Of a DNA stretch of 64,000 bases, positions 1 through 64,000 are shown one piece after another (the first letter of the stretch is position 1; each line of letters begins with the position of its first letter). This DNA comes from Buchnera aphidicola (Rhopalosiphum maidis) (GTDB lineage: Bacteria > Pseudomonadota > Gammaproteobacteria > Enterobacterales > Enterobacteriaceae). Both the position numbers and the translations under genes were made by a program. The stretch is from positions 62,001-126,000 of the forward strand of contig NZ_CP032759.1 in NCBI RefSeq assembly GCF_003671935.1, given 5' to 3'. The notes beneath the pieces are model-generated. The model did not search any database. It worked only from the letters and a program-made list of their open reading frames with translations, and was not told the DNA's origin.

Positions 1-2197
<2,197 letters not shown>

Positions 2198-3166
2198 ATG
2201 AATAAAATATATGAAGATAATTCTTTAACTATTGGAAATACACCACTTGTCCGTTTAAACAACATAGGAAATGGAAAAATTTTAGCAAAAATCGAATCTA
2301 GAAATCCAAGTTTTAGTGTGAAATGTAGAATTGGTGCTAATATGATATGGAATGCAGAAAAAAAAGGACAATTAAATAAAAATATAGAGTTAATTGAAGC
2401 AACTAGTGGTAATACAGGAATAGCTTTAGCATATGTCGCAGCAGCAAGAAATTATTTATTAACTCTTGTAATGCCTGATTCTATGTCTATAGAAAGAAGA
2501 AAATTACTACAATCTTTAGGTGCTAATTTAATACTAACAAATGGAAAATATGGTATGAAAGGTGCTATATCTAAAGCAAATGAAATTGTATCTTTAAATA
2601 AAAAACGCTATCTTTTATTAAAACAATTTGAAAATCCAGCTAATCCAGAAATACATCAAAGAACTACTGGCCCAGAAATCTGGAAAGACACTAAAGGAAA
2701 TATAGACATACTAATTTCAGGCGTAGGTACAGGAGGAACAATTACAGGAATTACAAGATATATAAAAATAGAAAAAAGAAAAAAAGATTTAATTAGTGTT
2801 GCCGTTGAACCTTTAGAATCACCTGTAATTACACAATTTTTATCAGGAAAAGAAATGAAACCTGGATTACACAAAATACAAGGAATAGGAGCAGGTTTTA
2901 TTCCTAAAAATTTAGATTTATCATTAATTGATAGAGTAATTACAGTATCGAGTGAAGAAGCAATACTCAGTGCTCAAAAAATAATGAAAAAAGAAGGAAT
3001 ATTATCAGGTATTTCTTCAGGTGCAGCTTTATCAGCCGCTCTAAAAATACAAAAAGAAAAGAATTTTGAAAATAAAATTATAGTAGTTATATTACCTTCT
3101 TCTGGAGAACGTTATTTAAGTACAGAATTGTTTTCTACATCGCCGCAAAATCGGCAAAATCATTAA
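2198..3166 (+). CDS. cysK: Cysteine synthase A (O-acetylserine sulfhydrylase)
   Basis: PLP enzyme that makes cysteine from O-acetylserine and sulfide, the last step of cysteine synthesis. It has 322 residues, the normal length for the family. The PLP-binding lysine is K42 in [11 protein letters not shown]. The substrate loop TSGNTGIA is near 69-76, the PLP phosphate loop [10 protein letters not shown] near 176-185, and GISSGAA near the C-terminal third. An AAGGA Shine-Dalgarno stands before the ATG. Its partner CysE is encoded at 15680-16510 and keeps the C-terminal isoleucine that docks into CysK in enteric bacteria. The gene is followed immediately by a strong hairpin that separates it from the pts operon, so it is probably transcribed alone. 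Confidence 0.97.
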
Positions 3167-3223
3167 AAATACAACTTCTTTAATAAAAAAGTTAAATTAA
3201 TTTTTATTATAGAAGTTGTATTT
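3167..3223 (+). terminator. Hairpin terminator after cysK
   Basis: A perfect 13-bp inverted repeat (arms 3167-3179 and 3211-3223) starts directly after the cysK stop. Inside it a second stem pairs about 3182-3189 with 3201-3208, giving one long two-part hairpin. The tail TTTCATATTTT is moderately T-rich. It would terminate cysK transcription or stabilise its 3' end. Confidence 0.7.
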
Positions 3224-3301
3224 TCATATTTTAAATTAAGAATTCATTTTAAAATATATTAAAAACTATTTTATAAATTTAATTTTATATAAGGAAAAGA
3301 A

Positions 3302-3559
3302 ATGTTTCAAAAAGAAATTAAAATTAATGCATTACATGGTTTGCATACTCGACCTGCAGCGGAATTTGTAAAAGAAGCAAAAAATTTTATCTCTGATATT
3401 TACATTATCCATAACGGAAAATCCATTAATGCAAAAAGTTTATTTAAAATTCAAACATTAGGTTTAGTTAAAGACAGCGTCATTACATTATCTGCAGAAG
3501 GTGAAGATGAAAAACAAGCCATTGAATATCTATCTAAAATAATGACAGAACTAGAATAA
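3302..3559 (+). CDS. ptsH: HPr, phosphocarrier protein of the PTS
   Basis: Small cytoplasmic phosphocarrier. It takes phosphate from enzyme I on His15 and passes it to sugar-specific EIIA domains. It has 85 residues, the exact E. coli length. The phosphorylation site HGLHTRPA places the reactive histidine at 15. Ser46 lies in the conserved INAKSLFKI segment. The ribosome-binding site AAGGA precedes the ATG. It is first gene of the ptsH-ptsI-crr group, but here a hairpin lies between ptsH and ptsI, so HPr may be made in excess of enzyme I. Confidence 0.97.
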
Positions 3560-3598
3560 ATTATTATTGAAAATAATTTATAAAATTTATAAAAAATA

Positions 3599-3622
3599 CC
3601 GGAGGTTTTATATTACTTCCGG
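3599..3622 (+). terminator. Hairpin between ptsH and ptsI (partial terminator or mRNA end)
   Basis: Arms 3599-3606 (CCGGAGGT) and 3615-3622 (ACTTCCGG) form an 8-bp stem with one G-U pair and an 8-nt loop, followed by ATTTATTTT. A GC-containing stem stands out in this AT-rich gap. Because ptsI follows on the same strand, it is likely a leaky terminator or processing site rather than an operon end. Confidence 0.6.
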
Positions 3623-3707
3623 ATTTATTTTGCAAAAATAATATATTCGCCTGACATTCTATGCTTTCCCCCTCTAAACAAAAAAACTTTATAATTAAGG
3701 TAATGTT

Positions 3708-5420
3708 ATGATTTCAGGCATTTTAGCATCACCGGGTATCGCTTTTGGCAATGTACTTTTGTTAAAAAATGAAGAGATTGTCATTAACCGGAAAATCATT
3801 TCTACTAAAAATATAAAAACAGAAATAAACAAATTTTTTGACGGTAGAAAAAAATCAGTAGAACAACTAACAGAAATAAAAATAGCAACAGGCGAAAAAT
3901 TTGGCAAGAAAAAAGAAGGTATCTTCGAAGGTCACATAATGCTTCTCGAAGATGAAGAGTTAGAAAAAGAAATCATTGATTTAATTACAGAAAAAAAAAT
4001 ATCTGCTGCAGAAGCAACTAAATTTATTATTGAAGGACAAGCTAAAGCATTAGAAAAAATAAAAGATGAATATTTAAAAAATAGAGCAATTGATGTAAGA
4101 GATATTGGTTCTCGTTTACTAAAAAATATACTTAATATTAATATTGTTGATTTAAACAATATAAAAAATGAAGTTATTTTAATTTCAAAAGATCTTACTC
4201 CCTCAGAAACAGCGCAAATTAATTTAAAATATATTTTAGGATTTATTACAGATTTAGGTGGCCCAACATCACATACATCCATCATGGCAAGATCGCTTGA
4301 AATACCAGCTATTGTAGGTACTGTAAATATAACTAAAAAAGTAAAAAATAACGATTTTATTATTTTAGATTCCATTAATAACGAAATTATTATTAATCCA
4401 TCTGATCGACTGATAAACGAAAAAAAACAAGTAGAAAAAAAGTATTTTTTTAAGAGAGAAAATTTAAAAAAATTAAAAAATTTATATGCAACTACTACTG
4501 ATGGACGTAACATTAAAATTGGATCTAATATCGGTAATATTCAAGATGTTGATTCAGCAAAAAAAAATGGAGCCGAATGTATAGGTTTGTATAGAACAGA
4601 ATTTTTATTTATGGGCAGGAATACACTTCCTACTGAAAATGAACAATTCCAAGCGTATAAAAAAGTTGCAGAATTAATGAAAGATAAAGCAGTTATTATC
4701 AGAACTATGGACATCGGTGGTGATAAAGACCTGCCATATATGAATCTACCAAAAGAAGAAAATCCTTTTCTAGGATGGAGAGCAATACGTATTTCAATAG
4801 ATCGTAAAGACATTTTACATGCACAATTAAGAGCAATTCTTAGAGCTTCTGCGTTTGGAAAAATTTATATTTTATTTCCTATGATCATATCAGTAGAAGA
4901 AATTAGAATTTTAAAAATTGAAGTCCAAAAATTGAAAATTGAATTAAACAAAAATCATCTGATATTCGATAAAAATATTAAAATCGGAATCATGATAGAA
5001 ACTCCTGCGTCAGCTATAATAGCAGAACATCTAATAAAAGAAGTTGATTTTTTTAGTATTGGCACTAATGATTTAACACAATATACCTTAGCTGTAGATA
5101 GAGGAAATGATTTAATTTCACATCTTTATAATCCTATAAGCCCCTCTGTTCTACAATTAATTAAAAAAGTTATCGATATATCGCATTTACATGGAAAATG
5201 GACAGGTATGTGTGGAGAACTAGCAGGAGATGAACGCGTTACAGCTCTTTTGTTAGGAATGGGTTTAGATGAATTTAGTATGAGTTCAACAAGTATTCCC
5301 AAAATTAAAGAAATTATTCGTAAAATATCTTTTTCAAAATCTCAAGAATTAGCTAAAAAGGTATTAAACGCAGCGACTACAAAAGAAATTTTAGATCTAT
5401 TAAATAAATTTATTATTTAA
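3708..5420 (+). CDS. ptsI: Enzyme I of the phosphoenolpyruvate phosphotransferase system
   Basis: Takes phosphate from PEP and passes it to HPr. It has 570 residues against 575 in E. coli. The N-terminal HPr-binding and phosphohistidine domains carry [12 protein letters not shown], with the active histidine at residue 189. The C-terminal PEP-binding barrel has RTEFLFMGR near 300 and GMCGELAGD with the catalytic Cys502, both matching E. coli numbering. The start fits the family N-terminus [14 protein letters not shown] and has AAGG upstream. It is followed after 60 nt by crr. All key residues are intact, so the relay should work; the membrane permeases that use it are not in this window. Confidence 0.97.
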
Positions 5421-5480
5421 GGAGAAATAAGAATTTTAAAAATACAAATTTAATTTATAGAAAGAATTAGGAGAAAAAAA

Positions 5481-5984
5481 ATGAGTTTCTTATCTGATTT
5501 TTTTAATAAAAAAAAATCTAAATATTTAAAAAAAATAGATATTTTAGCACCTTTATCAGGCGATATAATAAATATTGAAGACGTGCCAGACGTTGTTTTT
5601 TCTAAAAAAATAGTAGGTGACGGAATAGCTATCAATCCTTCCGGAAATAAAATACTTTCGCCAATTAATGGTACAATTGGAAAAATATTAAACAGTATGC
5701 ACGCTTTTTCAATTATTTCAGAAGACGGAGTAGAATTATTCGTACATTTTGGAATTGACACAGTAAAATTAAAAGGAGAAGGTTTTAAAAAAATAGCAAA
5801 AGATAATCAAAAAGTAAAAATAGGAGACACTATAATATTATTTGATTTAAATTTATTAAAAGAAAAAGCCCATTCTATTTTAACACCAGTTGTGATATCT
5901 AATATAGAAAAATTTAAAAAAATAGAAAAGTCATCAGGTAAAATTATTGCTGGAAAAACAGTTATTATGTCTTTATATAATTGA
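5481..5984 (+). CDS. crr: Glucose-specific PTS enzyme IIA component
   Basis: Soluble EIIA that accepts phosphate from HPr and hands it to a membrane EIIB/EIIC. It has 167 residues, two fewer than E. coli. The two active-site histidines are H74 in NSMHAFSI and H89 in [11 protein letters not shown]89 corresponds to the phosphorylated E. coli His90. An AGGAGA Shine-Dalgarno lies at 5469-5474. It is third gene of ptsHI-crr and is closed by a hairpin at 5998-6026. In E. coli this protein also controls adenylate cyclase and permeases. Whether any such target exists here cannot be judged from this window. Confidence 0.97.
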
Positions 5985-5997
5985 TTTTTTAATGTAA

Positions 5998-6026
5998 AAA
6001 ACGGTGCTATTATTTAGTACCGTTTT
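5998..6026 (+). terminator. Rho-independent terminator after crr
   Basis: Arms 5998-6008 and 6016-6026 form an 11-bp stem (one G-U pair) with a 7-nt loop. The 3' arm ends in TTTT, giving a classic terminator shape. It closes the ptsHI-crr operon just before uppP. Confidence 0.8.
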
Positions 6027-6045
6027 AAAATAAAGGTAAAAAAAA

Positions 6046-6843
6046 ATGTTTTTTCTTCATAAGATAATTATTTCTATATTCATAGGAATAACACAAGGAA
6101 TAGCAGAATTTTTTCCTATTTCATCTACAGGACATATGATTATTTTCATTCATTGGTTAAATGTAGAAAACAAAGAAACTCAAATGTTAGAAACATTTGT
6201 TCAACTTGGATCTACTTTAGCAGTTTTTTTATTTTTTTATAAAAAAATACTAAAATTATTAAAATTAAAAACAAAAAAAGAAAAAAATAAAACAAAGAAA
6301 ATACATATTCTTCTTTCTATTTTACCAACTATTTTTTTAGGAATAATTTTTTACAATAAAATTAAATTATTATTTAATTATATTAATGTGATGTATGCAT
6401 TAATATTAGGTGGTTTTTTCTTAATTATCTCTGAAAAATTTAAACCGAAAAAATCAAAAACTAATTCGATAAAAGATATAAATTTAATACAATCGTTAAT
6501 TATTGGATTTTTTCAAACTTTATGTTTATACCCAGGATTTTCAAGATCTGGAGCTAGTATAGCAATATCTATGTTATTAGGTTTAAAACGTTCAGTTGCA
6601 ATCAACTTTTCTTTTATTATTTCCATTCCATTAATAGCAGGAGCATCAATTTTAGATTTAATAAAAAATATTCAAAATATTAATGTGTTGAACATTTCGT
6701 ATTTCTTAACTGGATTTATTGTATCTTTTCTTGTATCTTTTATATTTATGAAAAAATTAATTAAGATACTGAATAAAGTATCATTAACTTTTTTTGGAAT
6801 TTATCGATTTCTAATAGCAGGATTAATTTATTTGATAAAATAA
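6046..6843 (+). CDS. uppP: Undecaprenyl-diphosphatase (BacA/UppP)
   Basis: Integral membrane enzyme that removes a phosphate from undecaprenyl pyrophosphate, recycling the lipid carrier for peptidoglycan synthesis. It has 265 residues with several hydrophobic segments. The two signature motifs are present: EFFPISSTGH (residues 21-30, including E21 and H30) and PGFSRSGASI around 165-174. A ribosome-binding site AAAGG lies before the ATG. The first TM segment is near 5-20. The gene converges on cca with only 17 nt between stop codons. Confidence 0.95.
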   Translation: MFFLHKIIISIFIGITQGIAEFFPISSTGHMIIFIHWLNVENKETQMLETFVQLGSTLAVFLFFYKKILKLLKLKTKKEKNKTKKIHILLSILPTIFLGIIFYNKIKLLFNYINVMYALILGGFFLIISEKFKPKKSKTNSIKDINLIQSLIIGFFQTLCLYPGFSRSGASIAISMLLGLKRSVAINFSFIISIPLIAGASILDLIKNIQNINVLNISYFLTGFIVSFLVSFIFMKKLIKILNKVSLTFFGIYRFLIAGLIYLIK

Positions 6844-6860
6844 ATAAAAAAATGTATTTT

Positions 6861-8087
6861 TTAAAAAAATTTTTTTCTTATACGCCATGATTCAAGTTTT
6901 TTAACTCTTAATTTATTTAATTCATTTCTAATTTTTAGACCTTTAAAACCTTGATTTAAAATTGTTTTCACAGAAATATCTTTGATAACAAAAAAACATT
7001 TTTTTAAAAAACCAGTTTTTAATTTAAAATTAAATGTTTTATTTTGATGATTCAATAAATTAAAATCACATAAAAACGACAATTTATAGACTCGATCTGG
7101 TTTTCTCCAAGCATCTATTCTTGAAAACATATCAACAATACTTTTAGAAGACTGATAGTGAATTGAACTAAAAAAAACGTAGAAACCAGTATTTAAAACA
7201 GCTAATTCTTGAATATTTAATGGAATATTAAAACGCTTACATAAATTCTTTACAATTACAGCAGAAGACTCATCATAATTTTTTTTTGTAGAAAAAAAAC
7301 CTGTTTTTTGAGATAAAAATTGGCATAAATAAGAAAATTGTATAGAAACATCTTTAGTTAAAATAGATATTTTAGATAAACCCATTGAAAAAAAACAGCT
7401 ATCGTATAAATCCATAAAAAATGGAGAAAAAAATGTTTTTCTTTCGTATAAAAAATATATTTCTGGAAAAATAGAATGTAATGCTTGACAAGCATGTAAA
7501 ATTTGAAAATAAACATGAGGATTCGAGGTTTTGAAAGCTTTTTCAGTTTCATTCCAAATTCTATTTTTAGTCAAATATAAAAGTTCGTTTTTTTTTACCA
7601 TTTTACACATTAAAATCATAGTTTTTTTATCAATATGAAAACCTAGGTGAACCAAGCTAGCTGCAAATCTTGCTGTACGTAAAACACGCAATGGATCTTC
7701 AGTAAAAGAATCTGAAACATGACGTAATAATCGGAGTTTTAAATCTTTTTTACCTTGAAAAGGATCGATATAATTACCATGCTCATCTTGAGCAATAGCA
7801 TTAATTGTCAAATCACGTCTAATCAAATCTTCTTCTAACGTAACATTAGGATTAAACTCAGTATAAAAACCAGTATATCCTTTTCCGGATTTTCTTTCTT
7901 TTCTTGCTAACGCATATTCTTCATGTGTTTCTGGATGCAGAAAAACAGGAAAATCTTTTCCTACTTGTTGAAATTTTTTTTTTAATAAAATTTCCTTTGT
8001 ACCTCCTACTACAACCCAATCTCTATCTTTAATAGGTAAATTTAATAAACTGTCACGAACCGCTCCTCCTACTAAATATATTTTCAT
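6861..8087 (-). CDS. cca: CCA-adding tRNA nucleotidyltransferase, HD domain degenerated
   Basis: Adds or repairs the 3' CCA of tRNAs. That is required here because none of the five tRNA genes in this window encodes CCA. It has 408 residues against 412 in E. coli. The nucleotidyltransferase head is intact: YLVGGAVRD at 4-12 and the metal-binding DRDW at 21-24, followed by RRDLTINA and the RVLRTARFAA region. The C-terminal half should carry an HD phosphohydrolase domain, but the histidines and the His-Asp pair are replaced: LCQFLSQ stands where E. coli has LCHDLGK. Synthesis of CCA should work, while the cyclic-phosphodiesterase and phosphatase activities are probably lost. The C-terminal DAWRKPDRV and FKGLKIR motifs are conserved. 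Confidence 0.95.
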   Translation of the reverse strand: MKIYLVGGAVRDSLLNLPIKDRDWVVVGGTKEILLKKKFQQVGKDFPVFLHPETHEEYALARKERKSGKGYTGFYTEFNPNVTLEEDLIRRDLTINAIAQDEHGNYIDPFQGKKDLKLRLLRHVSDSFTEDPLRVLRTARFAASLVHLGFHIDKKTMILMCKMVKKNELLYLTKNRIWNETEKAFKTSNPHVYFQILHACQALHSIFPEIYFLYERKTFFSPFFMDLYDSCFFSMGLSKISILTKDVSIQFSYLCQFLSQKTGFFSTKKNYDESSAVIVKNLCKRFNIPLNIQELAVLNTGFYVFFSSIHYQSSKSIVDMFSRIDAWRKPDRVYKLSFLCDFNLLNHQNKTFNFKLKTGFLKKCFFVIKDISVKTILNQGFKGLKIRNELNKLRVKKLESWRIRKKFF

Positions 8088-8325
8088 AAAAATTTTCCCA
8101 TACTAAAAAATAAAATTCTATTCTATAATAGAAAGAATAAAATATAATACATAATTATTTATAATTTTATAAAAATAAAATCTTGTAATAATTTTTTAGA
8201 TAATATATAAAAAATTAAATAGTTTTTTAAGATGCAAATACTAAAAAATACTCAATTGTTTTTTTTAAATTATTTTATTCTAAAAATAAAAATTAACAAT
8301 TTAATATAAAATTAAAGAGATTATC

Positions 8326-9270
8326 ATGAAAAAAAAATTAATTAATTTTAAAAACGCGCTTGTTCTTGTTGTTGGAGATCTTATATTAGATTGCTATTGG
8401 TATAGTAAAAATTACTATGTATTATCAGAAGAATCACTACCAGTGGCACCAATTGAAAAAATAAAAAAACAACCAGGTGGTGCAGCGAACGTTGCTAAAA
8501 ACATTGCAGAAATTGGTGGAAACTCTAAAATAATTGGTTTTATTGGTATGGATTATGAAGGAGAAACATTAAAAAAACTTCTTAATCATATCAGAATTTA
8601 TCCTGATTTAATCAGTATAAAAAAAAATAAGACAATTACAAAAATCAGGATTTTATCAGAAAACAAACAATTAATTAGAATAGATTTTCAAGAAAAATAC
8701 ATTTCAAAAAAATTTAATGTATTATATGAAAAAATTATCAATTCATTAACATACTACAAAGTTTTAGTACTTTCAGATTATGCAAAAGGAACATTAGTTG
8801 ATGTAAAAAAAATTATTAATTTAGCAAAAAAAATGTCTATTCCTATACTTATAGATCCAAAAGGATTAGATTTTAAAAAATATTCTGGTGCTACTTTATT
8901 AACACCCAATCTTTCTGAATTTGAAAAAATAGTAGGAAAATGTTACGAAGAAAAACAAATATTACAACGAGGCATTAAATTAGTATCTGAATTAAATCTA
9001 TCAGCATTATTAGTGACTCGTTCAAAAAATGGTATGACTCTTTTTCAACCTGAAAAACAACCTATACATTTTCCAGCTATATCTAAAACAGCATCAGACG
9101 TAACAGGTGCAGGAGATACTGTGATTTCAATAATAGCTTCTTCCTTAGCGACAGGATATTCGTTAGAAGAAGCCTGTTTTTATGCAAATATCGGAGCTAG
9201 TATAGTAGTACAAAAAATAGGTACTGAAACATTAAAAATAAATGAATTAAATACAGTTTTAAATCTTTAA
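8326..9270 (+). CDS. hldE: D-glycero-beta-D-manno-heptose-7-phosphate kinase (HldE kinase domain only)
   Basis: In E. coli HldE is a 477-residue bifunctional enzyme of ADP-heptose synthesis: an N-terminal ribokinase-family kinase plus a C-terminal adenylyltransferase. This protein has 314 residues and matches the kinase half only. It has the signature [11 protein letters not shown] near 49-59 and the ribokinase motif DVTGAGDT near 261-268 with the catalytic aspartate. The homology ends where the adenylyltransferase half should begin, and its nucleotide-binding TNGCFD and HAGH motifs are absent from the following 288 nt. The kinase keeps its motifs, so it may still be under selection for something other than lipopolysaccharide heptose. 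Confidence 0.9.
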
Positions 9271-9558
9271 TAAAAGATTTTAAAATTTGTCATACTTAAT
9301 CAAATTTTTTCGCATTTCTTTTCTAAATCATATAATTAAAAATATCTTAAAAAATTTTATATCTAAATATTATTTGTAATACTTAGGTATAAAAAAGATA
9401 CATAAATATCATTAAAAGCATACATTTCCACATTGCTCTTAAGTTTTATTCAATATATAATAAGATTATTTAAAATATTTCATTTAATAAAAGTTTAATT
9501 TCTAATAACCCCTAATTTTTTAAAAATTTTTATTTAATAATTTAAGAAGGTTTTCAAA
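9271..9558. other. 288-nt gap between hldE and ribB
   Basis: AT-rich and without coding potential on either strand. It sits where the hldE adenylyltransferase half would be expected. I looked for the FMN riboswitch that precedes ribB in E. coli and saw none of its conserved G/C-rich segments. The only clear element is the ribosome-binding site AAGAAGG a few bases before the ribB ATG. Confidence 0.5.
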
Positions 9559-10200
9559 ATGAACCAAACACTGCTTTCTGAATTTGGAAACCCTATAGAA
9601 CGTGTCGAAAAAGCTATATCTGCTTTACAATTAGGTGAAGGTATCATCATATTAGATGATGAAAAACGCGAAAATGAAGGAGATCTTGTTTTTTCATCTG
9701 AAAAGATGACAGTCGAACAAATGGCTTTAACAATTAGATATGGTAGTGGAATAGTATGCTTATGTATAACTGAATCTAAACGTAAAAAATTAAATTTACC
9801 TATGATGGTTAAACATAATACCAGTACTTATCGTACTGGATTTACAGTAACAATAGAAGCTTCAAAAGGCATTTCTACTGGTGTTTCAGCAAAAGACCGA
9901 TTAACTACTATAAAAACTGCCACAGCAGATGACGCTAAGCCTAGTGACTTAAACAGACCAGGCCATGTATTTCCTCTCAGAGCAAATAGAGGTGGCATAT
10001 TAGCAAGAGCAGGACACACAGAAGCAGCTATCGAAATAGTATCACTTGCAGGTTTTAAACCATATGGAGTAATTTGCGAGTTAACCAACAAAGATGGATC
10101 TATGTCTCGAACACCTGAAATTATAAAATTTTCAAAATCTAAAAAAATGAAAATATTAACTATTAAAGACTTAATTCTCTATATTAAAAATAAAAAATAA
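9559..10200 (+). CDS. ribB: 3,4-dihydroxy-2-butanone-4-phosphate synthase
   Basis: Converts ribulose 5-phosphate to dihydroxybutanone phosphate, the four-carbon unit of riboflavin. It has 213 residues, close to the 217 of E. coli. The acidic active-site loop [11 protein letters not shown] is near 33-43. The motif [21 protein letters not shown], around residues 137-157, carries the conserved His-Thr-Glu. Riboflavin is one of the vitamins such symbionts can provide to the host. The start is supported by the strong Shine-Dalgarno AAGAAGG. It converges with tsaD. Confidence 0.97.
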
Positions 10201-10223
10201 AAATTTTATCAAAAAAAACATCA

Positions 10224-11243
10224 TTAAATTAATATTTGAGATAAGCTATCTATAGACCATTTTGGCTTAACAAGTATTTCTAATGAAGAAGTACGTGCTT
10301 CATTACAACGTAATAATCCAAGATAAGCAATCATTGCACCATTATCAGTACAAAATTGTAATTGAGAATAAAAAACTTTTCCATTAAAACATTTTTTCAT
10401 CATATCTTGCGATCTTTTCCGTAATAAAGTATTCGCGCTAACTCCACCTGCTATAACTAAACGATTCCATCCTTTCTGAGATAATGCTTTTTTAGTTTTA
10501 ATTAATAATATATCGATTACAGCATCTTCAAAAGCTCTTGCGATGTTGGCTTTTTGTTGCATGTTTAAAACACTATTTTTGATGACTTTAGAAGTGAAAG
10601 TTTTTAAACCTGAAAAGCTAAAATTTAAATTTGAATGATGTATCATAGGTCGAGGAAAATAAAAATGATTTTTTATCCCCTTAGCTGCTAAATTAGACAA
10701 TTCACGTCCATTTGGATATTTTAATTCTAACATTTTTGATATTTTATCAAAAGCTTCACCTGCTGCGTCATCTAAAGAATTTCCTAATATTTCATATTTT
10801 CCTAATTTATAAGCAGCAATTATTTGTGTATGTTTTCCAGAAACTAATAATGCAATAAATGGAAATTCAATTGACTTATACTCTAACATTGGTGATAATA
10901 AGTGCGCTTCCATATGATTAACAGGTAAAACAGGAATATTTAAAGAAAAAGCTAAAGAACATGCAAATGTAGCACCGACTAATAAAGAACCAACTAAACC
11001 AGGTCCCGCAGTATATGCAATAAGATCAATTTCCTTCATAATATTTTTTTTTTTAAAAATTTTATCTAATAAAACAATTATTTTCCTTGTATGTTCACGA
11101 GATGCTAATTCTGGAATAATACCGCCATAATTAGCATGTATTTTTTTTTGACTATACAATTCATTGATCAATAAACCTTTAGAAAGATCATAAATAGCTA
11201 TACCAGTATCATCGCAAGATGTTTCAATACCTAGAACTTTCAT
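10224..11243 (-). CDS. tsaD: tRNA N6-threonylcarbamoyladenosine transferase subunit TsaD
   Basis: Transfers threonylcarbamoyl to A37 of tRNAs that read ANN codons, working with TsaB, TsaC and TsaE. It has 339 residues, the usual length. The ASKHA fold begins with GIETSCDDTGIAIYD. The metal ligands are in NHMEAH near 110-115, the nucleotide loop AGGVSAN is near 265-271, and CTDNGAMIAY is near the C-terminus. One oddity: the normally invariant SGGHT loop reads SGKHT here. The fold and metal site look intact. The gene was formerly called gcp. Confidence 0.95.
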   Translation of the reverse strand: MKVLGIETSCDDTGIAIYDLSKGLLINELYSQKKIHANYGGIIPELASREHTRKIIVLLDKIFKKKNIMKEIDLIAYTAGPGLVGSLLVGATFACSLAFSLNIPVLPVNHMEAHLLSPMLEYKSIEFPFIALLVSGKHTQIIAAYKLGKYEILGNSLDDAAGEAFDKISKMLELKYPNGRELSNLAAKGIKNHFYFPRPMIHHSNLNFSFSGLKTFTSKVIKNSVLNMQQKANIARAFEDAVIDILLIKTKKALSQKGWNRLVIAGGVSANTLLRKRSQDMMKKCFNGKVFYSQLQFCTDNGAMIAYLGLLRCNEARTSSLEILVKPKWSIDSLSQILI

Positions 11244-11376
11244 TTTTTTATAAACCTATAAAGTTAATTTAAAATTAAAATCATTAATTTTTCTAAAATT
11301 GTTATTATAAATAATTTATTTACTTAATTTATTTAAAAAAAATTTAAAAATCAAAATAAATAAAATAAAGTGATAC

Positions 11377-11406
11377 TTTACAAAATAATCCTAATTAAGA
11401 TAGGAT
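11377..11406 (+). promoter_or_regulatory. Possible sigma-70 promoter of rpsU-dnaG-rpoD with a small inverted repeat
   Basis: TTTACA (11377-11382, 5/6 to consensus) and TAGGAT (11401-11406, 4/6) are 18 nt apart. A perfect 6-bp inverted repeat, ATCCTA (11388-11393) with TAGGAT (11401-11406), covers the spacer and the -10 element. The call is weak because such AT-rich DNA makes promoter-like hexamers common. Confidence 0.35.
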
Positions 11407-11479
11407 CTATTCTATATTTAAAACATTAATTATTAATTTTTTATACTTATCAAAAATAAATAATAGAGGTAAAATTTGA

Positions 11480-11695
11480 ATGCCAATAATAAAAGTACGT
11501 GAAAATGAACCCTTTGATGTAGCACTTCGCCGATTTAAACGATCTTGTGAAAAAGCTGGTATTTTAGCTGAAATTCGAAGAAGAGAATTTTACGAAAAAC
11601 CCACTACTGAAAGAAAACGTGCTAAAGCTTCTGCTATTAAACGTCTTGCAAAAAAGCTTACACGAGAAAATGCAAGACGTATTCGTATGTATTAA
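11480..11695 (+). CDS. rpsU: 30S ribosomal protein S21
   Basis: Small basic protein of the 30S subunit that helps in translation initiation. It has 71 residues, the E. coli length, with the full family pattern from [13 protein letters not shown] to the arginine/lysine-rich tail ending RRIRMY. AGAGG lies upstream. It is first gene of the rpsU-dnaG-rpoD macromolecular synthesis operon, whose order is fully conserved with E. coli. A hairpin directly downstream separates its high expression from that of dnaG. Confidence 0.98.
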
Positions 11696-11726
11696 AATAT
11701 TTCTTAAAAACAAAAAAACTAAAAAA

Positions 11727-11746
11727 CCGTTCTTTTTTAAGAACGG
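11727..11746 (+). terminator. Attenuating terminator between rpsU and dnaG
   Basis: A perfect 8-bp stem, CCGTTCTT (11727-11734) with AAGAACGG (11739-11746) and a TTTT loop, is followed by AATTTTATT. It occupies the same place as the known partial terminator of the E. coli operon. That terminator lets most transcripts stop after rpsU, so dnaG and rpoD are made at a lower level. Confidence 0.8.
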
Positions 11747-11772
11747 AATTTTATTCTACCATATAAAAATAT

Positions 11773-13533
11773 ATGTCCGGGAAAATACCTAAATATTTCA
11801 TTAATGAATTATTATTTCGAACTAACATTGTTGAATTGATAGAAACACGAATAAAATTAAAAAAAAATGGCAAAAATTATCAAACTCATTGTCCTTTTCA
11901 CAATGATAAAACTCCATCTTTTACTGTAAGTTATGAAAAACAATTCTATTATTGTTTTGGATGTAATGCACATGGAAATGCAATTGATTTTTTAATAAAC
12001 TATGATAATTTAAATTTTGTAGAAAGTATTGAAGAACTTGCTACAATGCATAGTGTTGAAGTTCCATTTGATAAAAAAGGTATAATTGAAAAAAAGAATT
12101 ATCTAAAAAAACAAAAATTGTATTTATTAATGAATAAAATATCTAAATTTTATCAAAAAAACATTATTTTTACTGATTCAGCAAATAAATATTTAATTAA
12201 AAGAGGAATTAATAAAAATATGATTAATATTTTTTGCATCGGATTTTCAAGTAATAAATGGAGTTTTTTTTCTAAAAAATTTAGTCTAAAAAAAGATTTT
12301 GAGCAAGATTTATTACATTATAAAATAATTTCTACTAATAAAAAAGGAGATGTATATGATCCTTTTCAAGGGCGCATAATTTTTCCTATACATGATCAAC
12401 ATGGAAGAATTACAAGTTTTGGCGGACGTTCTATAACAAATCACATTTTACCAAAATATCTTAATTCACATGAAACTGATATTTTTCATAAAGGAAAACA
12501 AATTTATGGATTGTATCAAGTTAAAAAAAAACACTCTAAACCGAAATATCTATTAGTTGTAGAAGGATATATAGATGTTATCATGTTAACACAATATAAC
12601 ATTGAATATGCAGTTTCATCATTAGGTACATCTATAACAAAAGAACATATACAGATACTTTTTCGTCACACTAATACAGTTATATATTGTTATGATGGTG
12701 ACGATGCAGGAAGAAATGCTTCTTGGAGAGCTTTAAAAATTGCATTGCCATATATATCTGATAAAAAAAGTATAAAATTTATAATGTTACCTAAAAACGA
12801 AGATCCAGATACTATTATAAAAAAAGAAGGGAAAAAAAAATTTCAATTACGAATTGATAATGCTCTTACAATGTCAAAGTTTTTTTTTAAAAATATTTTA
12901 AAAAACGTTGACTTATCATCTAACGATGATAAATTTCACTTAAGCGTGCGTGCTCTACCTTTAATAAATTGCATATCTAGTGATACAATAAGAATTTACT
13001 TACGACAAATATTAGCTAGAATAATAGGGATTTTAGATGATTATCAATTTGAAAAATTTTTATACGAAAAAGAAAGAAAAAGTAAAAGTTTACAATTTCA
13101 AATTAAGTATACTCCTATGCGAACTCTTATAGGTTTACTTATTCAAAATCCTAATTTAGCAAAATTAGTACCTTCAACAAAAAAATTTGAAAATGAAAAA
13201 ATAAAAGGACTTCCTATTTTTTTAGAAATTTTAAAAACATGTTCTAATAATCCAGATTTTAATACAGGTCAATTATTAGAGTTTTACAGACACAGTAAAA
13301 TAATTAATATTTTAAAAATTTTATCTAAATGGGATCATATGATTATTAAAGAAAAAATTCAAAATATGTTTTTAGATTTATTAAAAAATACATATAGCAA
13401 AATTTTAGAAAAAAAACAAGAAAAATTAATTGCAAAAGAAAGAATTGAAGGACTAACAATAGACGAAAAAAAAGAAATTTGGTCTATTAATAAAATATTA
13501 TCAAAAAAAAATAATTTTTTATATGACAAGTAA
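11773..13533 (+). CDS. dnaG: DNA primase
   Basis: Makes RNA primers for Okazaki fragments together with the DnaB helicase. It has 586 residues and starts [12 protein letters not shown] like E. coli. The zinc-binding module [11 protein letters not shown]...[13 protein letters not shown] lies around 40-65. The TOPRIM core has [11 protein letters not shown] near 265 and the acidic [11 protein letters not shown] near 310. The C-terminal helicase-binding part is present but divergent. The ATG has no recognisable Shine-Dalgarno, which, with the upstream hairpin, suggests deliberately low expression. A 126-nt gap separates it from rpoD. Confidence 0.97.
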
Positions 13534-13602
13534 AAAACATTTAAAAATATTAATTAAAATTTTTTTAATACAAGTTAAAAAAAAAATAAATTTTTATTCA
13601 TT

Positions 13603-13621
13603 ATTGACTAAAAAAGTCAAT
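13603..13621 (+). repeat. Short inverted repeat upstream of rpoD
   Basis: ATTGACT (13603-13609) and AGTCAAT (13615-13621) form a 7-bp stem with an A5 loop, 39 nt before the rpoD start. It could be an mRNA processing or pausing structure. The TTGACT part resembles a -35 box, but no well-spaced -10 follows. Confidence 0.4.
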
Positions 13622-13659
13622 TAATATTCATTATATCAACAAAATTTGGATATTTTCCT

Positions 13660-15567
13660 ATGGAGCAAAACCCACAGTCACAACTTAAGCTGCTTGTTAC
13701 ACATGGTAAGGAGCAAGGGTATTTAACCTACGCCGAAGTTAACGATCATCTTCCAGAAGAAATTATTGATTCTGAACAAATCGATGACATCATTCAGATG
13801 ATTAATGATATGGGAATTCAAGTTGTCGAAGAAGCGCCCGACGCAGACGATTTAATTTTAAATGAAATAAATACAGATACAGACGAAGACGCAGTTGAAG
13901 CAGCTACACAAGTTCTATCAAGTGTTGAATCCGAATTAGGAAGAACTACGGATCCAGTTCGCATGTACATGAGAGAAATGGGAACTGTTGAACTACTGAC
14001 TAGAGAGGGAGAAATTGATATCGCTAAACGAATTGAAGAAGGAATTAATCAAGTTCAATCTTCTGTATCAGAATATCCAGAAGCTATTACTTATCTACTC
14101 GAACAATATGATCGAATTAAAACTGGTCAAATACGATTATCTGATATAATAACAGGCTTTGTAGATCCAAACGCAGAGGAAATTTTTTCTCATCCTACGT
14201 CAACAATTCAGATTGGTTCTGATATTTTGAAAGATATAACTGATGATAATAATGAAAACGAAGACGAAAACGAAGACGAAAACGAAGACGAAAACGAAGA
14301 CGAAAACGAAGACGAAAACGAAGACGAAAACGAAGACGAAAACGAAGACGAAAATAGCATTGATCCAGAACTAGCTAACGAAAAATTCACAGAATTACGC
14401 AAACAATATACCAATACAAGCAATACAATTAAAAATAAAAATAGAAATCATAAAGATTCATTATTAGAAATTTATAATCTTTCAGAAATTTTTAAACAAT
14501 TTAGGTTAGTTCCAAAACAATTTGATCATTTAGTTAATAACATGCGTAAAATGATGGATAGAGTTAGAATACAAGAAAAAATAATTATGAAACTATGTAC
14601 TGAAGAATGTAATATTCCTAAAAAAATTTTTTTAAAGATTTTTTCAGGAAAAGAAACTGATGAAAACTGGTTTAAAAAAGAACAAAATTCAAATCAACCC
14701 TGGTCTGAAAAATTAGAAGAAATTAAAGAAAAAGTTTTTTCCAGTATGAAAAAATTAAGTCAAATAGAAAAGGAAACAGGTTTAACAATTGAGCAAGTTA
14801 AAGATATTAACAAAAGAATGTCTATTGGAGAAGCAAAAGCAAAAAGAGCAAAAAAAGAAATGGTAGAAGCTAACTTAAGATTAGTTATTTCTATTGCAAA
14901 AAAATATACCAACAGAGGACTACAATTTTTAGATTTAATTCAAGAAGGTAATATTGGGCTTATGAAAGCAGTGGACAAATTTGAATATCGTCGAGGATAT
15001 AAGTTTTCAACTTATGCAACTTGGTGGATTAGACAAGCAATTACTCGTTCTATCGCAGACCAGGCACGAACTATTCGAATCCCTGTACATATGATAGAAA
15101 CTATTAACAAACTTAACCGAATTTCTAGACAAATGTTGCAAGAAATAGGACGAGAACCAACTCCAGAAGAACTTTCTGAAAAAATGCTAATCCCTGAAGA
15201 TAAAATTAGAAAAGTTTTAAAGATAGCTAAAGAACCTATATCTATGGAAACACCTATCGGAGATGACGATGATTCACATTTAGGAGATTTTATAGAAGAC
15301 ACAACATTAGAACTGCCACTTGATTCAGCAACATCTGAAAGTTTAAGGTCAGCAACACATGATGTTTTATCAGGTCTTACAGCTCGTGAAGCAAAAGTAC
15401 TTCGCATGCGTTTTGGAATTGATATGAATACTGATCACACTTTAGAAGAAGTTGGAAAACAGTTTGATGTAACTCGAGAAAGAATAAGACAAATAGAAGC
15501 CAAGGCACTAAGAAAACTCCGTCATCCAAGTAGATCAGAAGTACTTCGCAGTTTTCTAGATGATTAG
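13660..15567 (+). CDS. rpoD: RNA polymerase primary sigma factor (sigma-70) with an NEDE-repeat linker
   Basis: Directs RNA polymerase core to housekeeping promoters. It has 635 residues against 613 in E. coli. Region 1.1 is at the N-terminus and region 1.2 starts near 98 ([11 protein letters not shown]). Regions 2.1-2.4 start near 402 ([14 protein letters not shown] to [17 protein letters not shown]). Region 4.2 ends the protein ([24 protein letters not shown]). All DNA-binding parts are near-identical to E. coli. The extra length comes from the acidic part of the non-conserved insert. Residues 200-231 are eight copies of NEDE, encoded by eight exact 12-bp repeats. E. coli has an irregular acidic stretch at this place, so the repeat expands an existing feature. 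Confidence 0.98.
14257..14352 (+). repeat. Eight perfect tandem copies of a 12-bp unit inside rpoD
   Basis: The unit AACGAAGACGAA is repeated exactly eight times (96 bp). It is in frame and encodes Asn-Glu-Asp-Glu each time. A partial NE flanks it on the left and NS on the right. The copies share identical codons, which points to recent expansion by slippage or unequal exchange rather than old selection on the protein. Length changes of one unit would stay in frame. Confidence 0.97.
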
Positions 15568-15679
15568 AATGAAAGATGTATATAATATTGTCGAAAATAA
15601 AACTTCTGTAGAAAAAATAGTAGCACATCAATTATATTTTTAAAAAAAACAGGAGTTTTAATTTCAAAAAAAATATATA

Positions 15680-16510
15680 TTAAATACCTTCTCCATATTG
15701 AAAATATTCTAAATGATGTATTAAATTATTTTTTTCCTCTTGAAAAAAAATTTTTTTACCAGTTTTATTTTCGTTTATAATTTTAGCCGGAACACCAGCA
15801 ACAGTAACAAATGGGGGGATATTTTTCAAAACTACAGATCCCGCTCCTACTTTTACTCCTTGACTAACTTCAATATTACCTAATATTTTTGCTCCAGCTC
15901 CTATAATAACTTTTTTTCTGATTGTAGGATGTCTATTTTTACTGCTGTTTTTACCTGTTCCACCTAAAGTTACTGAATGAAAAATAGAAACATCATTTTC
16001 TATGATTACACCTTCTCCAATAACAATACCAGTTGCATGATCAAGCATAATTCCAGAACCAATAGATGCAGCAGGATGAATATCTACTGAAAAAACAGTA
16101 GATATTCTACTTTGCAAATAGGTAGATAACTCATATTTTTTTGTATTCCAAAGATAATTGCTTAATCTATATGCCTCTAAAGCCTGAAAACCTTTTAAAT
16201 ATAAAAAAGGGGTTAAACAATTCTTTACAGCTGGATCCCGTTCTAATACTGCTTTTATATCTTTAACTACAGCATTAATTATGAATAAATTATTTGAATA
16301 TATTTTTTTAAAAACACTATATATATTTTTTTTAGATATCATCGATGTTGATAATTTATTAGATAATATATAACTTAAAGAATGACTTAGTTTGTTATGA
16401 TTTAATATACTTTCTTGACAAAACTTTGATAAGATTGGCTCTTTTTGCAATACACTTTGCGCTTCATATTTTATCATATTCCATAATTCTAAAACTTCTA
16501 AAGAACACAT
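15680..16510 (-). CDS. cysE: Serine O-acetyltransferase
   Basis: Makes O-acetylserine from serine and acetyl-CoA, the committed step to cysteine. It has 276 residues against 273 in E. coli. The helical N-terminal domain reaches about residue 140. It is followed by hexapeptide repeats of a left-handed beta helix with the catalytic HPAASIGSG and DHATGIVIGE segments and HSVTLGGTGK. The C-terminus ends YGEGI; the last isoleucine is what inserts into the CysK active site in the enteric cysteine synthase complex. In E. coli the gene lies near secB and yibN, as here, but gpsA and grxC are missing. It converges on rpoD. Confidence 0.97.
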   Translation of the reverse strand: MCSLEVLELWNMIKYEAQSVLQKEPILSKFCQESILNHNKLSHSLSYILSNKLSTSMISKKNIYSVFKKIYSNNLFIINAVVKDIKAVLERDPAVKNCLTPFLYLKGFQALEAYRLSNYLWNTKKYELSTYLQSRISTVFSVDIHPAASIGSGIMLDHATGIVIGEGVIIENDVSIFHSVTLGGTGKNSSKNRHPTIRKKVIIGAGAKILGNIEVSQGVKVGAGSVVLKNIPPFVTVAGVPAKIINENKTGKKIFFQEEKNNLIHHLEYFQYGEGI

Positions 16511-16571
16511 TCTTTTCTCCTTAGAAACAATATTTAAAGCAAATTACTTTTATATATAAAATTAAAAAAAC

Positions 16572-17036
16572 TTAAAAGTTATCCTTTTCATTAGAATTAT
16601 TTTTTTCATATTCTAAATTTTTATAAAAAATATCATCAAAATTAATAGGTGATAAATTTAATTGTGGAAAGCTACCATAAGAAACTAAACTAGATATACA
16701 TGTTCTAGCATAAGGAAATAAAATATTTGGACAATAAGAGCCTAAACAATGTTTCAACTCTTGTTCATTTAAACAAGAAATAAAAAAAATACCTACCTGA
16801 TGAACATCACATAAGAAAACTAAGTTTTCTTCACTTTTTACTATTACTCTTACTTGTAAAATCGTCTCAAAAATATTTGTTTTTAGTTTTTTAGAAACTG
16901 TACTCAAATTAAACTTTATCGTAGGATCCCATTTCTTATGGAAAATCTTCGGAGTATTTGGAGCTTCAAAAGAAGCATCTTTTATATAAATTCTTTGAAT
17001 TTCAAAAGATTTCTCTTTTAATTGTTTTTCTGACAT
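16572..17036 (-). CDS. secB: Protein-export chaperone SecB
   Basis: Tetrameric cytoplasmic chaperone that holds precursor proteins unfolded and delivers them to SecA. It has 154 residues, one fewer than E. coli. The core FEIQRIYIKDASFEAPNTP near 10-28 is almost unchanged, and the C-terminal LFPYARTCISSLVSYGSFPQLNLSP region is also present. It lies between yibN and cysE on the same strand, with 61 nt to cysE. Its retention implies that some SecB-dependent envelope proteins are still exported. SecE is encoded at 26398. Confidence 0.96.
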   Translation of the reverse strand: MSEKQLKEKSFEIQRIYIKDASFEAPNTPKIFHKKWDPTIKFNLSTVSKKLKTNIFETILQVRVIVKSEENLVFLCDVHQVGIFFISCLNEQELKHCLGSYCPNILFPYARTCISSLVSYGSFPQLNLSPINFDDIFYKNLEYEKNNSNEKDNF

Positions 17037-17118
17037 ATAGAATCCATTAAAATTAATAAAATTTATAGTTTAAATATTAAAAAAAAAAATTGAATTTTTA
17101 ATTCTTAATTTTAACAGT

Positions 17119-17568
17119 TTAATTTAGAAAACTATTTTTTTTATTAAAAGTAGTAGGTAAATTTTCTCTATTCCAAGCATCCATGCCATTTTTTAAAAAA
17201 AAAATTCTATCTAATCCATATTTAATAAATTTTTTAATATATTTATCATGATAATCTAATGAATCTATTATAAGAATAATCGGAATAGATTTAGATAAAT
17301 TTAATTCTTTTATCTTGCTTGAACAAATATTTTTCAACGGAACATTAATAGCGTTTACAATATGACAAGAATTATATAATTCAACGGATCGCGTATCAAT
17401 TACAATAGCATTTTTTTGATTTATTAATTTTATTGCATGAAAGTTATTAATGATTTTAGATTTTAAAAACATATTTTTAGTACTTAAAAAAATTATTAAA
17501 ATAAGAAAAAAAAACCATATAAAACTAAGTACCAAGTTGTTAGAAATAAAAAATAATATATCTTTCAT
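17119..17568 (-). CDS. yibN: Membrane-anchored rhodanese-like protein YibN, catalytic Cys missing
   Basis: It has 149 residues, one fewer or so than the E. coli protein. A single N-terminal membrane segment spans about 8-28 (LVLSFIWFFFLILIIFLS), followed by a rhodanese-fold domain with VIDTRSVELYNSCHIVNAINVP and the C-terminal FFLKNGMDAWNRENLP. The active-site loop should hold the sulfur-carrying cysteine. Aligned to E. coli VDGSGMQCQEP it reads IDSLDYHDKY, so histidine replaces cysteine. The fold is kept but sulfurtransferase activity is unlikely, so it may serve as a structural or binding protein. It is the first gene of the yibN-secB-cysE run. Confidence 0.88.
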   Translation of the reverse strand: MKDILFFISNNLVLSFIWFFFLILIIFLSTKNMFLKSKIINNFHAIKLINQKNAIVIDTRSVELYNSCHIVNAINVPLKNICSSKIKELNLSKSIPIILIIDSLDYHDKYIKKFIKYGLDRIFFLKNGMDAWNRENLPTTFNKKNSFLN

Positions 17569-17652
17569 ACAATAAAAATCCTATATTTCATAGTTTAAAA
17601 ACATTTTATATAAAAATATAAAAAATATTTTAATTAAATAATCACTTTTTTA

Positions 17653-19032
17653 TTATAAAATATTTAATCTTATCTTTTCTTTTATAATCTGTTTACGTAT
17701 CTCATTTAGAGCCACTCCTCCTTTAGAAGATCTCTTTTCAAGACAGGATTCTAGAGTGATATTTTCATATATATCATCAGTAATAAGAGTACTATACTGT
17801 TGAAATACAGATAAATCTAAATTATTTAAAGATTTTTTTTCATTAATAGCTCGAAGAACTAATTGACCAGATACATTGTGTGCTTCACGAAAAGTCATAC
17901 CTTTTTTTACTAAATAATCTGCAATTTCTGTTGCGTTGGAATAGCTTTTTTCTGCAGCTTTACGACATGATAGACGATTTAATTTTATATTTTTTAAAAT
18001 CAAAGTAGCTATAGATAAAGAATCGTTCCAAGTTTTAAGAGAGTCAAAAAGACTTTCTTTGTCTTCTTGAAGATCTTTATTGTAGGATAAAGGAAGAGAT
18101 TTTAAAACAACTAAAATAGATACTAGAGCACCATGAACACGACCACATTTAGAACGTATAATTTCTAATGCGTCTGGATTTTTTTTTTGAGGCATTAAAG
18201 ATGAACCAGATGTAATGGAATCTGATAATTCAACAAAATTAGCTTCATTCGAATTAAAAAAAATCAAATCTTCTGAAAATCGAGACAAATGAGTCATACT
18301 AATTGAAGAAGCAGATAATAATTCTATAACGTAATCTCTATCAGAGACACTATCAAGTGCATTATTAGTCGCGGAATTAAAACCCATCGATATAGCCAGC
18401 TTTGTTCTATTAATATTCCACGCTGTTCCAGATAAAGCACCAGAACCTAATGGACTTACATCTAATCTTTTCAAGATATCTTTCAAACGACTAGCATCGC
18501 GTTTTAACATTTGTATATAAGCTAAACACCAATAAGAAAAGGTAATTGGTTGAGCACGTTGCAAATGAGTGTAACCGGGCATTATGGCATCATAATTTGA
18601 TTCAGCTACAAAAACAAAATTTTTTTGTAAATTAATAATAGAATCTAATAAAACAAAAATTTTCTTTTTGCACCACAATTTTAAATCAGTTGTAATTTGA
18701 TCATTTCTGCTTCGACCAGTGTGCAGTTTTTTACCTAATTCTCCTATTTTTTTAATAAGATTAGCCTCTATCCAACTATGAATATCTTCATAATCACTTT
18801 CAAGAACTTTTTTTGGATTGTTATAAATTTCTTTTTTTAAAAAAACTAATGCAGATTCTATTTTTTTTTGCTCTTCTTGCGTTAAAACACCAGCTTCAAC
18901 AAGAGATTTAGACCAAGCAATAGATGCAAATATATCCTCTTTAGCTAAAATATAATCAAAATGTAAAGAACTATTAAATATTTTAAATTTTTTATTAGAT
19001 TCGTCAAGGAACCTTCCACCCCAAAGCGACAT
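17653..19032 (-). CDS. argH: Argininosuccinate lyase
   Basis: Cleaves argininosuccinate to arginine and fumarate, the last step of arginine synthesis. It has 459 residues (457 in E. coli). It starts MSLWGGRF as in the family. The fumarase/lyase superfamily signature [12 protein letters not shown] is near 281-292 with the catalytic serine. Motifs HTGRSRNDQ near 106-114 and TYTHLQ-type [11 protein letters not shown] near 157-167 are intact. It is the last gene of the argC-argB-argG-argH group, 59 nt after argG. Confidence 0.98.
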
Positions 19033-19091
19033 ATATTTTCTCTATAAGAATTATTAAAAAATTAATTAAAAATAAGAAATATTTATATTTT

Positions 19092-20297
19092 TTATTTTAA
19101 CTTGTTTTGAGCACGTATTCTAGAAGAAAGAGAAAAAAGACGAATAAAACCTTCAGCATCAGAATGCTTATAAACTTCATCTTCACCAAAAGTTGCATAT
19201 TCTTCAGAATACAAAGAATTTGAAGATTTTTTTTGTACAGGAATTACACTTCCTTTATATAATTTTAAAACAACTTCACCGTTTACTTCAGACGATAAAG
19301 CGTCTGCAGCAGCTTGTAATGATTCACGAATTGGAGTAAACCAACGTCCATCATAAATTACCGAAGACATCTCTAAACCAATTTTTTCTCTCCAGTTAAA
19401 ACTTTCTCGATCAAACACTAATTGTTCAATTGCTCTAAGAGCCACACTAATAATAGTGCCACCTGGAGTTTCATAACAACCTCTAGATTTAATACCAATA
19501 AGTCTATTTTCAACAATATCTATTCTTCCTATAGCATGTTTAGAACCAATCTTATTTAATTTTTCTACACATTTTAAAGGAGTTAAAAATTCGTTGTTCA
19601 CGCATATAACAGAACCTTTTTTTACTGTTAATAAAACGTATTCTGGTTGTTCTGGAGCATCTTCTGGCTCTACTGTCCAATTCCAACAATCTTTATTTGG
19701 TTTATTCCAAGGGTCTTCAAGTAAACCTCCTTCTGTGGAAATATGCCAAGCATTCTCATCTTTGCTGTAAATTTTTTCTAAAGTTGCTGATGTTGAAATA
19801 TTTTTTTTGCGTAAATATTCTAGCAATGATTCTCTTGAATGCAGATTCCATTCACGCCACGGAGCAATTACCTTCATATGAGGTGCTAATGCTGCATAAG
19901 CTATCTCAAAACGAACTTGATCGTTACCTTTACCAGTAGCACCATGACATAAAATTTTTGCTTGAATACTGGAAGCAAATTCTACTTGTTTCTTAGCAAT
20001 AATAGGTCTAGCCATTGCTGTACCTAATAAATAATTTCCTTCATATAAAGCACCTGTTTTTAAAACTGGATATACGTATTCTTTTATAAATTCTTCTTTT
20101 AAATCAAAAACACAGCAATCAATTGCACCAGATTGAAGTGCTTTTTTTTCAATACCTTTTAAATCTTCTTTGGATTGACCTATATCTGCTACAAATGCTA
20201 CGACATCAACATGATAATTTTCCTTTAACCAAGGAATAATTGCCGAAGTATCTAAACCACCTGAATATGCTAAAACGACTTTTTTAAAGTTATTCAT
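19092..20297 (-). CDS. argG: Argininosuccinate synthase
   Basis: Joins citrulline and aspartate with ATP to make argininosuccinate. It has 401 residues and belongs to the shorter synthase type (E. coli K-12 ArgG is longer). The N-terminal PP-loop AYSGGLDTS is at 9-17. Substrate-binding segments [13 protein letters not shown] (near 115-127) and the C-terminal [13 protein letters not shown] are present. It sits 28 nt downstream of argB and 59 nt upstream of argH, all on the minus strand, so co-transcription is likely. Confidence 0.97.
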
Positions 20298-20325
20298 AAT
20301 ATTTTTAAAACCTATTATAATTAGA

Positions 20326-21102
20326 CTATACTAAAACTCGAGTACCAATGTTTATACCATTAAATAATAATTTAAGTTCATCTGTCTTCTGCCAGCTAGC
20401 AATATCTATAGGACGCTGCAAAACGCGTGCTGCTTCTAAAGCTGCGTTAACTTTAACAATCATACCATTAGTAATAATACCCTGAGATATTAATTTTTTA
20501 GCTTGAGAGGAATTAATTTCTGGAATTCTTTGACCTTTACCATCTAATATTGAGCTTATGTCAGACAACAAAATTAAATTTGCTTCCAAGGTGGTAGCTA
20601 AAGCCGTAGCTGCCAAATCTGCATTAACATTCATTAATAAACCATTATCTGTAATACCTATAGAACTAATGATTGGTAAAATACCTTGCTCACATAATTT
20701 TGTTAAAAAAAGAGGAGAACCTGGTTTAGCTTTTCCTACATGACCTAATTTTTGATCTAATCTTTCTACATTTACACTTTTTCCATCTGCCAAACATAAA
20801 CCAATAGCATTGATTTTATATTTTAATGCCCATGAAAGTAGAATTTTATTAGCTGTTCCTGCTAGAGCACCGGTAATAATATTAATATGTTCAGATTCAG
20901 TAATTCGCAAACCATTTTTTTTCTCAACAGGCAATGATAATCTATTCATCAGATTATCAATTAATCGCCCCCCTCCATGAATTATTAAAATATGTCGTTT
21001 ATTAGATTTTTGATAATCAAGAAGCGCTTTAAACAAACGCATCATTGCATCATCACTTTCTAAAAGAACTCCACCTAATTTAATAACCAAAGGATTCATC
21101 AT
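20326..21102 (-). CDS. argB: Acetylglutamate kinase
   Basis: Phosphorylates N-acetylglutamate, the second step of arginine synthesis. I place the start at 21102 rather than at the upstream ATG at 21117. The resulting protein begins [11 protein letters not shown], has 258 residues like E. coli, and has a TGAGGTG Shine-Dalgarno seven bases upstream; the longer form would add five residues with no support. The amino-acid-kinase fold is clear: KLGG near 8-11, IHGGG near 42-46, and the NADLAA nucleotide segment. It directly follows argC, whose stop codon is at 21118. Confidence 0.95.
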
Positions 21103-21117
21103 CAAAAAACACCTCAT

Positions 21118-22122
21118 TTAAATAATTGATTCAATTTCGGAAAATCCAAAACGAATATTAAAACATTGTACGGCTTGTGCAGCTGCACCTTTCAATAAAT
21201 TATCTTCAGCAGCTATAATAACAATATGTTTATCTTTAATTGCAAATCCGATATCACAAAAAGGTAACTTTACCACAGCTTTAATACTAGGAAAATTTTT
21301 TTGATATATTCGAATCAATGGTTTTTCTTTATAAACTGTATTATATAAATTATAAATATCTTGCAATCTAAAATCAGTTTTTAACTGACACGTAATAGTA
21401 GCAATAATTCCACGTGAAAAAGAACCTAAATGAGGAATAAAAATTACTGGAATACCTAAATGCTCTATAATTTCAGGAGTATGGCGATGAGTAAAAACAT
21501 TATATGGATGCAAACTAACTTCACAAAAACTATTATTAATATTAGCTTTCCTACCAGCTCCACTGACACCGCTTATAGCATTAATAATAGGAATAAATTT
21601 TTTTTCTAAAAAATTTGCTTTTATAAGAGGTTTTAATGCTAATTGTATACATGTTGCATAACATCCTGGTAAAGCTACTAATTGAGATTTTTTAATTTCT
21701 TTCTGATTCCATTCAGGTAATCCATATACAGATTTTTTTAAAACATCTTGGTATTTATGAGAAAATCCATAATACTTTGAATAAATGTCAGTATCTTGAA
21801 CTCGATAAGCACCAGACAAATCAAAAACAACGCAATTAAGAGATAAAAAAAAAGGCACAAGAGAGTGACTAACATTATGATCTGTAGCTAAAAAAACAGC
21901 ATCAATATCTTTATCAATTAAAGTAGAACTACTAATTGCTTCAAACGGTAAATCTATAATATTTGTAAACTGTTGATGCAATTCTGAAAATAATTTACCT
22001 ATACTCGAACTATTTTCTGAAACAAAAATTTTTTTAATTTTAGAAAACATATGACGGTTAATATAATTAACTAATTCTGCACCAGCATATCCACTAGCAC
22101 CAACAATTAACACATTCAACAT
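21118..22122 (-). CDS. argC: N-acetyl-gamma-glutamyl-phosphate reductase
   Basis: NADPH-dependent reduction of acetylglutamyl phosphate to the semialdehyde, step three of arginine synthesis. It has 334 residues, as in E. coli. The Rossmann motif [11 protein letters not shown] is at 7-17, the catalytic cysteine is in ALPGCYAT near 150-157, and a conserved histidine is in FTHRHTPEI. It is the first gene of the leftward argCBGH group and is divergent from argE across 149 nt. Confidence 0.97.
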
Positions 22123-22271
22123 AGATTGATAAACCTTAAAAATAAAAATTTTAAAAAATTATTAACTTTTTAAAAAAATGTATTTTATTAATTATTAAAT
22201 TTTATTGATATTTTTTATATTATAATTAAAATGAATTCTAAGTTATAAAAAAAAACTAATAAATTACTTAA

Positions 22272-23417
22272 ATGATAAGAAAAATACCTTCTTTTATTAA
22301 AATATATGAATCATTAATTAAAATACCTACTATCAGTAGTCAAGATAAAAAACTTGATCAAAGTAATAAAATTTTAATTGATTTACTTTCTAATTATTTT
22401 TCTGAATTAAAATTTACAGTAAAAATACAAAATATCCCGAATACAAAAAAATTTAATATGTTAGCCTCTTTTGGTAATGGAAAGGGAGGTCTTTTGCTTT
22501 CTGGACATACAGATACTGTTGACTTTGACGCAAATTTATGGACGAAAGATCCTTTTAAATTAACTGAAAAAAACAATAAATTATATGGATTAGGTGCAGT
22601 AGACATGAAAGGTTTTTTTGCTTTTATACTGGACGTACTAAGCACAAAAAGCATAAAAAAAATCAAAAAACCAATTTATGTTCTTGCTACTGCAAACGAA
22701 GAAACTGATATGTCAGGAGCAAGATATTTTATCAAATCTACAAATATAAAACCAGACTGTATTGTCATTGGAGAACCAACATCTTTACAATTAGTCAAAG
22801 CACATAAGGGACATATCTCTTATTCTATTGATGTTATTGGTAAAACGGGTCATTCTAGCTCCCCTTCTAATGGTATTAACAGCATTGAAATTATGTATTT
22901 AATTATAAAGAAACTACTTAAATTAAAAGTATATTTAAGAAAAAAATATTTTCATAAAGAATTTTCTATTTCGTATCCCACTATGAATTTTTCTTCTATA
23001 AATGGAGGTAATGCAATTAATCGAATTTGTGCATTATGTAACTTAAAATTTGAAATACGACCTATACCTGGATTGACTTTAACACAAATTGAAATTTTAG
23101 TTCAAGAAGTCTTACAGAAGATTTTCAAAAAATGGCCTAATCGCATTTTTTTAAAAAATCTTTTTTTTTCTGTACCTCCATATGAATTTCCTAAAGAAAG
23201 TAAAATTATTAAAAAAATAGAAAATTCATGTCAATTAACTCCAATAACTGCTAATTATTGCACTGAAGCTCCTTTTCTTGAAAAAATTGCACCAACTTTA
23301 ATATTAGGACCAGGATCTATTGAACAAGCGCATCATGCAGACGAATATTTAGACTGTTCTTTTATTAAACCCACTAAAAATATTATAAAAACACTAATAA
23401 AAAAATTTTGTTATTAA
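22272..23417 (+). CDS. argE: Acetylornithine deacetylase
   Basis: Zinc peptidase-family hydrolase that releases ornithine from N-acetylornithine, the linear route of arginine synthesis used by enterics. It has 381 residues (383 in E. coli). The metal ligands are visible in LLSGHTDTVD near 76-85, the aspartate in GAVDMKGFF, ANEETD near 142-147, and the terminal QAHHADEYL. The ATG has no clear Shine-Dalgarno, but the N-terminal alignment supports it. It is divergent from argCBGH. The intergenic region has only one half of an ARG-box-like sequence (TGAAT at 22230-22234), so ArgR control is doubtful. Confidence 0.96.
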   Translation: MIRKIPSFIKIYESLIKIPTISSQDKKLDQSNKILIDLLSNYFSELKFTVKIQNIPNTKKFNMLASFGNGKGGLLLSGHTDTVDFDANLWTKDPFKLTEKNNKLYGLGAVDMKGFFAFILDVLSTKSIKKIKKPIYVLATANEETDMSGARYFIKSTNIKPDCIVIGEPTSLQLVKAHKGHISYSIDVIGKTGHSSSPSNGINSIEIMYLIIKKLLKLKVYLRKKYFHKEFSISYPTMNFSSINGGNAINRICALCNLKFEIRPIPGLTLTQIEILVQEVLQKIFKKWPNRIFLKNLFFSVPPYEFPKESKIIKKIENSCQLTPITANYCTEAPFLEKIAPTLILGPGSIEQAHHADEYLDCSFIKPTKNIIKTLIKKFCY

Positions 23418-23438
23418 GTGCAAAAAAACTTTGAAAAA

Positions 23439-24323
23439 TTAATTTTTAAAACCAAACATATGGCATATAGAATATACTACATCTGATTGATTTAAAGTAT
23501 AAAAATGAAAATTGTTTATTCCTTCATCAGATAAAACTTTTATCATATCTATAACTATGCTCGCACCTATAATTTTCTGAGCTTTTAAATCGCCCTCTAA
23601 TCCATGAAACATTTTAAACATCCATTTAGGAATACTAACATTCGTCATACTAGAAAACTTTTTTAGTTGCTCAAAATTATAAATTGGTAATATACCGGGT
23701 ACAATTTCAATATTTATATTATTTTTTATACAATTATCTCGAAAACGTAAATAACTTTCAACATTAAAGAAAAATTGAGTAATTGCTCTATTTGCACCAG
23801 CATCAACTTTCTTTTTTAAATTCAAAATATCAGATTGAGCGTTTTTCGCTTCTGGATGTATTTCTGGATAAGCAGCTACAGAAATATCAAAATCAGCAAT
23901 TTTCTTTAATAATAAAACTAAATCTAAAGCATATATTTTATGTTGATATAATTTTTTTGGAGCGTCGCCTCTTAAAGCAACTATACTTCGAATACCATTT
24001 TCCCAATAAAATTTTGCTATTTCTTTTAATTCATTTAACGTAGAGTCTACACAAGTAAGATGAGCAGCTGTTTTAACACCTGTTTTTTCATGTATTTCTT
24101 TTACAACGTTATAAGTTTTTTCTCGTTCTCCACTATTTGCTCCATAAGTGACAGAAAAAAAAAATGGTTTTAATTCACTTAATTTTAAAGCTGAAGATAA
24201 TAATTTTTTTTCTGCATCTAAGCTTTTAGGAGGAAAAAATTCAAAAGAACATTGAACAGTATTATTTAAATTTTCTAATTTTTTCTTAATTATATCTTGA
24301 TGATATTGATTTACAAAATTCAT
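23439..24323 (-). CDS. metF: 5,10-methylenetetrahydrofolate reductase
   Basis: FAD-dependent enzyme that makes 5-methyl-tetrahydrofolate, the methyl donor used by MetE. I place the start at 24323 (MNFVNQYHQD), giving 294 residues against 296 in E. coli. An in-frame ATG at 24386 would add 21 residues that match nothing in the family. The TIM-barrel motifs are CSFEFFPPKS near 25-34, SVTYGANSGER near 60-70, RGDAP, and the strongly conserved DISVAAYPEIHPEA. It is divergent from murB with a short gap. Together with metE/metR it forms the methionine end-pathway in this window. Confidence 0.94.
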   Translation of the reverse strand: MNFVNQYHQDIIKKKLENLNNTVQCSFEFFPPKSLDAEKKLLSSALKLSELKPFFFSVTYGANSGEREKTYNVVKEIHEKTGVKTAAHLTCVDSTLNELKEIAKFYWENGIRSIVALRGDAPKKLYQHKIYALDLVLLLKKIADFDISVAAYPEIHPEAKNAQSDILNLKKKVDAGANRAITQFFFNVESYLRFRDNCIKNNINIEIVPGILPIYNFEQLKKFSSMTNVSIPKWMFKMFHGLEGDLKAQKIIGASIVIDMIKVLSDEGINNFHFYTLNQSDVVYSICHMFGFKN

Positions 24324-24472
24324 TATTAAAAGTTCCATTAAAATTTGATAGTTACAACTCAATGTTTTTGATATATTATACATCAAATTTATATTAACTT
24401 TTTTAGATTTTAAAGAATTATATTTTTATTTAAAAATTTAAAAAAAAAAACTACGTTAGTATTTAAAATTTT

Positions 24473-25503
24473 ATGTACAAAAAAAAAACTCTTCTCAATC
24501 TTTAAAAGATTTAAATACATTTTCAATAGATGTAACAGCAAAAAAAATTATTTTTGTTAATACAATTCAATCATTAGTTGATATATGGCAAAAATGCAAA
24601 GAATCTAATATTCCTTATATAATTTTAGGTGAAGGAAGCAACGTACTATTTTTAGAAAATTATAAAGGGATAGTTATTATTAACCGCATAAAGGGAATAA
24701 AAATTCAAGAACAAAAAAACATTTGGCTATTACATGTTTTTTCAGGAGAAAAATGGCATGATTTAGTTAAATACACATTACGAATGGGCCTATTCGGATT
24801 AGAAAACTTAGCTTTAATTCCTGGTTCAGTAGGATCAGCAGCTATTCAAAATATTGGTGCTTATGGTTTAGAACTAAAAAATATATGTCAGTATGTAGAC
24901 GTTATTTCTTTAGAAGAAAATAATATAATTAGATTGAAAAAAAAAATATGTAATTTTTCTTATCGAAGTAGTATTTTTAAATCCCAATACAATCATGGAT
25001 ACGCAATTGTTGCAGTTGGTATAAAAATACAAAAAAAATGGAAACCTATTATTTTTCCTGCTCTTTTAAAAAATAGAAAAATAATAAAAATAAACGCTTA
25101 TAAAATATTTAATATAGTATGTCAAATAAGAAAAGAAAAACTACCTAACCCTAAAAGATTAGGAAATGCAGGTAGTTTTTTTAAAAATCCTATTATCGCA
25201 CTTGAAAAAGCAAAAAAAATTTTATCTTCATACAATATTCCGTATTATTTTCAAAAAAATGGCTTTATAAAAATGTCTGCTGCTGCGTTAATTGAAAAAT
25301 GTAATTTTAAAAATATGCAAATTGGTGATGCAGCAATTTATAAAAAACAAAAACTTATATTAATCAATCTAAAAAAAGCAAATTCAAAAGAAATTTTGAG
25401 ATTAGCTCAAATAATACAAAGATGCATTTTAAAAAAATTTAAAATATACTTAGAACCTGAAATAGATTTTATTAATTCTTCAGGAAAGATAAAATTATTA
25501 TAA
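24473..25503 (+). pseudogene. murB: UDP-N-acetylenolpyruvoylglucosamine reductase, start interrupted at a poly-A tract
   Basis: MurB reduces UDP-GlcNAc-enolpyruvate to UDP-MurNAc for peptidoglycan. The frame matching E. coli MurB runs unbroken from about 24481 (SSQSLKDLNTFSID) through the FAD-binding ILGEGSNVLFLENY, LENLALIPGSVGSAAIQNIGAYG and NAGSFFKNP to the stop at 25503. It has no ATG, GTG or TTG before 24784, which lies past the FAD motif. An ATG sits at 24473, but it is one base out of frame: ATG TAC is followed by exactly ten A's (24479-24488), and that frame stops at 24503. Eleven A's would give a normal MurB N-terminus. Transcriptional slippage at the A run, known in Buchnera, could rescue it; a homopolymer sequencing error is the alternative. 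I label it disrupted, though probably functional. Confidence 0.85.
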
Positions 25504-25676
25504 AATATTTCAACGATTTTTATTTAAAGTATAAATTTAAATAAGATTTTATATAAATATATTTAACACTTATCATATTTACTTAAAATTATTTCTTAAA
25601 AAAACTTGCAATAAAAATCAAAAATAATATAATATAAGATTAAATTTATTAAAATATCTTTTAAATAAAAATTAAA

Positions 25677-25749
<73 letters not shown>

Positions 25750-25760
25750 TAACTTAACAA

Positions 25761-25842
<82 letters not shown>

Positions 25843-25849
25843 AAAAAAT

Positions 25850-25921
<72 letters not shown>

Positions 25922-25949
25922 TAAAAAAATGTATTTTAAAGTTTTTTAC

Positions 25950-26022
25950 GCTGATATGGCTCAGTAGGTAGAGCACACCCTTGGTAAGGGTGAGGTCCCC
26001 AGTTCAAACCTGGGTATCAGCA
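25950..26022 (+). tRNA. tRNA-Thr (anticodon GGU)
   Basis: 73 nt. The acceptor GCTGATA pairs with TATCAGC, discriminator A. The anticodon stem-loop CCCTTGGTAAGGG carries GGT. It is last of the cluster. In E. coli tufB follows here; in this window it does not. Confidence 0.97.
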
Positions 26023-26184
26023 TAAAACTTTATACTTTCTCAAAAATAAAGTATCACCTAAATTGCATACATTTGAAAAAATTACTTTTCAAAAAATTTT
26101 TTTAAATCATTAAACCAAAAAAATCTCACCTAAATACTTTAAGATTTTCTATATTTCTAAATTCACTTATACTAAAATCTCTCT

Positions 26185-26216
26185 ATTACTAGATAGCTGA
26201 ATTACTAGATAGCTGA
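26185..26216 (+). repeat. Exact 16-bp tandem duplication
   Basis: ATTACTAGATAGCTGA occurs twice in direct succession (26185-26200 and 26201-26216), followed by AATAG. It looks like a recent slippage duplication in non-coding DNA. Confidence 0.95.
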
Positions 26217-26269
26217 ATAGTTTTTTTTAAAAAAATATACAACAATATGTAAAAATATAGAATAATGTA

Positions 26270-26296
26270 TACTACATACTAAAATAGTATGTAGTA
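26270..26296 (+). terminator. Hairpin between the tRNA cluster and secE
   Basis: A perfect 11-bp stem (26270-26280 with 26286-26296) with a 5-nt loop. Three more pairs (26267-26269 with 26298-26300) can form past a one-base bulge. No compact T-run follows directly, so it may end the tRNA transcript only partly or protect an mRNA end. Confidence 0.5.
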
Positions 26297-26397
26297 ATAC
26301 GAATAAAAATAAATATTTTTTTATATATAAAACTTTAAAAAAGTTAACATATTTTTTCTATATTATTGTTTTATTTTTATAATTTTTAAGAGAAACT

Positions 26398-26781
26398 ATG
26401 AACATTCGCATTCCTAATCAAAAAAAAGATAAACATTTAGAAAAAATAAAGTGGTTTTTTATAATTGTAATTTTTATTACATCTTTCTTTATCAATAATT
26501 TTTTTGATAAAGTAGGATTTTTTACTCGTACATTTATAGTCACTTTGTTAATTAGCTTTGCAATCAGTATTGCTGTATACACAAAAAAGATAAAAAAAAT
26601 TTTTTTATATATTAAAGCGTCAAAGAATGAAATGAAAAAAATAACTTGGCCTCAATATAAAGAAACTTTATATACAACATTTATTATTATTTCTGTGACG
26701 ATAGTAATATCTCTACTTTTATGGGGTCTTGATAGTATCATATTTCGTTTAATAGCATTTATTATTAGTTTAAGGTTTTAA
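26398..26781 (+). CDS. secE: Preprotein translocase subunit SecE
   Basis: Essential membrane subunit of the SecYEG channel. It has 127 residues, the E. coli length. Three hydrophobic segments lie at about 19-36, 42-61 and 99-124. The conserved cytoplasmic amphipathic part [13 protein letters not shown] near 79-91 precedes the last segment. It is only 2 nt from nusG, as in the conserved secE-nusG operon. Confidence 0.96.
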
Positions 26782-26783
26782 AA

Positions 26784-27329
26784 ATGCATGAGAGTCTAAA
26801 AAAAAAATGGTATGTATTACAAGCATTTTCTGGTTTTGAAGGTAAAGTAGCACAATCAATAAAAGAGCATGTTAAATTAAATAAAATGGATGATTTTTTT
26901 GGAGAAATCATGATTCCTTCAGAAGAAGTTATCGAAATACGAGGTGGACAACGTAGAAAAAGTGAATATAAATTTTTTCCAGGATATGTTTTAATTCACA
27001 TGAATATGACAGATTCCACTTGGCATTTAATAAAAAATGTTCCTAGAGTATTAGGATTTATAGGAGGAAAATCAGATAAACCATCACCAATTAGTGATAA
27101 AGAAGTAGAAATTATCATTAATAGATTACGTCAAATTGGAGACAAACCAAGACCAAAAACTTTATTTGAACCAGGAGAAATGATTCGTGTTAACGACGGT
27201 CCATTTGCAGATTTTAATGGTGTTGTTGAAGAAGTAGATTATGAAAAAAGCAGATTAAAAGTATCTGTTTCTATTTTTGGTAGAGCAACTCCTGTAGAAT
27301 TAGATTTTAGACAAGTTGAAAAAAATTAA
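26784..27329 (+). CDS. nusG: Transcription termination/antitermination protein NusG
   Basis: Elongation factor that binds RNA polymerase and links it to Rho or to ribosomes. It has 181 residues, as in E. coli. The N-terminal NGN domain ([13 protein letters not shown] to [10 protein letters not shown]) is followed by a linker and a KOW domain with [23 protein letters not shown] near 131-153. It shares an operon with secE and runs into rplK after only 25 nt. Confidence 0.97.
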
Positions 27330-27354
27330 CATTCTTTAAAAGAGAAATTTAAAA

Positions 27355-27783
27355 ATGGCAAAAAAAATACAATCTTACATAAAGCTTCAAGTTGCTGCAG
27401 GAATGGCTAATCCGAGTCCACCAATAGGACCTGCATTAGGACAAAAAGGAGTAAATATTATGGATTTTTGTAAATTATTTAACACAAAAACAGAAAATAT
27501 AGAAAAAGGTTTACCAATACCAGTAATTATTACAGTATATTCTGATCGATCATTTACATTTATCACAAAAACACCTCCAGCATCTGTTTTATTAAAAAAA
27601 GCCGCTGGAATAAAATCAGGTTCTAGTAAACCAAAGACAGAAATAAAAGGAAAAATAACAAAATTACAAGTTGAAGAAATAGCAAATATTAAAAAAAATG
27701 ATATGACTGGTTCAAATATTCACAGTATGATTCGATCTATTGAAGGAACAGCTAAATCTATGGGTTTAATTATTGAGGACTAA
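27355..27783 (+). CDS. rplK: 50S ribosomal protein L11
   Basis: Binds the GTPase-associated region of 23S rRNA. It has 142 residues, as in E. coli. The proline-rich [22 protein letters not shown] is at 20-41, and the RNA-binding C-terminal domain ends in the conserved [12 protein letters not shown]. In E. coli a long leader with the L1 target lies before this gene. Here only 25 nt separate it from nusG, so that control site is absent. rplA begins one base after the stop codon. Confidence 0.97.
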
Positions 27784-27784
27784 A

Positions 27785-28480
27785 ATGAAAAAAATTAATA
27801 AACGCATGAAGAAAATTAAAAGTGAGATAAAGTTTGAAAAACTATATTATATTGACGAATTAATACAATTATTAAAAAAATCATCAAATGTAAATTTTAC
27901 TGAGAGCATTGATGTTGCCATTAATTTAGGCATTAATCCGAAAAAATCAGATCAAAACATTCGTGGTTCAACTATATTACCTCATGGAATAGGACGTTGT
28001 ATTAAAGTAGCTGTGTTCACTCAAGGAGATAACGTTACAATAGCAAAAAAAGCAGGTGCAGAATTTATAGGAATGGAAGATTTAGCTGAAAAAATAAAAA
28101 AAGAAGGTATTAAATTCCATACAGCTATTGCGTCACCAGATGCTATGAAAATTGTTACTCAATTAGGACATATATTAGGACCTAGAGGTTTAATGCCTAA
28201 TCCAAAATTAGGTACCGTAACAACAAATATCGAAGAAGCAATTAAAAATGCTAAAACAGGACAAGTTTGTTATCGAAATGACAAAAATGGAATTATTCAT
28301 GCTACGATCGGTCGAATCAACTTCGAAAAAAATCAAATAAAAGAAAACTTCAATGTTTTTTTAGAATCCATAAAAAAAGCAAAACCACCTCAATCAAAGG
28401 GAATATACATAAAAAAAATTGTTTTATCGAGTACTATGGGTATAGGATTAATGCTCGATCAATCTAGTTTATCTATATAA
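27785..28480 (+). CDS. rplA: 50S ribosomal protein L1
   Basis: Two-domain protein of the L1 stalk. I place the start at 27785, one base after the rplK stop. The protein is then 231 residues, begins [11 protein letters not shown] and matches the E. coli N-terminus; the ATG at 27773 lies inside rplK. Conserved segments are [15 protein letters not shown] near 60-74, [14 protein letters not shown] near 130-143 and [14 protein letters not shown] near 163-176. Because the usual regulatory leader is missing upstream of rplK, L1 autoregulation probably no longer works on this operon. Confidence 0.96.
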
Positions 28481-28494
28481 TTAAATTTTTTTAC

Positions 28495-28523
28495 TTTACG
28501 ATAGAAAAAAATTTATTTATAAT
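28495..28523 (+). promoter_or_regulatory. Predicted sigma-70 promoter for rplJ-rplL-rpoBC
   Basis: TTTACG (28495-28500, 4/6 to TTGACA) and a perfect TATAAT (28518-28523) are exactly 17 nt apart. They lie in the rplA-rplJ gap where E. coli has its main rplJ promoter. A start near 28530 would give a leader of about 170 nt. Confidence 0.6.
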
Positions 28524-28538
28524 AATAGCCCCATTTTG

Positions 28539-28573
28539 AAAAATGCCACAATTAATTTTAATTGAGCATTTTT
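28539..28573 (+). ncRNA. Structured leader hairpin upstream of rplJ
   Basis: The outer stem AAAAATGC (28539-28546) with GCATTTTT (28566-28573) and the inner stem CAATTA (28549-28554) with TAATTG (28559-28564) form one long hairpin with a small internal loop. It lies within the predicted rplJ leader. It may correspond to the L10 autoregulatory leader, or it may be the rplKA terminator. The two cannot be told apart by reading. Confidence 0.45.
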
Positions 28574-28701
28574 AAAACATCTAAATTTCAATATTATTAT
28601 TCAATAAATTTTTAAAATCGTACTATACGATAATGCTAAAAAATTTTTAATAATTAACTAAAAATCTTTTCTCTCCATCAAATTACAGGAGAATACGATA
28701 A

Positions 28702-29199
28702 ATGGCTTTAAATCTTAGTAAAAAAAAAACAATTGTTTCTAAAATAAATCAAATTTCTAATTTAGCATTGTCAGCAATAATCGCCAATTCTCAAGGTATA
28801 TCTGTCAACAAAATCAATCAACTTCGAAAATCCGGCCGTGAAGTTGGCGTTGAAATGAGTATTGTTCGAAATACTCTTTTATCTTTAGCTATTAAAAATA
28901 CTAATTTTGAATGTTTAAAAAAAAAATTAAAAGGTTCTACTTTCATTGCCTATTCTACAAAACATCCAGGCAGCGGTGCAAGATTATTTAAAGAATTTGA
29001 AAAAAAAAATAAACAATTTAAAATTACAGGAGCAGCTTTTGAAGGTAAATTATTATCTGAATTAGAAATCAATCAACTTGCAGATATGCCTACTTATGAA
29101 GAAGCAATAGGAAAACTTTTACTAATACTAAAAATATCGATTGCCGGTAAACTCATTTATACATTATCTGCTATAAAAGAGAAAAAAGAAACCTCTTAA
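28702..29199 (+). CDS. rplJ: 50S ribosomal protein L10
   Basis: Stalk base that anchors L7/L12 dimers. It has 165 residues, as in E. coli. It begins MALNLSKKKTIVSKINQIS. The rRNA-binding segment EVGVEMSIVRNTLL is near 49-62, and the C-terminal helix that carries L7/L12 is present (EEAIGKLLLILKISIAGKLIYTLSAI). The Shine-Dalgarno AGGAGA is strong. The stop codon is built into a hairpin (29190-29208). Confidence 0.97.
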   Translation: MALNLSKKKTIVSKINQISNLALSAIIANSQGISVNKINQLRKSGREVGVEMSIVRNTLLSLAIKNTNFECLKKKLKGSTFIAYSTKHPGSGARLFKEFEKKNKQFKITGAAFEGKLLSELEINQLADMPTYEEAIGKLLLILKISIAGKLIYTLSAIKEKKETS

Positions 29200-29208
29200 A
29201 AAGAGGTT
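29190..29208 (+). terminator. Hairpin over the rplJ stop codon
   Basis: AACCTCTT (29190-29197) pairs perfectly with AAGAGGTT (29201-29208) across a 3-nt loop, followed by ATTATTTTT. It includes the rplJ stop codon at 29197-29199. It looks like a terminator but lies inside the rplJL operon, so it may be a translated attenuator or processing site. E. coli needs more L7/L12 than L10, and a structure here could influence that ratio. Confidence 0.6.
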
Positions 29209-29270
29209 ATTATTTTTGATGTATTACAAAACATCTAAAATAATTCTAATTGTCATTAGGAATGATTGCT

Positions 29271-29639
29271 ATGTCTATTACTAAAGAACAAATTTTAGAA
29301 GCTGTATCAGAAATGTCTGTTATGAACGTTGTAGAACTTATCTCCGCAATGGAAAAAAAGTTTGGAGTTTCTGCAAACATGTCTATGAATTCTAATAACA
29401 ATAATGAAAAAAGTATAGTTGAAGAAAAAACAGAATTCGATATTTTTCTAAAATCTATTGGTCCCAATAAAGTATCAGTAATAAAAAGTGTTCGCAGTGC
29501 AACTGGTTTAGGACTAAAAGAAGCTAAAGATTTAGTAGAATCCGCGCCAATAGTATTAAAAGAAAACATGAGTAAAAATGACGCAGAATCTCTTAAAAAA
29601 ACTTTGGAAAATGCTGGAGCTGAAATCGAAATTAAATAA
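29271..29639 (+). CDS. rplL: 50S ribosomal protein L7/L12
   Basis: Multi-copy stalk protein that recruits translation GTPases. I place the start at 29271 ([11 protein letters not shown]), giving 122 residues against 121 in E. coli. AGGA at 29258-29261 is correctly spaced, whereas the upstream ATG at 29250 would add seven unsupported residues. The N-terminal dimerisation domain is followed by a short linker. That linker is Asn/Ser-rich ([10 protein letters not shown]) instead of alanine-rich as in E. coli. The C-terminal domain is almost identical: [29 protein letters not shown]. Confidence 0.96.
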
Positions 29640-29677
29640 ATATATCATATATTTTTATTTAGTAAACCTTCATATAT

Positions 29678-29702
29678 GGCTGGTGTTTTTAACTCACCAG
29701 CC
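29678..29702 (+). terminator. Attenuator hairpin between rplL and rpoB
   Basis: GGCTGGTG (29678-29685) pairs perfectly with CACCAGCC (29695-29702) around a 9-nt loop, followed by GTTTTGAT. E. coli has a partial terminator at the same place, which lets only a fraction of polymerases enter rpoBC. A GC-rich 8-bp stem in this AT-rich background suggests selection. Confidence 0.8.
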
Positions 29703-29836
29703 GTTTTGATATCAATAGTATTTGCATAATTTTTAAAAAATTGCAAAAAAAATCTATTAAAAATAAAAACTGTCTCTCCTTCAGACAGAAAGACAATTTT
29801 AGTCTTAATTTATCTGTCAGCGAGCTTAGGAACCCC

Positions 29837-32800
29837 ATGGTTTACTCTTATACCGAAAAAAAAAGAATTCGTAAAGATTTTGGAAAACGTCCTCAAGTTT
29901 TGGATATACCATATCTTCTTTCGATTCAACTCGACTCTTTTAAAAAATTTATAAAAATAGATCCACAGGGTCAACATGGCTTAGAAGCAGCTTTTCGTTC
30001 TGTATTTCCTATATGTGGATATAATGGAAATTCTGAACTTCAATATGTAGGTTATCGTTTAGGTGACGCAATATTTGATGTCAAGGAATGTCAAATACGA
30101 GGTGCTACTTATTCAGCTCCTTTAAGAGTAAGGTTACGTCTTGTCATTTATGAACGTGATGTTCTAGAACCTACTGTTAAAGATATTAAAGAACAAGAAG
30201 TATACATGGGTGAAATACCATTAATGACTAATAATGGAACTTTTATAATTAATGGTACAGAAAGAGTAGTTGTATCTCAATTACATCGCAGTCCTGGGGT
30301 TTTTTTTGATAGTGATAAAGGAAAAACACACTCTTCAGGAAAAGTTTTATACAACGCACGTATCATTCCTTATCGAGGATCTTGGTTAGATTTTGAATTT
30401 GATCCAAAAGATAATTTATTTGTAAGAATTGATAGACGAAGAAAACTACCAGTAACTATTATTTTACGAGCACTTGACTACAATACAGAAGAAATATTAG
30501 ATTTATTTTTTGAAAAAAATATTTTTAATATAAATAATAATAAAATTCAACTCGAACTAGTTTCAGAAAGACTACGCGGCGAAACCGCATCTTTTGATAT
30601 TAAAAAAAATGGAAAAATATATGTAAAAAAAGGTCGTCGTATTACTGCAAGACATATTCAAGAATTAAAAAAAAATAAAATAAAGTCTATTACTGTTCCA
30701 GTAGAATACATTTTAGGAAGAATAGTATCTAAAAATTATTTAGATCCTAAAACAGGTGAAATAATTATTTTAGCTAATACAGAATTGTCTCTGGAAACAT
30801 TAACTAAATTAAAAAACTCTAATTTCTCTTCTATTGAAACACTTTTTACTAACGATCTAGATCATGGTCCTTATATTTCTGAAACACTACGCATTGATTC
30901 CTCTAACGATCGAATGAGTGCATTAATGGAAATTTATAGAGTTATGAGACCTGGAGAACCACTGACAAAAGAAGCAACAGAAAATTTATTTGAGAATTTA
31001 TTTTTTTCAGAAGATAGATACGATCTTTCTTCAGTAGGCCGAATGAAATTTAATCGATCTCTACTTCGCAAAAAAATTGAAGAAAAAGGTACTTTAAATA
31101 AAGAAGATATTATAGATGTAATAAAAAAACTAATTGATATTCGAAATGGAAAAGGAGAAGTAGACGATATTGATCACTTAGGTAATAGACGAATTAGATC
31201 AGTAGGAGAAATGGCAGAAAATCAATTTAGAATCGGTTTAGTAAGAGTAGAAAGAGCGGTTAAAGAAAGATTATCTGTAGGCGATTTAGATACTCTAATG
31301 CCACAAGATATGATTAATGCAAAACCAATATCTGCTGCTGTTAAAGAATTTTTTGGATCCAGTCAATTATCCCAGTTTATGGATCAAAACAACCCATTAT
31401 CAGAAATTACACATAAAAGAAGAATTTCAGCATTAGGACTTGGTGGATTAACTAGGGAAAGAGCAGGATTTGAAGTTAGAGACGTTCATCCAACTCATTA
31501 TGGACGAGTATGTCCTATAGAAACACCAGAAGGACCAAACATTGGATTAATAAATTCTTTATCAGTATATGCTAGAACAAACTCGTATGGTTTCTTAGAA
31601 ACACCGTATCGAAAAGTACAAAATCGTTTAATTACTGATGAAATTCATTATTTATCGGCAATAGAAGAAGGCAATTATGTTATTGCACAAGCGAACACTA
31701 ATATAGATAAAAACAATTATTTTATTGATGATTTAGTCACTTGTAGACATAAAGGAGAGTCTAGTTTATTTAACTGTAATCAAGTTGATTATATGGATGT
31801 ATCTACTCAGCAAATTGTATCTGTTGGGGCTTCTTTAATTCCTTTTCTTGAACACGATGATGCAAATAGAGCATTAATGGGTGCCAATATGCAACGTCAA
31901 GCAGTTCCTACCCTAAAAACTGATAAACCTTTAATAGGAACTGGAATGGAAAGAGCAGTCGCAGTTGACTCAGGAGTTACAGTAGTAGCAAAAAGAGGAG
32001 GTATTATTCAATATGTAGATGCTTCTCGTATAATTATTAAAGTAAATGAAAAAGAAACGTATATAGGAGAAGCCGGAATAGATATTTATAATTTAACTAA
32101 ATATACTCGTTCTAATCAAAACACCTGTATTAATCAAAAACCATGCGTAAAATTAAGAGAAAAAATTAATAAAGGTGATGTTTTAGCAGACGGACCATCA
32201 ACGGATTTAGGAGAATTAGCATTAGGACAAAATATGCGAGTTGCTTTTATGCCATGGAATGGATACAACTTTGAAGATTCTATATTAGTCTCAGAGAAAG
32301 TTGTTCAAGAAGATCGATTTACAACAATTCATATTCAAGAACTATCCTGCATATCTAGAGATACTAAATTAGGGCCAGAAGAAATTAGTTCTGATATACC
32401 AAATGTAGGAGAAGCAGCACTATCTAAATTAGATGAATCAGGAATAGTTTATATCGGCGCAGAAGTTACTGGAGGAGATATACTGGTAGGAAAAGTAACT
32501 CCTAAAGGAGAAACACAACTGACACCAGAAGAAAAACTATTGCGTGCAATTTTTGGAGAAAAAGCTTCAGATGTAAAAGATTCTTCACTACGAGTTCCTA
32601 ATGGAGTAGCAGGAACAGTCATTGATGTACAAGTTTTTACTAGAGATGGTGTAAAAAAAGATAAAAGAGCTCTAGAAATTGAAAATATGCAACTTAAAAA
32701 AGCAAAAAAAGATCTAACAGAAGAATTTAAAATATTTGAACTAAGCTTATTTTCAAGAATTAAAAAGACTCTTATTTCTTTTAATATTGAAGAAAATTAT

Positions 32801-33865
32801 TTAAATAAATTACCCTATGAAAAATGGTTAAAAATAGATATTAAAGATCAAAATAAAAAAAAAGAAATAGAAAAACTTGTATACCAACACAATAAACTAA
32901 AAAAAGAATTTGAAAAAAAGATAGAAAACAAACGTCGTAAAATTACACAAGGAGATGATCTTTCACCAGGAGTACTAAAAATAGTAAAAGTATATTTAGC
33001 TGTAAAACGTCAAATACAACCTGGTGATAAAATGGCAGGACGACATGGAAACAAAGGGGTAATTTCAAAAATTAATCCTGTTGAAGATATGCCATATGAT
33101 GAAAATGGTATACCAGTAGATATCGTTTTAAACCCTTTAGGGGTTCCATCTCGTATGAATATCGGACAAATATTAGAAACCCATTTAGGAATGGCTGCAA
33201 AAGGAATAGGTGATAAAATAAACAATATGCTCAAAAAGCAAGAAAAAGTGTCTAATTTAAGAAAATTTATTCAAAAAGCTTTTGATTTAGGAGAAAATCT
33301 GAGACAAAAAGTTAACTTAGACAATTTTTCAAATGAAGAAGTATTAGATTTGGCAAAAAATTTAAAAAAAGGAATGCCTATTTCAACTCCAGTATTTGAT
33401 GGAGCACAAGAAAATGAAATTAAACAAATGTTAAAATTTTCTAATTTACCTACTTCTGGACAAATCTCACTTTTTGATGGAAGAACTGGAGAAAAATTTG
33501 AAAGACCTGTTACTGTTGGTTACATGTATATGCTGAAATTAAATCACTTAGTAGATGATAAAATGCACGCTCGTTCTACTGGTTCTTATAGTCTAGTTAC
33601 TCAACAACCACTAGGAGGAAAAGCTCAATTTGGTGGCCAACGTTTTGGTGAAATGGAAGTTTGGGCTTTAGAAGCATATGGAGCTTCTTACACACTACAA
33701 GAAATGTTAACTGTAAAATCCGACGATGTTAACGGAAGAACTAAAATGTATAAAAATATTGTCGATGGTAATCATCAAATGGAGCCAGGAATGCCAGAAT
33801 CATTTAACGTATTGCTAAAAGAAATTCGTTCATTAGGTATTAATATTGAATTAGAAAATGAATAA
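29837..33865 (+). CDS. rpoB: RNA polymerase beta subunit
   Basis: Catalytic core subunit of RNA polymerase. I place the start at 29837 ([16 protein letters not shown]), giving 1342 residues, exactly the E. coli length. The preceding GAGCTTAGGAACCCC is the E. coli ribosome-binding site with minor changes, whereas the upstream ATG at 29741 adds 32 residues of no family match. The rifampicin-region segment [19 protein letters not shown] is present and wild-type-like. [17 protein letters not shown] and the C-terminal switch region [24 protein letters not shown] are also intact. Confidence 0.98.
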
Positions 33866-33939
33866 AATTTAAAGTAATATACAATAAAAAATTATAGATT
33901 TATCACCTTCAAAAGTTTCACTCCAACGAGAGCTCATGC

Positions 33940-36900
33940 GTGAAAGATTTACTAAAATTTTTAAAAGCCCAAACTAAAACTGAGGATTTTGATGCTATTA
34001 AAATTTCGCTAGCATCACCTGATATGATTAGATCTTGGTCATTTGGTGAAGTTAAAAAACCAGAAACTATTAATTATCGTACATTTAAACCTGAACGAGA
34101 TGGCCTATTTTGTGCTCGTATTTTTGGTCCAGTAAAAGATTATGAATGTTTATGCGGAAAATACAAAAGATTAAAACATCGAGGTGTAATTTGTGAAAAA
34201 TGCGGTGTTGAAGTTACACAAAGTAAAGTTAGACGTGAACGAATGGGTCATATAGAACTTTCTTCTCCTACAGCTCATATTTGGTTTTTAAAATCATTAC
34301 CATCACGTATCGGTTTATTATTAGATATGCCTTTAAGAGATATTGAAAGAGTACTCTATTTTGAATCGTATGTTGTTGTCGAAACAGGTATGACAAATCT
34401 TGAAAAACGTCAAATATTAACTGAAGAACAATATCTAGATGCGTTAGAAGAATTCGGAGACGAATTTCAGGCAACAATGGGCGCAGAAGCGATTCAATAT
34501 TTACTAAAAGATATAAATTTAGTGAAAGAATGTGAAAACTTGAGAATAGAGCTAAACGATACTAACTCTGAAACAAAGAGAAAAAAATTAACTAAAAGAA
34601 TTAAATTATTAGAATCTTTTATACAATCTCATAATAAACCTGAATGGATGATTCTAACTGTTTTACCAGTTTTGCCACCAGATTTAAGACCATTAGTACC
34701 GTTAGATGGAGGAAGATTTGCAACATCTGACTTAAATGATTTATATCGTCGAGTCATTAATAGAAACAATAGATTAAAAAGATTATTAGATTTAGCTGCA
34801 CCCGATATAATTGTTCGAAATGAAAAAAGAATGTTACAAGAAGCAATAGATGCATTATTAGATAATGGTAGAAGAGGAAGAGCAATTACAGGTTCAAATA
34901 AAAGACCACTTAAATCATTAGCAGATATGATTAAAGGGAAACAAGGTAGATTTCGACAAAATCTTCTTGGAAAACGTGTTGATTATTCAGGACGATCTGT
35001 TATTACGGTAGGACCTTATCTTCGTTTACATCAATGTGGTTTACCTAAAAAAATGGCATTAGAACTTTTTAAACCATTTATATATGGAAAATTAGAAGTT
35101 CGAGGATTGGCAACTACTATCAAAGCTGCAAAAAAAATGGTTGAAAGAGAAGAAGCAATAGTATGGGATATACTAGATGAAGTTATTCGAGAACATCCTG
35201 TGCTTTTGAATCGTGCTCCTACGTTACACAGATTAGGAATACAAGCATTTGAACCTGTTTTAATAGAAGGAAAAGCTATTCAATTACATCCGTTAGTATG
35301 TGCTGCTTATAATGCTGATTTCGATGGAGATCAGATGGCTGTTCATGTTCCTTTAACTCTAGAAGCTCAATTAGAAGCTAGAGCTTTAATGATGTCTACA
35401 AACAATATACTTTCCCCGGCGAACGGAGAACCAATTATCGTACCATCTCAAGATGTAGTCTTAGGACTTTATTACATGACTCGTGAAAAAATAAACGGGA
35501 AGGGAGAAGGAATGGTGTTAAATGGTTCTAATGAAGCAGAAAAAGTATATCGTTTAGGAATTGCAGAGCTGCATTCGTTAGTAAAGGTGCGCATAATAGA
35601 ATATAAAAAAAATAAAGATCAAAGTTTTACTCCCATAAAAAAAATAATAAATACTACCATAGGACGATCTATTTTATGGATGATTGTTCCAAAAGGACTT
35701 CCATTTAGTATAGTTAATCAAACCTTAGGAAAAAAAGATATTTCTAAAATGTTGAATACTTGTTATCGTATTCTAGGTTTAAAACCTACTGTTTCTTTTG
35801 CAGATCAGATTATGTATACAGGTTTTGCTTATGCAGCGAGATCTGGAGCTTCAGTCGGCATTGATGACATGGTTATACCTGTAAAAAAATCAAATATTAT
35901 TCATGAAGCAGAAATAGAAGTAGCTGAAATACAAGAACAATTTCAATCAGGATTAGTTACAGCTGGTGAAAGATATAATAAAGTTATTGACATTTGGGCA
36001 GCAGCTAATGAAAGAGTAGCTAAAGCAATGATGGAAAATTTATCTACAGAATCTGTGTTTAATAAAAAAGGTGAAGAACAGAAACAAATCTCTTTTAATA
36101 GTATATTTATGATGGCTGATTCGGGAGCTCGAGGATCTGCAGCGCAAATTCGTCAATTAGCAGGAATGCGAGGATTGATGGCAAAACCCGATGGATCAAT
36201 CATTGAAACACCTATAACGGCTAATTTTAGAGAAGGTTTAAATGTATTACAATATTTTATTTCTACTCATGGAGCTAGAAAAGGTTTAGCTGACACAGCA
36301 TTAAAAACAGCTAATTCTGGCTATTTAACACGTCGTTTAGTAGACGTTGCACAAGATTTAGTTGTAACGCAAAATGATTGTGGTACACATAAAGGAATTT
36401 TAATGACTCCTTTAATAGAAGGAGGAGATGTAAAAGAACCATTACGTGAACGTGTTTTAGGGCGTGTTACTGCAGAAAAAATATTAATTCCCAATACGGA
36501 AAATACATTAATTGAAAGAAATACTTTATTAAACGAGCAATGGTGTAATCTTTTAGAAAAAAATTCTATAGATAATGTAAAAGTAAGATCAGTAGTAAAT
36601 TGTGAAACTGATTTTGGGGTTTGTGCTTACTGTTATGGCCGTGATTTGGCAAGAGGTAACTTGGTTAATAAAGGAGAAGCAATAGGAGTTATAGCTGCAC
36701 AATCTATAGGAGAACCAGGGACACAATTAACGATGAGAACTTTCCATATTGGTGGTGCAGCGTCAAGAGCTGCTACTGAATCTAGTATTCAAATTAAAAA
36801 CAAAGGTATTATTAATCTTAACAATGCGAAATCTGTTACTAATTCTTCAGGTAAAATAGTTATAACTTCGAGAAATGTAGAACTTAATATAATTGATAAT

Positions 36901-38184
36901 TTTAGAAGAACTAAAGAAAGTTATAAAGTTCCTTATGGGGCCATTCTGGCTAAAGGACACGGTGAAGAAGTTAATTCAGGAGAAACAGTAGCAAAATGGG
37001 ATCCGCATACTATACCTGTTATTACTGAAGTTAACGGATTTGTTCGATTTGTAGATATGATAGATGGTCAAAGCATTACAAGACAAGCTGATGAACTAAC
37101 CGGACTATCTTCTATAGTTGTACTAGATCCAGCTGAAAGAATGACAATTGGGAAAGACTTAAGACCTTCATTAAAAATCGTTGATTGTTATGGAAATGAT
37201 GTTCTAATTTCAGGAACAGAAATGCCAGCGCAGTATTTTTTACCTGGGAAAGCAATAGTGCAATTGAATGATGGAGTACAAATTAGTTCTGGTGACACTT
37301 TAGCGAGAGTACCACAAGAATCAGGAGGAACTAAAGATATAACTGGTGGATTACCAAGGGTTGCAGATTTATTTGAAGCTAGACGTCCAAAAGAATTAGC
37401 TATTTTAGCTGAAATAAGTGGAATTATATCTTTTGGAAAAGAAACAAAGGGTAAAAGAAGACTAATTATTACACCAGTAGACGGAAGTGATGCATACGAA
37501 GAAATGATTCCAAAATGGAGACAATTAAATGTTTTTGAAGGAGAAAGAGTAGAAAGAGGTGATGTTATATCAGATGGACCCGAATCTCCGCACGATATTC
37601 TTCGTTTAAGAGGAGTACAAGCTGTAACTAAATATATCGTAAATGAAGTTCAAGAAGTATACCGCTTGCAAGGTGTAAAAATAAACGATAAACACATTGA
37701 AGTCATAGTTAGACAAATGCTTCGAAAAGCTACTATAGTTAAATCAGGAAATTCAGAGTTTTTAGATGGAGAACAAGTAGAATTTTCTCGAATAAAAATT
37801 TCAAATCGTATTTTAAATACCCAAAACAAGATACCAGCTACTTTTTCAAGAGATTTATTAGGAATTACTAAAGCATCTCTGGCAACTGAATCGTTTATAT
37901 CTGCTGCTTCCTTTCAAGAAACCACTAGAGTTTTAACAGAATCTGCAGTTGCAGGAAAAAAAGATGAATTACGAGGATTAAAAGAAAATGTTATTGTCGG
38001 GCGTTTAATACCTGCAGGTACTGGATATGCATATCATAAAGAACGTTTAAATCGTCGTCATACAATAAATACCAATCAAATAACACCAAATAATAGTTCC
38101 TCTTCTCAAGTAAGTGCAGAAGAAGCATCTGCCAGTTTATCAGAATTATTAAATTCCACTCTTATACAACATGATCATACATAA
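33940..38184 (+). CDS. rpoC: RNA polymerase beta' subunit
   Basis: Largest core subunit, holding the catalytic magnesium in [12 protein letters not shown] near 458-469. It has 1414 residues (1407 in E. coli). The start codon is GTG, as in E. coli, beginning [17 protein letters not shown]. The N-terminal zinc ribbon [20 protein letters not shown] is at about 70-89. The second zinc site [15 protein letters not shown] is near 888. The trigger loop [19 protein letters not shown] is intact. It ends with a Ser/Asn-rich tail. A GC-rich hairpin without a T-run follows (38209-38228). Confidence 0.98.
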
Positions 38185-38682
38185 ATAATTTTAAAATAAT
38201 TATATTATGGCTGCTCTTAAAAGCAGCCAAGATATAAAAAAATAGTATTTTTATAATGCTAAAAATTTTTGAAAACTACAAAATTAATTTAATAGAAGAT
38301 TCAAAAAAAATTAATTATTTATATTAAAAACTAATAATTCGATAAATTTTATCAAAAACAATCTAATAAATAGATTATCCTAAAAACACGGGTATATGCT
38401 TTATTTATACTATCTTTTTACTTCTTTTCAGATATATTATATATTTTAATTTCAATAATTAAATCTTTTTTTATTTTCAATCAATTTTTTACAAATGTAA
38501 TATTAATTAACTATTTTAAAAAAAATTGAATTAAATAGATTTATTATCTTATTTATAAGATATACAAAAATTTGTATTAAAAAATAATTTATTTTAAATT
38601 CAAAAAATAAATTGTTTTTATTTAAATTTATAAAAATAATATTTAAATTAATTAATACTTTTTAAGTAAAAAAGGGAAAATA
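38185..38682. other. 498-nt gap between rpoC and hupA
   Basis: This is the longest non-coding stretch in the window. Apart from the rpoC hairpin it holds a palindrome TATCTTA-TTTA-TAAGATA (38545-38562) and long A/T runs. No reading frame is convincing. E. coli carries several genes between these loci, so this is probably the decayed remainder. The ribosome-binding site AAAGGGA precedes hupA. Confidence 0.6.
38209..38228 (+). terminator. Hairpin after rpoC
   Basis: GGCTGCT (38209-38215) pairs with AGCAGCC (38222-38228) around a 6-nt loop. No T-run follows (the next bases are AAGATATAAAAA). It is probably the remnant of the operon terminator, or a 3' stabiliser. Confidence 0.55.
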
Positions 38683-38955
38683 ATGAATAAAACTCAGTTA
38701 ATTAACATTATTTCTAAGCAATCTAATTTATCTAAAATACAGGTTAAATCTACTTTAGAAACAATATTATCAGCTATTATTGAATCTTTAAAAAAAGGCG
38801 AATCAGTACAAATAGTAGGTTTTGGTACTTTCAAAGTAAATTTAAGAGCATCTAGAACAGGAAGGAACCCGCAAACAGGAAAAGAAATTATTATTCCTGC
38901 AACAAAAGTACCAAGTTTTATATCTGGAAAAACATTAAAAAATGCAATTAAATAA
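38683..38955 (+). CDS. hupA: DNA-binding protein HU
   Basis: Histone-like DNA-bending protein. It has 90 residues, as in E. coli. The dimerisation part [18 protein letters not shown] is followed by the beta-arm region [24 protein letters not shown] with the Arg-Asn-Pro motif that intercalates in DNA. The Shine-Dalgarno AAAGGGA is strong. It lies between rpoC and purH and is followed by an unusually GC-rich hairpin. Confidence 0.97.
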
Positions 38956-38980
38956 TTTGTACGATTAGAATATAAAAACA

Positions 38981-38997
38981 AGGGGCGTAACGCCCCT
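38981..38997. terminator. GC-only hairpin after hupA
   Basis: AGGGGCG (38981-38987) pairs perfectly with CGCCCCT (38991-38997) with a TAA loop. Six of the seven pairs are G-C, exceptional for this DNA. On the plus strand the tail is AATAATC, without a T-run. Read on the minus strand it would be followed by TGTTTTTA. It could stabilise the hupA mRNA or act as a terminator. Confidence 0.65.
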
Positions 38998-39096
38998 AAT
39001 AATCAGACATATTGAAAAATAAAAATTTTTACATATTAACAATATTTAAATTTATACTAATTCACAGTCAGTATTTTTATAAAAAGAAAATAAATC

Positions 39097-40674
39097 ATGT
39101 CATTAAATAAAATTATAAAAAATGCTTTAATTAGTTTATCAGATAAAACAAATCTTGTAGAAATATCAAAAATACTTTCAGAAAAAAAAATTAATTTATT
39201 TTCTACAGGAGGAACAGCTGAAGTTTTAAAAAAAAATAAAATACCTGTTATCGAAATATCAAATTACACAAATTTTCCTGAAATAATGGATGGACGACTT
39301 AAAACATTACATCCTAAAATAATGGGTGGTATTTTAGGTAGAAAAGAAAAAGATTATAACATTATGAAATTACACAATTTAATACCTATAGATATGGTAA
39401 TTGTTAATTTTTATCCATTTGAAAAAATACAAAGTAAAAAAGAATGTTCTATAGAAGAAGTGATTGATAACATTGATATTGGTGGTCCAACACTTGTTCG
39501 CGCTGCAGCTAAAAATTATAAAGATGTTATAGTTATAGTAAATTTATCAGATTTTAAATCAGTTGTTAAATTAATTGATAATACTATAAGTTTAGAAAAA
39601 AGATTTGATTTAGCAACTAAAGCTTTTAAGTATACTTCACTGTATGAAGAAACAATTTTTAAATATTTTTTAAAAAAAAATTCTGATAAAGAACACTATC
39701 AAAACAATTCTTTTCCAAATGAAATTCAATTTAATTTTATAAAAAAACAAGACTTAAGATATGGAGAAAATCAACATCAAAAATCTTCTTTTTACATAGA
39801 AAAAGAAATATTAAAATCGGGAACAATTAGTTCATCACGTCAATTACAAGGTAAAAATCTATCTTATAATAATATAAGTGATGCTGACATAGCGTTAGAA
39901 TGCGTAAAAGAATTTTCTAAACCAACATGTGTTATTGTCAAACACGGAAATCCTTGCGGAGTTGCAGAAAGCAATTCTCTTATAAAATCGTATTTATCTG
40001 CTTATAATGCCGATCCTATTTCAGCTTTTGGAGGAATAATTGCTTTTAATTTTATCTTAGATTTACAAACAACTCAAGAAATCATTAAAAAACAATTTGT
40101 TGAAGTTATTATTGCCCCTGAAGTAGATAAAATGGCTGAAAAAATACTACAAAATAAACAAAATATACGCTTGCTTGTTTGTGGAAAAATTGAAAAAAAT
40201 AAAAAAGGTTTAGATTTTAAACGAATAACTAATGGATTACTTGTTCAAGAATATGATTTTAGTCAAATAAACATAAAAAATTTTAGTTTTGTTACAAATC
40301 GCTTACCTACTCAAAAGGAATTAGAAGACGCTATTTTTTCTTGGAAAGTAGCTAAATTTGTTAAATCAAATGCTATCGTCTACAGTTTTAATAAAACTAC
40401 TATTGGAATAGGCGCAGGGCAAACAAGTAGGATCGATGCAACTAAATTAGCAAACCTAAAAGTAAAAGACCGAAATTATCATAGTACTATTGGAGCAACC
40501 ATGGCGTCTGATGCTTTTTTCCCTTTTCGAGATGGAATAGATAATGCTGCTTTATGCGGTATCAGTTGTATTATTCAACCAGGTGGCTCTATTCGAGATA
40601 AAGAAGTAATTAAATCAGCAAATGAGCATAATATAAGTATGATTTTTACTAATAAACGACACTTTAAACATTAA
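39097..40674 (+). CDS. purH: Bifunctional AICAR transformylase / IMP cyclohydrolase
   Basis: Does the last two steps to IMP. It has 525 residues (529 in E. coli). The N-terminal cyclohydrolase domain (FSTGGTAEVLKK, GRLKTLHPKIMGGILGRK near 66-83) is followed by the transformylase domain with the catalytic KHGNPCGVA near 283 and FPFRDGIDNAA near 475. The rest of the de novo purine pathway is not nearby. In this symbiont lineage the gene is thought to recycle AICAR released by histidine synthesis. It lies 141 nt downstream of hupA. Confidence 0.97.
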   Translation: MSLNKIIKNALISLSDKTNLVEISKILSEKKINLFSTGGTAEVLKKNKIPVIEISNYTNFPEIMDGRLKTLHPKIMGGILGRKEKDYNIMKLHNLIPIDMVIVNFYPFEKIQSKKECSIEEVIDNIDIGGPTLVRAAAKNYKDVIVIVNLSDFKSVVKLIDNTISLEKRFDLATKAFKYTSLYEETIFKYFLKKNSDKEHYQNNSFPNEIQFNFIKKQDLRYGENQHQKSSFYIEKEILKSGTISSSRQLQGKNLSYNNISDADIALECVKEFSKPTCVIVKHGNPCGVAESNSLIKSYLSAYNADPISAFGGIIAFNFILDLQTTQEIIKKQFVEVIIAPEVDKMAEKILQNKQNIRLLVCGKIEKNKKGLDFKRITNGLLVQEYDFSQINIKNFSFVTNRLPTQKELEDAIFSWKVAKFVKSNAIVYSFNKTTIGIGAGQTSRIDATKLANLKVKDRNYHSTIGATMASDAFFPFRDGIDNAALCGISCIIQPGGSIRDKEVIKSANEHNISMIFTNKRHFKH

Positions 40675-40867
40675 TAAAAACAGAAAAAATGTACACATTT
40701 TTTTATTTTTTTAAATTATTAATTTAATAGATATTTTAAATAACAAATATCATAAATAAATTTAAAAAAACTAAATTTATTAAATCATCATTTAGATTTT
40801 TATCTATAATAAAAATAATCTAAAAGATGATTTAATTGAATTTTATAAAAAAAATAATTTATTTAAC

Positions 40868-43141
40868 TTATTTTTTTTGAATTTTATCTCTCATTTCTTT
40901 TGCAGCATAAACCATATTTTTTAATGCTAATAATGTTTCATTCCAATTGCGAGTTTTTAAGCCACAATCTGGATTTACCCAAATACGTTCTACTGGAATA
41001 TAATCTATAGCTTTACTTAACAAAAAATTAATTGATTCAATATTAGGTATATTGGAAGAATGAATGTCATAAACTCCAGGACCAACTTCATTTGGATACT
41101 TAAATGTTTTAAATGATTCTAATAGTTCCATATCTGAACGAGCAGTTTCAATTGTAATTACATCAGCATCTAATAAAGCAATAGAATCCATAATATCATT
41201 AAATTCACAATAACACATATGCGTATGAATTTGTGTAGTATCTTTTACATCTGAAGAGGTTAAACGAAATGCATCTACTGCCCAAGATAAATATTCATTC
41301 CACAAACTTTTACGTAAAGGTAAACCTTCTCGTAAAGCAGGTTCATCAATTTGAATGATTTCTATTTTTTCTTTTTCTAAATCTAATACTTCATCTTGCA
41401 ATGCTAATGCAATTTGTTTGGCAATGTTCTCTAATGAAATATCTTCTCTAGGAAAAGACCAAAATAAAATAGTTACCGGTCCTGTTAACATTCCTTTTAC
41501 TGGTTTATTTGTTAAAGATTGAGCATATTTAGACCATTTTACAGTTATTGACTTTGAACGACTAATATCACCAATAATAATAGGAGGTTTAACGCAACGT
41601 GAACCATAACTTTGAACCCATCCATTATCTGTAAACACAAATCCATCTAAATTTTCACCAAAATACTCAACCATATCATTTCTTTCAGCTTCTCCATGAA
41701 CTAAGACATCTATATCTAATTTTTCTTGTACTTTTATTACTTCTTTAATATGTTTTTTAATACCTATTTCATAATTAGTATCACTTATTAATCCTTCTTT
41801 ATAATCGCGTCGTAGTTTTCTTATTTCAATTGTTTGAGGAAAAGATCCAATAGTCGTCGTAGGTAAAAGAGGTAAATTAAACTTATTTTTCTGTTTTTGA
41901 GATCGAACATCATAAGAATTAGAACGTTGAAAACTAGCATTGAAAAGTTTAGACAAGCGTTTTTGAACTTCAACTTTTTGCACTCTTTTAGAAAGAGTAC
42001 GTTCATAAATAGGAGAACACCATTTTTCAATTGCATTAGTGTTGTTTTTATTTAATGCTTGAGTTAATAAAGATAATTCAGTACATTTTTGTACAGCGAA
42101 GGAAAACCATTGTTTAGATTCTTTATCTAGATTTTTTTCTTCTTTTAAATCAATAGGAGAATGCAATAAGGAACAGGATGAACCAATTAACAATTTTTCA
42201 CGAAATTTTAAAATAGAAGAAATAGTTTTAAACCATTTTAGAAGATCAGCACGCCAAACGTTTCGACCATTAATTACTCCTAAAGATAAAATCCATTCCT
42301 TAGGTAATTTAGAATTAAAATCAAATAAATTATATTTTCCAAAAACCAAATCAATATGAATACCATAAATAGGTAAATTTCGAATATATTCTATATTATG
42401 TTCAACACCATCAAAATATGTTGTTAATAATATTTTAGTTTTTCCATGTAAATATTCGTAAGCATAAGAATAAGCTTTTTTCCATTTTTCTGGAAGATCT
42501 AAAACTAAAGCAGGCTCATCAATTTGAACAAAATCAATATTACGTTTTGATAGTTCACTTAAAACTTGTTTATATATTGGTAATATATTTTTAAGCAAAT
42601 CTAAACGATTAAAATATTCTCCTTTTATTTTTCCTAACCAAAGATATGTAATTGGTCCTAAAATTACAGGTTTTACTTTATATCCCAACGATAAAGCTTC
42701 ATCAGTTTCTTCTATAATTTGTTTCCACGAAAATTTTAATATTCTATTTTTATTAAATTCTGGTACTATGTAATGATAATTAGTATTAAACCATTTAGTC
42801 ATTTCTGAAGCAGAAATATCTGGAGAAAAACCTCGTGCAATTCGAAATAAACAATCTAAATCAATTCCACTATTACTATCAACATTAAGATGCCTTTCAG
42901 GAATATTTCCTAACATCATACTAGTACTCAGTACATGGTCATACCAAGAAAAATCTCCAACTGGTATATAATCAACTCCTGCATCTTTTTGTTTTTTCCA
43001 ATTTTCTCTTCTTAATCTAGAACCTACAGATAAAAAGTCTTCAAGTTGAAGATTACCAGACCAATAGTCTTCTTGAGCTTTTTTTAGTTCACGATTTAAA
43101 CCTATTCTTGGAAATCCAAGAGTATGATTTAAAATAGTCAT
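40868..43141 (-). CDS. metE: Cobalamin-independent methionine synthase
   Basis: Transfers the methyl group of 5-methyl-tetrahydropteroyltri-glutamate to homocysteine, giving methionine. It has 757 residues (753 in E. coli). The zinc ligands are in THMCYCEF near 645-652 and [11 protein letters not shown] near 730-740, with the glutamate in ITIETARSD. The N-terminal half starts [15 protein letters not shown]. The cofactor is supplied by metF (23439). It is divergent from metR across 141 nt that hold a palindrome and a promoter. Confidence 0.98.
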
Positions 43142-43193
43142 TTTTTTTCCTTGCTATTCGTAGTTAAATTAATAATTAATAAAATTTTATATA

Positions 43194-43223
43194 TTGATTT
43201 ATTTAAATCAGATATCTTATAAT
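43194..43223 (+). promoter_or_regulatory. Predicted metR promoter with overlapping palindromic operator candidate
   Basis: TTGATT (43194-43199, 4/6) and a perfect TATAAT (43218-43223) are 18 nt apart and face metR. A palindrome TGATTTA-TT-TAAATCA (43195-43210) covers the -35 element. It also lies upstream of metE on the other strand, where a shared operator would be expected. Its sequence is not the TGAAnnnnnTTCA pattern known for E. coli MetR. It is all A/T except for one G-C pair in each arm, so chance is possible. Confidence 0.45.
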
Positions 43224-43270
43224 TCTAGTATTAAGTAAAATTCGCAAGCGCAAATAGTTAATTCTCGATA

Positions 43271-43283
43271 TGAAGGAATCTCA
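43271..43283 (+). promoter_or_regulatory. Possible MetR-type half-conserved site overlapping the metR start
   Basis: TGAA-GGAAT-CTCA matches the MetR pattern TGAAnnWnnTTCA at seven of eight fixed positions with A in the centre. It overlaps the ribosome-binding site and first base of metR, so it could mediate repression of metR by its own product. It might equally be the Shine-Dalgarno region and nothing more. Confidence 0.3.
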
Positions 43284-44221
43284 TGATCGAAATAAAACAT
43301 CTTCGAACACTACAAGCTTTAAAAAATAGCGGTTCATTAAGTGCAGCTGCAATTCAATTGCATCAAACACAATCAGCAATTTCTCATCAATTTAATCAAT
43401 TAGAAAAAAAATTAGGTTTCAAATTATTTATTAGGAAAAGTAACCCTATAAAATTTACAACACAAGGTGCAATTTTACTTCAATTATCAAAAGAAATACT
43501 ACCAAAAATTCACAAAGCAACACAAAATTGTAAAAAAACTCATCAGATGTCTATCAGACTAGCAATTGAATGTCATAGTTGTATTCAATGGCTAACACCA
43601 GCATTAAAAATATTTAAAAAAAAATGGCCAGGAGTAAAAATAGATTTTTATTCAGATATGATTTTTAGTCCTCAACCATCTCTTCAACAAGGAAAATTAG
43701 ATGTTGTATTAACTTCAGAAGTTTTACCAAAAAGTAATTTGTTCTATGTTCCTATGTTTGATTTCGAAGTGCGTTTAGTATTATCTCCTAATCATCCATT
43801 AGCTCAAAAAAAATACAATATTCTTCCGGAAGACTTAACAACTGAAACACTTATGATATATCCCGTTCAACGTGATAGATTAGATATATGGAAATTTTTT
43901 TTACAACCAGCAGGAATAATGCCAATTTTCAAAAATGTAAATAATACTTTACTTTTAATTCAAATGGTTTCAGCACAAATGGGTATTACTGCATTACCAC
44001 ATTGGGTAGTAGATACTTTTGAAAAACAAGGTTTAATAGTAACAAAAAAATTAGGAGATGGAATGTGGAAACGTTTATACGCAGCCATACGTGATGGTGA
44101 GCAAAAAGAATTAATTATACAAAATTTCGTTAATTCTATACGTTTACATGCTTGTACTCATTTAAAATTTATTCGTGACGCATTAAACCCTTGTTTTTTA
44201 AAAAAAATTAAAACTATTTAA
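43283..44221 (+). CDS. metR: LysR-type transcriptional regulator MetR
   Basis: Homocysteine-responsive activator of metE in enterics. It has 312 residues (317 in E. coli). The N-terminal winged helix-turn-helix [37 protein letters not shown] occupies about 1-37 and extends to about 60. The effector-binding domain keeps [16 protein letters not shown] near 95-110, [19 protein letters not shown] and [13 protein letters not shown]. The protein looks fully functional. It is divergent from metE, the E. coli arrangement, and overlaps convergent yigL by 8 nt. A dedicated regulator is unusual in so reduced a genome. Confidence 0.95.
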
Positions 44222-45032
44222 TAGATTCATTTTTATTTATAAAATTTTTATCTAAAAAAGCTGCAACACCATCATTTTCATTGCTTCCAATAACTTCAGC
44301 ATATGGTAATATTTTTTTTAAACGCGAATCTGCATTTTTCATAATGCATGCTTTTCCAGAAATACTAAGCATGTCTTGATCATTCATTCCATCTCCAAAA
44401 GCAATAAACTCTTTCAAAGAAATTCCTAAAATACTAGATATTAACTTTAATCCATATCCTTTAGAAGCTTGTCTAGATACAACTTCTAAACAACCTAATG
44501 CAGAAAAATGAACATTGACTTGATCACCTACAGAAGAAGTAATTTCTTTTTCAAGATTATATAATTTTTTAAAATTATGACTTGTAAAAAACACTTTACT
44601 AATTTTATTAAAGTCAAATTTTTTTGGACAAAAGTATTTATATTTTAATGTTGAGAAGGAAGGACAAAAATTATTATTTATCTTATTATTGTTTATATAC
44701 CATTGATTATTACGATATACTTGAGTAATAATATCTGCATCTAAATATTTTATTTTACATAATTTTAAGGCTATTTCATTATCTAAGTTATTTTCAAAAA
44801 TTAATACATTATTTAAATCGTAAACTCGAGCTCCATTAGAGGTAATCATAAAAACTTTTATATTCAAAGCATCTCTAATTTCCATTATGTCAATATAATG
44901 ACGACCTGAAGCAAAAATAAAATAAAAACCTTTTTCTATTAAAAATTTTATGATTTTTTCAGTATATTTTGTTATTTTATTTTGTGGTGAAAGTAAAGTA
45001 CCATCTAAATCTACTGCAATAATTCGATACAT
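44214..45032 (-). CDS. yigL: HAD-family phosphatase YigL (Cof type)
   Basis: It has 272 residues (266 in E. coli). Motif I is [10 protein letters not shown] near 6-15 with the nucleophilic aspartate, and motif II is [10 protein letters not shown] near 40-49. The C2-type cap is followed by motif [15 protein letters not shown] near 220. The best fit is E. coli YigL, a sugar-phosphate/pyridoxal-phosphate phosphatase; [12 protein letters not shown] and [11 protein letters not shown] match it. The position next to metR-metE also agrees with E. coli yigL. The natural substrate here is unknown. Its 3' end overlaps metR. Confidence 0.9.
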
Positions 45033-45171
45033 AAAAAACCTTAATAAAAAAATATATACTTAATATATTGAAAATATATCATAAGAAATACAAAAGTTAT
45101 TCAGAATCTTATAAAAATAAATAATTTAGATATAAATTTTATTCTTATAAAAAATGAAAAGAGATACCTAA

Positions 45172-46539
45172 ATGTTAAAAAAAGAGACAAATGTAGTCAT
45201 ACTTGCCGCTGGAAAAGGAACAAGAATGAAATCTAGCTGCCCCAAGGTATTACATATATTAGGTGGAAAAACAATTTTAGAACATGTGATAAATATAGCA
45301 AAATCTGTTAAACCTAAAAAAATTATACTAGTTTATAACAATGAAGAAAAAGAAATAAAATCTAAAATTAATGATACTTCTATACACTGGGTCGTTCAAA
45401 AAGAACAAAAAGGAACAGGGGATGCTATACTAAAAGCATCTAAAAATTTTTCAGATAATGACGATATAATAGTTCTTTATGGAGATATGCCATATATTTC
45501 AATTGAGTCAATAAAAAAATTATTCAATTCCAAAAAAAAATCTAAAATTAGCTTATTAACTGCTTATACTAAAAATCCTAATGGATATGGACGAGTATTA
45601 AAAAAAAATGGCAAAGTTATTAAAATTATAGAAGAACTAGATGCAAATTTTCGCGAAAAAAAAATTAAAGAGGTCTATTCTGGAACATTTATAGCAAGTG
45701 GAAAAGATTTAAAAAGATGGCTAAATAAAATTAATAATAAAAATATTAAAAAAGAATTTTATGCAACTGATATTATTCATTTTGCTAATTTAGAAAAAAG
45801 TATCATTAAAACAGTACAAACTTTAAATTATCAAGAAATATTAGGTGTCAATAATAAACTACAATTATCTATTTTAGAAAAAATATTCCAAAAAAAACAA
45901 ATAAATGATTTACTTCTTTCAGGTGTTACATTAAAAGATCCATATCATTTTATTTTAAGAGGAATATTGAAACATGGAAAAAACGTAGAAATAGATACTG
46001 GTGTTATATTAGAAGGAAATATTGTTTTAGGAAATAATGTCAAAATTGGAGCTGGATCTGTGATTAAAAATAGCTTTATTGATAATCAAACTGAAATTAA
46101 AGAATATACAGTTGTAGAAAACGTCAAAATAGGAAAAAAATGTATTATAGGTCCTTTTGCACATTTACGACCTAACACTATATTAGATAATCAAATTCAT
46201 ATAGGTAATTTTGTTGAAATTAAAGATAGTACTGTAAAGGAAAAATCTAAAATTAAACACCTGAGTTATTTCGGAAATGCCGAAATTGGCTCTCAAGTTA
46301 ACGTCGGAGCAGGTAGTATTACATGCAATTACGATGGTGTAAATAAATTCAAAACTATTATTGGTGATAATGTTTTGATAGGTGCTAGTACACAATTAAT
46401 TGCACCCATTAAAGTTACAAAAAATACAACTATTGCAGCAGGAACTACTTTAATTAAAGACGTAAATACACCGTGTTTAGTTTACAATAGTAAAGAACAA
46501 AAACAAAAAAAAAACTGGATACGTCCCAAAAAATTATAA
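45172..46539 (+). CDS. glmU: Bifunctional GlcN-1-P acetyltransferase / UDP-GlcNAc pyrophosphorylase
   Basis: Makes UDP-GlcNAc for peptidoglycan. It has 455 residues (456 in E. coli). The N-terminal nucleotidyltransferase has LAAGKGTRMKSSCPKVLH near 11-28 and VLYGDMPYIS near 101. The C-terminal left-handed beta helix carries hexapeptide repeats and the acetyltransferase residues in AHLRPNT near 331 and GSITCNYDGVNK near 382. Its product supplies murB among others. glmS follows after 80 nt, the usual glmUS arrangement. Confidence 0.97.
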   Translation: MLKKETNVVILAAGKGTRMKSSCPKVLHILGGKTILEHVINIAKSVKPKKIILVYNNEEKEIKSKINDTSIHWVVQKEQKGTGDAILKASKNFSDNDDIIVLYGDMPYISIESIKKLFNSKKKSKISLLTAYTKNPNGYGRVLKKNGKVIKIIEELDANFREKKIKEVYSGTFIASGKDLKRWLNKINNKNIKKEFYATDIIHFANLEKSIIKTVQTLNYQEILGVNNKLQLSILEKIFQKKQINDLLLSGVTLKDPYHFILRGILKHGKNVEIDTGVILEGNIVLGNNVKIGAGSVIKNSFIDNQTEIKEYTVVENVKIGKKCIIGPFAHLRPNTILDNQIHIGNFVEIKDSTVKEKSKIKHLSYFGNAEIGSQVNVGAGSITCNYDGVNKFKTIIGDNVLIGASTQLIAPIKVTKNTTIAAGTTLIKDVNTPCLVYNSKEQKQKKNWIRPKKL

Positions 46540-46619
46540 AAAAACTAATCAATATAATTAAATAATTTATATTGTTTATTAAAAACTATTTTATACAAAT
46601 ATTACAAAGGTATATTTCT

Positions 46620-48446
46620 ATGTGTGGTATTGTTGCTGCAGTAACACAACGCAATATAATTAATTTTCTTCTCGAAGGTATTAAAAAATTAGAATACCGA
46701 GGATACGACTCTTCAGGATTAGCTGTAATAAATGAAAATAACAATATTATTCGGATACGGTGTGTAGGTAAGGTAAATAATCTTTTGAACAAAGTAAAGA
46801 AAAAAAAACTATTTGGTAAAATTGGCCTAGCTCATACTAGATGGGCTACTCATGGAACAGTTTCAGAAAAAAACACACATCCTCATATATCTTCACATAT
46901 TGTTGTAGTTCATAACGGTGTAATCGAAAATAATTTAAAATTACGGATTTTTTTAGAAAAAAAAGGTTATATATTTTATTCTGATACAGATACAGAAGTA
47001 GTCGCACACTTACTACACTGGGAACAAACTAAAACAGGAGAATCACTTCTAGAAGTTATACAACGCATCAAAAAAAAATTACACGGAAATTATAGTATGG
47101 TGATTATGGACGGAAATAATTCATCAAGATTAATAGCAGTTCGTTCTGGAAGTCCATTAGTTATTGGATTAGGTATAGAAGAAAATTTTATAGCTTCAGA
47201 TCAAATTGCATTGTTAAATATCACAAAACGTTTTATATATTTAGAAGAAGGAGATGTTGCTGTTATTAAAAGTAAAAAAATAAATATTTTCGATAAAAAT
47301 GGTTCTACAATTAAAAGAAAAGAAATTACATCTAATGTCAAATATAAACCAGTGAATAAAGGAAAATATAAACATTATATGGAAAAAGAAATATATGAAC
47401 AACCTATTTCAGTTCGAAATACACTAAATAATCGTTTAAAAAAAGATGCAATTGATTTTTCAGAATTAGGAAATAAAGAAAAAACTTTTTTTTTAAATGC
47501 AGAGCATATTCAAATAGTAGCATGCGGTACATCTTACCACGCTGCAATGGTTTCTAGATATTGGTTTGAATCACTTGCTAATATTCCATGTGATGTTGAA
47601 ATCGCTTCTGAATTTTCTTCACGAAAATTAGCAACTAGAAAAAAAAGTGTTTTTATTACCTTATCACAATCTGGTGAAACAGCAGATACACTAGCAGCAC
47701 TAAGAATTTCAAAAAAATTAGGTTATTTAGGAAGTTTAACTATATGTAATATGAAAGGTTCATCTTTAGTTCAAGAATCTGATTGTTATTTATTAACTAA
47801 AGCAGGAATAGAAATAGGAGTAGCTTCAACAAAATCTTTCACTACACAGTTAACAGTCTTGTTAATGTTAGTAGCAAAAATTACAAAATTTAAAAATCAA
47901 AAAAATAATATTGAAAAAAAAATTGCGCAAACATTAAGTATTTTACCATTTAGAATAGAAGAAATTTTAAAAAAAAACACTCTAATTAAAACTCTAGCGA
48001 ATAAATTATGCAATAAAAAAAATATATTGTTTCTTGGACGAGGAGATCAATATCCTATAGCTATGGAAGGAGCTTTAAAATTAAAAGAAATTTCTTATAT
48101 TCATGCTGAAGCTTATCCTTCTGGAGAACTCAAGCACGGTCCTCTTGCATTAATCGATAAAAATATACCAGTTATTATTACAGCTCCAAAGAATTCATTA
48201 TTTGAAAAAACAAAAAAAAACATTAAAGAAATATGTGCAAGAGGTGGTATAATCTACGTTTTTTCAGATCAAGATATTGATTTAGAGAAAAATATGACTA
48301 TTATAAAAATTCCTTATTCAGAAGAAATAATAGCACCTATTTTATATATAATTCCATTGCAATTGCTTGCTTACTATATTGCTTTAAGTAAGGGAAAAAA
48401 CATTGATCAACCAAGAAATCTTGCAAAATCAGTTACAGTAGAATAA
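46620..48446 (+). CDS. glmS: Glutamine-fructose-6-phosphate aminotransferase (isomerizing)
   Basis: Makes glucosamine 6-phosphate from fructose 6-phosphate and glutamine, entry to amino-sugar synthesis. I place the start at 46620, so the protein begins MCGIVAAV. The Cys after Met is the glutaminase nucleophile and must become N-terminal, and AAAGG at 46606-46610 is well placed. The ATG at 46572 would bury it. The protein has 608 residues (609 in E. coli). Two SIS domains carry [15 protein letters not shown] and STKSFTTQL, and the end is KSVTVE as in E. coli. It is followed by an A/T hairpin (about 48442-48466). Confidence 0.97.
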
Positions 48447-48499
48447 AAATTTTTTTAATTTTTATTATCAATAACATAAAACTATGTTTTTTTTAAAAA

Positions 48500-48541
48500 A
48501 GAGTATGAGCTATCAATTTTAAAAACTTAATCTCATACTCT
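48500..48541 (-). terminator. Terminator of rpoH between convergent glmS and rpoH
   Basis: A perfect 10-bp inverted repeat (48500-48509 with 48532-48541) has a 22-nt loop. Read on the minus strand it is followed by a T-run (about 48499-48495), as expected for rho-independent termination of rpoH. On the plus strand the tail is ATGCAGG, unsuitable for glmS. Confidence 0.65.
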
Positions 48542-48606
48542 ATGCAGGTGATTATCTAAAGTTACAAATTATTAATTTTTTAAATTTTTTATTATTAAAT
48601 ATAAAG

Positions 48607-49464
48607 TTAATTTTCTATAGCTATTTTCAATTTTTTCATAGCATTTTTTTCTAATTGTCGAACACGTTCAGCAGAAATTCCATAATTATTTGCAATTGTT
48701 TGCAAAGTATTTTTTTTCTTTTTATCTAACCAACGTGCGCAAATTATGTTTCGACTTCGCTCATCTAGCCTCAACAACGCATTGCTTAATTTACTTGTAG
48801 TATGTTTATCCCAATTATCTTGCTCTAACCCATGTGCAAAATTAGATTTTTTATCTTGTAAATAGAGTGTATTACCATTAATTTTCCCATCTTTTAAATC
48901 TTCTTCTGGAAATGGATTAAATGTTATATCTTGAGCTGACATTCTAGATTCCATTTCTCTAACATCTTCACTGCTTACACCTAATTCTCGAGCAACTATT
49001 TCAATTTCTTCTTCATTAAACCAGCCTAATCTTTTTTTATTTTTTCTTAAATTAAAAAATAATTTTCTTTGAGACTTAGTCGTTGCTACTTTTACAATTC
49101 GCCAATTACGTAATACATATTCATGTATTTCCGATTTAATCCAATGTACCGCAAAAGAAACGAGACGTACTCCTATTTCTGGATTAAATCTACGTACTGC
49201 TTTCATCAAACCTATATTACCTTCTTGTATTAAATCGGCTTGGAGCAAACCATATCCTGAATAATTACGTGAAATATGAATAACAAAACGAAGATGAGAA
49301 AGAATTAAAGTTTTTGCAGCATCTAAATCACCGTTATAACGTAAACGTTTAGTTAATGATTTTTCTTCTTCAATAGACAACATTGGCCATAGATTAGCTA
49401 TTCTAATATAAGCATCTAAATTACCTAGTGCTGTTACAGATAAAATCTGTATTTTATTAGTCAT
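48607..49464 (-). CDS. rpoH: Heat-shock sigma factor sigma-32
   Basis: Directs RNA polymerase to heat-shock promoters. It has 285 residues (284 in E. coli). The RpoH box [18 protein letters not shown] near 131-148 distinguishes it from sigma-70. Region 2 ([21 protein letters not shown] to [22 protein letters not shown]) and region 4.2 ([25 protein letters not shown]) are intact. A likely target, the groES promoter, is in this window at 56491-56519. In E. coli ftsE and ftsX lie between ftsY and rpoH; here they are missing. Confidence 0.97.
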
Positions 49465-49619
49465 TTTAATTCCCGCATTGACAAAATATATTTAATGAAT
49501 TATGAATATGTGGGATTAGTTCATCATACTTGAATTAAAAACTAAAATCAAAATTTTATAAAAATCTTGAAAATCAAAAATAAAACTGTAACTTAATTAT
49601 AAAAAAATAGGTAATTTAA

Positions 49620-50672
49620 CTATTTAACAAAAATAGATTTAATAAAATTATTACTGTTAAAAACAACTAAATCTGTCATTTTTTCACCAATACCAACATA
49701 ACGAATAGGAATTGAAAATTGATTTGCTAACGAAAAAATTACTCCTCCTTTTGCAGTTCCATCTAATTTAGTAATAACTAGTCCAGTTAACTGTATTGCT
49801 TTATGAAACATTTCTGTTTGCTTAATCGTATTTTGACCATTACAAGCGTCAATAACTAACATAATTTCATGTGGAGCAGATAAGTTTAATTTTTTAATAA
49901 CTCTAACTATTTTTTTTAATTCTTCTAATAAATGTAATTTGTTATGTAATCTTCCAGCTGTATCAATAATTAAAACATCTATTTTTTTTGATATAGCAGA
50001 TTTCAATGCATCAAATGCTACTGAAGCTGGATCAGAACCAGAAGATTGAGAAATAACAGGAATATTATTAATTTTTCCTAATATTTTCAATTGTTCTATA
50101 CCAGCAGCACGAAATGTATCTGCTGCTGCTAACATTACAGATTTTCCTTCTAATTTATATTTTTTTGCTAATTTGGAAACTGTTGTTGTTTTTCCTGTTC
50201 CGTTTATTCCAACTACCAAAATCACAAAAGGAACATGATTAGATATTTCTAAAGGTTTTTCTACTTTTTTTAAAATAGAATACATGTTCTCTTTTAGAAG
50301 ACAGTAAATTTTTTCAGCGTTTTTTAACTCTTTATACGTTGCATCATGAATTAATTTGTTAATAATTTGATCTGTAGTATTAACACCAATATCAGAAAGA
50401 AGCATAATTTCTTCTAATTCTTCAAAAAGAGCGTCATCTATCTTTTTTGACGAAAAGATACGATTGATGCTATCACCAAAAAATTGTTTAGTTTTATTTA
50501 AACTCTTTTTTAATCTAAAAAGAAAATCTATTTTTTTATTAGTAATATTTTCTGTGTTATCAGTGTTTTCTCTTTTTTCTAATAAAACATTTTCTTTTAT
50601 TTCTTCTTGATTTTTTTTCTTTATCTTAGAATTTATCCAAGAAAAAAAACTATTTTTTTTATCAACATTCAT
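49620..50672 (-). CDS. ftsY: Signal recognition particle receptor FtsY
   Basis: GTPase that docks the SRP-ribosome complex at the membrane. It has 350 residues, much shorter than the 497 of E. coli. The long acidic A domain is reduced to about 50 charged residues, while the NG domain is complete. G1 is GINGTGKTTTVSKLA near 155, followed by DTFRAAGIEQL near 186, DTAGRLHNKLHLLEEL near 237 and TKLDGTAKGG near 298. Short A domains are common in reduced genomes and do not abolish NG activity. It is divergent from rsmD, as in E. coli. Confidence 0.96.
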   Translation of the reverse strand: MNVDKKNSFFSWINSKIKKKNQEEIKENVLLEKRENTDNTENITNKKIDFLFRLKKSLNKTKQFFGDSINRIFSSKKIDDALFEELEEIMLLSDIGVNTTDQIINKLIHDATYKELKNAEKIYCLLKENMYSILKKVEKPLEISNHVPFVILVVGINGTGKTTTVSKLAKKYKLEGKSVMLAAADTFRAAGIEQLKILGKINNIPVISQSSGSDPASVAFDALKSAISKKIDVLIIDTAGRLHNKLHLLEELKKIVRVIKKLNLSAPHEIMLVIDACNGQNTIKQTEMFHKAIQLTGLVITKLDGTAKGGVIFSLANQFSIPIRYVGIGEKMTDLVVFNSNNFIKSIFVK

Positions 50673-50802
50673 TTTATTGCCCTTAATTTAAACAAATAAT
50701 AATTATTTTATTTATAACTTAAAAAATTAAAAATTAAATATTTATTTAAATTATATTTAATAATAAAATAAATTATATTAAAAATATAAAAAATATAATA
50801 AA

Positions 50803-51375
50803 ATGCACAACTTTTTTTTAAAAAACAACGGAAAAATTCATATTATTTCTGGAAAATTAAAAGGAAAAAAAATATTAATTAAAAACAATTTAAATATAAG
50901 ACCAACAACTAATCGAATACGAGAAACACTTTTTAATTGGTTATCTAAGCATATTCAAAATGCTCGTTGTTTAGATTGTTTTGCAGGCAGTGGTGCACTA
51001 GGAATAGAAGCTTTATCTAGAGATGCAAAATTTGTAACTCTATTAGAAATAGAAAAAAAAACGATAATTTTATTAAAAGATAATATAAAAAGATTAAATA
51101 TATCTAACTTAGAAGTTATACATACTAATGCTCTCAATTGGCTTAAAAAAAATAAGCAACCGTATGATATAATATTTATAGATCCACCATATAATCAAAA
51201 ATTAATTGACCAAACTATTTTTTTATTAGAAAAAAAAAAATGGGTTAAGAAAAAATCATTAATTTATATAGAACAAGAAAAAAAAAATTCTTTTATTATA
51301 TCTAAAAATTGGACTTTATATAAGAAAAAAACTACAAATAGAATAGCATGTTATCTTTATGTTTTTAATGTATAA
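50803..51375 (+). CDS. rsmD: 16S rRNA (guanine966-N2)-methyltransferase
   Basis: Methylates G966 of 16S rRNA using S-adenosylmethionine. It has 190 residues (198 in E. coli). The Rossmann-like fold shows the cofactor loop LDCFAGSGALGIEALSR near 56-72 and the catalytic IIFIDPPYNQ near 124-133. The early motif RPTTNRIRETLFNWL is also typical. There is no clear Shine-Dalgarno before the ATG. It is divergent from ftsY and followed by dnaT after 44 nt on the same strand. Confidence 0.95.
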   Translation: MHNFFLKNNGKIHIISGKLKGKKILIKNNLNIRPTTNRIRETLFNWLSKHIQNARCLDCFAGSGALGIEALSRDAKFVTLLEIEKKTIILLKDNIKRLNISNLEVIHTNALNWLKKNKQPYDIIFIDPPYNQKLIDQTIFLLEKKKWVKKKSLIYIEQEKKNSFIISKNWTLYKKKTTNRIACYLYVFNV

Positions 51376-51419
51376 AAGATAAAAATTATTTTAATAAAAG
51401 TAAATAGGACTAAATACTC

Positions 51420-51908
51420 ATGAAAATTTTAGTTTCAAAAAATATAACTCTTAACTTATTTTGTAAAAATCCTACTCAAATTATAGACACAGAAAATAAC
51501 GGTACTATAGCTGTATCAAAAAATAAAAAAATTTTATTTTATGCAATAACACCAAAAGTTTTACAAAAATTATTTGATATTGAAAAATATAATTCAAAAA
51601 ATGAAACGAAAAAAAAAGTAATAGAAAAGTTCCCAATGCATTCTAATTGGGTGCCCGATAAAGATTTTATACGAAAAGCTGCATTATGGGGGATATCATT
51701 AGATGAAGAAGTTTCAAAATATGAACTTGCTTCTTTTATCTCTTATTGGGAAGCAGAAGGTTTTTTCTATCATCATATACAATGGCAACAAAAACTAGCT
51801 AGAAGTTTAGATCGTAGTCGATCTATGAACGTAATTAAACAAAAAAAAGATATTACTTATATACCAGTTCCTGATCAAAAAACACCTGATGGATTTAGAG
51901 GCAAATAA
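51420..51908 (+). CDS. dnaT: Primosomal protein DnaT
   Basis: Helps load the DnaB-DnaC complex at restarted forks in the PriA pathway. It has 162 residues (179 in E. coli), the difference lying in the variable N-terminal half. The diagnostic C-terminal half is well conserved: WVPDKDFIRKAALWGISL near 78-95, ELASFISYWEAEG near 101-113 and HHIQWQQKLARSL near 118-130. The stop codon overlaps the dnaC start in TAATG, so the two are translationally coupled. Confidence 0.94.
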   Translation: MKILVSKNITLNLFCKNPTQIIDTENNGTIAVSKNKKILFYAITPKVLQKLFDIEKYNSKNETKKKVIEKFPMHSNWVPDKDFIRKAALWGISLDEEVSKYELASFISYWEAEGFFYHHIQWQQKLARSLDRSRSMNVIKQKKDITYIPVPDQKTPDGFRGK

Positions 51909-52648
51909 TGACATTTTATACTGAATTTTTTAAACGTCTTCAACGTCTTATGCCTAATAATATTAAACCAAAATTTGAGAGTGATCAGGATTTGTTAGCT
52001 TGGAATCAAGAACAAGGTAGACTATCTTCTGAGTCTATATTACGTGAAAATAAAGCTATGAAAATGCAACGTGTTTTAGGAAGATCGGGAATACGTGAAC
52101 TATATATGAACTGTTCTTTTGAAAACTATAAAATTGAACATGATGGACAAAGAAAGGTACTTAAAGCAGCAAAACGTTATGCTGAAGAATTTAATGAAAA
52201 TATTGCAAGTTTTATTTTTTCGGGAAGACCAGGAACTGGAAAAAACCACTTAGCTTCTGCTATAGGTAATTATTTAATTTTGCATGGAAAGAGTATTTTA
52301 ATTGTCACAGTAGCAGATTTGATGTCTAACATGAAAGGTACATTTAGTGGTACTAGCAATATCACTGAAGAAAATTTACTGCATAATCTCAGTAGCGTTG
52401 ATTTATTAATGATTGACGAAATTGGTATGCAGACTGAATCTCGTTACGAAAAAGTAATCATAAATCAAATAGTTGATAGAAGATCTTCTTCTAAACGTTC
52501 TACTGGGATGTTATCTAATTTAGATCATAAGGGTATGAAAAGCTTATTAGGAGAAAGAGTCATTGACAGAATGCGTTTAGGTAACAGTTTATGGTTAACT
52601 TTTGAATGGGATAGCTATAGACAATATGTAAAGGGTAACGAATATTAA
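51908..52648 (+). CDS. dnaC: DNA helicase loader DnaC
   Basis: AAA+ ATPase that loads DnaB helicase onto DNA. It has 246 residues (245 in E. coli). The N-terminal DnaB-binding part contains MQRVLGRSGIRELYMNCSFENY. Walker A is SGRPGTGKNHLASAIG near 105-120 and Walker B is LLMIDEIGMQTES near 168-180, followed by the arginine-rich VDRRSSSKRSTGML and GERVIDRMRLGNSLW. The DnaA initiator is encoded at 60840, so the initiation machinery is well represented. Confidence 0.97.
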   Translation: MTFYTEFFKRLQRLMPNNIKPKFESDQDLLAWNQEQGRLSSESILRENKAMKMQRVLGRSGIRELYMNCSFENYKIEHDGQRKVLKAAKRYAEEFNENIASFIFSGRPGTGKNHLASAIGNYLILHGKSILIVTVADLMSNMKGTFSGTSNITEENLLHNLSSVDLLMIDEIGMQTESRYEKVIINQIVDRRSSSKRSTGMLSNLDHKGMKSLLGERVIDRMRLGNSLWLTFEWDSYRQYVKGNEY

Positions 52649-52672
52649 TAATAATTAAAAATAAAACAATTT

Positions 52673-53236
52673 TTATTTAACTCTAGATACATATTCACCA
52701 GATCGAGTATCTACTTTAATCAGTGATCCAATTTGTATAAATAATGGAACTTTAACAATTGCACCTGTACTTAATTTAGCTAGTTTAGTAGTAGTATTTA
52801 CTGTATCACTTTTTAAGGCGATTTCTGTATCTATAACTTTAAGTTCTACAAAAATATTAGGTGTAATAGAAATTGGTTGATTATTCCAAAAAGTAATAAC
52901 GCATGTGTCTTGTTCTAATAACCATTTTTTATTAACACCAACAATTTTTTCATCTACTGATAATTCTTCAAATTTATCATTAATAAAATACCAAAAATAA
53001 CCGTTATTATATAAATAAGATAATGTATATTCTGAAACATCAGCTATTTCTAAAGAATCTGTAGACTTAAAGGTTTTTTCTATTAATTGCTTTGTTAATA
53101 ATTTTCTTAGCTTTACACGAACGAAAGCTTGACCTTTTCCAGGCTTAACAAATTCACTAGATTCTATTAAACAGGGTTCTTTTTCAAAAATAATTTTACG
53201 ACCCGAACGAAAATTATTACTATGATATACTCTCAT
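52673..53236 (-). CDS. efp: Translation elongation factor P
   Basis: Relieves ribosome stalling at proline stretches. It has 187 residues (188 in E. coli). The modified residue Lys34 is in [15 protein letters not shown] at exactly position 34. The oligonucleotide-binding domains follow and the protein ends [12 protein letters not shown] as in E. coli. It is divergent from epmB, which provides the (R)-beta-lysine used to modify this lysine. Only 25 nt lie between the two start codons; GAGG serves as the Shine-Dalgarno for efp. Confidence 0.97.
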
Positions 53237-53261
53237 AAAAACCTCTACTTTTAATAAATTT

Positions 53262-54275
53262 ATGAAAATTCAAAAAACGATAAAATTGAATAGAGAAAAA
53301 GATTCTTGGTTATATGAAATTTCAAATTCTATTATTGAACCCAAAAAACTATTAAAATTTCTTTGTTTAGAAAAATATCCTAAATATTACGATCCTAAAT
53401 CAAAAAAAATTTTTCCATTTCGAGTTCCTTATTCTTTCGCGTTAAGAATGAAAAAAAAAGACCCCGAAGATCCATTATTATTACAAGTTATTACAAATAA
53501 TCAAGAATTTTTAAATAATTCACAATTTAATCACGATCCTGTCAAAGAAAGAAAAGATATTGTTTTACCAGGGCTATTACATAAGTATAAAGATCGAGTA
53601 CTATGGATGTTAAAAACAAATTGTGCCATTAATTGCAGATACTGTTTTAGAAAACATTTCCCATATGAAAAAAACAAGGGAAATAAAAAAAACTGGATGA
53701 AAATACTTAACTATATTAATCAAAATATACAGTTAAATGAAGTAATTCTTTCAGGAGGAGATCCATTAATGGCAAAAGATCATGAATTACTATGGGTAAT
53801 CACATCATTATCTAAAATAAAACATATAAAAAGACTAAGAATTCATACTAGATTACCTGTTGTAATACCAAATCGCATTACGTCTGATCTTTGTCAAATT
53901 TTTTTTAATTCAACTTTAAAAATCATTATTGTTACTCATATTAATCATCCACAAGAAATTAATAAAGAATTAAGTGATAGTTTGTTAAAATTAAAAGAAT
54001 CTAACGTTATTTTACTTAATCAAAGTGTTTTATTAAAAAAAATAAATGATAATGCTTCTGTTTTAGCGGAGCTTAGCAACGTTTTATGTAAAAATAATAT
54101 TATTCCATATTATTTACATATTTTAGATAAAGTTAAGGGAACATCACATTTTCTAGTTTCAAATGAAAAAGCTAGATCTATTATATCAGATTTAATGAAA
54201 ATGGTATCCGGTTTTTTAGTACCAAGATTAGTTTTAGATGATGGGTCGAAAAATCACAAATCAATTATTATTTAA
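53262..54275 (+). CDS. epmB: EF-P post-translational lysine 2,3-aminomutase EpmB
   Basis: Radical-SAM enzyme that converts lysine to beta-lysine for attachment to EF-P by EpmA. It has 337 residues (342 in E. coli). The CxxxCxxC cluster motif is [17 protein letters not shown] near 124-140. [10 protein letters not shown] near 166-175 and [17 protein letters not shown] near 188-204 are typical of the family. A conserved lysine for PLP is expected in the C-terminal third. The adjacent efp supports the function; epmA is not in this window. The start lies 25 nt from efp, leaving almost no room for a promoter. Confidence 0.95.
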
Positions 54276-54324
54276 TATAAATAGTTAATTTTATATTATT
54301 TGTTAGTAATTTAAAAAAAATAAA

Positions 54325-54358
54325 ATCTTTCCTCAGAAAGATACATCTGAGGAAAGAT
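54325..54358 (-). terminator. Terminator of groES-groEL
   Basis: A 12-bp perfect inverted repeat (54325-54336 with 54347-54358) has a 10-nt loop. On the minus strand it is followed by TTTTATTTTTTTT, a strong T-rich tail, just downstream of the groEL stop. It may also serve the convergent epmB. Confidence 0.85.
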
Positions 54359-54397
54359 ATCTTTAAATTAATTTAAAAAGTATTAACTAAGAAATTT

Positions 54398-56056
<1,659 letters not shown>

Positions 56057-56112
56057 TTAAATATGTTGTTTTTATAAATATAACATATAGTTTAGTTTAC
56101 TAGCTTAGTTTA

Positions 56113-56403
56113 CTATTCAACAATTGCTAAAATGTCACTTTCAGTTAAAATTAATAATTCTTCGTTATCAATTTTTTCTGTTTTTGCACCATAACCTTCA
56201 TTAAAGATTACAACATCTCCAACTTTAACATCCAACGGTTTAATTTGACCATTATCTAGGACACGACCATTACCAACTGCTGTAATTGTTCCACGAGTAG
56301 ACTTTCCTGCAGCAGAACCTGTAAGAACAATACCACCTGCAGATTTCAATTCTGCTTCGTTACGTTTTACAAGCACACGATCATGCAATGGACGAATTTT
56401 CAT
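56113..56403 (-). CDS. groES: Co-chaperonin GroES
   Basis: Heptameric lid of the GroEL chamber. It has 96 residues (97 in E. coli). It starts [18 protein letters not shown]. The mobile loop [18 protein letters not shown], which contacts GroEL, is at about 23-40, and the C-terminus ends ESDILAIVE. An AGGAG Shine-Dalgarno precedes the ATG. A sigma-32-type promoter lies 88 nt upstream. Confidence 0.98.
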
Positions 56404-56490
56404 ATAACAATACTCCTGTGAATAATCCTGCTGAATTAGATTAAAAAAAAATTATTTTTTAATTGTTTAAAACTCTTTCTATATATTTAG

Positions 56491-56519
56491 ATATAGGGAT
56501 GCTTATTAAAACTTTCAAG
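56491..56519 (-). promoter_or_regulatory. Sigma-32 heat-shock promoter of groES-groEL
   Basis: Read on the minus strand: CTTGAAA (56519-56513), then 14 nt, then CCCTATAT (56498-56491). The sigma-32 consensus is CTTGAAA, a similar spacer, and CCCCATnT, so only one or two bases differ. The C-rich -10 element is striking in this AT-rich region. RpoH is encoded at 48607-49464. Confidence 0.88.
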
Positions 56520-56621
56520 GGTAAAAAATTATTTTTTTATTTTTTATTTTTAATTTTTACTGAAAATAGAAAAAAATTAGTTAAATTAAAAAAATTCAAA
56601 ACCAACTTCTATAAAAAAAGA

Positions 56622-56651
56622 TTGACAAAGTTTTATCTTTGATGATTTAAT
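56622..56651 (+). promoter_or_regulatory. Sigma-70 promoter of tRNA-Phe
   Basis: A perfect TTGACA (56622-56627) and TTTAAT (56646-56651, 5/6) are 18 nt apart and end 9 nt before the tRNA. The perfect -35 element makes this one of the better promoter candidates in the window. Confidence 0.65.
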
Positions 56652-56660
56652 GTAAAAACT

Positions 56661-56733
56661 GCCCGGATAGCTCAGTCGGTAGAGCAGGGGACTGAAAATC
56701 CCCGTGTCGGTGGTTCAATTCCGCCTCCGGGCA
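56661..56733 (+). tRNA. tRNA-Phe (anticodon GAA)
   Basis: 73 nt. The acceptor GCCCGGA pairs with TCCGGGC, discriminator A. The anticodon loop CTGAAAA carries GAA, the D arm is AGCTCAGTCGGTAGAGC, and the T loop is TTCAATT. CCA is not encoded. It is convergent with mnmE, 13 nt away. Confidence 0.97.
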
Positions 56734-56746
56734 AAAAATTGTATTT

Positions 56747-58117
56747 TTATTTTCCTATACAAAAAGTAGAAAAAATACGTTTTAATAAATCACTAGAAGT
56801 AAATTCACCTGTTATTTCTCCTAATAATTTATTTATTATAGAAAGTGATTCAGCTAGTAGTTCAATGTTTTTATATTTTGTCCAATTTTTTTGAGCTTTT
56901 AAAAACTCGCGATAAGATAAATCAATTTGATAAATGTGACGTCTTCTAGCTATAAAAAGACCCTCTTTAGCTTTATCCTTTTCTTTATTTAAAAGATGTT
57001 TCTTTAAAGTATCGATTCCTTGACCTGTAAGAGCGGAAACACTGATAAATAATAAATTATCAATTTTTTTAATTCCAAAAGAATCTTCTAATAAATCATT
57101 TTTATTTAAAACAAAAGTTACTTCTTGTATCTTATAAGAAGAAATTTTTTCCATGAATTGTATAGATAGTTTCTTTTGATCTTCTAAATTAATTGTTTTA
57201 TCCATTACATAAAGGATATGATCAGAATTTTTAATAATCTCCCAAGAACGTTGAATTCCAATTTTTTCAATTTCATCTTCTGTATTACGTAAACCTGCAG
57301 TATCAATTATTTCACATGAAATACCGTGAATATTTACATATTCGTAAAGAACATCGCGTGTTGTTCCAGGAAAATTAGTAACTATAGCTCTATCACGAGA
57401 TGATAAAATGTTCAATAAACTAGATTTTCCAGCATTTGGTGGTCCAACAATTGCTATTTTTTTTGCTTCTCTTATCAAACTACCTTCTGAAATTATACTT
57501 TTTATTTTTGAAAACTTATTATTCAATTTTTCAAAATTTGATATGACAAGGGTGTTAAAATCAAAAGAAATATTTTCTTCTGAAAAATCTATACTTGCTT
57601 CTATATTAGTACGAAATTCAATTAGTTCTTTTATTAATTCTTGAATATAAACTGAAAAACCTCCATGTAAAGAATTTAAGGAAGCTCGAACAACTGATTC
57701 TGTCTCAGAATTAATTAATTCGTCTATTGCTTCTGCTTGAATCAAATCAATTTTTCCATTTAAAAATGCTCGTTGACAAAATTCACCTGGTTGAGCTATT
57801 CTTATTTTAAGATTCTTTATGCATAAAATTCTTTTCATTAGTAAGTCCATGATAAAAGGACTTCCATGACCTTGTAATTCTAATACATCTTCACCTGTTA
57901 GAGAAAAAGGTGCTGGAAACCATAAAGATATCCCTTCATCTAATACCTTTTTATTCTTATCAAAAAATTTTGAATAAGTAGCAAATCTTGGCTTAGGGAC
58001 TTTACCCAATACGTTTATAGCCACTTGATCTGCATGAAGTCCTGAAATTCTTAATATTCCAACAGAACTTTTTCCCGGACAAGTAGCTTGAGCGATAATA
58101 GTTTCATTTTGAATCAT
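56747..58117 (-). CDS. mnmE: tRNA uridine-5-carboxymethylaminomethyl modification GTPase MnmE
   Basis: With MnmG it modifies U34 of several tRNAs. It has 456 residues (454 in E. coli). The N-terminal tetrahydrofolate-binding domain begins [19 protein letters not shown]. The helical domain holds an inserted G domain: [12 protein letters not shown] near 223, TTRDVLYE near 248, [16 protein letters not shown] near 267 and NKNDLL near 335. The C-terminal FCIGK keeps the conserved cysteine. It is also known as trmE. It is last gene of the rpmH-rnpA-yidD-yidC-mnmE run. Confidence 0.97.
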
Positions 58118-58168
58118 AAAATATTTTCTTAATTTGCAAATAAAAAAAACAACTAACTTTTATCTTTT

Positions 58169-59767
58169 TTATTTCTTTTTAAAATTAGATAGAATAAATT
58201 TTTGTTGTATAATAGTCACTAAATTACTGACTATATAATATAAAACTAATCCTGACGGAAACCATAAAAAAAATACTGTAAAAACAACAGGCATAAAATT
58301 CATTATTTTTTGTTGAAATGGATCTGAAATACTATTAGATGACGTTCTTTGGATAAAAAACATAGTTAAACCCATAACTATAGGTAAAACATAATATGGA
58401 TCCTGATCAGATAAATCTTTTATCCAAAATAAAAAGGGAGCGTGACGTAATTCAACAGAACCAATCAACATATAATAAAGAGATAAAAAAATAGGCATTT
58501 GAATAAAAATTGGCAAACAACCACCTAATGGATTTATTTTTTCTTTTTTATATAAAGCCATCATTTCTCTACTCATTTGTTGCTTATCGTGTCCAAAATT
58601 TTTCTTTAACTCATTAATTTTAGGTTGTAATTCACGCATTTTTGCCATAGAAGTATACTGTGCTTTTGTTAACGGATAAGTAACACCTTTCATGATAAAA
58701 GTAATTAAAATAATAGAAAAACCCCAATTTCCTATAATATTATATATAATACTTAATAATTTAAATAAAGGTTGAGATAAAAACCAAAGCCAACCATAAT
58801 CCACTGTTAAATCTAAATTTGGTGCTACTGCTGCCATCTCTTCCTGTTTTTCAGGTCCCACCCACAATTTAGATTTTATAATATATTTAGAATTAGAGGG
58901 GATATTAATTAAAGAAGATTTATATCCAATGATAGCTGTACCATTATCTAGATAAGATGTATAAATTATATTAGAACCAATATTAGTTTGAGGTATCCAA
59001 GCAACAACAAAATATTGTTGTAACATAGCAATCCAGCCATCATTAGTCGTAATATTTAAATGTTTATTATTAGCGATATTATCAAATTTGTATTTTTCAT
59101 ATTTAAAATCTGAACTTGAATAAGCAGCACCACGAAAAGTCTGAAGAGCAAAATTACCACTATAAATATCACGATTTTTAGGCAATTTAATGGTTTGTTT
59201 CAATTGTCCAAAAATATTTAATTCTAAGTTTTTATTACTAGAATTATCAATATCATACTCTATATGTACATCATATCTTCCCGATTTAAGAATGAAATTT
59301 TTTATATAAGTTATCCCATTTTTTCCAACAAAAGTTATTGGAACACGTAATTCTTTTTGATTATTCCTTAATTCAAAAAAATTTTTTTTTGCAGAATACA
59401 ACGGTCTGATATTATTCATTGAACTATCTGGACCATCTTTCCCAATTAGTCCACTTTGTGCCTGATAGACAAAATCAGATTTTGTTTCTAATAATTTAAA
59501 ATGATTAGGAGAATTTAGTTTGTCTTTATAATCAAGTAAACTTGCTTCTTCTATATCACCTCCATACATATTTACAACTAAACGAAGTACGTCATTTTTA
59601 ATAATTATTTGATTTTTTTTTTCTTTTTTATAGTTCAAATAAACACGAGAATTAGTCGTTTCATTTGTTTTATTTTTTTTTAATGATTGACTTTGCCATT
59701 CTTGCCATAATAAAAAAGAAACAAATAAAAAAGCAAAAATAAAAAAATTACGCTGTAATTCCATCAT
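58169..59767 (-). CDS. yidC: Membrane protein insertase YidC
   Basis: Inserts and folds inner-membrane proteins, alone or with SecYEG. It has 532 residues (548 in E. coli). TM1 is at about 7-21, followed by a large periplasmic domain (about 40-330). Then come five C-terminal membrane segments, with GNWGFSIILITFIMKGVTYPLTKAQY near 345-370 and GGCLPIFIQMPIFLSLYYML near 415-434. The start overlaps the yidD stop by one base (TAATG), so the two are translationally coupled. Confidence 0.96.
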   Translation of the reverse strand: MMELQRNFFIFAFLFVSFLLWQEWQSQSLKKNKTNETTNSRVYLNYKKEKKNQIIIKNDVLRLVVNMYGGDIEEASLLDYKDKLNSPNHFKLLETKSDFVYQAQSGLIGKDGPDSSMNNIRPLYSAKKNFFELRNNQKELRVPITFVGKNGITYIKNFILKSGRYDVHIEYDIDNSSNKNLELNIFGQLKQTIKLPKNRDIYSGNFALQTFRGAAYSSSDFKYEKYKFDNIANNKHLNITTNDGWIAMLQQYFVVAWIPQTNIGSNIIYTSYLDNGTAIIGYKSSLINIPSNSKYIIKSKLWVGPEKQEEMAAVAPNLDLTVDYGWLWFLSQPLFKLLSIIYNIIGNWGFSIILITFIMKGVTYPLTKAQYTSMAKMRELQPKINELKKNFGHDKQQMSREMMALYKKEKINPLGGCLPIFIQMPIFLSLYYMLIGSVELRHAPFLFWIKDLSDQDPYYVLPIVMGLTMFFIQRTSSNSISDPFQQKIMNFMPVVFTVFFLWFPSGLVLYYIVSNLVTIIQQKFILSNFKKK

Positions 59768-60024
59768 TAATATTCACTTTTATTTTTAACTTTCAAAGGT
59801 AATAAATCATCTCCTCCTTCATGAAATGGATGACATTTACATAAACGTAAAATTGTTAAAATTAAACCTTTAAAAACACCAAATCTACGTAAAGATAAAA
59901 TCATATACGATGAACAAGTAGGATAAAAACGACAATTCGGCTGCATAAAAAAACTAATACAATTTTGATAGATTAAAACAAAAAAAGTTAAAAAAAATAC
60001 AACTATCGTTGATAGTTTGACCAT
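59767..60024 (-). CDS. yidD: Membrane protein insertion efficiency factor YidD
   Basis: Small protein of the rpmH-rnpA-yidD-yidC cluster, thought to help YidC. It has 85 residues, as in E. coli. The core [45 protein letters not shown] at about 29-73 keeps the four conserved cysteines and the HPFHxGG motif. It begins with a hydrophobic stretch. It overlaps the end of rnpA by 22 nt. Confidence 0.94.
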
Positions 60025-60347
60025 ATGTTCTCCAATATATTTGTTATTTTTTTATTATCTAAATAAACAATGCTTTTCCTCGCTATAACAATAAAATCCA
60101 TTGAAATTAATTTATGTTGTAATAAACGAAAAGTTTCTCGAATTAATCGTTTAATTGTATTACGCTTATATGCATGTTTGATGTTTTTACGAGATATACT
60201 AAGACCTAATCTAGGATGTCCTAATAAATTAGAACGTCCTAATATATTTATTTGAAAAGTATTTTTAGTACAAGGATTGCTAAAAACATATTGAAAACTT
60301 TCAGATCTCAACAACCTTGATTTTTTTTTTAAAAAATAATTTAACAC
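60003..60347 (-). CDS. rnpA: Ribonuclease P protein component
   Basis: Protein subunit that aids the RNA enzyme in 5' maturation of tRNAs. It has 114 residues (119 in E. coli). The family RNR region [22 protein letters not shown] is at about 55-76, and [16 protein letters not shown] is near 39-54. The start codon is GTG, as in E. coli. It lies 13 nt after rpmH and overlaps yidD. The matching RNA gene rnpB is not in this window. Confidence 0.95.
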
Positions 60348-60360
60348 TATATTTAACCTA

Positions 60361-60504
60361 TTATTTACTGGAAACAGTTAAACGCGTTCTCAGTTTTGCA
60401 CGTCTACGTGATAAAATATAACGACCATTTTTAGTTGCCATCCGAATTCTAAACCCATGTGAACGATTACGTTTTAATATTGATGGTTGGAAAGTTCGTT
60501 TCAT
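60361..60504 (-). CDS. rpmH: 50S ribosomal protein L34
   Basis: Very small basic ribosomal protein. Translation of the minus strand from 60504 gives 47 residues starting [19 protein letters not shown] and ending LTVSSK, one residue longer than E. coli L34. The Arg/Lys-rich core [17 protein letters not shown] is typical. It is first gene of the leftward rpmH-rnpA-yidD-yidC-mnmE group and divergent from dnaA, the conserved arrangement near many bacterial origins. Confidence 0.97.
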
Positions 60505-60839
60505 TTTAATGTTTACCTAAATGTACTTTATTAAATACAATTAATAAGATTCTCTAAAAAAAAGAGAAGAAGATTTTTTCAAATGATAAAACTAAATTTA
60601 GTTTAGCTATTAAATCAGTAATTCATTATTTTTTTTATAAAAAACAAAATCTAAAAAATCACTTCTTTAAATAAAGAATATATTACATCCTTTTCGTTAT
60701 ACTCACCAATCTTAAATTGTATAACTTTTAATGTAAAAAAATATATTTTTTTTTATATAAAATATATGTGTCAAAATAGAAAAATAAAAAATAGCAATTT
60801 TTTCAAATTTTATTTAATTTTGTTCGCTTGGAGTCTACC
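60505..60839. other. 335-nt divergent region between rpmH and dnaA
   Basis: Contains the divergent promoters. There is no cluster of DnaA boxes: the best match to TTATnCACA is TTATACTCA at 60697-60705, with one mismatch. A small hairpin TTCTCT (60550-60555) with AGAGAA (60563-60568) lies near rpmH, and long T-runs lie near 60743-60760. No reading frame is present. GGAG at 60830-60833 is the dnaA ribosome-binding site. Confidence 0.6.
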
Positions 60840-62204
60840 GTGTCACTTTGTCTTTGGAAACAGTGTCTTGACCGGTTGCAGGATGAGCTTCCATCTACGG
60901 AATTTAGTATGTGGATACGCTCTCTGAAAGCCAAACTAAACAATAATACTTTAGAAATATATGCTCCAAATCAATTTATTTTAGATTGGGTAAAAGATAA
61001 ATATTTAATTCATTTTAAAAAAATACTGCAAGATTTTTGTGGTTCTAATTCACCATTAATAAAATTTAAAGTATATCAAAATTCTAAAGAAAAAAAATTT
61101 AAAAAAAACATTTCACAGAAAGCACAAAATATAAATGAAAAACCAATTTGGGATAAAATACCAATTTTTAAACAATCATCTTATCGTTCAAATATTAATA
61201 AAAAACATAATTTTGATAATTTTATAGAAGGAAAATCAAATCAATTAGCACGAGCAGCAGCATCTCAAGTAGCTAATAACCCTGGAAATTCCTATAATCC
61301 ACTTTTTTTATATGGAGGTACAGGATTAGGAAAAACACATTTATTACATGCTATAGGAAACGGAATATTAGCATATAAATATAATGTCAAAATCATCTAT
61401 ATGCATTCTGAACGTTTTGTACAAGATATGGTCAAAGCTCTACAAAATAATGCAATTGAAAAATTTAAATTATACTATCGTTCTGTTGATGCATTATTAA
61501 TTGATGACATTCAGTTTTTCGCACATAAAGAACGTTCTCAAGAAGAGTTTTTTCATACATTTAACGCTCTTTTAGAAGGAAACCAACAAATTATTTTAAC
61601 TTCTGATCGTTATCCTAAAGAAATTAATGGCGTTGAAGATCGTTTAAAATCAAGGTTTGGTTGGGGTCTTACAGTTGCTATTGATCCACCAGAATTAGAA
61701 ACTAGAGTTGCTATTTTAATAAAAAAAGCAGATGAAAATAATATTATATTACCTGATGAAGTTGCATTCTTCATAGCTAAACATTTACGTTCTAATGTTC
61801 GAGAATTAGAAGGAGCTCTAAATAGAGTAATTGTTAACGCTAATTTTACTAATCGCTCTATTACTGTAGAATTTGTTCGAGAAGCGCTTCGAGATATACT
61901 AGCTTTGCAGGAAAAACTTGTTACTATTGATAATATTCAAAAAACAGTTGCAGAATATTACAAAATAAAAGTAGCAGATTTATTATCTAGACGACGCTCT
62001 CGCTCAGTAGCTCGGCCAAGACAAATGGCAATGGCTATGGCAAAAGAATTGACTAATCATAGCTTACCTGAAATTGGAGATGCTTTCAGTGGAAGGGATC
62101 ATACTACAGTACTGCATGCTTGTCGTAAAATTGAACAATTACGTGAAGAAAGTCACGATATTAAAGAAGATTTTTCAAATTTAATTAGAACTCTATCAGT
62201 GTGA
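60840..62204 (+). CDS. dnaA: Chromosomal replication initiator DnaA
   Basis: AAA+ protein that binds DnaA boxes and opens oriC. I place the start at the GTG at 60840, giving [18 protein letters not shown], as in E. coli, with GGAG six bases before it. The TTG at 60828 would add four residues. It has 454 residues (467 in E. coli) with a shortened linker domain II. Walker A is [16 protein letters not shown] near 155-170 and Walker B is [10 protein letters not shown] near 215. The DNA-binding domain IV has [25 protein letters not shown] and [16 protein letters not shown]. The dnaN start is 4 nt downstream. Confidence 0.97.
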
Positions 62205-62208
62205 TATT

Positions 62209-63309
62209 ATGAAATTTATTATTCAAAACGATATTTTAGTTAAAAATTTAAAAAAAATAACACGATTACTAGTAAAAAATGTTTCATTTCCTATTTTAGA
62301 AAATATATTAATTCAAATTGAAAATGGAATATTATCTTTAACAACAACTAATTTAGAAATAGAACTTGTTTCAAAAATTGAAATTTTAACAAAATACATA
62401 CCAGGAAAAACAACTATTTCAGGTAGAAAAATTCTAAATATTTGTCGAAATTTTTCGGAAAAATCACAAATAAAAATGCAATTAAAAGAAAAAAAAATGT
62501 ATATTTCTTCTGAAAATAGTAATTATGTATTAAGTACTTTATCTGCTGAAACTTTTCCAAACCATCAAAATTTTAATCATATTTCTAATTTTTATATATC
62601 CTCAAATATCCTAAAGGAAATGATAGAAAAAACAGAATTTTCAATGGGAAAACAAGATGTACGATATTACTTAAATGGTATGTTGTTAGAAAAGAAAGAT
62701 GAGTATCTACGTAGTGTTGCTACAGATGGATATAGATTAGCAATATCACATACTCAATTAAAAAAAGATATTAATTTTTTTTCAATTATTATTCCAAGCA
62801 AAGCAGTAATGGAATTATTAAGATTATTAAACATTAAATCAAAATCATTAAATATTTTAATTGGTACCAACAGCATAAGAATACATATAAAAAATTTAAT
62901 TTTTACTACTCAATTAATTGAAGGTGAATACCCTGATTATGAAAGTGTTTTATTTAAAGAAAAAAAGAATCCTATTGTTATCAATTCTATTTTATTAAAA
63001 AAATCATTATTACGTGCTGCTGTTTTTGCTCATGAAAAATTTTGTGGAATTGAAATAAATATTAAAAACAATAAATGTCAAGTACTATCTGATAATCAGG
63101 AAGAAGAAACTGCCGAAGATCTATTCGGTATCAATTATTTTGGAGAAGCAATAGAAATATCAATAAATGTTTATTATTTATTAGATGTAATCAATAATAT
63201 AAAAAGTGAAAAAATTACCTTGTTTTTAAATAAATCTCAATCTTCGATACAAATTGAAGAAGAAAATAATTCTTCAAATTCATACGTTATAATGCTATTG
63301 AAAAGATAA
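62209..63309 (+). CDS. dnaN: DNA polymerase III beta subunit (sliding clamp)
   Basis: Ring-shaped clamp that tethers polymerase III to DNA. It has 366 residues, as in E. coli, with three repeated clamp domains. The first begins [49 protein letters not shown] near 152-182 is the family signature, and it ends YVIMLLKR, close to the YVVMPMRL of E. coli. The C-terminal partner-binding pocket residues MxxR are partly changed (M-L-L-K-R). dnaA lies 4 nt upstream. In E. coli recF follows; here gyrB follows after 143 nt and recF is missing. Confidence 0.96.
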
Positions 63310-63398
63310 AAAAGAATAATTTAAATATATCAAAAAATTTTAGAACATAAACTTTATAATATTAAAAAAAATAATTAAAGTTTTAAAAATAAAAAATA

Positions 63399-63415
63399 TA
63401 TCATTATTAATGATA
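63399..63415. repeat. Short palindrome upstream of gyrB
   Basis: TATCATT-ATT-AATGATA (63399-63415) is a 7-bp perfect inverted repeat in the dnaN-gyrB gap, 38 nt before gyrB. It could be an operator remnant or a chance A/T palindrome. Confidence 0.35.
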
Positions 63416-63452
63416 AAAACATTTTATCAATAAAAAAATAATAAGGAAAAAT

Positions 63453-64000
63453 ATGATAGATACCTATAATTCTTCCAAAATTAAAATATTAAGAGGATTA
63501 GATGCTGTTCGTAAAAGACCAGGAATGTATATTGGAGATACTGATGATGGAAGTGGACTGCATCATATGGTATTCGAAATTGTAGATAATTCTATTGATG
63601 AAGCACTAGCAGGATTTTGTAAAGAAATTAAAGTAGTAATTCATTCTGACAATTCAGTGTCGATTAAAGATGATGGAAGAGGTATTCCAACGGACATACA
63701 TCCTGAAGAAAATATTTCAGCAGCAGAAGTTATTATGACAGTATTACATTCAGGTGGTAAGTTTGACAATTCTTCTTATAAAATATCAGGGGGACTGCAT
63801 GGTGTAGGAATATCAGTTGTGAATGCTTTGTCAGAAAAACTAGAATTAGTAATTTACAAAAATAAGAAGAAATATCAACAAATATATAAAAACGGAAATC
63901 CAGAATCAGCTTTACGTGTTATAGATAAAGCTCATTCAACAGGTACATATATAAGATTTTGGCCTAGCTATAAAATTTTTACTAATAAAACAGACTTTAA
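63453..64000 (+). CDS. gyrB: DNA gyrase subunit B (N-terminal part, cut by window edge)
   Basis: ATPase subunit of the type II topoisomerase that introduces negative supercoils. About 182 residues are visible, from [19 protein letters not shown]. The GHKL ATPase motifs are intact: [13 protein letters not shown] near 41-53 (with the catalytic Glu and Asn), [13 protein letters not shown] near 72-84 and [16 protein letters not shown] near 112-127. An AAGGA Shine-Dalgarno precedes the ATG. The rest lies beyond the window. Confidence 0.97.

Follow-up and report, generated by a model that had tools for sequence, protein, structure and literature searches.

In Buchnera aphidicola from the aphid Rhopalosiphum maidis, the cell-wall gene murB is out of frame because the poly-A tract directly behind its start codon lacks one A. 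We consider it likely that murB is a working gene, read by means of RNA polymerase slips on this A10 tract, and that the same holds for murC, murD, murE and murF. This argument starts from what can be observed directly, namely the tracts, their off-by-one state, its recurrence among genomes and selection on the protein frames. The stretch of DNA analysed here (the window, G000:C1:62001-126000) covers 64,000 nucleotides of a genome of 642,929 bp. Its relevant features are the following, in window coordinates:

24473..24475, forward strand: murB start codon ATG, found at the corresponding place in 35 of 35 genomes compared
24479..24488, forward strand: A10 tract in murB codons 3-6, lacking one A relative to the MurB frame, where slippage is proposed (sequence, genome comparison)
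24503..24505, forward strand: TAA ending the unslipped 10-codon product (sequence)
24481..25503, forward strand: MurB reading frame (UDP-N-acetylenolpyruvoylglucosamine reductase), otherwise intact (ORF, homology, dN/dS)
24526..24528, forward strand: ATA, start of the automatic call P0001 (325 aa), rival start (protein database, sequence)
24784..24786, forward strand: first in-frame ATG of the MurB frame (sequence)

As the first-pass annotation had described, ATG 24473 is followed by TAC and ten A residues (24479-24488), and its frame is terminated at 24503, by TAA. The tract is followed by a C at 24489, and the ten codons of the frame read MYKKKTLLNL. The MurB frame is open from 24460 to 25503, with a TAG just before it. 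Scanning this frame revealed no ATG, GTG, TTG or CTG upstream of ATG 24784, which bears out the earlier claim of an open frame with none of the first three codons up to that position; the nearest near-cognate starts are ATA 24526, ATT 24547 and ATT 24550. The 340 amino acids encoded from 24481 match E. coli MurB (PDB 1mbb) with an E value of 1.5e-106 over query positions 6-338, in agreement with the resemblance noted initially. A profile search placed PF02873 above its cut-off, with a MurB match over the whole length, and its single match in the genome ruled out a second murB copy. Because the tract sits at codons 3-6, nearly the whole of MurB lies behind it. The homopolymer indel (run of at least 9) is the sole lesion of the gene, whose proper frame is free of stops, and a further A10 downstream within murB is in frame. 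Two tRNA genes lie directly 3′ of murB (window 25677-25842), and an Rfam scan around the gene returned nothing besides them. The plasmid records searched gave no match, and a promoter scan was uninformative, with 18 sites compared to 13.5 expected from shuffled sequences.

The first-pass annotation had proposed comparing the tract length in other Buchnera genomes. We compared 36, of which 35 contain murB. The remaining one, G024, is the sole genome without matches to either murB or the Mur ligase domain, and its cell-wall genes may be gone. The distance from the ATG to the LNTF motif is 42 nt in 21 genomes, 39 nt in 9, 36 nt in 1 and 38 nt in 4; three of the 42-nt distances were read by eye, the script having taken a later ATG. 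The 38-nt distance places murB off frame in 4 of 35 genomes: R. maidis (A10), R. padi (G009, A11), Melanaphis sacchari (G030, A9) and G025 (A10). R. maidis and R. padi thus have the same length over this stretch and differ at the tract ends (A10 and A11, respectively), and the symbiont of Schizaphis graminum (G001, Sg) carries an in-frame A12. On the tree, these murB states require at least three changes. The residues SLKDLNTF, encoded behind the tract and ahead of the first near-cognate start, are unchanged in the four off-frame genomes except for one D to Y replacement in M. sacchari. A second murB tract near residue 75 (A10) is one A short in G025 and G011, so that murB of G025 is off frame at both tracts. 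Among the best 120 of 7556 MurB database proteins, 10 sequences were examined. They include P0042, a 5-member cluster from another contig that is 100% identical to the R. padi frame and is called only from an internal ATG. P0004 and P0043, MurB calls with a shortened N-terminus and about 80% identity to the Rhopalosiphum-Schizaphis group, are maybe further off-frame species.

Within the window, 49 genes could be matched to ORFs of the Acyrthosiphon pisum Tokyo symbiont (G029), two of them running off the window edges. These genes contain 59 A/T runs of at least 9 nucleotides (16 of at least 10), and the A10 of murB is the only one off frame. With G029 as comparison, none of the 48 genes besides murB showed a frame change; one of them (w38) ends two residues before its relative.

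A different picture emerged from the cell-wall cluster, which we compared in 35 genomes (all but G024) using reference proteins from G029. In R. maidis Buchnera, murE, murF and murC each carry a single break, in a locus (G000:C1:533490-542455) that also holds murD:

G000:C1:534008-534017: murE A10, one A short (cluster comparison)
G000:C1:535705-535714: murF A10, one A short (cluster comparison)
G000:C1:541296-541305: murC A10, one A short (cluster comparison)

Like murB, these three genes are free of in-frame stops once each side of the tract is read in its correct frame. The R. maidis murD is one base short at a T8, a run that is interrupted in R. padi and Sg and is T9 in several others; T8 lies below the homopolymer length of at least 9 found at murB, murC, murE and murF. 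ftsI, mraY, ftsW, murG and ddlB are intact, and both genes of the MurA/AroA domain family are whole. Thus, 5 of 10 cell-wall genes are broken versus 0 of 48 other window genes, a difference whose p value of 5.5e-5 is descriptive only, since the cell-wall set was chosen after murB had been seen.

The off-frame state of these genes is not confined to R. maidis. murF lacks one A in 28 of 35 genomes (26 assigned by a distance of 170, G018 by a distance of 164 and G008 by a split match only); 6 others have it in frame, and in G030 it is short by two. For G015 and G028, the switch was placed at 234-235 beside a neighboring A10, and their total length shows the same deficit of one. One-short murF genes are spread over both halves of the tree. 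murF has been counted as four independent inactivations in a smaller genome set (PMC3164680); from our comparison, the one-short state looks long-standing or endlessly recurrent rather than like four separate losses. For murC, one short (10 of 35 genomes) is the only off-frame state, the other 25 being in frame. Of the 33 genomes in which the murE tract was measured, 4 are one short; G018 is two short or one long. ddlB was scored separately, because the reference G029 is itself split there: it lacks one base in 6 of 35 genomes (G029, G006, G010, G020, G027 and G032) and is off in the other direction in G011, all near A10 or A11 runs, and it is whole in R. maidis. With G008 set to one short for murF and murE restricted to the four A10 cases at that tract, a tree built from 2431 columns requires at minimum 7 changes for murC, 3 for murE and 7 for murF. 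Since several changes are needed, the mur states come and go or were partly inherited. The M. sacchari symbiont (G030) has breaks in ftsI, murB, murC, murD, murE and murF. Two of these breaks go the other way, and this symbiont is a candidate for real decay of cell-wall genes.

Grouping the breaks by site and direction, over the cluster comparison, the two murB tracts and ddlB, gave 14 classes one base short against 4 the other way (two-sided sign test, ∼0.03), classes that are not independent of phylogeny. The four opposite classes are murE in G018, murF in G030, murD in G030 (at no long run) and ddlB in G011. A narrower count without murD, ddlB and other cases gave 11 against 1 (p 0.006). 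We draw no conclusion from this bias, because deletion-biased replication slippage produces the same one and the classes are phylogenetically linked.

The broken genes are constrained at the protein level. Between R. maidis and R. padi, dN/dS is 0.27 for murB, 0.21 for murC, 0.18 for murE, 0.19 for murF and 0.24 for murD, compared to 0.17 for mraY, 0.18 for murG, 0.12 for ftsI, 0.09 for ftsW and 0.10 and 0.28 for the two parts of ddlB among the unbroken ones. murB is under purifying selection, and together with the retention of SLKDLNTF in off-frame genomes this upholds the initial statement that its frame is conserved. Its value is the highest of all genes compared except the second part of ddlB, a position near the top of the range that would allow for mild relaxation, and not every pair has a clearly low dN/dS across its first 37 codons (R. 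padi-Sg: 0.136 vs 0.093). For murF, both sides of the tract are constrained, with dN/dS of 0.10-0.43 across nine pairs of genomes that share the one-short state. In a simple neutral simulation at 0.10 to 0.20 changes per site, a mean of 40 to 73 stops accumulated over murB, murC, murE and murF, and 0 of 2000 runs per setting remained free of stops.

Based on these observations, we propose that RNA polymerase slips on the A10 tract during transcription, so that part of the murB mRNAs would gain one A. The resulting A11 mRNA would be translated from ATG 24473 into full-length MurB, and unslipped mRNA would yield a 10-residue peptide. We infer the slip itself, its transcriptional nature and its rate from the DNA. 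Slippage of this kind, which the first-pass annotation had suggested, is the best-supported reading because the off-by-one state recurs, the frame is constrained and free of further lesions, murC, murD, murE and murF are alike, and R. maidis Buchnera has been shown to make peptidoglycan (PMC9116674). The cell probably relies on such copying slips to read the five mur genes. With murC, murE and murF (A10) as well as murD (T8) in the same state as murB, the UDP-MurNAc-pentapeptide pathway from MurB to MurF would depend on slips. That MurB to MurF are all encoded one base off at homopolymers and the whole precursor pathway runs on polymerase slips has, in our judgement, an even chance of being true. 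The additional suggestion that the murB tract acts as a crude expression control is possible, with nothing in its favor beyond that. Insertions during Buchnera transcription are described as mostly single-base, located at A/T runs and rising with run length (PMC5574713). For frameshifted genes including cell-wall genes of an aphid endosymbiont, 12-50% corrected transcripts are given with reference to one study (PMC5009743), and one demonstration of this kind is placed in R. padi Buchnera (PMC3164680). Against this stands the statement that no frame-restoring transcription error was seen (PMC5574713). If slips were common enough for rescue, A10 runs that are in frame, like the second A10 of murB, would suffer from them too. 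Also to be weighed against this reading, the M. sacchari symbiont and G025 have additional breaks.

The frame could also be regained during translation, if the ribosome, meeting an A AAA AAN heptamer in phase, slipped back one base (–1) and continued in the MurB frame. Such a heptamer is present at the murB tract in 4 of 4 off-frame genomes, most breaks call for a shift in one and the same direction, and the sequence downstream of the tract folds better than shuffled sequences for murB (z –2.4) and murE (z –3.0). However, the heptamer occurs in any A-run of such length, no stimulatory fold is seen at murF (z +0.5) or murC (z –0.6), and the reports on sister Buchnera concern transcripts (PMC3164680, PMC5009743). 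Taken together, the z values of murB, murE, murF and murC give no consistent signal of a stimulator structure downstream of the tracts. Sequence as such does not separate a ribosomal –1 slip from a polymerase slip, and we regard the ribosomal route as unlikely though worth keeping in mind. The –1 equivalent shift on an A-rich slippery sequence resembles –1 ribosomal frameshifting of the E. coli dnaX type; unlike dnaX, murB and the other mur genes show no consistent stimulator structure, and one product is needed rather than two.

Alternatively, murB could be a very young pseudogene, in a symbiont that is losing wall synthesis and in which homopolymer indels are the first lesions. Five pathway genes are affected in one genome, murB has no match at all in G024, its dN/dS lies at the upper end of its set, and murF has been treated as repeatedly inactivated (PMC3164680). 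This is improbable in view of dN/dS, which falls within the range of the unbroken neighbors. Moreover, several species have these states in common, with 28 of 35 genomes carrying a murF that lacks one A; murB, murC, murE and murF of R. maidis have no additional lesions; and the wall of R. maidis Buchnera has been labelled (PMC9116674). Translation might instead begin at the non-canonical ATA 24526, from which P0001 is called, and the four off-frame genomes carry ATA or ATT at the equivalent place. ATA is a poor start codon, and initiation here is very unlikely because it drops the conserved SLKDLNTF, of which SLK..NTF can be aligned to E. coli MurB. P0036, the call for M. sacchari, begins elsewhere, and the upstream ATG is kept. 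Homopolymers are a weak point of PacBio assembly, the method behind the R. maidis Buchnera genome, which was polished with Arrow and Pilon, so the A10 could be an error for A11. There is very little to be said for this, since relatives (R. padi, M. sacchari and G025, as separate genomes) have the same off-by-one length with different tracts and the other 58 long runs in window genes are in frame. The P0042 cluster, called from an internal ATG as well, also speaks against it.

Rescue by polymerase slippage thus remains our preferred reading, and the phenomenon is of a known kind, of which murB is a further member. In phase-variable loci, homopolymer length sets the in-frame or off-frame state, and the mur tracts likewise vary between such states among genomes. 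Tamas et al. (2008) reportedly described endosymbiont genes with frameshifts in poly(A) tracts at which slipping of the polymerase rescues expression, a phenomenon also treated in PMC5009743, PMC3164680 and PMC3017870. The present case shares with these genes a single indel in a long A-run, an otherwise intact and constrained gene, an insect endosymbiont host and a cell-wall function, and one demonstration is from the close relative in R. padi. It differs in the position of the murB tract at codons 3-6 and in that a single genome has five genes of the same pathway affected; the described genes have transcript evidence, whereas murB is known from DNA. Homopolymer frameshifts in Blochmannia are similar in that off-frame tracts occur in otherwise intact genes and are partly common to several species (PMC3017870). 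They concern another symbiont and other genes, while Buchnera murF is off frame in 28 of 35. Searches of open-licence papers gave no mention of either the murB case or the pattern across the pathway, though Tamas et al. (2008) may contain part of it.

The finding bears on a puzzle of this symbiont. R. maidis Buchnera makes peptidoglycan, as a D-alanine probe was incorporated into its wall, and in the same report murC, murE and murF are scored as lost and a compensation of unknown kind is proposed (PMC9116674). According to its methods, coding sequences with internal stops or frameshifts were removed, one passage names MurF as the only remaining ligase, at odds with the rest of the paper, and a term search of the main text found neither "slippage" nor "Tamas" (PMC9116674). 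The wall was labelled in line Rma-NM-1 (PMC9116674), and the genome was sequenced from BTI-1 (PMC6451198, PMC11193766), a project whose raw genomic and RNA-Seq reads are available as SRP164762. Our results suggest that murC, murE and murF are not lost in R. maidis Buchnera, but present, constrained and one A short. If so, the "loss" of these genes in Aphidini and the proposed compensation would be an annotation effect, and murF would be read via slips through most of the radiation of Aphidinae symbionts. The peptidoglycan puzzle of R. maidis Buchnera thereby becomes experimentally testable, and for AT-rich symbionts, tables of gene presence and absence may miss some of the genes that carry homopolymer shifts.
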